Source of the DNA: Verrucomicrobiota bacterium
Lineage (GTDB): Bacteria; Verrucomicrobiota; Verrucomicrobiia; Limisphaerales; JADLHS01
Direction of reading: 5' to 3'
Length of the DNA stretch: 48,038 bases
Assembly (NCBI GenBank): GCA_025350905.1
Contig: JANXWY010000065.1
Location: 1-48,038, forward strand
Of this stretch, positions 1 to 48,038 are shown piece by piece. The first letter of the stretch is position 1. Each line of letters starts with the position of its first letter. The notes beneath the pieces were generated by a model. The model was not told the DNA's origin. It did not search any database and worked only from the letters and a program-made list of their open reading frames with translations. The translations under genes were made by a program, and so were the position numbers.

Positions 1-3000
1 GGTTTGCACAGCAACTGAGTTTGTTGCTGCGGGAATTTCAACGTCACCGGCTTTCGCCCGCGCGGCTCGCCAAGCTCGCCGCCGGACGGGACAATCCACC
101 GCTGCTCCGCGCCAAACTACACGACCTCGCGCTCCTGCTCCGTGCTTATGGCGACTTTCTCCAAGCCCAGCAGCTCCAGGACGCCAATCATCTGCTCGAT
201 GTGGCCGCCGACGCGCTCCGCCTGCCGTCGTCCGCCCTCCGCCTTTCCGCCCTCTGGCTGGATGGCTTCGCGGAGATGACCCCGCAGGAGTTGGATCTTC
301 TCGCTGCACTGATGCCGTTTTGCGAGCGCGCGACGCTCGCGTTTTGCCTGGAACGCGAGCCGCAAGCCGAAATCTCCTGGCTCTCGCCCTGGTCGGTGGT
401 GGCCCAGACTTTTCGGCATTGTCACGCCCGACTGGCGAGCGTCGCGGGCGGCCAGGTCACCGTGGAAACGCTCACTAACCGGCCGGGCGCCGGGCGCTTC
501 GCCGCAAACCAAATGTTGGCGACGCTGGCCGCTCACTGGTCGCAACCGGCCGGCGTTGCATTAACCCCTGACTGGAGTCCAAGGACGGAATATATCGATG
601 GCGCCAAAGCCGACGCAACGGATCCCGTCCGTGTGAAAGACGCCGAAGCAGCCGACGAGCCCCAGCGAAGCCTCGACCTCGAGCTCGGACCCGACGGAAG
701 CCAGAGCGCGGGCCGCCTGCCTTCCTCCATCCGCCTTGCCCTCTGTGCGAACCCCGAGAGCGAGGCCGTGCTGGCCGCGCGCGAAATCTGGCGACACGTG
801 CGCGCGGGCGGAAGCTATCGCGAGTGCGGGGTCATGGTTCGACGGCTCGAGCCTTATCAGGCCACGATCGCCCGGGTGCTTCGTCGGTACGAAATTCCGT
901 TCTTCATGGATCGGCGGGAGGCGATGGCGCACCACCCGCTAACGGAGCTCACCCGGTTCGCATTTCGTACCGTGACGTTTGGCTGGCGCCATGACGACTG
1001 GTTTGGCGCGCTCAAAAGCGGTTTGGTTTCCGCGCGTGCGGAGCTGATCGACGAGCTGGAAAATGAAGCGCTGGCCCGCGGCTGGGAAGGCAAGGTCTGG
1101 CGCGAGCCACTGAGCCTCCGCCAGGAAGGCGACCGCGGGCAGCGATTGGAAGCTCTGCGCGGCAAACTCGTTGCGCCGTTCATCGCTTTCACGGCCGTGT
1201 TGGCCGAAAATTCCTTCGCCCCAACCGGCAACCATGTCGCGGCGGCGGTACGCGAATTGTGGCAGGAGTTGAAAGTCGATGAGACCTTGGCGCACTGGAG
1301 TCAGCCGCTCACGGACGAATCGGCCACCACTTCGAGTCGCAGCGTTGGCCGGGTGGCGTTTCACTCCGCCGTGCTGGAACAGATGCACGACTGGCTCGAC
1401 AATGTGGAACGGGCCTTCGCTGCAGAACCGCTGCCGTTGCGCGACTGGCTGCCGATTCTCGAAGCCGGCCTGGCCAACCTCACGGTCGGAGTCGTGCCGC
1501 CGGCGCTGGATGAGGTCCTGATTGGCGCCGTCGACCGCTCCCGCAATCCCGAGCTCAAACTCGCGTTAGTGCTCGGTTTGAATGAAGGCGTCTTCCCCGC
1601 GCCGCCGGCGCCGGCAACACTGTTGACGGACCCCGAGCGCACTGACCTGGAAGCTCAGGGCCTCTATCTGGGTCCAACGCGTTACCAACGGCTTGGCCAC
1701 GAACGCTATCTCGGCTACATCGCCTGCACGCGCGCCAGCGAGCGACTCGTGATGACGTGTGCCGCCCAAGATACCAAAGGTCAGTCGCTCAATCCTTCGC
1801 CATTTCTGGACCACGTCCAACGCCTCACCGCCGTCACGAAGGAAACTTTCCCCGAGGTGGGCGCTTGGTGGGAAAGCGAACATTTCAGCGAACTGGAGGC
1901 GCCGGCACTGCGCAGCCAAAATGGCGAATGCGAACGGACGCCGGCCGCAGCGTGGTGCGAAATCTCGGCGCTGCGCCCGGTATTGCAAAAATGGCGGCAA
2001 GTTCAGCTCGCCGAGGCCATTGACCCACTTTTGCCGGACGTCGTGGAGAAAATCTTTGGGCGCGAACTGAACTCCTCCGTCAGCGGGCTGGAAGACTTCG
2101 CGGCGTGTCCGTTCAAATTCTTTGCCGCGCGGGGGCTGCGGCTGCAGGAGCGCAAGGAATTCCAGTTCGACGACCGCGACAAGGGCAGTTTTCAGCATGA
2201 CGCGTTGGAGGAGTTCCACCGGCGAATCATGGCTTCGGGGCGGCAATGGCGCGAGCTCACGCCCACCGAAGCCGGCAGATTGATCGCCGACATTGGGCGC
2301 GAGCTGCTGCCCCAATTCGGCAACGGAAAGTTTCAAGCCGGCGGCGCCGCGCGGTTTGCGGGAGATTATTTGATCGCGCGCTTGCGCCGGCTCGTCACCG
2401 CGCTCGTCGCGTGGATGCCGCAATATGAGTTTGATCCCAGCCTGAGCGAAATCGCCTTCGATGATGAACCGGACGCGCTGCCGGCTTGGCGCCTGGAACT
2501 AGGCGGCGACCACTGCCTAATTTTGCGCGGCCGGATCGATCGTGTGGACTTGTGCCGGCGCGCGGACCACCCGACCCTCGCCGTGGTGATGGATTACAAA
2601 TCGCGGGTGCGAAAGCTCGACGCAACCAAGCTTTATCACGGACTGGAGTTGCAATTGCTGTCCTATCTCGGCGTGTTGAAACACCTGCCAGGGCTGGAAA
2701 GTCGCTTCGGCGTTAAGCAACTTATCCCCGCCGGCGTGTTTTACATTCCGCTCAACGGAGGGGGCGGCACTGCCGAAAAGACCCGGGCCGGCGTGCTGGC
2801 CGGTCGCGACGAGAATCAACTTGGGGCATATCAGCACAGCGGTAGATTTCTCGCCGACGAACTGGCGCATTTCGACAATCGCAACCAAGCGAATGGCGAC
2901 CAGTTCAAGTATGCGAAGAACAAAGGGGGCGACCTCGCCAAACGCGGCAATGAAGCCTTGCCCGCCGCGGAATTCGAGGCCTTGCGGGAAAAAGTTGAAG

Positions 3001-3209
3001 GTCACTTGCGGGATTACGGCCGCCGAATCTTTGCCGGGGAAGTGGCGGTGACGCCGTTCCGGATTGGGACGAACACCGCATGTGACTACTGCGATTTTCG
3101 ACCCGTGTGCCGATTTGATCCGTGGACGCAACCTTTCCGCGATTTGCGGTCACCGCCCAAGCCGGCCACCGATCTGGCATCAAAGCAACCGCAGAGGAAG
3201 TCCCCGTGA
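1..3209 (+). CDS. addB: AddB-type helicase-nuclease subunit, 5' end missing
   Basis: Second subunit of the AddAB double-strand-break resection complex, which prepares DNA ends for RecA. The frame is open from base 3 with no start in view, so the gene begins upstream and the N-terminal helicase-like part is cut off. Numbering from the codon at 21, a PD-(D/E)XK nuclease lies at the C-terminus: RGRIDRVDL, then D858 and K860 in MDYKS. The iron-sulfur cysteines of this family are all visible: C696 in ACPFKFF, and C1021, C1024 and C1030 in the C-x2-C-x5-C arrangement. GLNEGVFP is also typical of AddB. The stop TGA overlaps the GTG start of addA, so the two are translationally coupled. Identification is firm; only the start is unknown. 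Confidence 0.93.
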   Translation, partial: FAQQLSLLLREFQRHRLSPARLAKLAAGRDNPPLLRAKLHDLALLLRAYGDFLQAQQLQDANHLLDVAADALRLPSSALRLSALWLDGFAEMTPQELDLLAALMPFCERATLAFCLEREPQAEISWLSPWSVVAQTFRHCHARLASVAGGQVTVETLTNRPGAGRFAANQMLATLAAHWSQPAGVALTPDWSPRTEYIDGAKADATDPVRVKDAEAADEPQRSLDLELGPDGSQSAGRLPSSIRLALCANPESEAVLAAREIWRHVRAGGSYRECGVMVRRLEPYQATIARVLRRYEIPFFMDRREAMAHHPLTELTRFAFRTVTFGWRHDDWFGALKSGLVSARAELIDELENEALARGWEGKVWREPLSLRQEGDRGQRLEALRGKLVAPFIAFTAVLAENSFAPTGNHVAAAVRELWQELKVDETLAHWSQPLTDESATTSSRSVGRVAFHSAVLEQMHDWLDNVERAFAAEPLPLRDWLPILEAGLANLTVGVVPPALDEVLIGAVDRSRNPELKLALVLGLNEGVFPAPPAPATLLTDPERTDLEAQGLYLGPTRYQRLGHERYLGYIACTRASERLVMTCAAQDTKGQSLNPSPFLDHVQRLTAVTKETFPEVGAWWESEHFSELEAPALRSQNGECERTPAAAWCEISALRPVLQKWRQVQLAEAIDPLLPDVVEKIFGRELNSSVSGLEDFAACPFKFFAARGLRLQERKEFQFDDRDKGSFQHDALEEFHRRIMASGRQWRELTPTEAGRLIADIGRELLPQFGNGKFQAGGAARFAGDYLIARLRRLVTALVAWMPQYEFDPSLSEIAFDDEPDALPAWRLELGGDHCLILRGRIDRVDLCRRADHPTLAVVMDYKSRVRKLDATKLYHGLELQLLSYLGVLKHLPGLESRFGVKQLIPAGVFYIPLNGGGGTAEKTRAGVLAGRDENQLGAYQHSGRFLADELAHFDNRNQANGDQFKYAKNKGGDLAKRGNEALPAAEFEALREKVEGHLRDYGRRIFAGEVAVTPFRIGTNTACDYCDFRPVCRFDPWTQPFRDLRSPPKPATDLASKQPQRKSP

Positions 3210-6200
3210 GCCAGCTCACACCGCAACAGGCCAGGGCGGTCAACGGACGCGGCAATTTGCTCGTGGTCGCCGGCGCGGGTACGGGCAAGACCCACACGCT
3301 CATTGCCCGTTGCCTGCGACTGATCGTCGCGGAACGCACGTCGTTGGAAAACCTTCTCCTGGTAACCTTCACCGAGGCGGCGGCGGCCGAGATGCGCGCC
3401 CGACTGCGGAAAGAACTGCAACTCCACCACGCGCTCCAGCCCGACGACGAACATCTCGCGCAGCAGCTGGCCCTGCTCGACACCGCGCGCATCAGCACGC
3501 TACATGGTTTTTGCCTGCAGCTCGCGCGCGAACATTTCCACGAACTCGGCCTCGACCCGCAGTTCGGGGTGCTGGACGAACCGCAAACGCGTCCGCTCCA
3601 GCGCGAAGCCCTGGATGAGTTGCTGGAACGACATTACACCGGCACGAGCGGAACCGCGCTCGCGGTGCAGGCGCTGATTCGCTCGCTGGGGCGCGGCATG
3701 GACAAACGCGTGCGTCAACTAATTCTTAAAGTGCACGCCTACGCGCAATCGCTGCCGGAACCGATCCACTGGCTGGACGCGCAACAACCGCGGTTTGAAT
3801 CCCAAGTGCCGGACGAATGGCGGGCGTTGTTCGTGCACGCCGTCGCGACCTGGCGCGACGAATGGCAAACGGCCGTGGCCAAAGTGGCCGGCGAGACACC
3901 CGCACTAAGGCTGTCGTTGGCCGCACTGCAAAAACTCGGCAGTCCGCCAACGCTGGCGCAGTGCGCCCAGGTGTTTCCGGCGTTGGCCGCGGCGGATGTG
4001 GATCAGAACTGGCCCCGCGGCTCGAAGGGAAAATTCCGGGCTCCGCTCATCGCATTTTTTGTGGACGCGGAGTTTCTCGGCGCCCTGGCGCCGCACGGCG
4101 ACGTCGACCCGCTCGCACAGGATTGGGAGTGGGCGCGAGCGCAAATGCTGGCGCTGCTCGGACTGGCGCGCGAGTTCACGACGGCATTTGCCGCCAAGAA
4201 GCGGGAATTGGGCGGGGTGGATTTCCCGGACTTGGAGCAAAGCGCATTGCGACTCCTGCGCGATCCGGCCATCGCGACCGAATGGCAATCGCGGCTGGCC
4301 CATGTCTTTGTGGATGAGTACCAGGACATCAACGCGGCGCAGGACGCGATCCTGGCGGCGTTGAGCCGCGACGGTGCGGCGGCAAACCGATTTCTAGTCG
4401 GCGACGTGAAGCAGAGCATTTATCGCTTCCGCCTGGCGAACCCGCACATTTTTGGCGGTTATTCCGAAAGCTGGTCAAAACCCAAGGCGGACGGAACTCG
4501 GATTCCGCTCACCGAAAATTTCCGGAGCCGGGAGGCGCTGTTAAAGTTTGTGAATCCCTTGTTCCGCGCCTTGATGCGCACGGAAATTGGCGGCGTCGAA
4601 TATGAGCCGTTGGAATTTGGCGCGCCGGAAAACCGTGCGGAGTTGGCCGCGGACAACCTCCCGGTGCCGGGCGTGGAGCTTCACCTGATTGCCCAGCCCG
4701 AGGTGGCGACTCCCGCCGAGGAGGCGGACTCCAGTGCGGCGGCGAAAGAAATAAACGAGGCGTTGGATTTGCTGGCGGTCGAACGCGAGGCGCGGCTGGT
4801 GGCGCGTCGACTGCGCACGTTGCATGATGCCGGCCAGACCGTCTGGGACCGGGAGGGCTTTCGCCCCTTGCAATGGAGCGATATCGCGGTGTTGTTGCGA
4901 TCGCCGGCGGGGCGCGCGGAGGCCTATGCCAAGGAATTCAGCCGGGCGGGCGTACCATTGAGCGCTGCGCGCGATGGATTTTTCGCCAGCCTCGAGGTGA
5001 GTGACTTGTTGAATCTGCTCAAGCTGCTCGACAATCCATTGCAGGATGTACCATTGCTCGCGGTGTTGCGATCGCCCTTGGTCGGCCTGTCGCTGGCCGA
5101 GCTGGCGGCCGTACGGAGCGCCAGCCGACTCAAGCCTTTTTGGACGGCGCTCCAACAATTTACCAATGGCAAAACGCCAAGCGTAATCGGAGAAAAAGTC
5201 GCACTTTTTCTCCACCAGTATGCGCGCTGGCGGGAATTGGTGCGGCAAACTTCCTTGTCTCAATGCCTGGAAACCGCACTCGCCGAGACGCATTACGAGG
5301 CGCTGCTGCTGGCCGGCGCGCGCGGCCCGGAGCGCGCAGCCAACGTCCGCCGGCTGCTCGACCTGGCGCGCCAGTTTGATCCGTATCAACGCCAGGGCCT
5401 GTATCGCTTTTTACGATTTGTCCGCTTACAGGAAGTGGAGGACCTGGACTTGCAACCCGCGGCGCCGCCCGCCGAGAACGCCGTGCGCCTCCTCAGTGTT
5501 CACAAGAGCAAGGGGCTGGAGTTTCCCATCGTGGTATTGGCGGGGATGGGGACCCAATTCAATGAGCAGGGCTTGAACGAGGCCGTATTGCTGGACGAGT
5601 CGATGGGCCTCTGTCCGAAGATCACCCCGCCGGGAGCAGAGCAAAGTTATCCCGGTCTGACCCATTGGCTGGCTCGGCGGCAGGAGCGCCGGGAATTGCG
5701 CGGCGAAGAACTCCGCCTGCTCTACGTGGCGCTCACGCGCGCCCGCGACCAATTAATTCTCGTGGGCACAACCAAACAGCCAGCGGATGCCGTCCGGTGG
5801 GCCAGGGCACCGGATGCGCGGTTGAGCACCGCCAACGTGGCGGCCGCACGAAGCCATCTCGACTGGTTGCTAATGTGGCTGCCGCAAGCGACGGGCCCGA
5901 CCGACTGGACCCATGCAGCGCACGGCGGAAATAATTTGCTGCGCTGGCAAATCTACGCACCGGACGATACCGCTTTCGAGAGCGAGGTCGAGCGTACGGC
6001 GAACAGCGGTACCGACGCCCCCGACACCCGAGCATTGCCGCCCAACGCGCTGGGAGCTTTGCAGTCCCGCCTGGACTGGGAATATCCGTTTCCGGCCGCG
6101 ACTACGGAAGCGGCGAAAACTTCCGTCACCGCACTGCGGCGACGAAACATGGAAGCAGAGGTGCTGGAATCCAAAGTGTGGAATCTCGTGGCTGGGCGGT

Positions 6201-6823
6201 CGGCGCCTGAGTTATTGGCCCGCGGCCGGCGGACGCAGCGAGGAAAACTTTCCGCGGCGGCGGCGGGCGTGGCGCACCACACGTTTCTGGAACACGTCCG
6301 GTTCCAACGAACGGGCAGTGAAGCGGAGTTGCGGGTGGACGCGGAACGGTTGCGAACGGCGGGGTTGATTTCGGCGGAACAATTGGCCGTGCTGGATTTC
6401 GGGGCGCTGGCGAGTTTCTGGCGATCGGAGTTGGGGCGGAAGATTTGCCAGCAAGCGGAACACGTGAAGCGGGAACTGGCATTCACGGCCCGGTTTGGGG
6501 TTCAGGAGTTGCGGTCGCTCCTGGGTGGCGCCGAGTTGGAGCCCGCCGGCGCGCTGGCAGCGGATGAGTTCGTCGTCGTGCAAGGCGTGGCCGATTTGGT
6601 GGTGCGGTTGCCGGAGGAAATCTGGATCGTGGATTTCAAAACGGATGCGGTCAAGCCCACCGAGTTGACCGCCAAGGTAAAACACTACGAGCCGCAGTTG
6701 AAGTTGTATGCGCTGGCGCTGGCGCGGATCTACTGCAAGCCGGTGACGGAATGTCACCTCCATTTCCTGGCCGCAGCCACCACCGTCCGCATCGCCCCTC
6801 CGACCGCGACTACACCGGCGTAG
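3206..6823 (+). CDS. addA: AddA-type UvrD-family helicase-nuclease
   Basis: Helicase and 5'-strand nuclease subunit of AddAB, partner of the preceding gene. I chose GTG at 3206 because it overlaps the addB stop (GTGA) and has GAGGAAG about six bases upstream; the frame is open further upstream but overlaps addB. The product is 1205 residues, normal for AddA. Superfamily 1 motifs appear in order: Walker A AGAGTGKT at 22-29, motif II VDEYQD near 369, GDVKQSIYRF, ENFRSRE, VHKSKGLEFP, and LLYVALTRARDQ. The C-terminal nuclease motif has D1143 and K1145 in VDFKTD, after VQGVADLV. The last 14 bases overlap the 3' end of the convergent GrpE-like gene. Confidence 0.95.
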   Translation: MSQLTPQQARAVNGRGNLLVVAGAGTGKTHTLIARCLRLIVAERTSLENLLLVTFTEAAAAEMRARLRKELQLHHALQPDDEHLAQQLALLDTARISTLHGFCLQLAREHFHELGLDPQFGVLDEPQTRPLQREALDELLERHYTGTSGTALAVQALIRSLGRGMDKRVRQLILKVHAYAQSLPEPIHWLDAQQPRFESQVPDEWRALFVHAVATWRDEWQTAVAKVAGETPALRLSLAALQKLGSPPTLAQCAQVFPALAAADVDQNWPRGSKGKFRAPLIAFFVDAEFLGALAPHGDVDPLAQDWEWARAQMLALLGLAREFTTAFAAKKRELGGVDFPDLEQSALRLLRDPAIATEWQSRLAHVFVDEYQDINAAQDAILAALSRDGAAANRFLVGDVKQSIYRFRLANPHIFGGYSESWSKPKADGTRIPLTENFRSREALLKFVNPLFRALMRTEIGGVEYEPLEFGAPENRAELAADNLPVPGVELHLIAQPEVATPAEEADSSAAAKEINEALDLLAVEREARLVARRLRTLHDAGQTVWDREGFRPLQWSDIAVLLRSPAGRAEAYAKEFSRAGVPLSAARDGFFASLEVSDLLNLLKLLDNPLQDVPLLAVLRSPLVGLSLAELAAVRSASRLKPFWTALQQFTNGKTPSVIGEKVALFLHQYARWRELVRQTSLSQCLETALAETHYEALLLAGARGPERAANVRRLLDLARQFDPYQRQGLYRFLRFVRLQEVEDLDLQPAAPPAENAVRLLSVHKSKGLEFPIVVLAGMGTQFNEQGLNEAVLLDESMGLCPKITPPGAEQSYPGLTHWLARRQERRELRGEELRLLYVALTRARDQLILVGTTKQPADAVRWARAPDARLSTANVAAARSHLDWLLMWLPQATGPTDWTHAAHGGNNLLRWQIYAPDDTAFESEVERTANSGTDAPDTRALPPNALGALQSRLDWEYPFPAATTEAAKTSVTALRRRNMEAEVLESKVWNLVAGRSAPELLARGRRTQRGKLSAAAAGVAHHTFLEHVRFQRTGSEAELRVDAERLRTAGLISAEQLAVLDFGALASFWRSELGRKICQQAEHVKRELAFTARFGVQELRSLLGGAELEPAGALAADEFVVVQGVADLVVRLPEEIWIVDFKTDAVKPTELTAKVKHYEPQLKLYALALARIYCKPVTECHLHFLAAATTVRIAPPTATTPA

Positions 6824-7694
6824 GATCCAGCGGCAACTGGCTCTGATCCACTGCGTCGGCGATCGCTGGTGTCGCCGCCGTTTCCGCCAGCAAGCCCTCG
6901 CTCTCGATGCGCACCACGACCGGCCGAATTATTTTGCCCTGGAAGGTAAAGCCGAGAGCCATCACTTCGGCGACAACGCCGTTGGTCGTGGGCGGAGTGC
7001 CTTCCACTAACTGATGTCGTTGGGCGTCGAACGCGTCGCCGGGCGCCGCCACCATCGGCACGAGACCGACGCGCCGGGCCGCGTCGCGGCAGGCATTTTG
7101 GAACTGACCCAGTTGGGCAATGACTCGCTCCTGGCCGGAATGGGCGGCGGCGCGGTTCAGGGCGAAGACATGGTCGAAGATGTAAACGAGGACATTGAGC
7201 CAGTCGTTTTCGGCACGGCGGAGTTTTTCCACTTCGAGCCGAAGCGTCGCCTTTTCGCCGTCGTTCGCCTTTTGCATAAACGCGGAGAAGTCGCGGACTT
7301 CCACAGCCATGCGATCGGTGAGGTCCCGTGCGAGGCCGGCCGTTCGGTCCGCCTGGGCCTGGGCCGTTTGCAGATTGTCGTTGGCACTGGTGATCTGTGC
7401 GACGAAACCTTCGAGGTCTTGAATTTTTTCCGTGGCGGAGCACAGCGAGCTGGTTTCAATGAGCTTGATGAGGGCGCCGTATTTGATCACCGCGCGATAT
7501 TCGAGCAGGTAGGGCAGAATCCCGAGCAACGCGCCGAGGGCGACGCAGATCGCGACGGTGACGATTTGATCAAACGGCAGCGGCAGCCGGCCCTGCCAGT
7601 TGACGAAGCACGCCAGGCCCAGCATGAGCGCATCGGCGAGAAAGAATGGCCACTTGGGGACTTTGAGCGACTTGAGTTCCGGTGCATCTTGCAT
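6810..7694 (-). CDS. GrpE-like membrane protein
   Basis: 294 residues. Two hydrophobic segments near residues 15-33 and 42-62 anchor the N-terminus. A long predicted helical stretch (about 80-165) follows, rich in Glu, Gln, Ala and Lys. The C-terminal part resembles the GrpE beta-domain: GLVPMVAAPGDAFDAQRHQ, then GFTFQGKIIRPVVVRI, like the GrpE pattern with FDP..H and G...LRPA.V. GrpE proteins are nucleotide exchange factors for DnaK, but they are cytosolic, so a membrane-bound form is unusual. No dnaK or dnaJ is nearby. The gene is tail-to-tail with addA, with a 14-base overlap. Function beyond the GrpE-like fold is unknown. Confidence 0.75.
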   Translation of the reverse strand: MQDAPELKSLKVPKWPFFLADALMLGLACFVNWQGRLPLPFDQIVTVAICVALGALLGILPYLLEYRAVIKYGALIKLIETSSLCSATEKIQDLEGFVAQITSANDNLQTAQAQADRTAGLARDLTDRMAVEVRDFSAFMQKANDGEKATLRLEVEKLRRAENDWLNVLVYIFDHVFALNRAAAHSGQERVIAQLGQFQNACRDAARRVGLVPMVAAPGDAFDAQRHQLVEGTPPTTNGVVAEVMALGFTFQGKIIRPVVVRIESEGLLAETAATPAIADAVDQSQLPLDPTPV

Positions 7695-8475
7695 CGCCGG
7701 ACCCTAAACAAATCTCGCGCGCGATTCAAGCAATCGCCGAGGGCGCACTCTGACACCACCTCCTACAAAATTCGTTCCACCCAACCCCTCACCCAACCTT
7801 CGGCCACCCTTGAACCGCCCGCCCGTAGCGCAGGTTGGCAACCTGCTGTATCGCCGACTGGTAGTCGGCTTGGCAGTCGTACCCTCGCGTCGCTGCGGAT
7901 TGCCAATCCGCGACACCGCAGACTGCCAGTCTGCGCTACGGTTCCGGTGCGCCAATCGCGGCTTGTCGCGGGCCGTGGAATTTCTCCCCATCAGATCGGG
8001 AGAGAGTCCATTAGCCGTCCGGGATCACGAATTGTATCGCTGAACTGGACCCTCCTCTCCTTCCGAAGGAGAGGAGCGGGTCTCCGCAGGTCGGGCGAGA
8101 CGAGGTTCATTTGTAGGCACGGAGCGAGGGGAACAGTTCGATCCCGGGACCCCGATTCAATTCGAGAGCAATGTGCGGATGAGCCCAACTTGATCTGCAA
8201 GGGGGCGGCTTGACACTGCCCCGCTCGACATTTGCTTGCGGAGCGCCGATCTCCGATCCGGCGCGTTGCTGGGCGATCCACAATACCGCCGGGTCGGAGA
8301 CCGGCGCTTCGGGGGCAGTGTCAGGATGCGCCCCATCTGCAAGTGCCACCGGGAAAACTCTTGCACGGCCCGAACGGGTCAACTAAAGTTTTTGCCGCGC
8401 TCTGCGACCGCGCGCGATTTTCCGGCCTCGGCCTTGATCCCGACGGGAGTGAAACATCGGCGGCCAAGCATTTGT
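7695..8475. repeat. Repeat-rich intergenic region
   Basis: No convincing gene in 781 bases. It holds four short palindromes in a row: 7831-7845 (CAGGTTGGCAACCTG), 7853-7869 (GCCGACTGGTAGTCGGC), 7895-7911 (GCGGATTGCCAATCCGC) and 7918-7934 (GCAGACTGCCAGTCTGC). All centre on TGCCA, TGGCA or TGGTA. A perfect 25-base palindrome with 12-base arms lies at 8052-8076. A larger foldback at 8211-8333 is listed separately. Open frames here read through the repeats on both strands and are not credible genes. Confidence 0.8.
8211..8333. repeat. Composite palindromic element, same family as one inside mutY
   Basis: Inner arms at 8242-8265 and 8285-8308 pair with three mismatches. Outer arms TGACACTGCC (8211-8220) and GGCAGTGTCA (from 8314) also pair. 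The inner left arm plus the following TTGC matches 32981-33007 inside mutY at about 24 of 27 positions, and the right arm matches 33026-33048 at 22 of 23. Confidence 0.75.
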
Positions 8476-8551
8476 GGGTTGGTAGCTCAGTTGGTAGAGC
8501 AGTGCCCTTTTAAGGCATTGGTCCGGGGTTCGAGTCCCCGCCAACCCACCA
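8476..8551 (+). tRNA. tRNA-Lys (anticodon TTT)
   Basis: Full cloverleaf by eye: acceptor GGGTTGG/CCAACCC, D arm with AGCTCAGTTGGTAGAGC, anticodon loop CTTTTAA giving TTT, T arm CGGGG-TTCGAGT-CCCCG, discriminator A, and an encoded CCA at 8549-8551. The VanZ-like gene on the other strand ends inside it. Confidence 0.97.
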
Positions 8552-9001
8552 CTTGCGCCAGCAGCCCAAAGCCCATAGCACCCCCAACCCGGCCGCCGCG
8601 CCCGTCGCATCGATCAATACATCCCAACCGGAGGCCTGGCGCTCGGGGACGAACCACTGGTGAAATTCATCGCTCGCGGCGTAAAGCACCACGAGCAGCC
8701 ACGCGTTCCGCGCCATGGACCAGGACCACGCCCGCGCCGTCGGGGTCAAGCTCCCGCGCAGCGCCCGCCAGATCAGCAGCGCCAGAATTGCAAACTCGGT
8801 CACGTGGGCGCACTTGCGGACCAACAACACGATCAACCCCACGGTATCAGTCGACAGGTCCGGAAACAGCCAACGCAAAAACGGTTCAATGAGGCGCGAA
8901 GAATGTTGGGCTGACTTCCGGTCACCCGAAGCGGAAAAAATAACCACCATCCAACCCAGTACCGGAAACCAGTATTTTGCCCAGTCGCGCAAATTCAGCA
9001 T
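8510..9001 (-). CDS. VanZ-like membrane protein
   Basis: About 163 residues from the ATG at 9001, giving MLNLRDWAKYWFPVLGW; the frame is open upstream to 9037. Four hydrophobic segments and the conserved pattern RKCAHVTEFAILALL, SDEFHQWFVPERQAS and DVLIDATGA match the VanZ-like family (named for teicoplanin resistance, but mostly of unknown function). The last dozen codons, VGGDSNPGPMP, are translated from the antisense of tRNA-Lys, and the stop TAA comes from its anticodon region. The family domain ends before this, so the tail looks like a by-product of the gene running into the tRNA. No clear ribosome binding site precedes either start. Confidence 0.82.
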   Translation of the reverse strand: MLNLRDWAKYWFPVLGWMVVIFSASGDRKSAQHSSRLIEPFLRWLFPDLSTDTVGLIVLLVRKCAHVTEFAILALLIWRALRGSLTPTARAWSWSMARNAWLLVVLYAASDEFHQWFVPERQASGWDVLIDATGAAAGLGVLWALGCWRKWWVGGDSNPGPMP

Positions 9002-9122
9002 GGCCCATAGCAAGCCGGGTTGTGCGCGGACGCGCAATGCAAAAACCTCGCGCCGCGCGGCGGCGGGCCGGCCGCGTCATTTCGAGATTGCATCCGGAGG
9101 CGACCGGCGCAGACTTAAGGCG

Positions 9123-9872
9123 ATGTTAAAACTCGGCGTCAATATTGACCACGTCGCCACGTTGCGGGAGGCTCGCTATCGCGGACTCACCCACGGGGAA
9201 CCGTCGCCGACGGAAGCGGCGCGCCGGTGTGAAGTCGCCGGCGCGCACGGCATCACCGCCCACTTGCGCGAAGATCGGCGACACATTCAGGATCGCGATC
9301 TCTGGCAGTTACGCGCCGCCGTCCAGACCCGGCTCAATTTCGAAATGGCCAACACGCCGGAGATCGTCGCCTTCGCGCTGAAACTAAAACCCGAAATCGT
9401 CTGCCTGGTGCCCGAGCGGCGGCAGGAAGTAACCACGGAAGGCGGCCTCGATGTGGTCGCCAATGAACAAGCGCTCACCGAGACGCGCAAGCGAATGAAC
9501 GACGCCGGGATCGACGTCAGCCTCTTTATCAACGCCATTCCCACCCAGATTCAAGCGGCGGCGTTCGTGGGCGCGCAATTCATCGAGTTGCACACGGGCC
9601 GCTACGCCGAGTATTTCGCGGATGAATCGGAATGCGAGGCGGAATTGCAGCGCTTGATTTCCGGCGCGCAGCAGGCGCACGCGCTCGGGTTGCGCGTGAA
9701 TGCCGGCCACGGCTTAAACTATGAGAACCTGCGCCGGCTCCACCGCGTGCCGCATCTAGTCGAACTCAATATCGGCCACAGCATCATCAGCCGCGCCCTC
9801 ACGACCGGGCTCAGCACCGCCGTCAAGGACATGCTGCAGTTAATGAGCGGTTATCCGGGTGTAAGCGCGTAA
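9123..9872 (+). CDS. pdxJ: Pyridoxine 5'-phosphate synthase
   Basis: Last step of the DXP-dependent vitamin B6 pathway: condenses 1-deoxyxylulose 5-phosphate with 3-amino-2-oxopropyl phosphate. 249 residues, the usual length. ATG at 9123 gives MLKLGVNIDHVATLR, the standard PdxJ start; the open frame upstream to 8715 overlaps the VanZ-like gene on the other strand and is not used. Family motifs: HLREDRRHIQDRD, LVPERRQEVTTEGG, EIHTG-like FIELHTGRYAE, NAGHGLNYEN and ELNIGHSIISRAL. The phosphate-site segment near residue 21 reads THGEPSPTE rather than the more common PDP form. It stands alone, with a GC-rich hairpin just after the stop. Confidence 0.96.
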   Translation: MLKLGVNIDHVATLREARYRGLTHGEPSPTEAARRCEVAGAHGITAHLREDRRHIQDRDLWQLRAAVQTRLNFEMANTPEIVAFALKLKPEIVCLVPERRQEVTTEGGLDVVANEQALTETRKRMNDAGIDVSLFINAIPTQIQAAAFVGAQFIELHTGRYAEYFADESECEAELQRLISGAQQAHALGLRVNAGHGLNYENLRRLHRVPHLVELNIGHSIISRALTTGLSTAVKDMLQLMSGYPGVSA

Positions 9873-9873
9873 C

Positions 9874-9895
9874 GGCCCCGGACTTCTCCGGGCCC
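9874..9895 (+). terminator. GC-rich hairpin after pdxJ
   Basis: GGCCCCGGA and TCCGGGCCC form a near-perfect stem two bases after the pdxJ stop. There is no T run, so intrinsic termination is only possible. Confidence 0.35.
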
Positions 9896-9959
9896 GCTGC
9901 CCATTTCGCCGGCCAACCTTCCGCAATCGCCGCTCGCCGCACCTATTTGCCCGAGCGCT

Positions 9960-10232
9960 TATTTAATGGTTGCCGGCGCCGATTCAAACAAGTCCGGCGC
10001 GCGCGGCACCGACGACCACGAAAGTCCAATTAGACCGCCGGCCGGTCCAATAGTGCGACCCGAAATCTTCAGTTCCGGTGGGCGCATTCTAATTTTACGT
10101 CGCGACGTTCCCATTTTACAACCCGCGCGAGGCACCGGCGGCGGCGGCGTTCCAAGAGTACGGCAGCTCGTTCCAATAGTACGACCGGAGGAATTTATTT
10201 CCGACGTCAGCGTTCCAAGAATACCGCTCGCC
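9960..10232. repeat. Degenerate 21-bp periodic array
   Basis: A motif close to GTTCCAATAGTACGACC recurs in strict 21-base register: 10023, 10044, 10086, 10107, 10149, 10170 and 10212, with weaker matches at 9960 and 9981. The units between (10065, 10128, 10191) are diverged but keep the length. 10002 and 10128 share a CG-GGCACCG start two 63-base steps apart. Both strands are open for about 104 codons because the unit is seven codons. Read on the minus strand, every heptad has an aliphatic or Phe residue at the same position. I see no start signal that decides for coding. Confidence 0.75.
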
Positions 10233-10497
10233 AACCCAGAAGGCGGACAGCAACGCGGTCCCACAGCCGTCAAGGTTTGAACTAGGGACAGATTGCCTTA
10301 TCCGGCCGCGCCAACGGAGCGCTGAAAATCTTGGGGCGATGTCTTGTGCCAAAAGCCAGGCGCGCCGCCTTTAGACCCATCATTTGCCGGACCGCTAACT
10401 AAGACGGCGACTTGAAGTTGTCGAATTCGACTTGGCTGGCCGGCGGTGGTTGGCGCGTTAACGCGACGGGGTTGGAGCTTGCGCCCGGCTCGCCCGA

Positions 10498-11400
10498 ATG
10501 GGAAGTTTGCAACGCTTGATCATGCGAAGAATGGGAACGATCATCTTCTTGGGGCTGAGTTGCGGGGGGCTGCTCCTCGCCCAGCGCCCTGGGCGCGGCG
10601 GCAACCGAGGCGGGGATTGGGGCGAGGGCGGCTGGATCGGCGAAGACGTGCGCACGCCGCGGGAGGTGCCATCGCATAGCACCGGCACCCCGGATTGGAC
10701 GAACGCCCCCGGGTTTGAGAAGGATGTTTTCACCTTCGTTCGCATCCGGCGGCAACGCGCGCCTGGTAGCCGGGGTGGCTCCTGGAGCACGGACACGCCG
10801 GACAGCGACCTCAATCTCTCCTATCGGCTGCAACAACTGACCTCGCTGAAGGTGGACCCGAACGGGCGGTTTCTCCGGCTGACCGACCAGGAACTCTTTG
10901 ATTATCCCTTCATCTACATGGTCGAACCGGGCAGCCTCCTGTTGGATGAGGAAGAAGTGGCGGTGCTGGGAAAATATCTCCGGAACGGCGGTTTCCTGTG
11001 GCTCGACGATTTCTGGGGCGAACGCGAATGGGCAGATATGGCCGAAGTTCTGAAACGGGTTTTGCCCGAGTGCAGCTTCGTCGAAGTGCCCTTGAGCGAT
11101 CCGCTTTACCATTGCGTTTTCGATATCCAATCCAAGGGCCAGGTGCCCAACGTCGGCCTCGGTATCCAAAGCGAATTTGATCCGGAACATCGCACTTGGG
11201 AACGCTCGGATGCCCGCGAAGTGCATCATCGGGGCCTCTACGATGCCAAGGGCCGCCTCATGGTGTTGGCGACCCACAACACGGATAACGGCGACGGTTG
11301 GGAGCGCGAGGGGGAAAGCGACTATTTTTTCCACAAGTTTTCCGAGAACATCTCCTACCCGCTCGCGATCAATGTCATCTTTTACGTAATGACGCACTGA
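10498..11400 (+). CDS. DUF4159 domain protein, exported
   Basis: 300 residues from ATG 10498; the ATG codons at 10522 or 10531 are better signal-peptide starts (MRRMGTIIFLGLSCGGLLLAQ). A Gly/Arg-rich linker follows (RGGNRGGDWGEGGW). Then comes a DUF4159 domain with FTFVRIRR, TDTPDSDLNLSYRLQQLTSL, DYPFIYMVEPG, YLRNGGFLWLDDFWG and FPLTDPLYH-like VPLSDPLYHCVF. DUF4159 proteins have a glutamine-amidotransferase-like fold and are common in Verrucomicrobia and Planctomycetes; their role is unknown, though in other bacteria they often sit with MoxR/DUF58 genes, which are absent here. The opposite strand is also open across the whole gene, but it is a codon-bias shadow. Confidence 0.88.
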   Translation: MGSLQRLIMRRMGTIIFLGLSCGGLLLAQRPGRGGNRGGDWGEGGWIGEDVRTPREVPSHSTGTPDWTNAPGFEKDVFTFVRIRRQRAPGSRGGSWSTDTPDSDLNLSYRLQQLTSLKVDPNGRFLRLTDQELFDYPFIYMVEPGSLLLDEEEVAVLGKYLRNGGFLWLDDFWGEREWADMAEVLKRVLPECSFVEVPLSDPLYHCVFDIQSKGQVPNVGLGIQSEFDPEHRTWERSDAREVHHRGLYDAKGRLMVLATHNTDNGDGWEREGESDYFFHKFSENISYPLAINVIFYVMTH

Positions 11401-11428
11401 CCGCCCGCGATCCAGGCCGCCCGGAAAG

Positions 11429-11696
11429 GTAAGGGGTCAGAAAGGGGTCACGACAATTCACAATAAGCGTTGAAGAAAGCAAGCCCGCAGGCAAGCGCTC
11501 AGTTCTGACAGTTCACCACGCGCTGTCTTTTTCTCGGGATGGCCGTGCGCAATCGAATCAGCTACATGGTGGACGCGGCGGGGACCACGCTTTACCGTTA
11601 CGCCAGCGGCGGGCAGTTGTGACTGACAGCAACCAGCATGAATCTAAATTGCCAATTGGCGGGACTGACCCGGACTGACCCCTTCATGACCCCTTC
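11429..11696. mobile_element. MITE-like element bounded by inverted repeats
   Basis: Left end 11429-11450 contains two AAGGGGTCA units; right end 11674-11696 contains their inverted copies (TGACCCCTT twice). About 18 of 22 positions pair. Inside is an RHS-repeat fragment. No transposase is present. Confidence 0.5.
11539..11622 (+). pseudogene. RHS/YD-repeat fragment
   Basis: 28 codons ending in TGA read VRNRISYMVDAAGTTLYRY then ASGGQL. This matches the RHS (YD) repeat pattern GNRTSYTVDAAG..Y.Y...GQL found in large secreted polymorphic-toxin and shell proteins. No other part of such a gene is nearby, so it is a relic, perhaps carried by the surrounding inverted-repeat element. Confidence 0.6.
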
Positions 11697-11822
11697 ACGG
11701 TGCGTGAGCTGGCGAAGCAAGTTGTGGTTCGGGCGCAGAGGAACCAGTCGCTCTTGCGGATGCGCTGAAGATGCTACAAATGCGATCGAACGCTTATTCC
11801 AGCGCCCCGCAAAGCTCCATTC

Positions 11823-11829
11823 GTTAGGC
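11823..11829 (+). other. attC right-core-like site (GTTAGGC)
   Basis: Exact match to the integron core consensus GTTRRRY, 45 bases before the first gene of the cassette-like array. I could not find a convincing partner half upstream, so it may be the boundary left by an older cassette. Confidence 0.4.
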
Positions 11830-11873
11830 CGATTTCCTCGTGCGGATGGGCGCGTGGCATTGTCAAAGCACAT

Positions 11874-12218
11874 ATGACATCAACAAATCGCGGAATCCGG
11901 AATGAAGTGATTGCGACAGGAGTTCCGGTTGCCCTAGTCACTTGTTCCTCGTTGTGGCTGGCCTCTGCCTGCGAATACTACGCGACAAGTGGCCTTCGGC
12001 TCGATTGGTCAGCGACGCCTTTGCCCTGGACTTTGGCAGCGGCGGTTACTCCGGCAATTTGTTTTGGCGGCTGCATCATCTTGCTTGATTGGCGTCGGCG
12101 GCGAGAGCCTACTCTGATTGAGCTGTGGGCATTGGGTGCGGCATTCCTTCCAGTGACCCTGGGAAGCCTGTTGTCAGTATGGATAGTCAGAGTGCTATTT
12201 TCCATGGCCAGTGCATGA
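11874..12218 (+). CDS. Cassette-borne small membrane protein
   Basis: 114 residues, ATG at 11874. Three hydrophobic segments (about 17-36, 52-73 and 86-110) with short charged loops, including DWRRRREPT between the second and third. I do not recognise a family. The gene sits between a GTTAGGC core at 11823 and a GCCTAAC core that starts four bases after its stop, so it has the layout of an integron gene cassette. Base composition is lower in GC than the flanking chromosomal genes. Confidence 0.6.
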   Translation: MTSTNRGIRNEVIATGVPVALVTCSSLWLASACEYYATSGLRLDWSATPLPWTLAAAVTPAICFGGCIILLDWRRRREPTLIELWALGAAFLPVTLGSLLSVWIVRVLFSMASA

Positions 12219-12221
12219 ATC

Positions 12222-12420
12222 GGCCTAACCTTGAAGGGTGTGTTGCTGCGAAGCGAAGCGGAGCGTCATTCCAATCCGAAATTGACGGGCATTGGTGCTC
12301 GGCCTAGGCTCGGCCCATGACTCAGCCGCCCATGCCTCCCAGCCGCCACAGGCTGATCTTGCCATTTGAATATCATCTCAAACGGCAGGATATGCAGACC
12401 GGCATAATTCCTTGTTGGGC
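12222..12420 (+). other. attC-like site, uncertain right half
   Basis: Left core GCCTAAC at 12222-12228. The next 45 bases match the start of the intron-split site at 14806 at most positions, both containing AAGGGTGT, TTGCTGCG and AGCGAAGCGGAGC. CATTCC follows at about 12272. The right core is unclear: GTTGGGC at 12414-12420 fits the consensus and lies 14 bases before the next gene, but that makes a long site of 199 bases. Confidence 0.45.
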
Positions 12421-12433
12421 GGATTGAATTGTT

Positions 12434-12779
12434 ATGACCTTCGAGACCTTCAAATCAAACGTCAGAGGTTATTGGCGATCAGAATTAGTGCGCGGATCCC
12501 TCTTCATGTGCCTGCTCTTCAGCATAGCTTTCCCCGTATTGTTTGTTAGCTCGCGCATAGACCAAGTAGGTTTCGATACCGTTTCTGTGACTGTCATTGC
12601 CGTCTCAATCACTGTGATTGCGAGCCTTATGTTCTATGTACTCGTGCCGAGGCGCCGGAAACAATTGCTGCAGTTGCAGGGAGGATGCCCTGCCTGTGGC
12701 AGGTTGTTGCTTGGGAAGCGTTCGGGCGCTGTTAGCCACAGGGCTGTGTCCGGACTGTGGAAGTCAGGTTTTACATTGA
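12434..12779 (+). pseudogene. Cassette-borne membrane zinc-ribbon protein, frameshifted
   Basis: ATG 12434. Two membrane segments (about 21-39 and 49-73) precede a basic stretch (VPRRRKQ) and the first half of a zinc ribbon, GGCPACGRLLLG. The second half, LCPDCGSQVLH, is in another frame (codons from 12720, stop TGA at 12777-12779). One extra base near 12717-12720 would explain this. In the original frame the reading runs on to 12859, straight through the attC site, and gives nonsense. The stop of the restored frame is eight bases before the attC left core, which is where a cassette gene should end. Sequencing error cannot be excluded. Confidence 0.65.
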
Positions 12780-12786
12780 TAACACC

Positions 12787-12861
12787 GCCCAACAGCCGCC
12801 AGAGCCAATTCGAGCCAGCGCTCGGCGCCGGGGACCTCTTGGCTCATCTGAAACGTTAGGC
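12787..12861 (+). other. attC recombination site, 75 bp
   Basis: Left core GCCCAAC (12787-12793), right core GTTAGGC (12855-12861). Inner arms AGAGCCAA and TTGGCTCATCT pair with two unpaired bases on one side, the extrahelical-base pattern of integron attC sites. The next gene starts nine bases later. Confidence 0.72.
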
Positions 12862-12869
12862 GACAGAGT

Positions 12870-13523
12870 ATGCGACGCATTCTCATCATTTCCGGCGTGC
12901 TCGTTGCAATTGTTGGTGTCGTCTCTATCGCGTCGTTTCTGGTTCGCGAAGCGATTTTCTTTTTCGACCCCAACGCTGAGGTTGCCGCGATCCGGAGTCG
13001 TCTCGCCGAGATACCAGGCGTCAGAGTCACATACATTTCAGACCTCACCAAGCAGGCTTCACAGTGCATCACAGCTTACGTCAAGGTGGACAGAAAAGGA
13101 GAGATTGGTTTCAATGGACTTAGCGCGAGTTCTTACGGCCATTCCGCGCATATTCGTCTACACGGTATCGGACCTTATGGCTTCCGAACGCGTGAGTTGG
13201 TGAAAGGACAAGAGGGGTATGGCTACGATATTGACATCGGCACAGCGTCGCCGATTCCCGCAGCGAGAAAGCTCGGGATTGCGAGCGTCCAGTCGGCAGT
13301 TGGACACTATGACGAGTTGCTCGCCCTTGTTGCGCAGTGGCCGGTTGTCACAAACGATTGGCCTCGTAATTGGCCCACCAAAGCGGGCGAGTGGTCGAAA
13401 ACTTCAGATGAGGAGATTCATTTTGCACACTTACCGAAAGGAGATTACTACTTTTGCTTGAAGCGGCAGGGAGAGGGTGACGGACAAATGTGGCCGCCTG
13501 ATTATCCGAAAGCGTCCAAATGA
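12870..13523 (+). CDS. Cassette-borne protein with one N-terminal membrane segment
   Basis: 217 residues, ATG at 12870, nine bases after an attC right core. Residues 4-25 (ILIISGVLVAIVGVVSIASF) form a membrane anchor or uncleaved signal. The rest is soluble and mixed alpha/beta, with no motif I recognise. It has a Trp- and Pro-rich C-terminal part, ending NDWPRNWPTKAGEW and MWPPDYPKASK. The stop is ten bases before the next attC. It is probably a single-gene cassette of unknown function. Confidence 0.6.
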   Translation: MRRILIISGVLVAIVGVVSIASFLVREAIFFFDPNAEVAAIRSRLAEIPGVRVTYISDLTKQASQCITAYVKVDRKGEIGFNGLSASSYGHSAHIRLHGIGPYGFRTRELVKGQEGYGYDIDIGTASPIPAARKLGIASVQSAVGHYDELLALVAQWPVVTNDWPRNWPTKAGEWSKTSDEEIHFAHLPKGDYYFCLKRQGEGDGQMWPPDYPKASK

Positions 13524-13533
13524 AACACAAATC

Positions 13534-13618
13534 GCCTACCGGCGGATGGAGCGGACGGGACCAAAACTGCCGTTGCAATTTGCGCAAACTTACCCGCCGC
13601 TCATCTTTGTCGTTGATA
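13534..13618 (+). other. attC-like site, 85 bp
   Basis: Left core GCCTACC (13534-13540). Arms ATGGAGCGGACGGG (13546-13559) and CCCGCCGCTCAT (13593-13604) pair completely apart from two extrahelical bases. The right core GTTGATA (13612-13618) is degenerate. It sits directly between two genes, like the other sites. Confidence 0.62.
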
Positions 13619-13626
13619 TGGCGTGT

Positions 13627-14226
13627 ATGAAACCTTGCACTTACTGTGGGCGAGAAAACGAAGGTGCCGCAGTTCATTGCATAGAATGTGGCACGAACCT
13701 CCAAGTTTCCCCCTCCGATTCCTTGGGTCCGGTCAGCATTCGCCACCGCTTCGCAGAACTCGTCGCACGCATGACCAAGAACCAGAAACGCGCAATAGTC
13801 TGGCTTGGAGTTTTGTTAACCGCAGTCGTTATTTACATCGCTCCGGGATATTTGCACCGTCCTCGAATGAGTTTGCTTGAAGTCAGCCAGATTGCCAACG
13901 CGGCCGCCGAAGCCGAAGGATTTCGCTTGAGGGAATACAGGAATCCTGATGCTAAATTCGAGTTCCAAGAGCGGAACCGCACATGGACACTAATATATAA
14001 CTTGAAGCTACCAACTCCGTGGGGGCCTCCACTTCCGAGACCTCAGAGTGCGCATGGCGCTCCTCGTCACTTCATTGTCATGGTCAATGACAAAACGAAA
14101 CGTACGCAGGTCGAGATTCTTCAAGCTGTTGGAGAGGGCGAGCCAGTCGAGCTCCCACCAGGAGTCAAGATCTTGGGATACGTCACCAATCAAGGGTGGA
14201 GTGATCCAAACACTCAAAGTGAGTAA
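13627..14226 (+). CDS. Cassette-borne zinc-ribbon membrane protein
   Basis: About 199 residues from ATG 13627 (MKPCTYCGRENEG); ATG 13618 is possible but overlaps the attC site. The N-terminus has a four-cysteine zinc ribbon, C-x2-C at residues 4-7 and C-x2-C about 16 residues on (HCIECGTNLQ). A basic stretch and one membrane segment (AIVWLGVLLTAVVIYIAPG) follow. The C-terminal domain, about 130 residues, lies outside or inside the membrane and is not recognised; it includes FEFQERNRTWTLIYNL and FIVMVNDKTKRTQVEIL, which suggest a beta-rich PepSY-like fold. It is flanked by attC-like sites. Confidence 0.62.
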   Translation: MKPCTYCGRENEGAAVHCIECGTNLQVSPSDSLGPVSIRHRFAELVARMTKNQKRAIVWLGVLLTAVVIYIAPGYLHRPRMSLLEVSQIANAAAEAEGFRLREYRNPDAKFEFQERNRTWTLIYNLKLPTPWGPPLPRPQSAHGAPRHFIVMVNDKTKRTQVEILQAVGEGEPVELPPGVKILGYVTNQGWSDPNTQSE

Positions 14227-14239
14227 AAGAGAAAACAAC

Positions 14240-14330
14240 CAGCAGTCAAAAAACTGGATGCATCGAACCCCGCGATGACGCTTCGTTTCATAGTGGGCGC
14301 CGGTGGCGTCGTTGATCCAGAGCATTAGCC
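14240..14330 (+). other. Possible degenerate attC
   Basis: ATTAGCC at 14324-14330 is one base off the core consensus and lies three bases before the next gene. GGATGCATCGA and TCGTTGATCC upstream of it pair with one bulge. I find no clear left core. Confidence 0.35.
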
Positions 14331-14333
14331 GTC

Positions 14334-14804
14334 ATGCGTGCGCGCCTTTTCATTCTAGCCTTGTCGATGACGCCACTCATCGCTCGGGCAAATCCGGTGC
14401 AGATAGACGGCCAGTCATTGATTGCCTTTGGGATCGTTGCATTCTGGGCATTGGTGGTGGAGTCTGGCACTGTCACGTTAGCGATGGTTTCTACCGGGGC
14501 CTTGGTGGTGCCCGCGTTCATTACCCTCACGCTCGCAAATGTGGCGCTGTTTCTGTTCGCCTTTCTTCCGCTCACGGGGCGCGTGTCCCTCTGGTTTCTT
14601 GAGCCGAGTGTTGTCCTTGCCGATGCAGTGCTCATCAAGTTGGTGGCGTCAGCCCCGTTTCTTCAGGGATGTGGATTTCTCGGCGTGAGTTGGCGGCGCG
14701 CTTTGATGGCGTCGTTTCTTGGAAACACCGCATCCTTCTTTGTTGGGGTGCTTGCCAGTGGTGCGCCTTGGATTGTGCATGAGGCTGGAGGAAGTCTCGA
14801 ATGA
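14334..14804 (+). CDS. Cassette-borne polytopic membrane protein
   Basis: 156 residues, ATG at 14334. A signal peptide is likely (MRARLFILALSMTPLIARA). About four hydrophobic segments follow: 28-48, 54-80, 93-110 and 125-145. No family recognised. The stop TGA is one base before the left core of the attC that the group II intron has split. Same strand and layout as the other cassette genes. Confidence 0.6.
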   Translation: MRARLFILALSMTPLIARANPVQIDGQSLIAFGIVAFWALVVESGTVTLAMVSTGALVVPAFITLTLANVALFLFAFLPLTGRVSLWFLEPSVVLADAVLIKLVASAPFLQGCGFLGVSWRRALMASFLGNTASFFVGVLASGAPWIVHEAGGSLE

Positions 14805-14850
14805 CGGCTAACATTAAAGGGTGTATTGCTGCGGAGCGAAGCGGAGCCAG

Positions 14851-16819
14851 GTGCGTTGGGCATGGTGATGAGCTAGAGGGTGAAAGACCCTTGTGGGGCC
14901 TTCGGAAGGCAACCACGAGTCAAAGGCAACTGCATGAGTCGCGAGGCCGTGTGGGGAGGAAGCCGGATGACGAAACGGAGTCCTGAACGAAAGTGAAGCC
15001 TCGTAAGGCAGGTCGGGCGGGTGAGTGTGCCTGAGAACATGATACCCAGTTTTCCGAGCAGCCCGACACGTAGTGAGGACAGGATGACGCGAAAGTTCAT
15101 CACCTTACCCCAAGAGATCTCTGCCGATCCTTGGTGACAAGGTAACGCTGACTGAAGGCAACGACAGCGGCGTGAAGTTGGCAGAGAAGTCGGATGGTCT
15201 CGTAGTAGCGACGAAGCGGCTAATCACCGTGGAGCCAAGGGGACCATGAAGATGAGAACATGAAACACGAACAACTGAACTGGGTGTTCGCCGAAGCCCC
15301 ACAAGGGAGCGGCGACAAGGAGAGGCCCGATTTATGGGTGTCGCCTTCGTCGCGGCTGCATAAAGTCCAGGTCAAGGAGTTCGAGCGTTTCGTGACCGGA
15401 GCGACTGACGCAAGTCAGTTGATGGAAGCAGCGGCCTCGGAGTTCAACCTCTGGGTGTCGTTGTATAAAGTGGTTCAGAACAAGGGAGCGCCCGGCGTGG
15501 ACGGTGTGAGCGTGGAAACGGTTTTAGCGCAGAGCAAAGAACTGTTGCCGCGATTGCGCCGCCAACTGCTGGAGGGAAGATACCGTCCCGGCGACATCCG
15601 GCGGGTTTGGATACCCAAGCCCGGCGGTGGCGAGCGAGGATTGGGGATTCCCAAGGTGATAGACCGGTGGGTGCAACAAGCGGTTCTGCAAGTGCTGGAA
15701 CCGATCTTCGAGCCGACCTTTCACGACAGCAGCCACGGTTTCCGCCGTGGACGCGGGGCGCAGACCGCGATAGCGCAAGCGCGCAAACATCTGGCAAGCG
15801 GCCACGCAACCATTGTGGACATTGATCTGGCAAAGTTCTTCGACCGGGTCAATCACCAGCGGTTGCTGGCACGTCTGGCCCAACGGGTGAAGGACAAGCG
15901 TGTCCTTGAACTCATTGGCCGGATGCTCAAAGCCAGAGTGGTGCTGCCGGAGGGAACGCGCGTGAACACCGAAGAGGGGACGCCGCAAGGCGGGCCGCTC
16001 TCGCCGTTGCTATCGAACATTGTTCTGGACGAACTGGATTGGGAGTTGCACCGGCGGGGGCTGCGGTTTGTGCGGTATGCTGACGATGCCAACCTCTTTG
16101 TGGGCAGTCGGAGTGCCGGCCAACGGGTGATGACCAGCGTGCAACGCTTTCTCGAAAAGCGGCTGCGGCTGTTCATCAACCCGGAAAAGAGCGCGGTCAG
16201 GCGACCGCAGGAAGTTCACTTCCTTGGGTTCCGGTTTTGCCGGAACAAGGAGGAGCAGTGGACGATCCATCTCTCGCATAAGACGGTGGAGCGAGTGGAA
16301 ACCCGGTTGAAGGAGATGACTCCGCGCAACTGGGGGCAATCGCTGCTGGCCTGTATCGCGGAACTCAATCGCTACATCAAGGGTTGGGTGGCCTACTACC
16401 GGCAGTGCAGCGAGGAAGCGGTGCGCAACTGGAAGAAGATGGACGCGCATGTCCGGCGACGGCTGCGCGCCATCGTGATCCGCCAGAAGAAACGCCCGCG
16501 CCACCTCTACCGCCATCTGCTCAGTCGGGACGTGTCTGCCCGTAAGGCGGCCATGACCGCGTGGAGCAGTCGCGGGGTTTGGCATCGCAGTGCCCGTTCA
16601 GGAATGCACCTTGGGTATCGTATTGACTGGTTCACGGAACATCTGGTTTCGCTGACCACCGAATGGTATCGACACAACCTCCCCAAACTAATCCAACCGG
16701 TCATGGAGCCGCAGCTTGCGCTGTTTGGTTCCGAGATAACATCCAAAGAGCCGGATGCGTGACACGCCAGTCCGGTTCTGAGAGAGGGGCGGTCGTGCAA
16801 ACGACCGTCCCTACTCGAC
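14851..16819 (+). mobile_element. Group II intron
   Basis: The 5' end GTGCG fits the GUGYG consensus, followed by a domain I-like structured region of about 400 bases. It encodes a reverse transcriptase/maturase. Domain V is visible at about 16749-16779 (GAGCCGGATGCG ... AGTCCGGTTC), and domain VI is a hairpin GGGGCGGTCGT/ACGACCGTCCC, ending CTACTCGAC. Total 1969 bases. It lies in an attC-like target, as known for group IIC-attC introns, but in the same orientation as the cassette genes. No homing endonuclease domain. Confidence 0.8.
15260..16762 (+). CDS. ltrA: Group II intron reverse transcriptase/maturase
   Basis: Copies the spliced intron RNA into DNA at new sites and helps splicing. 500 residues. 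The reverse transcriptase domain runs from about 65 to 320: NKGAPGVDG, GIPKVIDRWVQQAVLQVLEP, SHGFRRGRG, DIDLAKFFDRVNH, TPQGGPLSPLLSNIVLDELD, and the catalytic YADD at 273-276. The maturase X domain follows, with RYIKGWVAYYR. No HNH endonuclease is present, as in bacterial classes C, D and E. The reading frame ends EPDA, and its stop TGA lies inside the domain V sequence, which is unusual because intron ORFs normally stop in domain IV. ATG 15260 is preceded by AAGATGAGAAC, a weak ribosome site. Confidence 0.9.
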   Translation: MKHEQLNWVFAEAPQGSGDKERPDLWVSPSSRLHKVQVKEFERFVTGATDASQLMEAAASEFNLWVSLYKVVQNKGAPGVDGVSVETVLAQSKELLPRLRRQLLEGRYRPGDIRRVWIPKPGGGERGLGIPKVIDRWVQQAVLQVLEPIFEPTFHDSSHGFRRGRGAQTAIAQARKHLASGHATIVDIDLAKFFDRVNHQRLLARLAQRVKDKRVLELIGRMLKARVVLPEGTRVNTEEGTPQGGPLSPLLSNIVLDELDWELHRRGLRFVRYADDANLFVGSRSAGQRVMTSVQRFLEKRLRLFINPEKSAVRRPQEVHFLGFRFCRNKEEQWTIHLSHKTVERVETRLKEMTPRNWGQSLLACIAELNRYIKGWVAYYRQCSEEAVRNWKKMDAHVRRRLRAIVIRQKKRPRHLYRHLLSRDVSARKAAMTAWSSRGVWHRSARSGMHLGYRIDWFTEHLVSLTTEWYRHNLPKLIQPVMEPQLALFGSEITSKEPDA

Positions 16820-16834
16820 CATTCCCGGGTTGAA

Positions 16835-17576
16835 CGAATCCGCGGCCCAAGTTCAGGAGGTCTCCCTACGCGGCTTCGGCTTTTTCGGCAGGACGGTCTT
16901 TGCGCTTTGTTTTTCCGACCCCACTCCGACCCGCTCTCCGTCTGACGCTTTCCGGAGGGATTGGCAGCCAAGTCCCGGGCGGGCCGCTTGCCTTTGGCCG
17001 TCGGCAGGACCGAAACGCTTCGCCCTGCCTGTCGCCCGACTGGTTTCGTTGACCCACACTTCCTGGCCAGACAAAGTCCGTCGCCTCGCGCTGGGGATCG
17101 CGTTTGGCTCGGCTCCAGTTGGGCGGGACGCAACGGATCATGGCGGTCGGTTTGGAAAAAGCATCCGCTGGCCGGCTGACCACGCGCCCACCAAGCGCAT
17201 CGCCTTCTGGCAGCGCGGACATTTTGGCGGCGGAACGGGCGGCGGTGGAACCCGCAGCGGGGCGGACCCGCTCCTGCCGGCCGGCGGCACGGGCGTGGCG
17301 GGCCCGCAGCTCACGTCCACCGTGGCGGTCACGCCGGGTTCGGACTGGAGCGGATAGGGCAACGGAGGGCGGTTCCGGTTTTGCGGCTCGACAGCTTTTG
17401 GGTCACGGAGTATGTAGGCCTTCATGGTGTTTGCTCTTCGGTCATTCCGGGTTGTCTGGGTCGCAAGTCCCACCACTTGTGGCTCGGCGGCCCGACTCAC
17501 GTCGGGTCGCAACCCACGCTCATCCCGGAGAGCAGACACCGCTCTCGCCCACAGCGAAAGCCATACTGACTAGGCC
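16835..17576 (-). mobile_element. Truncated IS110-like element, copy 1
   Basis: The right 150 bases (17428-17576) form a noncoding end nearly identical to copy 2 at 18840-19042. A minus-strand reading frame from ATG 17425 starts MKAYILRDPKAVEPQNR, like copy 2, but then jumps to a C-terminal zinc-ribbon-like piece, CPRCQKAMRLVG, and ends at 17138. The middle of any transposase is missing. 16835-17137 holds only decayed coding sequence. The element begins right after the GTTGAAC core and ends in ACTAGGC just before the next gene. Confidence 0.55.
17138..17425 (-). pseudogene. IS110-type transposase remnant, copy 1
   Basis: N-terminal leader shared with copy 2 (about 45 residues, to SCGPATPVPP), then a Pro-rich join and CPRCQKAMRLVGAWSAG. 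The catalytic Asp region of IS110 enzymes is absent. It is an internal deletion, not functional. Confidence 0.5.
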
Positions 17577-17593
17577 CCTTGCCCCAATTCGCC

Positions 17594-18379
17594 ATGGGTA
17601 TCTTTCGCCAACTTGCCCGAAAAATTCACGGTCCTCGCTGCCATCTTAATGCGAACGAGAAAGACTGGGTGGAGCGTCGCATGGTTTGGTTAAGAGAGCA
17701 GTTTGGCGCTGAACCCATTCGGCGTGCCCCATTAGATCCGACCTCACAGTTGCTGCCTAAGAAATGGGATGGCACTTACGAGGCGGGAGCAGATCTTTTC
17801 CAGCGTTTATGCGGATTCATGCAAGTGGACCCGACGCGACTGCACCTGCGGTTTTACTCAAAGTCCGAATCGCATGAGGTAGATTCAGCCTACGCTGGCG
17901 AGTCGCACAGTTCAGGCCCCGCAGGCTTATATTATGATCCCAAGGACCGTCAGAAGTTAGTCATTGCCCTTGAGCAATCCGCACTCGCTCAACCTGCGTC
18001 GTTAGCCGCGACCATTTGCCACGAGTTGGGACATGTGCATCTGCTGGCGGACAAGCGCATTGAGCGGGAAGAAGAGGATTGCGAGCCGTTGACGGACCTC
18101 CTCACAGTTTACTTTGGTGCGGGCATTTTAACGGCCAATTCTGCCTTTCAGTTCAGCCAGTGGCAGGAGGGCAGGATGCAGGGATGGAACGTGAGCAGAC
18201 AAGGCTACCTATCGGAGGCTCTATTTGGTTTCTCGCTCGCCTGTTTCTCCTGGTATCGTGGCGACGCTGAAGCTATTTGGGGGAAGCATCTCCGCCAAAA
18301 CATTGCATACTATTTCGATGACTCGATGCACTTTCTTTCCAGCACTCGTGATACTACTATTCCATTTGGCGGAGCCTAA
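17594..18379 (+). CDS. HExxH zinc metallopeptidase-like protein, cassette-borne
   Basis: 261 residues from ATG 17594; a TTG at 17579 would add five. The central motif CHELGHVHLL gives H143, E144 and H147, the gluzincin-type HExxH that binds zinc and activates water; E163 to E168 (EEEDCEPLTD) could supply the third ligand. No signal peptide or membrane segment, so it is probably cytoplasmic. Substrate is unknown. The stop TAA lies within the left core GCCTAAC of a strong attC, so the gene is a typical cassette, and its start follows the end of IS110-like copy 1. The family is not one I can name. Confidence 0.72.
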   Translation: MGIFRQLARKIHGPRCHLNANEKDWVERRMVWLREQFGAEPIRRAPLDPTSQLLPKKWDGTYEAGADLFQRLCGFMQVDPTRLHLRFYSKSESHEVDSAYAGESHSSGPAGLYYDPKDRQKLVIALEQSALAQPASLAATICHELGHVHLLADKRIEREEEDCEPLTDLLTVYFGAGILTANSAFQFSQWQEGRMQGWNVSRQGYLSEALFGFSLACFSWYRGDAEAIWGKHLRQNIAYYFDDSMHFLSSTRDTTIPFGGA

Positions 18380-18474
18380 CCCCCAAAGGATTGGAAGGGA
18401 CTGAGGCGCGGAGTTGCGGTCGCCTTGTTTGAGCGTGTGATCGCGCCGAACGTCCTTTCCATCCGTGGTTGAAC
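18374..18474 (+). other. attC recombination site, 101 bp
   Basis: The best attC in the window. Left core GCCTAAC (18374-18380), arms GGATTGGAAGGGAC and GTCCTTTCCATCC, which pair with one extrahelical base, and right core GTTGAAC (18468-18474). The stop codon of the preceding gene is inside the left core. Confidence 0.8.
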
Positions 18475-18837
18475 CCGCCCCGAAAACGCCTGCGGCGCAC
18501 GGGGCAAGCCCGGGAAAGTATCTGAAGGCGTTCCTCCGCTCCTTGCCTTTTGCTTTTCGTTTTGGGCCCGGACGCCAGCCGCGCCGCGGGCATTCCCCGC
18601 CACTATTTTCGCGCTGTCGCTCGGCGCCAGCGACACGGCGCTGCTGTCGTTATGCACGTCCAACCCGACATAGAGGACGCGCGGCCCCAAGGCCGGCGGC
18701 ACGGGGGTAGCGGGCCCGCAGCTCACGTCCCCCGTGGCGGTGAGGGCGGGAGCGGCCGGGGGCGACGGAGGCAACGGCGGGCGTGGCCGGTTTTGCGGCT
18801 CGACAGTGTTTGGGGTGCGGAGTATGTAGGTCTTCAT
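18376..18837 (-). pseudogene. IS110-type transposase, N-terminal fragment
   Basis: From ATG 18837: MKTYILRTPNTVEPQNR, a Pro-rich leader, then VLYVGLDVHNDSSAVSLAPS, which is the start of the DEDD domain of IS110 transposases (YVGIDVHKD pattern, first catalytic Asp). After about 60 residues similarity stops, and the frame runs through unrelated sequence and the attC. It is truncated. Confidence 0.65.
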
Positions 18838-19044
18838 GGTGTTTGCTCTGCGGTCATTACGGGTTGTCTGGGGCGCAAGTCCCACCACTTGTGGCTCGCC
18901 CCGTGAGATCACCGACAGCGCTACGGTGGGCTGGTGTGGAATTATCTCACGGGGCGAGGCCCCGCTGACACGGTGCAACCCACGCTCATCTCGGAGCGCA
19001 GACACCGCTCTCGCCCACAGCGAAAGCCCTACTGACTAGGCATC
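18475..19044 (-). mobile_element. Truncated IS110-like element, copy 2
   Basis: It starts immediately after the attC right core GTTGAAC and ends in ACTAGGC three bases before the next gene, as copy 1 does. The transposase start (ATG 18837) faces left, and the noncoding end 18840-19042 would be the transposase-proximal end where IS110 elements encode their bridge RNA. It differs from copy 1 mainly by a block with 17-base inverted arms at 18893-18909 and 18945-18962. Confidence 0.58.
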
Positions 19045-19371
19045 ATGCGCACACTCCACACCATTCGTCTCGTTACACTTTTGTTGGTTTTGGGGTTCAT
19101 TCCGGCGTGTCGCACCACGTCACTAAACAAACAAGAGGCTCCCGATTGGTATGCGAGATACCATTCGATGGTGCGGTGGGTTGGTTATCAGGGTTCGGAC
19201 CAGCAGTTCCATCACTACATCGCTCGCGTCATGGACGATTGGAATTTTATCCAGATACGGAAGGACGAGTTGACGGTGGCCGTTGAGCGTCCTTATTCCA
19301 CCGCATCGAGTGCGCCGCTCTACCACTATCTCGTTGACCCGAGTCGAGAGTACAGAAAGGTCGAACAATGA
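19045..19371 (+). CDS. Cassette-borne small lipoprotein
   Basis: 108 residues, ATG at 19045. The N-terminus is a lipoprotein signal: RTLHTIRLVTLLLVLGFIPAC, with the lipobox IPAC at about residues 19-22. The mature part is Tyr-, Trp- and His-rich (DWYARYHSMVRWVGYQG) and has no motif I recognise. It lies between the end of IS110-like copy 2 and an attC whose left core begins two bases after the stop. Confidence 0.6.
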   Translation: MRTLHTIRLVTLLLVLGFIPACRTTSLNKQEAPDWYARYHSMVRWVGYQGSDQQFHHYIARVMDDWNFIQIRKDELTVAVERPYSTASSAPLYHYLVDPSREYRKVEQ

Positions 19372-19372
19372 T

Positions 19373-19464
19373 GCCTACCAGTCACTGCAGCGAACGGCGG
19401 CATCGCATCACTCTTGCAGTCGGCGCGTCCCGTGGCCGCCGTCGCTGAGTTTGGTTCGTTGGCC
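19373..19464 (+). other. attC-like site, 92 bp
   Basis: Left core GCCTACC (19373-19379), identical to that at 13534. Arms ACTGCAGCGAACGGCGGC (19384-19401) and GCCGCCGTCGCTGAGT (19435-19450) pair with two extrahelical bases. Right core GTTGGCC (19458-19464) is near consensus. The next ATG is 13 bases on. Confidence 0.68.
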
Positions 19465-19476
19465 ACTGCGCACGCC

Positions 19477-19725
19477 ATGACACTCTCGAAAGCACAACGA
19501 TACGAACGTCTCTCGAAACGCGCCGGTATCGCGGCGAGCATTTGTCTCATCCTTTGGTTGCTTTCCATGTTTGGGGCTGCCGTCTTGCCGTCATCTGAGG
19601 AGCATCCAAATCATTGGATCGGCGTCGCGTGCGGCCTCACGTTTCTGGCGACGGTCGCGGGCGGTGTTACATGCTTGGCGGCAGCAATCTTGAGCCGCTA
19701 TCAATCGAAAGAAACCAGACCATGA
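19477..19725 (+). CDS. Cassette-borne small membrane protein
   Basis: 82 residues from ATG 19477. A charged N-terminus (TLSKAQRYERLSKRAG) and two membrane segments (about 17-38 and 52-74), then a short basic tail. No family recognised. It follows an attC right core by 13 bases. The frame is open upstream to 19414, but that part lies in the attC. Confidence 0.6.
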   Translation: MTLSKAQRYERLSKRAGIAASICLILWLLSMFGAAVLPSSEEHPNHWIGVACGLTFLATVAGGVTCLAAAILSRYQSKETRP

Positions 19726-19822
19726 CGCCGCCGCCTCCTGATGAGCTGTCGCGCAATCCGTTGGAGGCTGGTGCCCGGTTCCAGCTTATCTTGTCATTGC
19801 TCCGCCCCAAGGGTGGGTGGAG

Positions 19823-19888
19823 GGTTAATCGCCAAAGGATGGAAAGGACCGGAGCGGAGCGGAGCGTCCCTTCCATCCGGGGTTGGAC
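19823..19888 (+). other. attC-like site, 66 bp
   Basis: Arms GGATGGAAAGGAC and GTCCCTTCCATCC pair and match the arms of the site at 18374. Right core GTTGGAC (19882-19888) fits the consensus. The left core GGTTAAT is degenerate. Confidence 0.65.
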
Positions 19889-19975
19889 CCGCCCCGTGCG
19901 ATCGGCTCGGTTTCGAATCGGGAGTCACGCGGGCGGGGTTGGTGATCCGGAACGTTTGCTGTTACGATGCATACA

Positions 19976-20680
19976 ATGAAACTCACGATGGCAGCCCTGT
20001 TCGGTCTCGGCGTGGTTGGCGCTCTCGGCCCAAGGATCTCGGCCCAGACGGCGGTGACGATCAGTCGTGGATTTTAGATGGGGAAGGTCGAGGTCACCCA
20101 AGACGAGTATTTACAGGTGACACACGCCAACCCCAGTTATTTCACCGGAGATTACAACCGTCCGGTCGAGCAGGTGAATTGGTTTGAGGCAACGAATTAC
20201 TGCGCCCTGCTCACGGAGCGGGAACGGACGGCCGGGCGGATTGCGATGAACAGCCTGTATCGCTTGCCCACGGAGGCGGAATGGGAGTATGCCGGCCGCG
20301 CTTGGACCGCCGATCGGCAATTCAGTCATGGCGACGATCTGAGCTACACGAACCTGGAAAATTTTGCGTGGTATCAGACCAACAGCAGTTCCACGACGCA
20401 TGCGGTGGGACAAAAATGGCCCAATCCCTGGGGCTTGTATGACATGTACGGGAATGTTTTGGAATGGTGTCAGGACTTGTGGACGGATCATCTTCCGGGC
20501 GGCAGGCAGACGGATCCGGAGGGGCCCAGTTCGAGTCCGGGTGGGATCCGCGTGTTCCGGGGCGGCGCCTGGAGTTCCGGCGCGGCGTTCTGCCGCTCGG
20601 GCATGCGGAACCGCTACACTCCAAGCAGCAGATTTTTCGACCTTGGTTTCCGCGTGGTGTTGGTCTCCGGACGGCCCTAA
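19976..20680 (+). pseudogene. FGE-sulfatase (SUMF1-like) domain protein with in-frame amber codon
   Basis: ATG 19976 begins a signal peptide (MKLTMAALFGLGVVGALG) that joins directly to TAVTISRGF, then TAG at 20075-20077, then MGKVEVTQDEYLQV. In relatives this reads GFWMGKYEVTQ, so TAG replaces the Trp codon TGG. The usual stretch of about 30 residues before TAVTISRGF (FVTIPAGTFTMGS type) is also missing. The rest, 20078-20680, is a normal SUMF1-like domain: YRLPTEAEWEYAGRA, GLYDMYGNVLEWCQDLW, RVFRGGAWSSG, FDLGFRVVL. Of the two active-site cysteines of true FGE, only the second position has Cys (AAFCRSG), so it was probably not a sulfatase activator. Confidence 0.72.
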
Positions 20681-20843
20681 TCAAGCCGGCGCCATTCTCA
20701 GAAGTTATTTCCGCTGCAGGTCCGGAACTGCTTGAAGCAATCCGCGCTGCGCGCTGCGCGCTGCGTGCGCGGCTTGGCTTGGCGGTGTTGAATTCGAGAA
20801 CGGTTTCGCGGCGGGCGACAGGGCGCGCGCCCGGCGACCAAGG

Positions 20844-21902
20844 CTATTGGGCGCCGTTCTCGACCTTCAGTGGTTGCAGCTGCAATTTCTCCGGGTCAAT
20901 CACCGCGTGCTTGATGCGCTGGCGCTTCCAGGTGTAGGTGAGGTGGACGAGGCCATCGCGCGTTTGGATGATGGCGGGATAGCTGAACTCCTTGCCCGGC
21001 TCATTCTCCAGGATCAGTGCCGCGGACCAAACTTTCCCGTCGGACGAAGCGGCGAGGGCGAGCGGGGAGCGGCCTTTGGTCACCGGATTGTAGATGAGCA
21101 GATGGCGGCCATCTTTCAATGTCACGGCATCCGTGCCGGCGTTGGGATTCGGCAAATCGGTCAACGTCATTTCGCTCCAGGTCCGGCCCTCATCGGCCGA
21201 CCAGGTTTCAAATATTCTCCCCTGCCGCGTCCGGCCCAAGGCCTGGAGTTGGCCGTCCGCATGAAAAAGAATACTCGGCTGAATGGTGCCGATTTTTTTG
21301 CCGTCGTTTACCGGCGGCGTGGCCGTCCAGGTCTGGCCAAGATCCGACGAGCGCTCGAAGTGAACCCGCCAGCCGACATCTTCGCTGCTGCTGGGACTCA
21401 GCAGCTCGCCATTGGCGAGTTGCACCGGTTTGTTTTTGATCGGACCGACGATGCCGTCGGGCAGCCGCCGGGGTTGGGACCACGTTTTGCCGGCGTCGGC
21501 GGAAGTCAGGAGCATGCCCCACCAGCGGTCGGGGTTGGGGCCGACCTTGTAGAACAACAACAGGGGCCCGGTCTTCGGCTGGAACAGAACCGGATTCCAG
21601 GTCGGATAACGTTTCGTGGGCGATGCAACGCCGTTGGCCGCTTCGACGGGCGCCGTCCAATGGCCGCTTTCGTAGCGGGAAACCCAGATCCCGACGTCCG
21701 GTTCTTTTTCATCCGTTCCGCCAAACCACGCGGCGATCAAGCCGGCCTTGGTTTCCGCGATCGTCGAGGCATGGCACGACGGAAAGGGGGCGGTTTCGTA
21801 GATGAATTCCGACTTGAGCAGACCGGGTTGCTCGGCGGCCCGGAGCGGGGTCACCAGGAGACACCCGGCGAGGACAAGGAAGGGAACGATTAGAGGTTTC
21901 AT
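20844..21902 (-). CDS. Sialidase-like BNR-repeat exported protein
   Basis: 352 residues, ATG 21902, with a signal peptide of about 22 residues (PLIVPFLVLAGCLLVTPLRA). Six-bladed propeller family. Asp-box repeats are visible: SADAGKTWSQP, SSDLGQTWTAT, SADEGRTWSEM and SSDGKVWSA. FIYETAPFPSCHASTIAET and YPTWNPVLFQ are typical of the BNR_2/exo-alpha-sialidase group common in Planctomycetes and Verrucomicrobia, where glycan specificity is mostly untested. Acts outside the cytoplasm. It lies upstream of the ceramidase on the same strand, but a repeat-filled gap of 253 bases separates them, so co-transcription is doubtful. Confidence 0.85.
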   Translation of the reverse strand: MKPLIVPFLVLAGCLLVTPLRAAEQPGLLKSEFIYETAPFPSCHASTIAETKAGLIAAWFGGTDEKEPDVGIWVSRYESGHWTAPVEAANGVASPTKRYPTWNPVLFQPKTGPLLLFYKVGPNPDRWWGMLLTSADAGKTWSQPRRLPDGIVGPIKNKPVQLANGELLSPSSSEDVGWRVHFERSSDLGQTWTATPPVNDGKKIGTIQPSILFHADGQLQALGRTRQGRIFETWSADEGRTWSEMTLTDLPNPNAGTDAVTLKDGRHLLIYNPVTKGRSPLALAASSDGKVWSAALILENEPGKEFSYPAIIQTRDGLVHLTYTWKRQRIKHAVIDPEKLQLQPLKVENGAQ

Positions 21903-21937
21903 GAGATATCCAAGTCGGATTCACGCATTAAGAATTC

Positions 21938-22084
21938 AACGCAAAGCCGCCAAGAGGCAAAGACGCAAAGAAGAAATTGCAAGCGAGAGGCGCTACAACT
22001 TGTGCTCACCAAATCGTGACGGAACCAGCAGTCGGGAACCATTTTCAATCTCATTGCGCCTTCGCGGCTTTGCGATTTTGCGTT
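21938..22084. repeat. Inverted repeat, CGCAAAG type
   Basis: Left arm 21938-21970 (AACGCAAAGCCGCCAAGAGG and on) and right arm 22054-22084 (CCTTCGCGGCTTTGCG and on) pair imperfectly. This kind of element recurs in many environmental genomes and makes spurious peptides such as AKRQRRKE. It fills the sialidase-ceramidase gap. Confidence 0.65.
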
Positions 22085-22155
22085 AAACGGCCGTCGGCTT
22101 GAATTCGGCGCGGAGTATTTTTGTAACACTCGGTCATGCCGCGCGTCCGTTGGAC

Positions 22156-23418
22156 TTACTGTTTTGCCACCGTCTCCGGCCGGGGCGATTCGTTGACGAA
22201 CTTGAGGGCTTCGTTGACCAAAATTTCGCCGGTGCGTTCACCGAGACTCGTGCGCGAGACATATTCGTAGCGTTTGAAACTGTCGTAGTCCTCCTTGGTA
22301 AGTATATAACCATACGCGTCGTTGGTGAGACCAAACAACAGGTTGTGTTCCCCGTGCATCTTGCGTTTGAGATAGAAACCAATGTTCGGGAGGGCTTCGC
22401 CGGGAATGGTGAGGATCTGGGCGTTGCCGAGGTTGATCAGGTTCATTTGCGTGGTCAATTTTCCGTCCGCCCCGGCCGCGCTCTTGGGCAAGGCTTTCAG
22501 GAGGGCCTGCATCAACGGCGAGTCCACCGGAAACGTGAGTGGCCGTGCGAAGCAAAGGAGTTTCGGCGACGGTTGCTCCGGCGCGCTCTGAACGATCCGC
22601 AGGGCTTCGTCGGCCAGCAAATTTCCAATGCGCTGACATTCCTCCCAGGTGCCTGCCTCACCGCCTTCTGGCCGCCGGTTGTCGGCCGTCACCATACCGC
22701 CTTGCGCGCTGTTCATGAAAATTCCCGTCCCGCCGCCTTTGGCGGAAATTTCGTCGTACAGTGGCCCGATGAGGTCCGGACTGCAGATGCCCCGGCCATT
22801 CCCCAACACTTCCGGATGAATCGCATAATTGACCAGCGTGGCAAACGGTTTGCCGGCGGCATCCAAAGCTTGGAGGACGGAACAGCGCGGGTCATACAAC
22901 TGCGGCGCGTAGTAGTTGTAGGCGATCGCTCCCTTGGCTTCGCCGGTCGCGACCTTCAGCCGGGCCGGTTGCATTTTAGCAATCGCTTCGTTGATCGCTT
23001 CGGCCATCCGCGTGCAAACCAGTTCCAGGTACTTGGGATCGCTGGACGTGCCACCTTTGCCATCGGGAAATCCATAACAATCCGGCGCGCTGTGAGTGTG
23101 GGTGGCGCCGATCAAAATATTCTCGGGGGAGATTCCCTTCACCGCCGACCGCACCAGGTTGCCGAGGGCGGCGGGGAAGCCCAGGAAATCCGCGCTCACG
23201 ATCGCGACCCGCGTGCCGTCCTGCTCGAAGACCAGTGCGCGAACGGTCAGTTCGCCTTCCTTCTTCGTGGTCGGATGCGAAGCCCCCACCCCACCGCTCA
23301 CCGGCAACAGCGGATCCGGGGTGACATTGCGGACGGCAATGCCGGCGCGAAAGGCGGCAACGGCATCGAATCCGAAGGTGGCCAGACAAAGCAGGAGCGC
23401 GAGTGGTTTTAAGTTCAT
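22156..23418 (-). CDS. Neutral/alkaline ceramidase family protein
   Basis: 420 residues, ATG 23418, with a signal peptide ending near VAA (residue 22). Ceramidases hydrolyse the amide bond of ceramides; bacterial relatives with only the N-terminal catalytic domain are common and often untested. Visible motifs: AGIAVRNVTP at the mature start, SADFLGFP, GATHTHSAPD with the zinc His pair, NYAIHPEVLGN with another His and Glu, NSAQGGMVTADNR containing the nucleophile-type Ser region, and TIPGEALPNIG near the C-terminus. It lacks the C-terminal Ig-like domain of full-length ceramidases, which is usual for this subgroup. It is probably periplasmic or secreted. Confidence 0.86.
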   Translation of the reverse strand: MNLKPLALLLCLATFGFDAVAAFRAGIAVRNVTPDPLLPVSGGVGASHPTTKKEGELTVRALVFEQDGTRVAIVSADFLGFPAALGNLVRSAVKGISPENILIGATHTHSAPDCYGFPDGKGGTSSDPKYLELVCTRMAEAINEAIAKMQPARLKVATGEAKGAIAYNYYAPQLYDPRCSVLQALDAAGKPFATLVNYAIHPEVLGNGRGICSPDLIGPLYDEISAKGGGTGIFMNSAQGGMVTADNRRPEGGEAGTWEECQRIGNLLADEALRIVQSAPEQPSPKLLCFARPLTFPVDSPLMQALLKALPKSAAGADGKLTTQMNLINLGNAQILTIPGEALPNIGFYLKRKMHGEHNLLFGLTNDAYGYILTKEDYDSFKRYEYVSRTSLGERTGEILVNEALKFVNESPRPETVAKQ

Positions 23419-23550
23419 GGTGTTTATAATACTTGGTGCGTGGTTGATTAAACGGGACCGGCCTTCAAAGGCAAGCGATAATGTTGAAGGCAGCGCGTGA
23501 TCGCCGGATTGTGGACCGGGCGATCGGGACGCTGTTGCGGAAGGGCGCAG

Positions 23551-24702
23551 TCAGCTAAAACGTAGGGCGGAACGCTCGCGTTCCTTTTCCAGCTTTTGGC
23601 GGACGAGCAGCAAGGTGGCGCGGGTGAGTTCGCGCACTTCACCACTGCGATTCTCGAGTTCCTTTTCGAGTTCGGTGATGCGCTTCTCGTAAGCCTGGAT
23701 GCGCTCCTGGAGCGGGAGATTGAGTTCAGAAAGCCGATCTTCCAGTTCCTGCAAGACCGTTTGCGCGCGGCGCTGGGTTTCCATCAGCGTGTTGCGTTGG
23801 GTGTAGAGGCCCTGCACCAGCGCTTGCTTGGCAAATTCCGTCAACTCCGGCCCGACCTTCTGGCTGAGGATTTGCGCCTGCTGCGCCGCGACCACCTCGG
23901 CCGCGATGGCTCGTTGACGCCATTCATCCGTCGACGCGGGAGCGGACCCGGGGGCGGGGCCGGAAAGTGCGGGAAGTGCGGACGGGGTCGTGATTAACGC
24001 GGTTGTGGTGATCGGTGGCTGTCGTCGGAACATCAACAGCAACCCGGCCAGCAGCCCGATGATCACGCCCAAGGCCCCAAAGATCCACCACATCGGCGAG
24101 GGCGCCGCCGACTGGCGCTCGACGACCGGGGCCGCGGCCGGGGCCGGGGGGGCGGGCACGGCATTGGTGACCGGCACCAAGCGCGCCGGCCGGATGCGAA
24201 AGGTGAAGGGATCCGCCTCCGCAATTTTCGGGTCGGCCGTGGTGACGCTGCCACTATCCGCCCGTCCGCTCGGAGCGTAGAGGTAAGTGTTCGTGAGTTC
24301 ATTGACGCCGTCGAAGTTGAGGCGCAGGTAATATTGAATGACCTCGTTCGTGGTCGTGGCCGCGGGGTTGAAGGTGGCGCGCCAGTATTGATTGTTGGGG
24401 TTCGGTCCCCCATTGAGAAAGAACTGGAGCTCCACGCTACTCCAGGTGTCTTGCGACAACCGCCGGTAGAAAACGGCGCCCCCGGTCTGGTTGGCGGTGC
24501 CGTAGGCGTTGTTCAGCTTTTGCACGCCGGTATACACGGTCACGGAGGTATTGGTGCCGATTTCGGATTCCGGGTTGCGCATCGAGAAACCAAGGTCGCT
24601 GGTGTTGTCCGGAATATGCCAGGCGTTGGCTAGCACGGCGAACGAGTCGCGCGGGCAAAAGCACATCGTGCCCAGGAGGAGCAAACCGGCGACCTGCCGC
24701 AT
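23551..24702 (-). CDS. Exported protein with membrane anchor and coiled coil
   Basis: 383 residues from ATG 24702; the frame stays open to 24900 and ATG 24753 is an alternative. Signal peptide (MRQVAGLLLLGTMCFC and on). An outer beta-rich domain of about 130 residues (TVYTGVQKLN, WSSVELQFFLNGG, YYLRLNFDGVNELTNTYLY) resembles the starch-binding or Ig-like modules found before glycosidases. A Pro/Ala linker, a membrane helix (MWWIFGALGVIIGLLAGLLL), a second Pro/Ala linker and a long coiled coil at the C-terminus (LEDRLSELNLPLQERIQAYE, ITELEKELENRSG) follow. I do not recognise the whole. It may link an outer carbohydrate signal to a cytoplasmic coiled coil, but that is inference from topology. 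Confidence 0.6.
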   Translation of the reverse strand: MRQVAGLLLLGTMCFCPRDSFAVLANAWHIPDNTSDLGFSMRNPESEIGTNTSVTVYTGVQKLNNAYGTANQTGGAVFYRRLSQDTWSSVELQFFLNGGPNPNNQYWRATFNPAATTTNEVIQYYLRLNFDGVNELTNTYLYAPSGRADSGSVTTADPKIAEADPFTFRIRPARLVPVTNAVPAPPAPAAAPVVERQSAAPSPMWWIFGALGVIIGLLAGLLLMFRRQPPITTTALITTPSALPALSGPAPGSAPASTDEWRQRAIAAEVVAAQQAQILSQKVGPELTEFAKQALVQGLYTQRNTLMETQRRAQTVLQELEDRLSELNLPLQERIQAYEKRITELEKELENRSGEVRELTRATLLLVRQKLEKERERSALRFS

Positions 24703-24966
24703 GGCCGGCGGGAAACCGAACGTGCGAAAACGAGTTGGCGACCCGGTTAGCATTGAGCTATCCGCTGATCCGATCCGGCGCCGACCGTGGCTTGGAATGG
24801 GGTCTTGCGGCTCCGCCATTGCGAAATTAACGCGGTGCGTAGGGGAACATTGGTTGTCGCCGGTTTCCATGCGGCGACTTTGTCTTTGACCGCTTTCCAC
24901 GTCAAGCGCCGACTCAGCGGAGGCAGAGTTTTTGTCGATCGAGCTTCGATGAAAGAAGCGACCGAC

Positions 24967-26355
24967 CTAAAGCGACCAGCCTGTCCGGTACTCGCTCTTG
25001 AGAAAGCTATTCGCCTCTTCGGAGTTGGTGAAGCGCAGGTTGCCGCCATCCCAGAGTAATCTTTTGGAAGTGAGTTCCTCGCGCAATTGCAGGCGCAACG
25101 CGACGTTGCCGAGCAAGACAACTTCCGTCAACGGTCCGGCCCAATCGAAATTGGAGCCGGCCGCCGCGCCCCCTTTGCAGGCCGCGAGCCATTCCTTGTA
25201 ATGGCCGATCGAGCGGGGCAGCTTCCGCGGCGGCACGCCGTATTCCTGCTGCCGCTTCGCCGGGATGAGCGCGTAACCTTTTTTTTGCGAGAGGATTTTT
25301 CCGTTGTCGCCGATGAACAAGTGTCCGTTGGCGCCCATTTCGGCGCCGGCCTCCAGCTCCTCGGGACGCGGCGGTCGCAATCCGCCGTCGGACCAGACCA
25401 GCTTGACCGGCGGCATTTCGCCGCGGGCCGGGAAGTGATAAGTGACCATCGAAGCTAACGGGTAGGTTTCCTTGTTCACGCGGCTCGAACTGGCTTCCAC
25501 ACTGACTGGTTGACCCAGCTTGAGTGCGCGGAAAACTGGATCGCAGGCGTGGCACCCAATGTCGCCCAGGGCGCCGGTGCCAAAATCCAACCACCCGCGC
25601 CAGCGGAACGGGAGGTAGGCCGGATGGTAAGGTCGTTCCGGAGCGGGCCCGAGCCACAAATCCCAATCGATCGTGTCCGGAACGCGCGGGGTATCTTTGG
25701 GCCGCTCCACGCCTTGGGGCCAATACTCGTTGAAAAGTCCGTTGGCCGGGCGATCCGTCCAGACGTGCACTTCGCGCACCGGACCGATGGCGTTGTCCCA
25801 GATCAGCTCGCACAATTGACGGGTTTCCTCCGAGGCCTGGCCTTGGTTGCCCATTTGGGTGGCGACCTTGTGTTCGCGCGCCGCCTGGGCCAATTGCCGA
25901 GCCTCCCAGACGGTATGGGTGAGCGGCTTCTCGCAATAAACGTGTTTGCCCATTTTGATCGCCGCCATCGCGATGATGGCATGTTGATGATCCGGCGTGG
26001 CAATGACGACGGCATCAATGTCCTTCTGTTCCGCCAGCATCTTGCGGTAGTCCGTGTGGATTTTCGCGTCCGGAAACCGGCGGAAGATACCGCCGGCGTG
26101 CGCCGAGTCGACGTCACACAAGGCGACGATGTTTTCGTCCGTCATCTGGCTGATGTCGTGTCCGCCCTGTCCGCCCACTCCGATGCCAGCGATATTCAAT
26201 TTCGCGCTGGGCGGTTGGCCGCCGCCCTGGCCTAGCACGTGGCGGGGCCCGATCATGGATCCCGCCGAGGCCAGGGCCGCGCCGCCAATAAATTGCCGGC
26301 GTGAAATCGGGTGGCCCGCCGGCCGGGCGATATTTTTGGCCGTGTTTGATGGCAT
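24967..26355 (-). CDS. Gfo/Idh/MocA family oxidoreductase, Tat-exported
   Basis: 462 residues, ATG 26355. The twin-arginine signal is SRRQFIGGAALASAG at 18-32, so it is folded with its NAD(P) before export. Rossmann motif AGIGVGGQGGHD, then ATPDHQHA and CEKPLTHTVWEARQ, the family's catalytic Lys segment. The C-terminal domain includes GALGDIGCHACDP, typical of the large Planctomycetes-Verrucomicrobia subgroup that acts on sugars or sugar derivatives. It starts 18 bases after the DUF1080 gene on the same strand, so the two are almost surely one operon. Substrate unknown. Confidence 0.9.
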   Translation of the reverse strand: MPSNTAKNIARPAGHPISRRQFIGGAALASAGSMIGPRHVLGQGGGQPPSAKLNIAGIGVGGQGGHDISQMTDENIVALCDVDSAHAGGIFRRFPDAKIHTDYRKMLAEQKDIDAVVIATPDHQHAIIAMAAIKMGKHVYCEKPLTHTVWEARQLAQAAREHKVATQMGNQGQASEETRQLCELIWDNAIGPVREVHVWTDRPANGLFNEYWPQGVERPKDTPRVPDTIDWDLWLGPAPERPYHPAYLPFRWRGWLDFGTGALGDIGCHACDPVFRALKLGQPVSVEASSSRVNKETYPLASMVTYHFPARGEMPPVKLVWSDGGLRPPRPEELEAGAEMGANGHLFIGDNGKILSQKKGYALIPAKRQQEYGVPPRKLPRSIGHYKEWLAACKGGAAAGSNFDWAGPLTEVVLLGNVALRLQLREELTSKRLLWDGGNLRFTNSEEANSFLKSEYRTGWSL

Positions 26356-26373
26356 AAGTCCTCCGGTTGCTGG

Positions 26374-26982
26374 TTATTTCAGTTCCTTGATCTGCAGATT
26401 GCGAAACCAGACCGTGCCGTGATCGCCCTGGAGGAAAATCGGACCGGGTTGGTCCACGTCATTGTCCAACTGGCCACCGGTGCCCTTGCGGCATTCGACG
26501 TTGTCGTGAATTTTCACGCCGTTAAGCACCACAGTGATTTTATCGCCGATGATCGTGGCTTCGGCGGTTTGCCATTGGTCGCCGGGCTTGGAAACAAATT
26601 TGTCCGCGGTTTTGAAATTGTAGAGCGCCCCATTGCCACCGAGGGAGACCGCCCCGCTAGCGAAGTCGCCCAGGATCTGGATTTCGTGCCGCCCCCGCAG
26701 ATAGAAACCGCTGTTTGAGTTGTCTGGCACCAGGTACTCGTACTTGACCGTGAAATTCTTGAATTTCTGGTCCGTCACCAAATCCGTGCCATGCTCGCCT
26801 TTGTTGACGGTGTTTTTCAGGACGCCCTTGTCAACCGTCCAGGAGTTAGGCCCCGCCGGGTTGCGGAGATGCCAGCCGCTGGTGTCCTTGCCATTGAAGA
26901 GGGGAGCGAAACCCTCCTCCGCCGCCCAGCCGAAGGCGAGGGACGGGGCGAGGAAGGAGAGAACGAGCAAGGCTTTTTTCAT
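26374..26982 (-). CDS. DUF1080 (3-keto-disaccharide hydrolase-like) exported protein
   Basis: 202 residues from ATG 26982 (MKKALLVLSFLAPSLAFGWA signal peptide); the open frame goes on to 27078 but the signal peptide fixes the start. Single DUF1080 domain with a concanavalin-like sandwich: GFAPLFNGKDTSGWH, DFTLKYEYL-like FTVKYEYLVPDNSNSGFYLR, GALYNFK, QWQTAEATIIGDKITVVLNG, and the C-terminal GPIFLQGDHGTVWFRNLQIK. Members hydrolyse 3-keto-glycosides or bind glycans. First gene of a two-gene operon with the Gfo/Idh oxidoreductase, which could make the 3-keto sugar, a pairing known from 3-keto-glycoside pathways. Confidence 0.88.
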   Translation of the reverse strand: MKKALLVLSFLAPSLAFGWAAEEGFAPLFNGKDTSGWHLRNPAGPNSWTVDKGVLKNTVNKGEHGTDLVTDQKFKNFTVKYEYLVPDNSNSGFYLRGRHEIQILGDFASGAVSLGGNGALYNFKTADKFVSKPGDQWQTAEATIIGDKITVVLNGVKIHDNVECRKGTGGQLDNDVDQPGPIFLQGDHGTVWFRNLQIKELK

Positions 26983-27142
26983 AATGAACCGAGGGTGGAT
27001 GGTTTTGACCGTCAATGTTTCGCGGGCCGATTTCCGGCTCGACGTCACTCTCATTAACGGATTAAACCCCAGCGTCAAGACTTCTCCGGTAATCCTTCAA
27101 GGCATCCGGGGTGCAACCGGAAGCGGCGGTCAACGATTCGTA

Positions 27143-27220
27143 CTTACGCTTGATCTTCATCGTGATCCTAATCCACTCCGTTGCTGGCAGATTAAGAAAA
27201 AGATTATGATTACGATTCAG
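27143..27220. repeat. A/T-rich imperfect palindrome, copy 1
   Basis: Starts CTTACGCTTGATC and ends around GATTAAGAAAAAGATTATG. It shares its start, its centre GATTAAGAAAAAG and its overall spacing with 44090-44170 upstream of rplK. The two ends can pair imperfectly. It lies between the divergent DUF1080 and lolC-like genes. Confidence 0.5.
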
Positions 27221-27309
27221 ACCAACGCTCGCTGTGCGGCGGTTTCAGTCACACCTCCTGCATTCCGCGTTCGTTGACACTCATGCACGCCGTGTCTAGC
27301 CTCCCGCCA

Positions 27310-28587
27310 ATGTCGAAACTGCCGTTTGAACTGATGCTGGCGCTGCGGTACCTGCGGCCCAAACGGACGTTTGTTTCGATCATCACGGTCATTTCCATCC
27401 TCGGCGTCATGCTCGGCGTGGCGGTACTCATCATTGTCATCAGCGTGATGAGCGGGTTCGATCACGAGTTACAGGCCAAGGTTTTCGGCTTCAATGGTCA
27501 CCTCAAAGTCGTGGCTGCACACAATCCGCCGATGGAAAACTATGCGCTGATCGCCAGCACGGTCGCTTCCAATAAAAATGTCCGTGGTGTTGCGCCGTTT
27601 GTCGTGAGCCAGGTGTTGTTGGAAACCCAGCCCGCCTCCGGTCAGGCCATGACGCGCGCGCCGGTGGTGCGCGGGATTGACCCGCAAGCAGAGCCCACAG
27701 TCAGCAGCCTCGGCACGAATATCGTGCAGGGAGCGTTCGACGTTTCGGGGCACGGGCTATTGATCGGCGACTCGCTCGCGGAAAGCCTGGAGTTGCGGGT
27801 GGGCGACCATGTGGCGGTGTTTTCCCATCAACAAATCCGGCAGTGGCGTGAGCAGGCGGGGAAGAAAAACGAAGTGGCCCCCCTGCCCGACGATTACGAG
27901 ATTCGCGGCATCTTCGATTCGGGCCACTACGAGTTTGATTCGCTGTTTGTCATCTCCTCGCTGGCCAACGCGCAACGGTTTAATGATTTGGAAGACAGCG
28001 ACAGCATCCACGGGCTCACCGTGCGCATTACGGATCCATTTCAAGCGACGGCCGTTGCGCGCGAATTGAAGCAGACGTTGGGGCCAGAATTTTGGGTGAC
28101 CACCTGGATGGAAGACAGTCCGATCATGATGGCGGTCATGGTGGAAAAAAGCATGATGCTCTACCTCCTGTTCTTTATTGTCATCGTCGCCGCTTTCGGC
28201 ATCACGTGCACGTTGATCACATTTGTCGTGATGAAGACGCGGGAGATCGGGTTGTTGAAGGCGATCGGGGCGTCGAACCGTCAGGTGATGTGGGTGTTCC
28301 TAGCGCAAAGCCTGATCGTCAGCATCCTGGGCGTGCTGGCGGGTCTTGGTTTGGGTTTATTGGCCATCGCCTACCGCAACGAATTTCTCGCGCTGATGCG
28401 CCGCTGGACCGGCCTCCAGCTTTTCCCGGCGGACATTTACGGCTTCAGCCAACTGCCCGCGCTCATTCTGCCCGGTGACATCGCCATCATTTGTGGCGGG
28501 TCGCTCGTCATCTGTTTGCTGGCGGCGGCGTTTCCGGCGCGCCACGCGAGCCGGTTGAATCCCGTGGAGGCGTTGCGCCATGAGTGA
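27310..28587 (+). CDS. lolC: LolC/LolE-type ABC transporter permease
   Basis: 425 residues from ATG 27310 (MSKLPFELMLALRYLRPKR). Membrane part of the lipoprotein-releasing system that lifts outer-membrane lipoproteins from the inner membrane to the LolA carrier. Topology fits: one N-terminal helix (SIITVISILGVMLGVAVLI), a large periplasmic domain (about 50-270), then three helices with the family FtsX motif near the C-terminus and LNPVEALRHE at the end. The typical GVMLGVAVLIIVISVMSGF is present. It overlaps the ATPase gene by eight bases (ATGAGTGA). Only one permease gene is seen, so it may work as a homodimer (LolF-like). Confidence 0.9.
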   Translation: MSKLPFELMLALRYLRPKRTFVSIITVISILGVMLGVAVLIIVISVMSGFDHELQAKVFGFNGHLKVVAAHNPPMENYALIASTVASNKNVRGVAPFVVSQVLLETQPASGQAMTRAPVVRGIDPQAEPTVSSLGTNIVQGAFDVSGHGLLIGDSLAESLELRVGDHVAVFSHQQIRQWREQAGKKNEVAPLPDDYEIRGIFDSGHYEFDSLFVISSLANAQRFNDLEDSDSIHGLTVRITDPFQATAVARELKQTLGPEFWVTTWMEDSPIMMAVMVEKSMMLYLLFFIVIVAAFGITCTLITFVVMKTREIGLLKAIGASNRQVMWVFLAQSLIVSILGVLAGLGLGLLAIAYRNEFLALMRRWTGLQLFPADIYGFSQLPALILPGDIAIICGGSLVICLLAAAFPARHASRLNPVEALRHE

Positions 28588-29263
28588 ACCGCTGCTTTCC
28601 GCCCGGTCGGTGACGAAAAACTATACGCTCGGTAAACGTTCGCTCGAAGTGCTCTGCGGCGTTTCGCTCGACGTGGCGCGGGGGGATTTCCTGGCTTTGC
28701 GCGGCTCTTCCGGGGCGGGCAAGAGCACGTTGCTCCATTTGTTTGGCGGACTAGATGCGCCGAGTGCGGGGGAAATCTGGTTCGCCGGGAAAGATCTCGC
28801 CCACCTGCCGGCGACCGAGCTGACCGCTCTGCGCAACCACAAAGTCGGCTTCATCTTTCAGGCCTATCACCTTTTACCGGAACTGGACGCGCTCGAAAAT
28901 GTCTGTGTCCCGGCCCGCCTGGCCCGCGTCCCGGTTGCGGTGGCGGCGAAGCGCGGTCGGGAATTGCTGGCGCGCGTTGGCTTGCGCGAGCGGGTGGATC
29001 ACAAACCCTACGAGCTGTCCGGCGGCGAACAACAGCGCGTGGCCATCGCGCGCGCGCTCATGAACGAACCGGAGTTGATCCTGGCCGATGAGCCGACGGG
29101 CAATCTCGATTCGCACACCGGCGCGGAAATCATCGACTTGCTCCTGAACCTGCGCGCCGATAAAAACACCACGCTCATCATCGCCACGCACGACGCCAGC
29201 GTTGCCGCGCGCGCGCCGAAAGTCGTGGAGCTGGTGGACGGTAAAATCAAAACCGACGGATGA
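28580..29263 (+). CDS. lolD: LolD-type ABC transporter ATPase
   Basis: 227 residues, ATG at 28580 overlapping the permease stop, so coupled in translation. Powers lipoprotein release with the preceding permease. Walker A GSSGAGKSTLLH, Q-loop FIFQAYHLLPELDALENV, signature LSGGEQQRVAIARALM, Walker B LILADEPTGNLDS and H-loop IATHDASVAA are all intact. Length and the NLD after Walker B are typical of LolD/MacB-type ATPases. The C-terminus VELVDGKIKTDG is normal. Confidence 0.93.
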   Translation: MSEPLLSARSVTKNYTLGKRSLEVLCGVSLDVARGDFLALRGSSGAGKSTLLHLFGGLDAPSAGEIWFAGKDLAHLPATELTALRNHKVGFIFQAYHLLPELDALENVCVPARLARVPVAVAAKRGRELLARVGLRERVDHKPYELSGGEQQRVAIARALMNEPELILADEPTGNLDSHTGAEIIDLLLNLRADKNTTLIIATHDASVAARAPKVVELVDGKIKTDG

Positions 29264-29335
29264 AAAGCTGAAGTGAAGCGGCGGCGACCACCGGAATTTT
29301 TTTGTGCCCCCGCACGCGCTTCCCCCCAAATCGCC

Positions 29336-29917
29336 ATGAGTCAAAATTACTGGGAACAACGTTATCAGACCGCCGACATGCCTTGGGAAAAAGGATCCCC
29401 GTCACCGGGCCTGGTGGATTTCCTGGCCGCGCAACCGGCGTTGCCCGGCGAAACGGTCTGCGTTCCCGGTTGTGGCACGGGTCACGACGCTCGCGAATGG
29501 GCGAAAGCCGGTTTTCGCGTCTATGGATACGACCTGGCGCCCAGCGCCATCAGTCTGTGCACCGAACGGACCCAGGCCGCCGGATTGCGGGCGGAATTTC
29601 GGTGCGCGGATTTTCTGCGAGACGAACCACCGTTTCCGTTCGACTGGATTTTTGAACACACGCTTTTCTGCGCGATCCAGCCGGGTGAACGCGACCTGTA
29701 TGTCCAGGCCGTGCGCCGCTGGCTTAAGCCGAGCGGCCATTATCTGGCCGTGAACTATCTCATTCCGGACACCGACGGCCCGCCGTTTGGCACTACCGCG
29801 GAAGAAATCCGACACCGGTTCTCGCCGCACTTCACCTTGAAATCCGACTGGGTACCGCGTTCCTATCCCAACCGGACCGGACAGGAGCGAATTTTTTGGT
29901 GGCAGAAGCCGGCCTAG
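29336..29917 (+). CDS. TPMT-family SAM-dependent methyltransferase
   Basis: 193 residues from ATG 29336 (MSQNYWEQRYQTADMPWEKG), which is the family's usual start; the frame is open back to 29273. SAM-binding motif I is VCVPGCGTGHDAREWA, followed by VYGYDLAPSAI, CADFL and EHTLFCAI. The family includes thiopurine, thiol-halide and chalcogen methyltransferases; C-terminal SYPNRTGQERIFWWQ also fits. It is 72 bases after lolD and 16 before the MFS gene on the same strand. Substrate not predictable from sequence. Confidence 0.86.
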   Translation: MSQNYWEQRYQTADMPWEKGSPSPGLVDFLAAQPALPGETVCVPGCGTGHDAREWAKAGFRVYGYDLAPSAISLCTERTQAAGLRAEFRCADFLRDEPPFPFDWIFEHTLFCAIQPGERDLYVQAVRRWLKPSGHYLAVNYLIPDTDGPPFGTTAEEIRHRFSPHFTLKSDWVPRSYPNRTGQERIFWWQKPA

Positions 29918-29933
29918 GGTTGGGCCGAACGCT

Positions 29934-31214
29934 ATGTCCGACCAGCCGCCGCCTGCCCCGCAACTGAAGTCTGACGCGTACGCCGTGCTGCGCAACCGCG
30001 ATCTCCGGGTTTATCTCACCGGCCGGCTGATTGCGATCATCGGGCAACAGATGTTCGCGATGGCGTTGGGCTGGGAAATCTACGAGCGGACGCGTTCGGC
30101 TCTGGCGCTCGGTTTCGTGGGCCTGACGCAAGTGATCCCGATGCTGATCTGCACGTTGCCTGCCGGCCACTTCGCGGACCTCTACAACCGCAAACGTATC
30201 ATTGTGCTGACGACGCTGATCCTGGCCGCCGTGAACCTTGCGTTGGCCGGCATCTCGGCCGCGCAGGCGCCGGTGCTGTTGATCTACCTCTGTCTCATCG
30301 TCACCGGCATGGCAAAGACGTTTTTGTGGGCGGCCAGCGCTTCGTTCCTGCCGCAACTTGTCGAGCGCAAGGACCTGTCCCGCGCCGTGACCTGGAGCAG
30401 CACCACGTTTCAAATCGGCTCCATCACCGGCCCGGCCGCGGGCGGCATCGTGCTGCACTTCACCCAGCACGCCGCCTGGATTTATGTGCTCAATGCGGTG
30501 GCGGCGGTGGTTTGCAGCCTGCTCGTCAATCGGGTTCGCCTGCATCAGGTGGCGGTCATCGCGGAGAAATTTTCGTTCAAGACGCTGCTCACCGGTTTTA
30601 GCTTTGTGTTTACCAACCGGATCATCCTCGGGATCATCACCCTCGACATGTTCGCCGTGTTGCTGGGCGGCGCCACGGCGCTGCTGCCGGTTTATGCCAA
30701 GGAAATTTTGCATGTCGGACCGTACGGGTTGGGCTTGTTGCAGGCGGCGCTCCCGGTGGGCGCCATCTTCTGCTCCTTTTTCCTGGCTCACCGCCCGCCG
30801 CTCCAGAAGGCCGGCCCCACGCTGCTCTGGGCCGTGACCGGCTTTGGCCTCGCGACCATTGTGTTTGGCTTGTCACAACAATTTTGGTTGTCGTTTGCCA
30901 TGCTGATGGTTTGCGGTCTGACCGACAACGTGAGCGTCGTGGTGCGGCACACCTTGGTGCAGTTGCTCACGCCCAACGAAAAGCGCGGACGCGTCTCCGC
31001 GGTGAACAACCTGTTCATCGGCACTTCCAATGAATTGGGTGAAGTCGAATCCGGCACCGTCGCGCATTGGTTTGGCCCGGCCCTGGGGAACACGATCGCC
31101 ACCGGCGCGATGATTGCGGTGGTGTCCGGCGGTGTGGGCACCATCGTCGTCGTGCTGGCGGTGGCCTGGCTCTGGCCGGAGATTCGGAGGTATGGACGGC
31201 TGGACGGGTCTTGA
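29934..31214 (+). CDS. MFS transporter
   Basis: 426 residues, ATG 29934, with about 12 membrane segments. The N-terminal half begins VLRNRDLRVYLTGRLIAIIG, then the conserved loop GHFADLYNRKRIIVL between helices 2 and 3. It resembles the enterobactin exporter/MFS_3 group (EntS-like), often drug or siderophore exporters, but no siderophore genes are present. SATFLPQLV-like ASFLPQLVERKDLSRAVTWS and the second-half loop TPNEKRGRVSAVNNLFIGTSNELG also match this group. It follows the methyltransferase by 16 bases, so it is probably co-transcribed with it. Confidence 0.88.
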   Translation: MSDQPPPAPQLKSDAYAVLRNRDLRVYLTGRLIAIIGQQMFAMALGWEIYERTRSALALGFVGLTQVIPMLICTLPAGHFADLYNRKRIIVLTTLILAAVNLALAGISAAQAPVLLIYLCLIVTGMAKTFLWAASASFLPQLVERKDLSRAVTWSSTTFQIGSITGPAAGGIVLHFTQHAAWIYVLNAVAAVVCSLLVNRVRLHQVAVIAEKFSFKTLLTGFSFVFTNRIILGIITLDMFAVLLGGATALLPVYAKEILHVGPYGLGLLQAALPVGAIFCSFFLAHRPPLQKAGPTLLWAVTGFGLATIVFGLSQQFWLSFAMLMVCGLTDNVSVVVRHTLVQLLTPNEKRGRVSAVNNLFIGTSNELGEVESGTVAHWFGPALGNTIATGAMIAVVSGGVGTIVVVLAVAWLWPEIRRYGRLDGS

Positions 31215-31340
31215 ATTGAAACGCCAACCACCGCACGGACATTTCAACGCCAAGTCGAAAAAGGGCCATGGCACCAAGGAATGCCCGTTGCGTTTGAAAA
31301 GCTGCCGATCAGCCGTGCTGAGGATAGCGTTTCTGCCTCC

Positions 31341-31544
31341 GTCCCGGAGGGACATGACGAGAAAAGCCCGGCGTTTTAACGCCGGGAACCAATCGCCAAC
31401 CCCGCGAGTCCCGAAGGGACGATTGAAGCAGGGATGATTGGGTGCGCCCGAGGTTGTGATTCAGCCGTCCCTGCGGGACTTGAATTCCTCCGCGGAAAAC
31501 CCGGCGTTGAAACGCCGGGCTATTGTCATTTGTCCCTACGGGAC
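31341..31544. repeat. Large foldback built from nested palindromes
   Basis: Six palindromes in mirror order: GTCCCGGAGGGAC (31341), CCCGGCGTTTTAACGCCGGG (31367), GTCCCGAAGGGAC (31408), GTCCCTGCGGGAC (31467), CCCGGCGTTGAAACGCCGGG (31500), GTCCCTACGGGAC (31532). The left 45 bases and right 45 bases are also inverted copies of each other. It fills most of the 373-base gap between the convergent MFS and cysteine desulfurase genes; no gene there. Confidence 0.85.
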
Positions 31545-31587
31545 GTAGCGCGGCTTTGCGGCGTGAAGTCAGCTTGGCCCTCGTGAT

Positions 31588-32721
31588 TTACTTCCCGCCA
31601 TGCACCTCGCCGTAAACCTTTACGATGCCTTTTTCCAACGCTTCCCAATCGGCCGCCGTGGTTTCCCAGCCGCTGCTGAAGCGCAGCACTTGCGTCACCT
31701 GCCCGGCTTTATAGCCCATCGCCGAGAGCACGTGGGACGGCTCTTCCTTGCCGGTGGTGCAGGCGGAACCGGTGCTCACCGCAAAACCGGCCTTGTCGAG
31801 GCGCGTGACCCAGCGTTGCTGGCCACCTTCGGGCATCAGGGCGGAGACTGTGTTCCACAAGCGCGGCGCGTGCAGGCCCACGACGGTGGAGCCGGGCACC
31901 TGGCGGAGCAGCAGTTTCTCAAATTTCTCCCGCCACACGCCGCGGGTTTCGTGGTCGCCGTTCCCGAGTTGTTTTTCGCGGGCATCCAGCGCGTCGAGCA
32001 GGGCGACGATGATGGGCAGGTTTTCCGTGCCGGCGCGTTGACCACGTTCCTGTTTGCCGCCGAAGAGCAGTGAATTGATTTTGCTTCGGTGCGGGACTTT
32101 AAGGAAGCCGACGCCGCGCGGGCCGCCGAATTTGTGCGCCGCGCCGGAGATGAAATCACAGTCGCCGAGGCCTTTGGCGGGCATTTTACCCAGCCATTGT
32201 ACGGCGTCGGTGAAGAACGGAACTTCGTAGGCCTGACAGATGGCGAGGAGTTCGCGCCAGGGTTGGATGACGCCGGTCTCGTTGTTCGCGGCCATCACGG
32301 CGACGACACCTGGGCGGGTGTCGGCCATTTCGGTGGCGAACCATTCCAGGTCCACCACGCCGTCGTGCGTGACGGGAATGGTCCTCACGCGTTTGCCGAA
32401 ATAGTGGTGCGACGAATCGTGAACGCACGGATGTTCGATGGCGCTGATCCAAACTTCGGCTTTCGCGTCGAGCGTGTGCGCGAAATGGTGCAAGGCCATG
32501 TTGTTGGCCTCGGTCGCTCCGCTGGTCCAAATGAGGTCGGCGGGATGGCAGCCGAGGTAATGCGCGAGTTTTTCGCGCGCTTCGGTCAGGGCTTTATGGG
32601 CCGCAAACCCGAACTGGTGCGGGCTGCTCGGATTGCCATGAATTTTCTCGGTCGCTTCGAGCCAGGCTTCACGCGCCTCGCGCAGGACCGGCGCGGTGGC
32701 GTTGTAATCGAAATAAAGCAT
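31588..32721 (-). CDS. Cysteine desulfurase (NifS/IscS family)
   Basis: 377 residues from ATG 32721 (MLYFDYNATAP), the standard family start; the frame runs on to 32874 through low-complexity sequence. PLP enzyme that moves sulfur from cysteine to its own Cys as persulfide, for Fe-S clusters or tRNA thiolation. PLP Lys is K197 in SGAAHKFGGPRG, and the catalytic Cys is C321 in STGSACTTGKEEPSHVL, the short-loop group II-like context. GNPSSPHQFG, ATEANNMAL and EHPCV are other family marks. No scaffold gene is nearby. It could supply sulfur for the Fe-S cluster of MutY or AddB, but that is general inference. Confidence 0.93.
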   Translation of the reverse strand: MLYFDYNATAPVLREAREAWLEATEKIHGNPSSPHQFGFAAHKALTEAREKLAHYLGCHPADLIWTSGATEANNMALHHFAHTLDAKAEVWISAIEHPCVHDSSHHYFGKRVRTIPVTHDGVVDLEWFATEMADTRPGVVAVMAANNETGVIQPWRELLAICQAYEVPFFTDAVQWLGKMPAKGLGDCDFISGAAHKFGGPRGVGFLKVPHRSKINSLLFGGKQERGQRAGTENLPIIVALLDALDAREKQLGNGDHETRGVWREKFEKLLLRQVPGSTVVGLHAPRLWNTVSALMPEGGQQRWVTRLDKAGFAVSTGSACTTGKEEPSHVLSAMGYKAGQVTQVLRFSSGWETTAADWEALEKGIVKVYGEVHGGK

Positions 32722-32870
32722 CGGCGGACAGGATAGGAAAAGCAGCGGAGGTGAAAAGGAGAAAGGGGGTGGGAGGGAAAAGGTGCAGGTGAGAAAGTGA
32801 GTCGGCGGGTGGGGAAAGTTGCTTCCGGAGCGCCGAACCCCGATTCGGCTTGGCTCGACAGCACCTCTCC

Positions 32871-34151
32871 TCACCGCGCCGATTTGGAATTTGGCCTTCC
32901 GAGGTGGTTCAAGATTTTCTTGTGGGCGCTGGTGAAGGCGAGTTGGTGGAGTTGTTTGGCTGTCAGCCAGCGACCTCGGACCGCCGGTCTCCGACCCGGC
33001 GCGTTGCGGGCCGGGTTATTCTTTCGCGCCGGGTCGGAGACCGGCGCTCTGCGGCCCGGATTCGCCAGTTCCGCGCGGTAGGCGTCGAGGGTGATGCGGT
33101 AGCGGGTGATGGAGTGCTTGATGGTGCAAAGCGATTGGGCGGAGGCGAGGTGAAACTCGTTACCTGGGAGCGCCGGCAGCCGGCCGGCAAGTTGGTTTGC
33201 TTTCACTCCCGAAACAGGCCGGCCCATTGCCGGCGTTCCCAGGATTTCCACGTTTGGAAACTCCCAGAGGTGCGCGTTGACCACGCCGGCGGGGCGCTGG
33301 CGGACGAGGAATTTGCCGGCGCGCTCAACGACAAACGCGATGAAGCGTCGGGCGGTGGCGGCGTTGCGCTGGCCGAGGTTGGGGAGTCGTTCCTGTATAT
33401 TTTGTTTTCGCGCGCTGCAGAGTGATTGCACCGGGCAGACGGCGCAGTGGGGTGAGCGCGGCGTGCAAACCAGCGCGCCAAGTTCCATCAGGGATTGGTT
33501 GAGGTGGGAGCACGAATCCGTACTGGTAGCAGCCGACGTAAGGTGGCTCTGGCTCTTTCGGATTATAGCATGAGCCTCCTTACGTCGGCCGCTCCGAGCG
33601 GAATCCAGGCGGGCCGCGCGCGTCACACATGCCTCGGCGAGTTGCCAGAGATGCGCATTGGTTTGTTTTTCGCGCGGGTTGGTGGTGATGCCGAAGAGGC
33701 GGGTCAACACGCGGATGACATTGCCGTCGAGAATGGGGGTGGGTTGATTGAAAGCGATGCTGGCAATCGCGCCGGCAGTGTAGCGGCCTATGCCAGGGAG
33801 CGCGAGCAGGTCGCCGAATTGTTCGGGGAATTTGCCGTCGTGCTGCGTGAGGATTTGTTGCGCGGCCCTTTGCAGATTGCGAACGCGCGTGTAGTAGCCG
33901 AGGCCTTCCCAAAGTTTGTGGATTTTGTCGGCATGGGCTTTGGCCAAAGCTTCAATGGTGGGCAACTCGCGCATCCAGCGTTCCCAATAGGGGATGACGG
34001 TTTTGACCTGCGTTTGCTGGAGCATGATTTCCGACACCCAGATGGCGTAGGGATTGCGCGTGCGCCGCCACGGGAGGTCGCGGGCATTGGTGGCGAACCA
34101 CGCAAGCAACTTTGAAACGATGCCGTTGATTTTGCGATGATGCGATGTCAC
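32871..34151 (-). CDS. mutY: A/G-specific adenine glycosylase MutY with three palindromic insertions
   Basis: Removes adenine mispaired with 8-oxoguanine. I took the GTG at 34151; the frame continues to a GTG at 34184, and the core starts near INGIVSKLLAWF. Core motifs: WVSEIMLQQTQVKTVIPYW with the catalytic Glu, LWEGLGYYTRVRNL, LPGIGRYTAGAIASIAF and ILDGNVIRVLTRLFG with the catalytic Asp. The 4Fe-4S cysteines are in LVCTPRSPHC and AVCPVQSLC (C-x6-C-x2-C-x5-C). The NUDIX-like MutT domain is at the C-terminus. The protein is about 90 residues longer than usual because three palindromes lie in frame: about 33505-33612 (arms 33528-33549/33571-33593), 33163-33243, and about 32976-33062 (arms 32981-33003/33025-33047). 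Confidence 0.9.
   Translation of the reverse strand: MTSHHRKINGIVSKLLAWFATNARDLPWRRTRNPYAIWVSEIMLQQTQVKTVIPYWERWMRELPTIEALAKAHADKIHKLWEGLGYYTRVRNLQRAAQQILTQHDGKFPEQFGDLLALPGIGRYTAGAIASIAFNQPTPILDGNVIRVLTRLFGITTNPREKQTNAHLWQLAEACVTRAARLDSARSGRRKEAHAIIRKSQSHLTSAATSTDSCSHLNQSLMELGALVCTPRSPHCAVCPVQSLCSARKQNIQERLPNLGQRNAATARRFIAFVVERAGKFLVRQRPAGVVNAHLWEFPNVEILGTPAMGRPVSGVKANQLAGRLPALPGNEFHLASAQSLCTIKHSITRYRITLDAYRAELANPGRRAPVSDPARKNNPARNAPGRRPAVRGRWLTAKQLHQLAFTSAHKKILNHLGRPNSKSAR
32981..33047. repeat. Palindromic element inside mutY, third insertion
   Basis: Arms of 23 bases pair at 22 positions around a 21-base centre. It adds about 29 residues (PGRRAPVSDPARKNNPARNA) just before GRWLTAKQ in the C-terminal domain. 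Same family as the intergenic element at 8211-8333. Confidence 0.85.
33163..33243. repeat. Palindromic element inside mutY, second insertion
   Basis: 81 bases, exactly 27 codons. Ends CCTGGGAGCGCCGGC and GCCGGCGTTCCCAGG pair with one mismatch. It adds GTPAMGRPVSGVKANQLAGR-type sequence to the linker after the glycosylase domain. Confidence 0.82.
33528..33593. repeat. Palindromic element inside mutY, first insertion
   Basis: Arms AGCAGCCGACGTAAGGTGGC and its inverted copy pair at 20 of 22 positions. It adds about 36 residues (RSGRRKEAHAIIRKSQSHLT and on) between CVTRAA and LNQSLMELGALVC, a loop next to the Fe-S cluster in MutY. Confidence 0.82.
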
Positions 34152-34554
34152 ACAACACGGAATACCGGTAATAACCTCCCACACGCAAGGCCAGACCCTT
34201 TCCTGTTCTAACCGGCACCCCTTTCGTCAGAAACGACAGGATCGCTTACGTCGGACCATCCGGCCCAGGTTCGATTTTGAGAGAACCGGCTGGTCTTTTG
34301 GATTACGTGGCTGCGGCAGCGTGCCAGAATACAAGGGCGCTGTGATTTCGGATTAGCTGAGAAACCACGAAGGCTGGCTGGCTTAAAGCACAACAAAGCC
34401 ATGGGCCTTGGTTAAGAAGGGCGGGCAAATCCCGAGATTTACAGCCAGGATGCTCTTTGCCATGATGGCATTAGTGCGCTTGGTCTGGGCGTCAGGACTT
34501 GCTCCAAAACCAAATGTTGCGGGTTCGACTTCTCCCCGGCACACCACTTCAGTT
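34152..34554. other. Divergent intergenic region
   Basis: About 400 bases between the mutY start (leftward) and the serpin start (rightward). Promoters for both must lie here, but I see no clear -35/-10 pair. The frame of the serpin is open to 34408. The small minus-strand frame 34208-34402 has no family look. Confidence 0.4.
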
Positions 34555-36204
34555 ATGTGGACCTGCTCAAAGTGCGGCGAGAAAATCGAAGACCAGTTCG
34601 ATTCCTGCTGGAAATGCGCTGGCCCGCCGGTACAAAAAGGGTCGGCTCGGCCAACCGCTCGTCGTATCAGATCATTCTTCCTGTTCGGAATCTTGTTTGA
34701 AGTGGCTTTGATTACCGTTGCCGCTTTTCTGCCAGATTGTTGGCTGCAGGTGGAGATTCGGAATTTCGCACTGATAGTGCATTACCCCTTTTTGGTTGCT
34801 TTCGGCAACGCGAACGATGCCCTCTCGGCCATTCTCGGGTTGCTTCTGGCCATGACCGTGCTCGGGACGATGTGGGGGGTTCTGATTTACTGGGTCACAC
34901 GTCTAATCAAATTCACCTTGGAGTCCGCTTCACAACGCCAGAGGCGACTCGTGAAAATTGGTTTCTGCCTTTTCAGCGTTGCGCTGGTGGTATGTGCCGT
35001 TGTTTTCAACCTACCCGCTACGCCGATTTCATTCACGCCTTCGCCAGAAGTAAAAACAGTTGTGGACGGCAACATTACCTTCGCGCTGGACTTGTATCAA
35101 AAGCTCAAAGACCGACCGGGCAATGTGTTTTTCTCGCCGTTCAACATTTCTACCGCTCTGGCGATGACCAGCGCCGGCGCTCGCGGTGAGACAGAAATGG
35201 AAATGACCAACGTCCTGCATCTGAATCTGCCGCCGGGAAAATTGCTTCCGGCTTTCAAAACTTTGCTCGAGCGCATAGAGAAAATTCAGCGCTGGAATCG
35301 CATCGTTCTGAAATCGGCCAATTCGCTTTGGTGCCAGAAGGATTATGCGTTCAAGACAGAGTTCTCCCGGCTCGTTGATGAGAACTACTTCGCGGAAACC
35401 AAGTCCGTTGACTTCAAAAATGCGCCAGCAGCCGCGGTAAACGAAATCAATCGCTGGGTTGAACGAAAAACCAGTGGGCGAATTCCATCCATTGCCGCCG
35501 CCGACCAATTCACGCCTTTGACGCGACTTGCGCTGTGCGCTGCGGTTTATTTCAAAGGCAAGTGGCAGCATCAGTTCAAAGCGCGTGACACGAAGCCGGC
35601 GCCATTTCACATCTCCACCAACGAAACCGTCACCGTCTCAATGATGAGTCAAAAGGGACATTTCAAAACAGCCTACAGCGACGATGGTTCTGTTGAGCTT
35701 TTGGAAATGCCCTACGCGGGACAGGATTTGTCGATGGTGATCCTGTTGCCGCAGACTGAGTATTCGAAGTCGGACGTTGACCAACCGGGTTTGCCGGACT
35801 TGGAGAAAGAGCTCACCACCAAAAATCTTCGGCTCTGGCTGGCAAAGCTGGACCAAGCCGGAGCACACGAGACTAGGGTTGCGCTACCACGGTTCAGCAC
35901 CACGCAAGAGTTTAATCTGACGCCGGAACTGAAATCGCTGGGCTTGAAATCGCCGTTCAGCGACTTGGCGAATTTCGCTGGCATGGACGGCACCACAAAC
36001 TTGTTCGTCTCCGATGTCCTGCACAAAGCCTTTGTTGACGTGAACGAATCCGGCACCGAGGCGGCGGCGGTAACGCTGGTTATCGGCAAGTCAAAAGGCA
36101 TGGACAGTCGTTTCAACGTGGACCATCCATTTATTTTTTTGATTCGCGAAAGCGGCAGCGGCAGCATTTTGTTCCTCGGCCGAATTATGGACCCGACCAA
36201 ATAA
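34555..36204 (+). CDS. Membrane-anchored serpin with N-terminal zinc ribbon
   Basis: 549 residues from ATG 34555 (MWTCSKCGEKIEDQFDSCWK). A zinc ribbon with C4, C7, C18 and C21 comes first, then three to four membrane segments (about 40-150, incl. LGLLLAMTVLGTMWGVLIY and FCLFSVALVVCAVVFNL), then a complete serpin domain (about 165-549): NVFFSPFNISTALAMTSAGA, KSANSLWCQ, ALCAAVYFKGKWQ, VNESGTEAAAVT, HPFIFLIRES and FLGRIMDP. The reactive loop hinge GTEAAAVT has small residues, so it should insert and inhibit. Counting as in antitrypsin (15 residues from the P15 Gly), P1 is Lys in GKSK-GMD, so a trypsin-like target is likely. The membrane fusion is unusual. Confidence 0.87.
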   Translation: MWTCSKCGEKIEDQFDSCWKCAGPPVQKGSARPTARRIRSFFLFGILFEVALITVAAFLPDCWLQVEIRNFALIVHYPFLVAFGNANDALSAILGLLLAMTVLGTMWGVLIYWVTRLIKFTLESASQRQRRLVKIGFCLFSVALVVCAVVFNLPATPISFTPSPEVKTVVDGNITFALDLYQKLKDRPGNVFFSPFNISTALAMTSAGARGETEMEMTNVLHLNLPPGKLLPAFKTLLERIEKIQRWNRIVLKSANSLWCQKDYAFKTEFSRLVDENYFAETKSVDFKNAPAAAVNEINRWVERKTSGRIPSIAAADQFTPLTRLALCAAVYFKGKWQHQFKARDTKPAPFHISTNETVTVSMMSQKGHFKTAYSDDGSVELLEMPYAGQDLSMVILLPQTEYSKSDVDQPGLPDLEKELTTKNLRLWLAKLDQAGAHETRVALPRFSTTQEFNLTPELKSLGLKSPFSDLANFAGMDGTTNLFVSDVLHKAFVDVNESGTEAAAVTLVIGKSKGMDSRFNVDHPFIFLIRESGSGSILFLGRIMDPTK

Positions 36205-36285
36205 TTGTTCCCAAGTTGTGCGGCGATATCGAGTCCTACCCAATGCCTCCAAGTCAACAAGGAGGATGAGGTTTGCGAGGTGCAT

Positions 36286-36708
36286 ATGGATTTAGACGAT
36301 TTCTCGGGGCCGGAGCCCATCCTAATCAACCTTCGGGCTGAGGACCGTTAGGAAGCTATTGACGATTTGGAGGGGCATCCGGTCGTGACCGATAAGATTA
36401 AACCTGATCACAAGCCGGCGATTCTCGCCGCAGTAACGCAGCGTGAACGGGCCATGAGCACCGGCGTCGGTTTCGGTATCGGGATACGGCACGCTAGCTC
36501 TGATTTGGTTTCTGATGTCGTGGAGGTTATTGGTCGTTCCCAGCAGGGGATTCCATTCGCCGCCCTCGATGACAAACCGGTGAAATTGGAATTGTTGCTT
36601 TTGGTTCCGACCGGTCAATTCCAGAAGCATGTAAACACGCTGGCAAACATTGCAAAGCTGCTTCACCGCGAGGATTTCCGAGATGGCCTCTGGCGGCGTT
36701 TCATGTAG
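36286..36708 (+). pseudogene. PTS EIIA type-2 (PtsN-like) protein with in-frame amber codon
   Basis: ATG 36286 gives MDLDDFSGPEPILINLRAED, R, then TAG at 36349-36351, then EAIDDLEGHPVVTDKIKPD in the same frame. Relatives have Trp after DR (DRWEAIDEL), so TGG has become TAG. The rest is a complete EIIA domain: AILAAVTQRERAMSTGVGFG, IGIRHASSD with the phosphoacceptor His (usual Pro before it is Arg), VIGRSQQGIPFAALDDKPV, and KLLHREDFRDGLW. A restart at TTG 36367 would lose the first third of the domain. GAGG precedes the ATG by eight bases. EIIA-Ntr proteins regulate by phosphorylation; this copy is probably inactive. Confidence 0.72.
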
Positions 36709-36721
36709 GGCGTTGGCGGGA

Positions 36722-36916
36722 TTACTTCAGCAACGGGAATAGTTGGTTTACACCGCGACCAGTGATTTTCCCGCAGGCGTCCCGTGTAATCCCCGTGTCA
36801 GTTTCAAAGCGCCCCACAATGGGGCCCGTTTTGTCGCGGAGGATTTCGCGGTTGCTTGAACCTATTTCACGGTAGCCGATGATTTCCGATTTTCCGTTGC
36901 GAATGGTTTCTCTCAT
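36722..36916 (-). CDS. Small conserved protein with internal Gly/Asp repeats
   Basis: 64 residues, ATG 36916. Three short repeats of a beta-hairpin type: NGKSEIIGYRE, DKTGPIVGRFE and DACGKITGRG. Small proteins of this plan (NG..IGY, D..G...G, D..G...G.G) occur in many bacteria and phages without known function. No signal peptide. Convergent with the EIIA pseudogene, 13 bases apart. Confidence 0.62.
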   Translation of the reverse strand: MRETIRNGKSEIIGYREIGSSNREILRDKTGPIVGRFETDTGITRDACGKITGRGVNQLFPLLK

Positions 36917-37232
36917 ATCGTTTCAAGCGTTTTGAATTCTCAAAACTTTGCGGACGGTGGCCGGATGCCAATTCTGCCCGTTGACAAAGTTGTAACCGCG
37001 AAATACGCCAGATACGCGAAAGGAAAACGGCCCCGACTTTTCTTCCGGCTTTCGCGTATTTCGTGTAGTTCGCGGTTTGAATCAGCAAGCAAAACCAAGC
37101 CCGGCTTGTTGGCAGAGGAATGAACGGCCGGGGAATAAAACCGGAAAACCATTCTACCGTTGCGGTCAGAATAATGGGGTCAAACTGATGGCGGCATTAT
37201 TCTGACCCCATCATTCTGACCTTTTCCCCCGG
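36917..37232. repeat. Intergenic region with two inverted repeats
   Basis: First repeat: arms 36994-37022 and 37049-37078, built on AACCGCGAA and TACGCGAAAG. Second: arms 37164-37182 and 37203-37221, GGTCAGAATAATGGGGTCA and its inverted copy (18 of 19), of the kind linked to REP-type transposases and related to the ends of the element at 11429-11696. No gene. Confidence 0.7.
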
Positions 37233-39194
37233 TCAATACACCAGCACCAGCACCGCCGCCTGCTCCGCTTCCTTCACCACGTCCTCAAACTTCTTTGGTG
37301 GGCCGTCCGCAAGGACTTCTTTGAGCTTGGCTGCCACCTCGGGGACAGACTCCAGAAAGCTCAGGAGATAACTGCTCTTCACCGCGTAATTCACATTCTC
37401 CGGCAACGCGCCGCTGGACTTGAGCGCCGCGCTGGCGTTGAGTTTCGCCGACACCACGCCCACCACGTTCCCGCGCTCGTCCACCAACGCCCCGCCCGAA
37501 TTGCCCGGCTGCACCGGCACACTGATCTGGAAGTACCGCGCATCGTCCGCCGCGCCGGACAGCGACGCGATCTCGCCCTTGGCCAGCTTGGGCGCGAACC
37601 CTTGCAACCCGATATTAGGAAAACCCACCGTCGCCACCGTGTTGCCCATCTTCACCCCGCGACTCGCCGAAATTGCCAGCGGTGCAAACCGCCCCTCAGC
37701 CTTGAGCAAGGCTAGATCATTGGCCGCATCCACCTTCACCACCTTGGCAGAAAGTAAACCCGCGCTCGTGACCAAACGAACTTGGGTTGCGCCTTCAACA
37801 ACGTGGTTGTTTGAAATCAAATAGCCGTCATCTGAAATCAAAAATCCTGTGCCGCTGGATGTCGGCTGGTCAGATCGTTGGCCTGGAAGTTCTTCAATTC
37901 GTTCGCTGTTCCTCTTGTTCGCTGATTCCTCACGCGCAACAAATGCTGCGGAGAGCCGCTGTGCATCTGCAATTTGGTCGGGTGTCATCCATTTGATAAT
38001 TTTGTTCCGGTTGGTGACACCATGTTCATTTCCTTGTGCCGCTGCGAGATTGAACCACTTGTAGGCTTCAACGTAGTTTTGCGTAACACCATTGCCGTTT
38101 CCATACAGCACACCGAGCCGTTGTTGGGCTGTAGCGTCTCCTTGTTCCGCAGCTTTACGAAACCATTTGGCTGCTTCGACGTAGTCTTGAATCACTCCTT
38201 CGCCGTCTTTGTACATGCCGCCAAGGTTCAATTGTGCGGGCGCAACGCCTTGTTCGGCAGCTTTGAGATACCATTTCACGGCTTCGGCCTTATCGGTCAC
38301 AACCCCCTGCCCAATCTGATAAGAAACCCCCAGGTTGAATTGTCCATACGCCATACCTTTCTCAGCCGCCATGCGAAACCACTTCGCCGCTTCGTTGTGG
38401 TTTTTCGTCTCTGTAGCGTGGAGGTAGCCGAGTTGAAGCTGGGCATTACCCGACTCAGCCAAACTTGCTTTCTCGTACCAAGCGATGGCATTCGTAACGT
38501 TCTTTGGCACAAACAGACCTTCACAATAGTAGTCAGCGAGTCTTTCACAAAGCTGAGCGAGATCAATTTTTGAGCCAACGCGTAGCCACGGTTCGTTGGT
38601 TTCGTTGTCGGATTGTTGTGCTCTCTTATCCAAAGCTTCGATTGCGACATTGAGTCTTCGCACGCCCTCAACCGAGTTTGTAGCCACACCAAGACCTTCA
38701 ATGTAGTGAATTCCAAGCCGCCCCTGTGCGAACGCATCCCCTGTCTCGGCAGCGCGTAGTGCATACTGAAACGACTTCTTTGCATTGTAGAGCGGAGATG
38801 CACTGTCGCTGTAAATCGTAACGAGTGTACTAGCAGCGTTGGTTCTGCCATTTTTCACAGCTTTCTCAAAACATGTAGCCGCTTTGTCCAAGTCTTTCTC
38901 TGCTCCATCCCACCCATTGAGGTAGCATTCGCCCAGGCGTTCTTGGGCTTCAGCATTTTCTTTCTCTGCTTCTTTTTTCAAATCCGCAAATTCAAGCAAG
39001 GATACTGGGGTTGAATTTGTCGAATAGTCCGCTTGCGCCTTGGGAACGGACACTGAGGGCTGATTCGAGCTTTGAAGGTTTTCCCCATGCCCATGCTGCG
39101 CTTGGTTGTTGTTCGCTTTGTTGGTTTCTTTCTGTTCGGAGCAGCCAATCAGACAAAAGGCGAGCAGAGCCGCAGTCAAGTATGATGCTTTCAT
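37233..39194 (-). CDS. Sel1-repeat trypsin-like protease, lipoprotein
   Basis: 653 residues from ATG 39194 (MKASYLTAALLAFCLIGCSEQ); a GTG two codons upstream is possible. Lipobox LIGC with C18. After a Gln/Asn-rich linker, about eight Sel1 (TPR-like) repeats span roughly 60-380, e.g. AAKWFRMAAEKGMAYGQFNLG and AVKWYLKAAEQGVAPAQLNL. A chymotrypsin-fold domain follows (about 415-610): GTGFLISDDGYLISNNHVVE (His), NDLALLKAE (Asp) and VQPGNSGGALVD (Ser), all intact. Sel1 repeats bind partner proteins, so the protease is probably recruited to a target. Its stop-side neighbour is unrelated, but its upstream neighbour is four bases from the alternative GTG start and co-transcribed. Confidence 0.85.
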   Translation of the reverse strand: MKASYLTAALLAFCLIGCSEQKETNKANNNQAQHGHGENLQSSNQPSVSVPKAQADYSTNSTPVSLLEFADLKKEAEKENAEAQERLGECYLNGWDGAEKDLDKAATCFEKAVKNGRTNAASTLVTIYSDSASPLYNAKKSFQYALRAAETGDAFAQGRLGIHYIEGLGVATNSVEGVRRLNVAIEALDKRAQQSDNETNEPWLRVGSKIDLAQLCERLADYYCEGLFVPKNVTNAIAWYEKASLAESGNAQLQLGYLHATETKNHNEAAKWFRMAAEKGMAYGQFNLGVSYQIGQGVVTDKAEAVKWYLKAAEQGVAPAQLNLGGMYKDGEGVIQDYVEAAKWFRKAAEQGDATAQQRLGVLYGNGNGVTQNYVEAYKWFNLAAAQGNEHGVTNRNKIIKWMTPDQIADAQRLSAAFVAREESANKRNSERIEELPGQRSDQPTSSGTGFLISDDGYLISNNHVVEGATQVRLVTSAGLLSAKVVKVDAANDLALLKAEGRFAPLAISASRGVKMGNTVATVGFPNIGLQGFAPKLAKGEIASLSGAADDARYFQISVPVQPGNSGGALVDERGNVVGVVSAKLNASAALKSSGALPENVNYAVKSSYLLSFLESVPEVAAKLKEVLADGPPKKFEDVVKEAEQAAVLVLVY

Positions 39195-39203
39195 GCGCAC
39201 GAG

Positions 39204-39539
39204 TTAGCCTGCTTCGGTTTTGGAAAACACCACTGGAACGTTGAACTTCAGACGACTTATAGACGACTGCTCTGAAGCCGTGGCCTTGTGTGCATCCGCT
39301 GAGAATATCTTGGCGATTGATATACCACCTTTAGATCCCCCTTCAGTTCTTTCTGTTACCGTCACAGCAACATCAAACTCAACCATGAAAACTGCCTCGC
39401 CGTCATCGGTGCGAAATGCTTTTGGTGAGTCTTGGTCAAATCCAATCTTGGGCCAGACGCCATCAGAAGCTTTACGCGCTGCCGTGACGCCAGCCTGTAT
39501 CTGCTTCAGTGATTCCGTAATGAATTCTTGGAGTGTCAT
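39204..39539 (-). CDS. Small protein, resembles trypsin-co-occurring domain 2
   Basis: 111 residues from ATG 39539 (MTLQEFITESLKQIQAGVTA), with AAGG about eight bases upstream; ATG 39569 would add ten residues. An N-terminal helix, then a beta-rich part: FMVEFDVAVTVTERTEGGSK, GGISIAKIF, and SSISRLKFNVPVVF. This layout, and its position directly before a trypsin-like protease gene, resemble the TRYPCO2 domain described from bacterial conflict systems. The match is by eye and could be wrong. It lies nine bases before the protease start, so the two form an operon. Confidence 0.6.
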   Translation of the reverse strand: MTLQEFITESLKQIQAGVTAARKASDGVWPKIGFDQDSPKAFRTDDGEAVFMVEFDVAVTVTERTEGGSKGGISIAKIFSADAHKATASEQSSISRLKFNVPVVFSKTEAG

Positions 39540-39687
39540 AGATGAGCCTTGCTCGATGAAAGCAGGCATGTGATTTCCCAGCAAGGAGCAATTATTGCAT
39601 GACGCAACGAACTTCTGCCCATAACAAAAGCCTCCCCGTAAAATCTTTTGTGTTCTTTGCGTTCTCGTGCGGCTATTAAATCGGCCC

Positions 39688-39798
39688 GTGAGCGCGAAAC
39701 CATTGACGAGTTACACTTGCAAGCTGACGGATGAGCAGGCGGCGGCGTTGAAGTCATGTCTGGAGGCGCGGAAGTGTGTTCAAATAATCATCACTTGA
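39688..39798 (+). pseudogene. Duplicated rnhC 5' end
   Basis: GTG 39688 reads MSAKPLTSYTCKLTDEQAAA, then LKSCLEARK, nearly the same as the start of rnhC at 40536, and diverges at codon 29 to a stop at 39796. DNA identity is about 88% over 80 bases. It is a truncated copy, separated from rnhC by a two-gene HNH module. Confidence 0.8.
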
Positions 39799-39828
39799 GC
39801 ATCGAAGTGAATCGGGTAGATTTTCGAC

Positions 39829-40098
39829 ATGAAGAACGGCAACGGACATGGGGCAGCGGTTTTGGATCAGATGCTGGATCCGATCAGCCGCAGTTTTGGA
39901 TTGAAGACGGCGCGCACCGTGGCGGCGCTGCGCGTCGGCACGCGGATGCAGGCGCGCGTGGATCGGTTGGCGGAAAAATGTGGCGAGGGAAAACTCACCG
40001 CCGCGGAACGCGCCGAATATGACGCGTATATCCAGGCCAGCACGCTCATCGGAATACTTCAGGCAAAGGCGCGGCGTGTTCTGGCCAAGAAACGCTGA
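39829..40098 (+). CDS. Small protein upstream of HNH endonuclease
   Basis: 89 residues, ATG 39829. Predicted all-helical: LDQMLDPISRSFGLKTARTV, AALRVGTRMQARVDRLAEKC, GEGKLTAAERAEYDAYIQAS, TLIGILQAKARRVL. From memory, proteins like this often precede an HNH gene in Planctomycetes and Cyanobacteria, which suggests a functional pair, perhaps regulator and nuclease. Its TGA overlaps the ATG of the HNH gene, so the two are coupled. Function unproven. Confidence 0.75.
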   Translation: MKNGNGHGAAVLDQMLDPISRSFGLKTARTVAALRVGTRMQARVDRLAEKCGEGKLTAAERAEYDAYIQASTLIGILQAKARRVLAKKR

Positions 40099-40478
40099 TG
40101 GAAGCCCGGCTGCGCCAGTCCGTCCGCCAGCGCGCCAAAAACCGATGCGAGTATTGTGGGTTGCATCAGGATTTTGAACCGCTGCGATTTCACATCGAAC
40201 ACATCGTCCCACGCCAGCACGGCGGTAAAGATTCCTTGGAAAATCTCGCGCTCGCCTGTCACCACTGCAATCGTCACAAGGGAACAAACCTTTCGGGCCT
40301 TGATCCAAAAACAAAAAAGCTCACCCGACTTTTTCATCCCCGGCTCGATGATTGGGAGGAACATTTTTCGACGCGCGATGGAGAGATAACTGGTTTGACT
40401 GCGGTGGGCCGGACAACGGTGCATCTGCTGCGAATAAATGACGACGGGCGGTTGCAGTTGCGCGAGAACGCTGAGTGA
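40098..40478 (+). CDS. HNH endonuclease
   Basis: 126 residues, ATG 40098. Single HNH domain: CEYCG with zinc Cys, FHIEHIVPRQHGGKDSLENL with the HNH His and Asn, CHHCNRHKG with the second zinc pair and last His. The RQRAKNRCEYCG start and SGLDP..K segment are typical of the small stand-alone group found with the preceding gene type. It probably nicks or cuts DNA; the target is unknown. The pair sits between a truncated rnhC copy and rnhC itself. Confidence 0.87.
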   Translation: MEARLRQSVRQRAKNRCEYCGLHQDFEPLRFHIEHIVPRQHGGKDSLENLALACHHCNRHKGTNLSGLDPKTKKLTRLFHPRLDDWEEHFSTRDGEITGLTAVGRTTVHLLRINDDGRLQLRENAE

Positions 40479-40535
40479 AAGCAAATTGCGAATGAGGACG
40501 CAAGTTTTTCGGGCCGCTGACGTTGCCGATATTTT

Positions 40536-41516
40536 GTGAAGCCACTGACGAGTTACACTTGCAAGCTGACGGATGAGCAGGCGGCGACGTTGAAGTCGTG
40601 TCTAGCCGCGCGGAATTTCAAGCCGCGCGAAGTGCCATACGCGCGGTTCGCCGGCGAGAAGGAAAAGACGAACGTGGTGTTTTATGAAAGCGGCAAACTG
40701 GTCGTGCAAGGGAAGGGGACGCAGGAGTTTGTCGAATTCGTGCTGGAGCCGGAGGTGTTGCAGGAGGCGCGCCTGGGTTACGAAGCCGTGCTCAATCCGG
40801 AGTTGCTGCTCCCGCGCATTGGGGTGGACGAGAGCGGGAAGGGCGATTTCTTTGGACCGATGTGTGTGGCGGGGGTTTATGTGAATGCGTCGGTCATCAA
40901 CGCCTGGCAGGACGCGGGCGTGCGCGACTCAAAGAACATTTCCAGCGACAAGAAGATTTCCGAGCTCGCGAAGTTGATTCGCGAGACACCGGGTTGCGTG
41001 ACGACCGTCGTGCCGATTGGAAATGAGGCTTACAACCGGTTGTACGCCAAGATGCGCAGCGTCAACCCGGTGCTGGCCTGGGGTCATGCGCGGGTGATTG
41101 AAAACTTGATGGGCCAGAAGCATCGGATGAATCCGGCGCCGGTGCGGGCCATCAGCGATCAGTTTGCCGCGAGCAAGAGTGTGGTGGAGAAGTCGTTGAT
41201 GTCGCTGGGACGCGCGATTGAATTGGTGCAACGGCACAAGGCGGAAGCCGATCTGGCGGTGGCGGCGGCTTCGATTCTGGCCCGAGATGAATTTGTGACG
41301 CGGTTGGCCGGGTTGGGGAAAGAATACGGGGTGGAACTGCCGAAAGGCGCGGGCGCAAACGTGGATGCGCTGGCGAAGGAGCTCTTTCTAACGCACGGGG
41401 CCGATGCGTTAGCCAAAATAGCCAAAATGCACTTTCGCACGGCGTTACGGGCGCAAGGTTTGCCGGAACCGCCGAAAACGGAGTGGCGAAAAAGCGGTGC
41501 ATCAAAAATAACCTAA
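40536..41516 (+). CDS. rnhC: Ribonuclease HIII
   Basis: 326 residues, GTG at 40536. Degrades RNA in RNA-DNA hybrids. The N-terminal TBP-like substrate-binding domain (YTCKLTDEQAATLKSCL to KGTQEFVEF) marks type HIII. The catalytic domain has GVDESGKGDFFGP with Asp and Glu, DSKNISSDKK, and AEADLAVAAASILARDEF with the later acidic residue. Complete and intact. Its first 29 codons are repeated 850 bases upstream, with an HNH module in between, so the present 5' end may have been supplied by an insertion event. Confidence 0.93.
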   Translation: MKPLTSYTCKLTDEQAATLKSCLAARNFKPREVPYARFAGEKEKTNVVFYESGKLVVQGKGTQEFVEFVLEPEVLQEARLGYEAVLNPELLLPRIGVDESGKGDFFGPMCVAGVYVNASVINAWQDAGVRDSKNISSDKKISELAKLIRETPGCVTTVVPIGNEAYNRLYAKMRSVNPVLAWGHARVIENLMGQKHRMNPAPVRAISDQFAASKSVVEKSLMSLGRAIELVQRHKAEADLAVAAASILARDEFVTRLAGLGKEYGVELPKGAGANVDALAKELFLTHGADALAKIAKMHFRTALRAQGLPEPPKTEWRKSGASKIT

Positions 41517-41524
41517 ATACGCCA

Positions 41525-41553
41525 TTGACACTCTGGCGAACCTTTTCTATTTT
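41525..41553 (+). promoter_or_regulatory. Sigma-70-type promoter for the tRNA-tuf operon
   Basis: TTGACA (41525-41530), 17-base spacer, TATTTT (41548-41553). It is 130 bases upstream of tRNA-Thr and the only strong consensus promoter I see before the translation operon. Confidence 0.65.
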
Positions 41554-41684
41554 CGTCCCCGTCTTAGAGCTGTACAAGAGACAAGCGACCAAACCCTCAG
41601 GCTTTTCGAAATTGAAAAGATGCGGGGGAGGTCTTTTGTCGCTTGAGCGCATCAGGTTGAAAACGAGTAAAGACTAACGGGATC

Positions 41685-41760
41685 GCCCATGTAGCTCAGT
41701 TGGTAGAGCACGTCCTTGGTAAGGACGAGGTCATCAGTTCGATCCTGATCATGGGCTCCA
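41685..41760 (+). tRNA. tRNA-Thr (anticodon GGT)
   Basis: Acceptor GCCCATG/CATGGGC, anticodon stem CGTCC/GGACG with loop TTGGTAA giving GGT, T loop TTCGATC, encoded CCA at 41758-41760. Directly upstream of tuf. Confidence 0.97.
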
Positions 41761-41816
41761 GACAATTTAAAAGACGTATTAACTAGAACGCTAACGACAA
41801 CAACGCAGGAAATAAC

Positions 41817-43007
41817 ATGGCAAAAGAGCAATTTCAACGAACGAAGCCGCATGTGAACGTCGGCACGATTGGTCACGTTGACCACGGCAAGTCTACCCTG
41901 ACGGCGGCGATCGTCGCGGTCCAACACCGTAAGGGGCTCGCGCCAGCGATTTCCTATGCCGACATTACCAAGGGCGGCACGGTGCGCGATGACACCAAGA
42001 CGGTGACGATTGCCGTCTCGCACGTCGAATACGAGAGTGCCAAGCGTCATTATGCGCACGTGGATTGCCCCGGACACGCGGATTATATCAAAAACATGAT
42101 TACGGGCGCCGCCCAGATGGACGGCGCGTGTTTGGTCGTGAGCGCGGCGGACGGTCCGATGCCGCAGACCCGCGAACATATTTTGCTCGCCCGTCAGGTC
42201 GGAGTGCCGAGCATCGTTGTTTTCCTGAACAAGGTGGATCTCGCCGATGCCGATTTGCTGGAGTTGATCGAGATGGAAATTCGGGATCTGCTCACGAAGT
42301 ACGGTTTCCCCGGCGACAAAACGCCGATCGTTCGCGGTTCGGCGACGGCCGCAATGGCGGGCACGCCCGAAGGCGAAAAGGCGATTCAAGACTTGCTGGA
42401 CGCGCTGGACAACTTTGTGCCCGACCCGTTGCGCGAAGTGGACAAGCCGTTTCTCATGTGTGTGGAAGACGTGTTCAACATTGAAGGTCGCGGCACGGTC
42501 GTGACCGGGCGCGTGGAACGCGGCGTCCTCAAGAAAATGGACGAAGTCGAGATTGTCGGGCTGCAAGAAACCCGCAAGACGACGGCCACGGACATCGAAA
42601 TGTTCCGCAAATTGCTCGACAGTGCCACGGCCGGGGACAACGTCGGTGTGCTGTTGCGCGGCACGAAGAAGGATGAAGTGGATCGCGGCATGGTTCTGGC
42701 CAAGCCCGGCTCCATCAAGCCGCACACGAAGTTTAAGGCGGAAGTTTACGTGTTATCGAAGGATGAAGGCGGGCGGCACACCCCGTTTTTCACCAACTAT
42801 CGCCCGCAATTTTATTTCCGTACCTCCGATGTGACCGGCACGTTGAATCTTCCGACCGGAGTGGAAATGGTAATGCCCGGCGACAATGTGTCGGTGGACG
42901 TAGAGCTGCAAAAACCGGTCGCCATGGAAAAAGGCCAGCGCTTCGCGATTCGCGAAGGTGGACGAACCATTGGGGCGGGCCGCATTAGCGAAGTGATCGC
43001 GGCCTAA
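41817..43007 (+). CDS. tuf: Elongation factor Tu
   Basis: 396 residues, ATG 41817. Brings aminoacyl-tRNA to the ribosome. GTPase motifs: [36 protein letters not shown] and SATAAMAG-type [13 protein letters not shown]. Domains 2 and 3 complete ([47 protein letters not shown]-like end). Between tRNA-Thr and tRNA-Trp/tRNA-Ser in the classic tRNA-tuf-secE order. Confidence 0.98.
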
Positions 43008-43022
43008 GGTTTAATGGTCGTG

Positions 43023-43051
43023 CGGAGGCGGGCGGGCAACCGCGGCCTCCG
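43023..43051 (+). terminator. Hairpin after tuf
   Basis: CGGAGGC and GCCTCCG form a stem between tuf and tRNA-Trp. No T run; a processing or weak termination hairpin is possible. Confidence 0.3.
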
Positions 43052-43088
43052 ACCTAGTCCGGTTGAGCCAGGCGGAGAATTTCCGAGT

Positions 43089-43164
43089 AGGGCGTTAGCT
43101 CAATTGGTAGAGTAGCGGTCTCCAAAACCGTTGGTTGAAGGTTCAAGTCCTTCACGCCCTGCCA
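43089..43164 (+). tRNA. tRNA-Trp (anticodon CCA)
   Basis: Acceptor AGGGCGT/ACGCCCT, anticodon loop CTCCAAA giving CCA, T loop TTCAAGT, encoded CCA end at 43162-43164. Confidence 0.97.
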
Positions 43165-43173
43165 ATCCAGGCT

Positions 43174-43263
43174 GGAGAGGTGGCAGAGTGGTCTATCGCG
43201 GCGGTCTTGAAAACCGCTTTCCACGCAAGTGGAACGGGGGTTCGAATCCCTCCCTCTCCGCCA
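43174..43263 (+). tRNA. tRNA-Ser (anticodon TGA)
   Basis: Acceptor GGAGAGG/CCTCTCC, anticodon loop CTTGAAA giving TGA, long variable arm TTCCACGCAAGTGGAA typical of serine tRNAs, encoded CCA at 43261-43263. Nine bases after tRNA-Trp. Confidence 0.96.
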
Positions 43264-43271
43264 GAATAATT

Positions 43272-43523
43272 GTGAACTTAACAACAAGTTTAATTTGGGT
43301 CGCGGTCGTTGGCGTCATCTTTGGCCTCCTCTGGTGGCAGGGACAACTCCAGCGTTTTTCCGTTTACTGGCGGCAGACAATGGAGGAGTTGCGGAAATGC
43401 ACCTGGCCGACCTGGGTGGAACTCAAGGGTTCGACCGTGGTGGTCATGGCGGCCATCCTCCTGCTTGGCGTGTTCACGTTTGCGGCTGATCAAATTCTTT
43501 TCGTTTTGTTCATTAAACTCTAG
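43272..43523 (+). CDS. secE: Preprotein translocase subunit SecE
   Basis: 83 residues from GTG 43272, right after tRNA-Ser; the frame is open further upstream through both tRNAs, which is not coding. Part of the SecYEG channel. RQTMEELRKCTWPTWVELKG is the conserved cytoplasmic segment before the essential helix (VVVMAAILLLGVFTFAADQI). An extra N-terminal hydrophobic helix (SLIWVAVVGVIFGLLWW) is present, giving two helices. nusG follows after five bases, as in most bacteria. Confidence 0.92.
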   Translation: MNLTTSLIWVAVVGVIFGLLWWQGQLQRFSVYWRQTMEELRKCTWPTWVELKGSTVVVMAAILLLGVFTFAADQILFVLFIKL

Positions 43524-43528
43524 GCCGC

Positions 43529-44077
43529 ATGAAAAACCAGTGGTTCGTGATTCATACCCTCTCCGGCCAGGAGCAGAAGGTCAAAGAGAGCATCGAGAAG
43601 CGCATCAAGTCCGAGGAAATGGGCGAGTTTATCGCTGAAGTGCTCGTCCCGATGGAAAAAGTTGTGGAGGTGCGAAACCAGAAAAAAACGGTCACCAACC
43701 GCAAGCTACATCCGGGTTATGTGTACATCCACATGGCCTTGCTCGATGAGGCGAACCGCGTCATTCCGAAGCCGTTCTATTTCATCAAGGAAACGCAGGG
43801 CGCGATCGGTTTCGTGGGGGGCGAGCATCCGCACACGGCGACGGACGCCGAGATGGAAACCATCAAGTCGGTGGTGTCCGCGTCCGAAGAAACGGAGCGC
43901 CCGAAGGTGGCGTTTAACGTCGGCGAAACCGTTAAGATTAACAACGGGCCGTTTCTCAATTTCGGTGGCGTGATCGAAGAAGTGGATCCGGACCGCGGCA
44001 AACTGAAGGTCACGGTCAACATTTTTGGACGCAACACGCCGGTCGAGTTGGAATACTGGCAGGTGGAGAAGGGTTAA
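43529..44077 (+). CDS. nusG: Transcription termination/antitermination factor NusG
   Basis: 182 residues, ATG 43529. NGN domain: QWFVIHTLSGQEQKVKESIE, LVPMEKVVEVRNQKKT, LHPGYVYIHMAL and GAIGFVGGEH; C-terminal KOW domain from FNVGETVKINNGPFLNFGGV to the end. Links RNA polymerase to Rho or the ribosome. Normal length. A repeat-containing gap of 103 bases separates it from rplK. Confidence 0.96.
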   Translation: MKNQWFVIHTLSGQEQKVKESIEKRIKSEEMGEFIAEVLVPMEKVVEVRNQKKTVTNRKLHPGYVYIHMALLDEANRVIPKPFYFIKETQGAIGFVGGEHPHTATDAEMETIKSVVSASEETERPKVAFNVGETVKINNGPFLNFGGVIEEVDPDRGKLKVTVNIFGRNTPVELEYWQVEKG

Positions 44078-44089
44078 ATCGGGCTTGGT

Positions 44090-44170
44090 CTTACGCTTGA
44101 TCGTAATCTTAATCACGAAGAATGCGAGGCAGAGCTAAAGACTAAGAGAATAATTAAGATTAAGAAAAAG
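44090..44170. repeat. A/T-rich imperfect palindrome, copy 2
   Basis: CTTACGCTTGATC at the left and AATTAAGATTAAGAAAAAG at the right, related to 27143-27220. It lies between nusG and rplK inside the operon. Confidence 0.5.
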
Positions 44171-44180
44171 AAATTTTTGT

Positions 44181-44606
44181 ATGGCTAAGAAAGTTACAGG
44201 CATCATCAAGTTGCAAATCCCCGCCGGTCAGGCGAATCCCGCGCCGCCCGTCGGTCCGGCGCTCGGCCAGCACGGCGTCAACATCATGGGTTTCTGCAAG
44301 GAATTTAACGCCGTCACCAAAGGGGATGCCGGGCTGGTGATTCCGGTCGTGATCACGGTTTACCAGGACAAATCTTTTACCTTCATCACCAAGTCGCCGC
44401 CCGCCTCGGTGCTGCTCAAGAAAGCCGCGGGCATCACCGCCGGCTCGAAAGTGCCCAACAAGGAAAAGGTGGGCAAGGTGACGCGCAAACAGGTGCTCGA
44501 AATCGTCAAGATGAAGAAAAGCGACATGAACACGACTTCGGAGGAAGCCGCGTTTCGCGTCGTCTCAGGTACCGCCCGTAGTATGGGCATTGAAGTCGTC
44601 GGATAA
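44181..44606 (+). CDS. rplK: 50S ribosomal protein L11
   Basis: 141 residues, ATG 44181. [37 protein letters not shown], and the C-terminal RNA-binding domain with [20 protein letters not shown], then [14 protein letters not shown]. Part of the GTPase-associated centre. No Shine-Dalgarno sequence is seen: the start is preceded by AAGAAATTTTTGT. Confidence 0.97.
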
Positions 44607-44655
44607 ACCAACAACGCGGGAGAGTCTGTGGGACTCGTCTGCACCGCTCATAAAC

Positions 44656-45351
44656 ATGCCAAGCAAACGATACAAAAAAGCGCTCGAACAAGTGGACGCC
44701 GCCAAGGCGTATCCGCTGAAGGACGCCGTGGGCGTTCTGGGGAAGTTTCCCAAAGCTAAATTTAACGAAACCGTTGACCTCGCGTTCCGCCTGGGGGTGG
44801 ACCCAAAGCAATCCGATCAAATGGTGCGCGGCACGGTGCCCTTGCCGAACGGAAGCGGCAAAAACGTCCGCGTGCTGGTGTTCGCCAAGACCGGCGCGGC
44901 GGCTGATGCGGCCAAAGCGGCCGGTGCGGAGTTCGTCGGCTTTGAAGACATGATCGCCAAGTGCAATGGCGGCTGGTCGGACTTTGATGTGGCGGTCGCC
45001 ACGCCTGAAGCGATGATCGAGGTGCGCAAATTGGGCAAGGTGCTCGGGCCGCGCGGGCTCATGCCCAATCCGAAGACCGGCACCGTGACCGAAGACACCG
45101 CGAAAGCCGTGAAGGAAGTCAAAGCCGGCCGCGTCGAGTTCAAAGTGGACAAGGCGGGGAATATTCATGTGGCGGTCGGCAAGGTCTCCTTTCCGCCGGC
45201 GCAGCTCGAGGAAAACGCCCGGGCCGTGATTGACGCGGTGGCGAAGGCGAAGCCCGCCGCGGTGAAGGGCACGTACATTCATAGCTGCACGATTTCGGCG
45301 ACGATGAGTCCGCCGGTGCGGGTGGACATTCGCGAGTTTGCGGCCCATTAA
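44656..45351 (+). CDS. rplA: 50S ribosomal protein L1
   Basis: 231 residues from ATG 44656 ([15 protein letters not shown]); the frame is open to 44590 and overlaps rplK, but this start is the family's. [50 protein letters not shown] and [15 protein letters not shown] are conserved. A small hairpin GAGTC/GACTC lies just upstream in the 49-base gap. L1 often represses this operon, but I see no clear L1 site. Confidence 0.97.
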
Positions 45352-45370
45352 CCTTCAACCCCTTTCATCC

Positions 45371-45883
45371 ATGCGCGCAGAAAAGCAAATTCTCACCAAA
45401 GAGTATATCGGTCGCCTGAATGCCTCACCCTTCTTCATCGTCGTGAGCTATCACGGCTTGAAGGTTGAGCAGATGACCAACCTCCGCAAGAGCCTGGTCA
45501 AGGCGGGCGCGGAAGTCCACGTCGTCAAGAACTCCATTTTCCGCATCGCCGCCAAGGAAGCCGGCGTGGCGGATTTAAACGGCGCCCTCGAGGGACAGGT
45601 GGCCGTCGTAACGGGCCAGAAAGATGTGTCCGCGACCGCCAAAGCGCTGAAAGTTTTCGGCAAGGAAAACGAAAAGCTGAAGATCAAATTCGGCTACCTG
45701 AACAGCAAACGCATGGAGCAGGCCGACATCCTGACCTTGGCGGAATTGCCGAGCATCGAAGTGCTGCGGAGCAAATTGCTGGGTGTGATCAGCGCGCCGG
45801 CCACCAAGCTCGTGGTGCTGCTTAATACCCCGGGATCGCAGCTGGCCCGCGTCATCAAGGCGAAGGCGGAGCAGGCCGCGTAA
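45371..45883 (+). CDS. rplJ: 50S ribosomal protein L10
   Basis: 170 residues from ATG 45371 (MRAEKQILTKEYIGRLN). FFIVVSYHGLKVEQMTNLRK, VVKNSIFRIAAKEAG, and the C-terminal helix that binds L12 dimers (APATKLVVLLNTPGSQLARV). Base of the L7/L12 stalk. Followed by a 134-base gap before rplL. Confidence 0.96.
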   Translation: MRAEKQILTKEYIGRLNASPFFIVVSYHGLKVEQMTNLRKSLVKAGAEVHVVKNSIFRIAAKEAGVADLNGALEGQVAVVTGQKDVSATAKALKVFGKENEKLKIKFGYLNSKRMEQADILTLAELPSIEVLRSKLLGVISAPATKLVVLLNTPGSQLARVIKAKAEQAA

Positions 45884-45891
45884 CCAAATTT

Positions 45892-45914
45892 CCCACCGAC
45901 CAGCCATCGGCGGG
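45892..45914 (+). promoter_or_regulatory. Hairpin between rplJ and rplL
   Basis: CCCACCGA and TCGGCGGG pair with one mismatch, seven-base loop, nine bases after the rplJ stop. Possible RNA processing or attenuation element. Confidence 0.3.
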
Positions 45915-46017
45915 AGCAAACAAACAACCACGTAAATCGTCGGTTCACAGGCTGTGAACTCAAAACATCCGTGGCCACGGCTGACGACGATACGAACCGA
46001 AAGACAAGAGTAACTAT

Positions 46018-46404
46018 ATGGCAGACATCGCAAACATTGTTGAAGAACTAAGCAAGTTGACGGTCATCGAAGCCGCGGACCTGGTCAAGAAATTGGAAGA
46101 GAAGTGGGGCGTTACCGCCGCCGCGCCGGTGGCGGTGGCCGCCGCGGGTGCCGCCGGTGGCGCGGCCGCCGCGCCCGAAGCCGCGAAGGACACGTTCGAC
46201 GTGATCCTGGCTTCCTTGCCTGCGGACAAAAAGATTGCCGTGATCAAAGCCGTCCGCGAAATCAAGGCCGGCCTCGGATTGGCCGAAGCCAAGGCCCTTG
46301 TGGAAGGGGCGCCCAAGCCGATCTTGGAAGGCGCGAACAAGGCCGACAGCGACGCGGCCAAGAAGAAGTTGGAAGAAGCCGGCGCGAAAGTCGAAGTCAA
46401 GTAA
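46018..46404 (+). CDS. rplL: 50S ribosomal protein L7/L12
   Basis: 128 residues, ATG 46018. N-terminal dimerisation helix ([20 protein letters not shown]), Ala/Gly hinge, and the C-terminal factor-binding domain ([38 protein letters not shown]). Normal length. Confidence 0.97.
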
Positions 46405-46421
46405 TCACGGGTTGAATAGGT

Positions 46422-46450
46422 GGGGCGACGTTGGCCAACGGCGTCGCCCC
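46422..46450 (+). terminator. Strong hairpin between rplL and rpoB
   Basis: GGGGCGACG and CGTCGCCCC form a perfect nine-base stem, 18 bases after rplL. No T run. It fits the known attenuation point between ribosomal genes and rpoB in other bacteria; here that is inference. The rest of the 221-base gap shows nothing clear. Confidence 0.45.
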
Positions 46451-46625
46451 GCATTCGCCCCACGTGCGAGAAATTTCCGATTCACCACCCAGCGTAGCAG
46501 AGCCCCGAGCGAGTTCGGGGTTCGAGAGTCGGCAAGTTCGCGATTGAACGTCGCGGGCTTGCCTAGTGTCGTTTTTGTAAAACTAACGGTTCGGTCGTAA
46601 GACCGGCCAAGTCCAAAAGGTCCAA

Positions 46626-48038
46626 ATGCCATCGCGAGCCACTGAACGAGTCAATTTCGGTAAAATCAAGGAGATCATCGTCCCGCCGAATTTGATCGAA
46701 CTCCAAACCACTTCCTACAAGGAATTCCTGCAGGCCGACCTGCCGCAGTCCAAGCGCAAAAACTTGGGCATGCAGGCCGTCTTCACCGAGGTCTTCCCGA
46801 TTGAGAGCTACGACGGCAAGTGCGTCCTGGATTTTCATTCCTATGAAATCGGCCCGCCCAAAATTGACTGGCTCGAATGTCTGCGCGAGGGCCTGACCTA
46901 CGGCGCGCCGCTCTACGTCACGTTCCTGCTCAAGGATGAAAAAGGCAGCAAGGAAGAGCGCGTGTTCATGGGCGAATTGCCCCTGATGACGCCGCAGGGC
47001 ACCTTCGTGATCAATGGCGCCGAACGCGTCATCGTCAGCCAGTTGCACCGGTCGCCCGGCATCGCATTCGAGGAGACGATTCATCCGAACGGCAAGAAGC
47101 TCCACAGTTTTCGCGTCATTCCCGACCGGGGCTCGTGGTATGAGGCGCAGTTCGACACGAGCGATTTGCTCTACGTCTATCTCGATCGCAAGAAACGCCG
47201 CCGGAAATTTCTCACCACCACGCTGTTCCGGGCGCTCGCGTTTCTGGATGGCGATGCCAAGGATTCCAAGAAGGACGGCGACAAGCATCGCGGTACGGAC
47301 GAGGAAATTCTCAAGCTGTTCTACGAAGTCGAGGATCTCACCGTCAAGGAAGCGGAAAAGCTGGATGACTTGCAGAACAAAGTTTTGATTCAAGACGCCA
47401 CCGATGAAGACAAGGGGCTGGTCGTCGCGCGCGCCTTTGAGCCGCTGTCCAAGGCGGTCGTCAAGCAAATCGCCGAACTGGGCGTGACCAAGATCAAGGT
47501 CGTGGATACTTCGATTGATGAAGGCATCATCATCAAGTGCATGAAGAAGGATCCGGCGAAAAATGAGGAAGAAGCCCTCAAGGATATTTATCGCCGCCTC
47601 CGGCCTGGAGATCCGCCGACGGCGGCCAACGCCAAGGCACTTATCAAGCGTTTGTTCTTTGATCCGAAACGCTATGACTTGGGCCGGGTCGGTCGGTACA
47701 AGATCAACCAGAAGATCGGCCTCAGTAATAAAAATGAGTCGCGCGTCCTGACCAAGGAGGATCTGGTCGAGGCGACGAAATACCTGCTCCGGGTCAAGAA
47801 AGGCGAAGGCTCGCTGGACGACATTGATCACTTGGGCAGCCGCCGCATCCGTACCGTGGGCGAATTACTGGCCAACCAGTGTCGCGTCGGGCTGGCGCGC
47901 ACCGAGCGCCTGGTGAAGGAACGCATGACGCTGTTCGATCAGGGCCTCGAAGCGATGACGCCGCAAAAGCTCATCAACCCGAAGGCGCTCTCCGCCGTTA
48001 TTCGCGATTTCTTTGGCCGCTCGCAGCTCAGCCAGTTC
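46626..48038 (+). CDS. rpoB: RNA polymerase beta subunit, 3' end missing
   Basis: ATG 46626; 471 codons to the window edge with no stop. N-terminal part of the beta subunit: MPSRATERVNFGKIKEIIVP, PNLIELQTTSYKEFL, FPIESYDGKCVLDFHSYEIG, MGELPLMTPQGTFVINGAER, VIVSQLHRSPGIAFEE and KLIPDRGSW-like FRVIPDRGSWYEAQFD. The later part LDDIDHLGSRRIRTVGELLA is the conserved segment just before the rifampicin region, which lies at or just past the end (FFGRSQLSQF at the last codons is its start). Complete so far, no irregularity. Confidence 0.97.
   Translation, partial: MPSRATERVNFGKIKEIIVPPNLIELQTTSYKEFLQADLPQSKRKNLGMQAVFTEVFPIESYDGKCVLDFHSYEIGPPKIDWLECLREGLTYGAPLYVTFLLKDEKGSKEERVFMGELPLMTPQGTFVINGAERVIVSQLHRSPGIAFEETIHPNGKKLHSFRVIPDRGSWYEAQFDTSDLLYVYLDRKKRRRKFLTTTLFRALAFLDGDAKDSKKDGDKHRGTDEEILKLFYEVEDLTVKEAEKLDDLQNKVLIQDATDEDKGLVVARAFEPLSKAVVKQIAELGVTKIKVVDTSIDEGIIIKCMKKDPAKNEEEALKDIYRRLRPGDPPTAANAKALIKRLFFDPKRYDLGRVGRYKINQKIGLSNKNESRVLTKEDLVEATKYLLRVKKGEGSLDDIDHLGSRRIRTVGELLANQCRVGLARTERLVKERMTLFDQGLEAMTPQKLINPKALSAVIRDFFGRSQLSQF

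Follow-up and report, generated by a model that had tools for sequence, protein, structure and literature searches.

In-gene REPs and palindromes, in repair genes among others, are already known from Opitutus terrae and Rickettsia. The GTAG-REPs of O. terrae, which belongs to the Verrucomicrobia, have a short stem with complementary changes and form dimers arranged head-head 20-100 bp apart; the genome contains RAYT genes, REP copies within ORFs encode 20-30 aa, and repair genes are among the targets, both uvrA genes with two insertions (PMC3733652). REPINs are inverted REP doublets that form one hairpin, are associated with RAYTs, have a spacer less conserved than the arms and have been described as spread randomly through extragenic space (PMC3116915). 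The palindromic elements of Rickettsia, as PMC10969869 relates from Ogata et al., are ~150 bp long and comprise several families, each with a conserved peptide, that are inserted in-frame into metabolic genes unrelated to one another. The find described here, three palindromes within the mutY gene of a Verrucomicrobiota bacterium, is a strong new case of this known phenomenon with a higher genic share. In a partial coverage of the literature we found nothing on in-gene palindromes in Pedosphaera or its relatives beyond Opitutus. We consider it very likely that the mutY palindromes are REP/REPIN-type dimers mobilised by RAYTs and tolerated in loops of the protein.

The window, i.e. the whole stretch of 48,038 nt that was analysed, contains the following features:

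32871..34184, minus strand: mutY, A/G-specific adenine glycosylase (NCBIfam and Pfam matches)
33526..33595 (core), no strand assigned: P1, predicted GTAG-tagged REP head-head dimer of family F1, half-units 33526-33549 (+) and 33572-33595 (-) with a spacer of 22 nt, mutY reading RSGRRKEAHAIIRKSQSHLTSAAT
33163..33243, no strand assigned: P2, predicted 81-bp REP dimer of family F2 (CCTGGGAGCGCCGGC...), half-units 33166-33188 and 33218-33240, mutY reading LGTPAMGRPVSGVKANQLAGRLPALP
32977..33051 (core), no strand assigned: P3, predicted REP dimer of family F3 (CGGAGCGCCGGTCTCCGACCCGGC), half-units 32977-33000 and 33028-33051, mutY reading RRAPVSDPARKNNPARNAPGRRPAVR
8239..8311, no strand assigned: a further F3 dimer, intergenic, with a conserved outer context ending ggggcagtgtca

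The three inverted repeats reported by the first-pass annotation are present, with slightly wider cores for P1 (33526-33595 against 33528-33593) and P3 (32977-33051 against 32981-33047), and the second does measure exactly 81 bases if the CCT...AGG ends are counted (33163-33243). Their placement, one before the Fe-S domain and two C-terminal, agrees with the domain positions: P1 falls in the linker that precedes the Fe-S cluster, and the NUDIX-like C-terminal domain contains P2 and P3. As RNA, P1, P2 and P3 fold with minimum free energies of −46.6, −53.2 and −56.7 kcal/mol (z of −8.0, −6.0 and −7.7; 0 of 200 shuffles folded equally well). A strict palindrome scan of 1.42 Mb of the genome, which missed P2 because of its imperfect arms, returned 82 palindromes as opposed to 0 in a locally shuffled copy, and chance is thus no explanation.

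A search of the genome found the palindromes in multiple copies elsewhere, often within genes. Each consists of two hairpin units of ~24 nt in inverted orientation; the P1 half-unit occurs 174 times (94+80, at ≤3 mismatches), that of P3 occurs 69 times (34+35), and the reversed controls gave 0 in both cases. The P2 family is rarer. At least three sequence types had been claimed, but P2 and P3 share the outer end GGAGCGCCGG, which points to two superfamilies, with P2 and P3 as probable subfamilies of one. Nor are the palindromes this lineage's own, as had been proposed, since the F1 unit was found in 39 and the F3 unit in 29 of the 57 genomes of the order that were searched. In a single genus the number of F1 half-units per genome varies between 1 and 174, which speaks for recent spread. 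In Rfam no match reached the threshold; those below it were mainly to microRNA hairpins, as is usual for any long hairpin. The context gacactgcc...ggcagtgtca was seen around intergenic F3 dimers (window 8239-8311, L162, L166, L172, L174, L181) and is missing from the in-gene F3 copies, as if a larger composite element existed.

Of the 59 F1 elements in the 1.42-Mb sample, 41 are inverted pairs with GTAG outside and 18 are singles. The terminal GTAG stands beside a stem-loop (consensus GTAGCAGCCGACGTNAGGAGGCTC from 82 arms). Mutual information within the unit is highest for the pair 12-17 (CG 74 and GC 16 of 112), and pairs 9-20, 6-23 and 8-21 are also among the top six; these covarying positions indicate a hairpin stem behind the GTAG tag. 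The unit variant GTAGCAGCCGACGTGAGTCGGCTC folds to a 7-bp hairpin, and the loop, GACGTNAGGA, contains an apparent tandem G-A mismatch. P1 would accordingly be read as a REPIN-like head-head dimer of GTAG-REPs. F1 resembles the O. terrae REPs (PMC3733652) in its GTAG tag, covarying stem, head-head dimers, in-gene copies, a repair gene as target and the presence of RAYTs in the genome, the likeness being one of description. In contrast to O. terrae, the majority of the F1 dimers here lie in genes, and a single gene holds three dimers, each from a different family or subfamily. Further differences from the known GTAG-REPs are the F1 loop GACGTNAGGA and the GGAG that replaces GTAG in F2 and F3. 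Judging from sequence, the elements are best placed with the REP/REPIN repeats, F1 fitting the GTAG-REPs and F2 the RAYT-associated REPINs.

The genome has 16 matches to Y1 transposases. Five RAYT-type genes, on C187, C206, C364, C377 and C143, are each flanked by palindromes of their own, and the one on contig C187 (L129 1027-1872) has F2 palindromes on both sides (L129 846-970 and 1811-1923). The likeness to REPINs covers the hairpin-forming inverted doublet, arms better conserved than the spacer and, for F2, the neighbourhood of a RAYT. A RAYT from a genome of the same genus (G002, L268) has F3-related GGAGCGCCGATCT palindromes on its flanks, a situation not found in the present genome (G000). 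The nearest relatives of the RAYTs come from Verrucomicrobia/Limisphaerales assemblies, which would place the organism with the Verrucomicrobia. A REPtron, a RAYT with the same repeat on its flanks, is the usual, though not a required, companion of GTAG-REPs; here no F1-flanked RAYT was found among the 16 Y1 loci of this genome, the Y1 loci of its relatives and 80 RAYT loci from public genomes, which counts against the RAYT/REP reading. Mobilisation by RAYTs appears supported for F2 and suggested for F3, and for F1 we only infer it. The C187 RAYT ORF itself holds an in-frame F2 palindrome (LGAPASLPAS...GRDAGAPS), an internal insert that is mostly gap in its relatives.

The explanation that we favour sees the palindromes as non-autonomous mobile repeats, each made of two tagged hairpins of ~24 nt in inverted order, which Y1/HUH transposases of RAYT type would copy around the genome. 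REP dimers would insert widely, copies that break the frame or the fold being lost, and would have reached mutY in separate events. The survivors under purifying selection should be those that are 3n long, stop-free in frame and located in a surface loop. Each palindrome would be read through as a disordered insert of 24-27 aa in a still-selected MutY, which would be the passive host of three inert peptides. From the open frame we infer that the inserts are translated, and presumably they are neutral passengers.

The distribution of the copies bears on these points. With genes called by our own hexamer model (coding fraction 0.83), the 41 F1 pairs divide into 25 within called genes, 12 intergenic and 4 partial ones, in a 1.42-Mb sample part of which was picked for holding copies; for the F2/F3 pairs the numbers are 16, 13 and 1 of 30. 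On contigs sampled regardless of copies (766 kb), 8 F1 pairs were found in genes, 3 between genes and 1 partial. The elements work like REPINs and differ from them in this location, and the find matters since REP dimers, usually described as extragenic, are here frequent inside core genes and missing from those sites in close relatives. Among in-gene F1 pairs, 20 of 25 have a frame-keeping core length of class 1 mod 3 (binomial p 2e-6 vs 1/3), compared with 5 of 12 intergenic pairs (Fisher p 0.03). Lengths of 70, 73, 94 or 97 account for 20 of the 25 in-gene cores and are almost absent from intergenic pairs. One frame, encoding SSRREEA...QSLLTSAAT and avoiding the GTAG and inner TGA stops, is shared by 18 of the 25. 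The long spacers of in-gene F1 pairs (46-49 nt; L161, L167, L118, L184, L176) were seen to be made up for the most part of TTTCGGA, CCGCACT and CTCAAC, short units in tandem; a 7-mer in three copies alters the length by 21 and leaves the frame intact.

A plain frame filter does not account well for the in-gene and intergenic F1 length sets, which differ more than it predicts, n being small. One possibility, which we regard as doubtful, is that F1 is a REPIN lineage habitually resident in coding sequence, whose coding-compatible copies may be those that spread. It is with similar hesitation that we relate the stop-free frame and the discrete 3n lengths (core 70/73/94/97) kept by F1 to such a habit. 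If this were true, F1 would provide housekeeping proteins with a stream of ready-made inserts of disordered peptide, and the intergenic copies of other lengths would form a separate pool. The rate, the length filter and the structural sites of tolerated insertions are directly measurable in this genome.

The carriers, housekeeping proteins, include ArgJ, PrmC, ValRS, HrpB, Mfd, RecQ, HsdM, an AcrB-type permease, DUF1015, an aminotransferase and others, and the proteins keep their domains on either side of the insert. Relative to solved homologues, the net extra length is ~22 aa in PrmC, 19-26 aa in ArgJ and ~26 aa in ValRS. RecQ was dropped as an example of an empty site, the loops of its closest relatives being similar in length. 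ValRS (L228 9730-12981) and HrpB (L183 3421-6141) were seen to contain, besides the F1 dimer, a second palindrome family, GGGCAGGCGTCTCGCCTGC; mutY is thus not alone in holding several families. Several palindrome families in frame within unrelated genes, with a conserved peptide for each, recall the Rickettsia elements, in a different phylum, and the comparison drawn in the first-pass annotation holds for behaviour; by sequence the palindromes are not RPEs, as no RPE model turned up among the NCBIfam matches of MutY at E ≤ 1. We know of no RAYT link for the Rickettsia palindromic elements.

MutY orthologues for alignment were taken from the search of the 57 genomes, and the relatives lack these residues at the three sites. 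Neither observation that would have spoken against the first-pass interpretation was made: the residues are no ordinary MutY sequence of relatives, and the palindromes are not confined to mutY. P3 adds ~22 aa absent from all aligned relatives, and the P1 linker exceeds those of L031, L034, L030 and L037 by ~25 aa. The P2 site measures 38 aa as compared with a native loop of 19-25 aa in palindrome-free relatives, a net gain of just 13-19 aa from an element of 27 aa. P2 probably replaced part of the native loop and is not a pure addition, so that the original picture of three insertions interrupting MutY stands for P1 and P3 and has to be modified for P2. The argJ gene with F1 (L154 7531-7624) presents a similar case: it is 57 nt longer than its orthologues in G004 and G001, of the same genus (90 and 89% protein identity), while the element with one flanking base per side amounts to 72 nt, and ~15 nt of native sequence are missing. 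Net gains below the element length (57 vs ~72 nt in argJ, 13-19 vs 27 aa at P2) argue against simple insertion. The shortfall could reflect either small target losses on insertion or later shortening of the loop.

Other MutY proteins carry other palindromes at the same places. In G007, G009 and G010, which are other genera of the same family, a palindrome GTAGGGCGCGTCACTCC... occupies the P2 site, and in G021, from another family, the P1 linker holds an F1-type element. G051 carries palindromes at both places, the one at the P2 site being the weaker. G001, of the same genus, has its F1 copy elsewhere, in a loop at aa 105-129 of the stop-to-stop frame, and an unrelated palindrome occupies its P1 linker. 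These palindromes were called on 16-nt arms, and reliable calls have ≥14 matches or a family match (G021, 13/16); weaker ones also turn up by chance in conserved parts of MutY. The simplest reading is that the P1 and P2 loops tolerate insertion rather than attract it. MutY represents a natural experiment in which the same two loops, filled by different palindromes across genera, mark insertion-tolerant sites, and it makes it possible to test whether new protein segments are supplied by mobile DNA.

The recurrent use of these two loops could also be taken to mean that the inserts are functional and kept by selection, either as mRNA hairpins regulating translation or stability of mutY or as loops adding to protein function. 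Hairpins of −47 to −57 kcal/mol would be suited to the first role, and an action of REPs on mRNA has been proposed (PMC3733652). We nevertheless find this improbable: the inserts are lineage-specific, their family varies among relatives, most MutY proteins lack them, and the elements also reside in functionally unrelated genes. Moreover, the positions in MutY are low-confidence loops, the AlphaFold mean pLDDT being ~50-75 over the three inserts and mostly >85 in the flanking blocks.

Three insertions in a single gene and the replacement of native residues at P2 might suggest that mutY is decaying, disrupted by the palindromes, and that its open frame is accidental. The state of the gene makes this very unlikely. 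The motifs were said to be intact in a single frame of more than 400 codons, which is borne out: 437 codons are open from the first GTG (the start chosen by coding score gives 412 aa, and the hexamer gene call spans 32871-34109). The product scores 313 bits against the NCBIfam MutY equivalog TIGR01084 (cut-off 286.5) and has the Pfam domains HhH-GPD, EndIII_4Fe-2S and NUDIX_4. In an alignment of 29 sequences the catalytic and Fe-S residues E52, Y135, D153, C240, C247 and C250 vary little or not at all, and C256 hardly varies. Leaving out the inserts, codon positions 1, 2 and 3 diverge from L010 by 0.16, 0.11 and 0.45, values close to those for five further relatives; the divergence at third positions is thus about three to four times that at second ones, a pattern which indicates purifying selection. 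The genome has no second intact mutY, the best other match scoring only 24.9 bits. Removal of the palindromes after transcription or their skipping by the ribosome, such that the protein never contained them, is equally hard to credit in spite of the very stable hairpins, since frame-keeping lengths and stop-free frames would be needless in a segment that is removed, and RPE-1 proteins of R. conorii are, according to PMC3733652 citing its ref. 49, expressed in vivo.

Two other features of the window were noticed. A short palindrome at 37165-37220 (GTCAGAATAATGGGGTC...) does not belong to the families studied, and a 500-aa reverse-transcriptase-like ORF at 15260-16762 resembles, by eye, a group II intron maturase.
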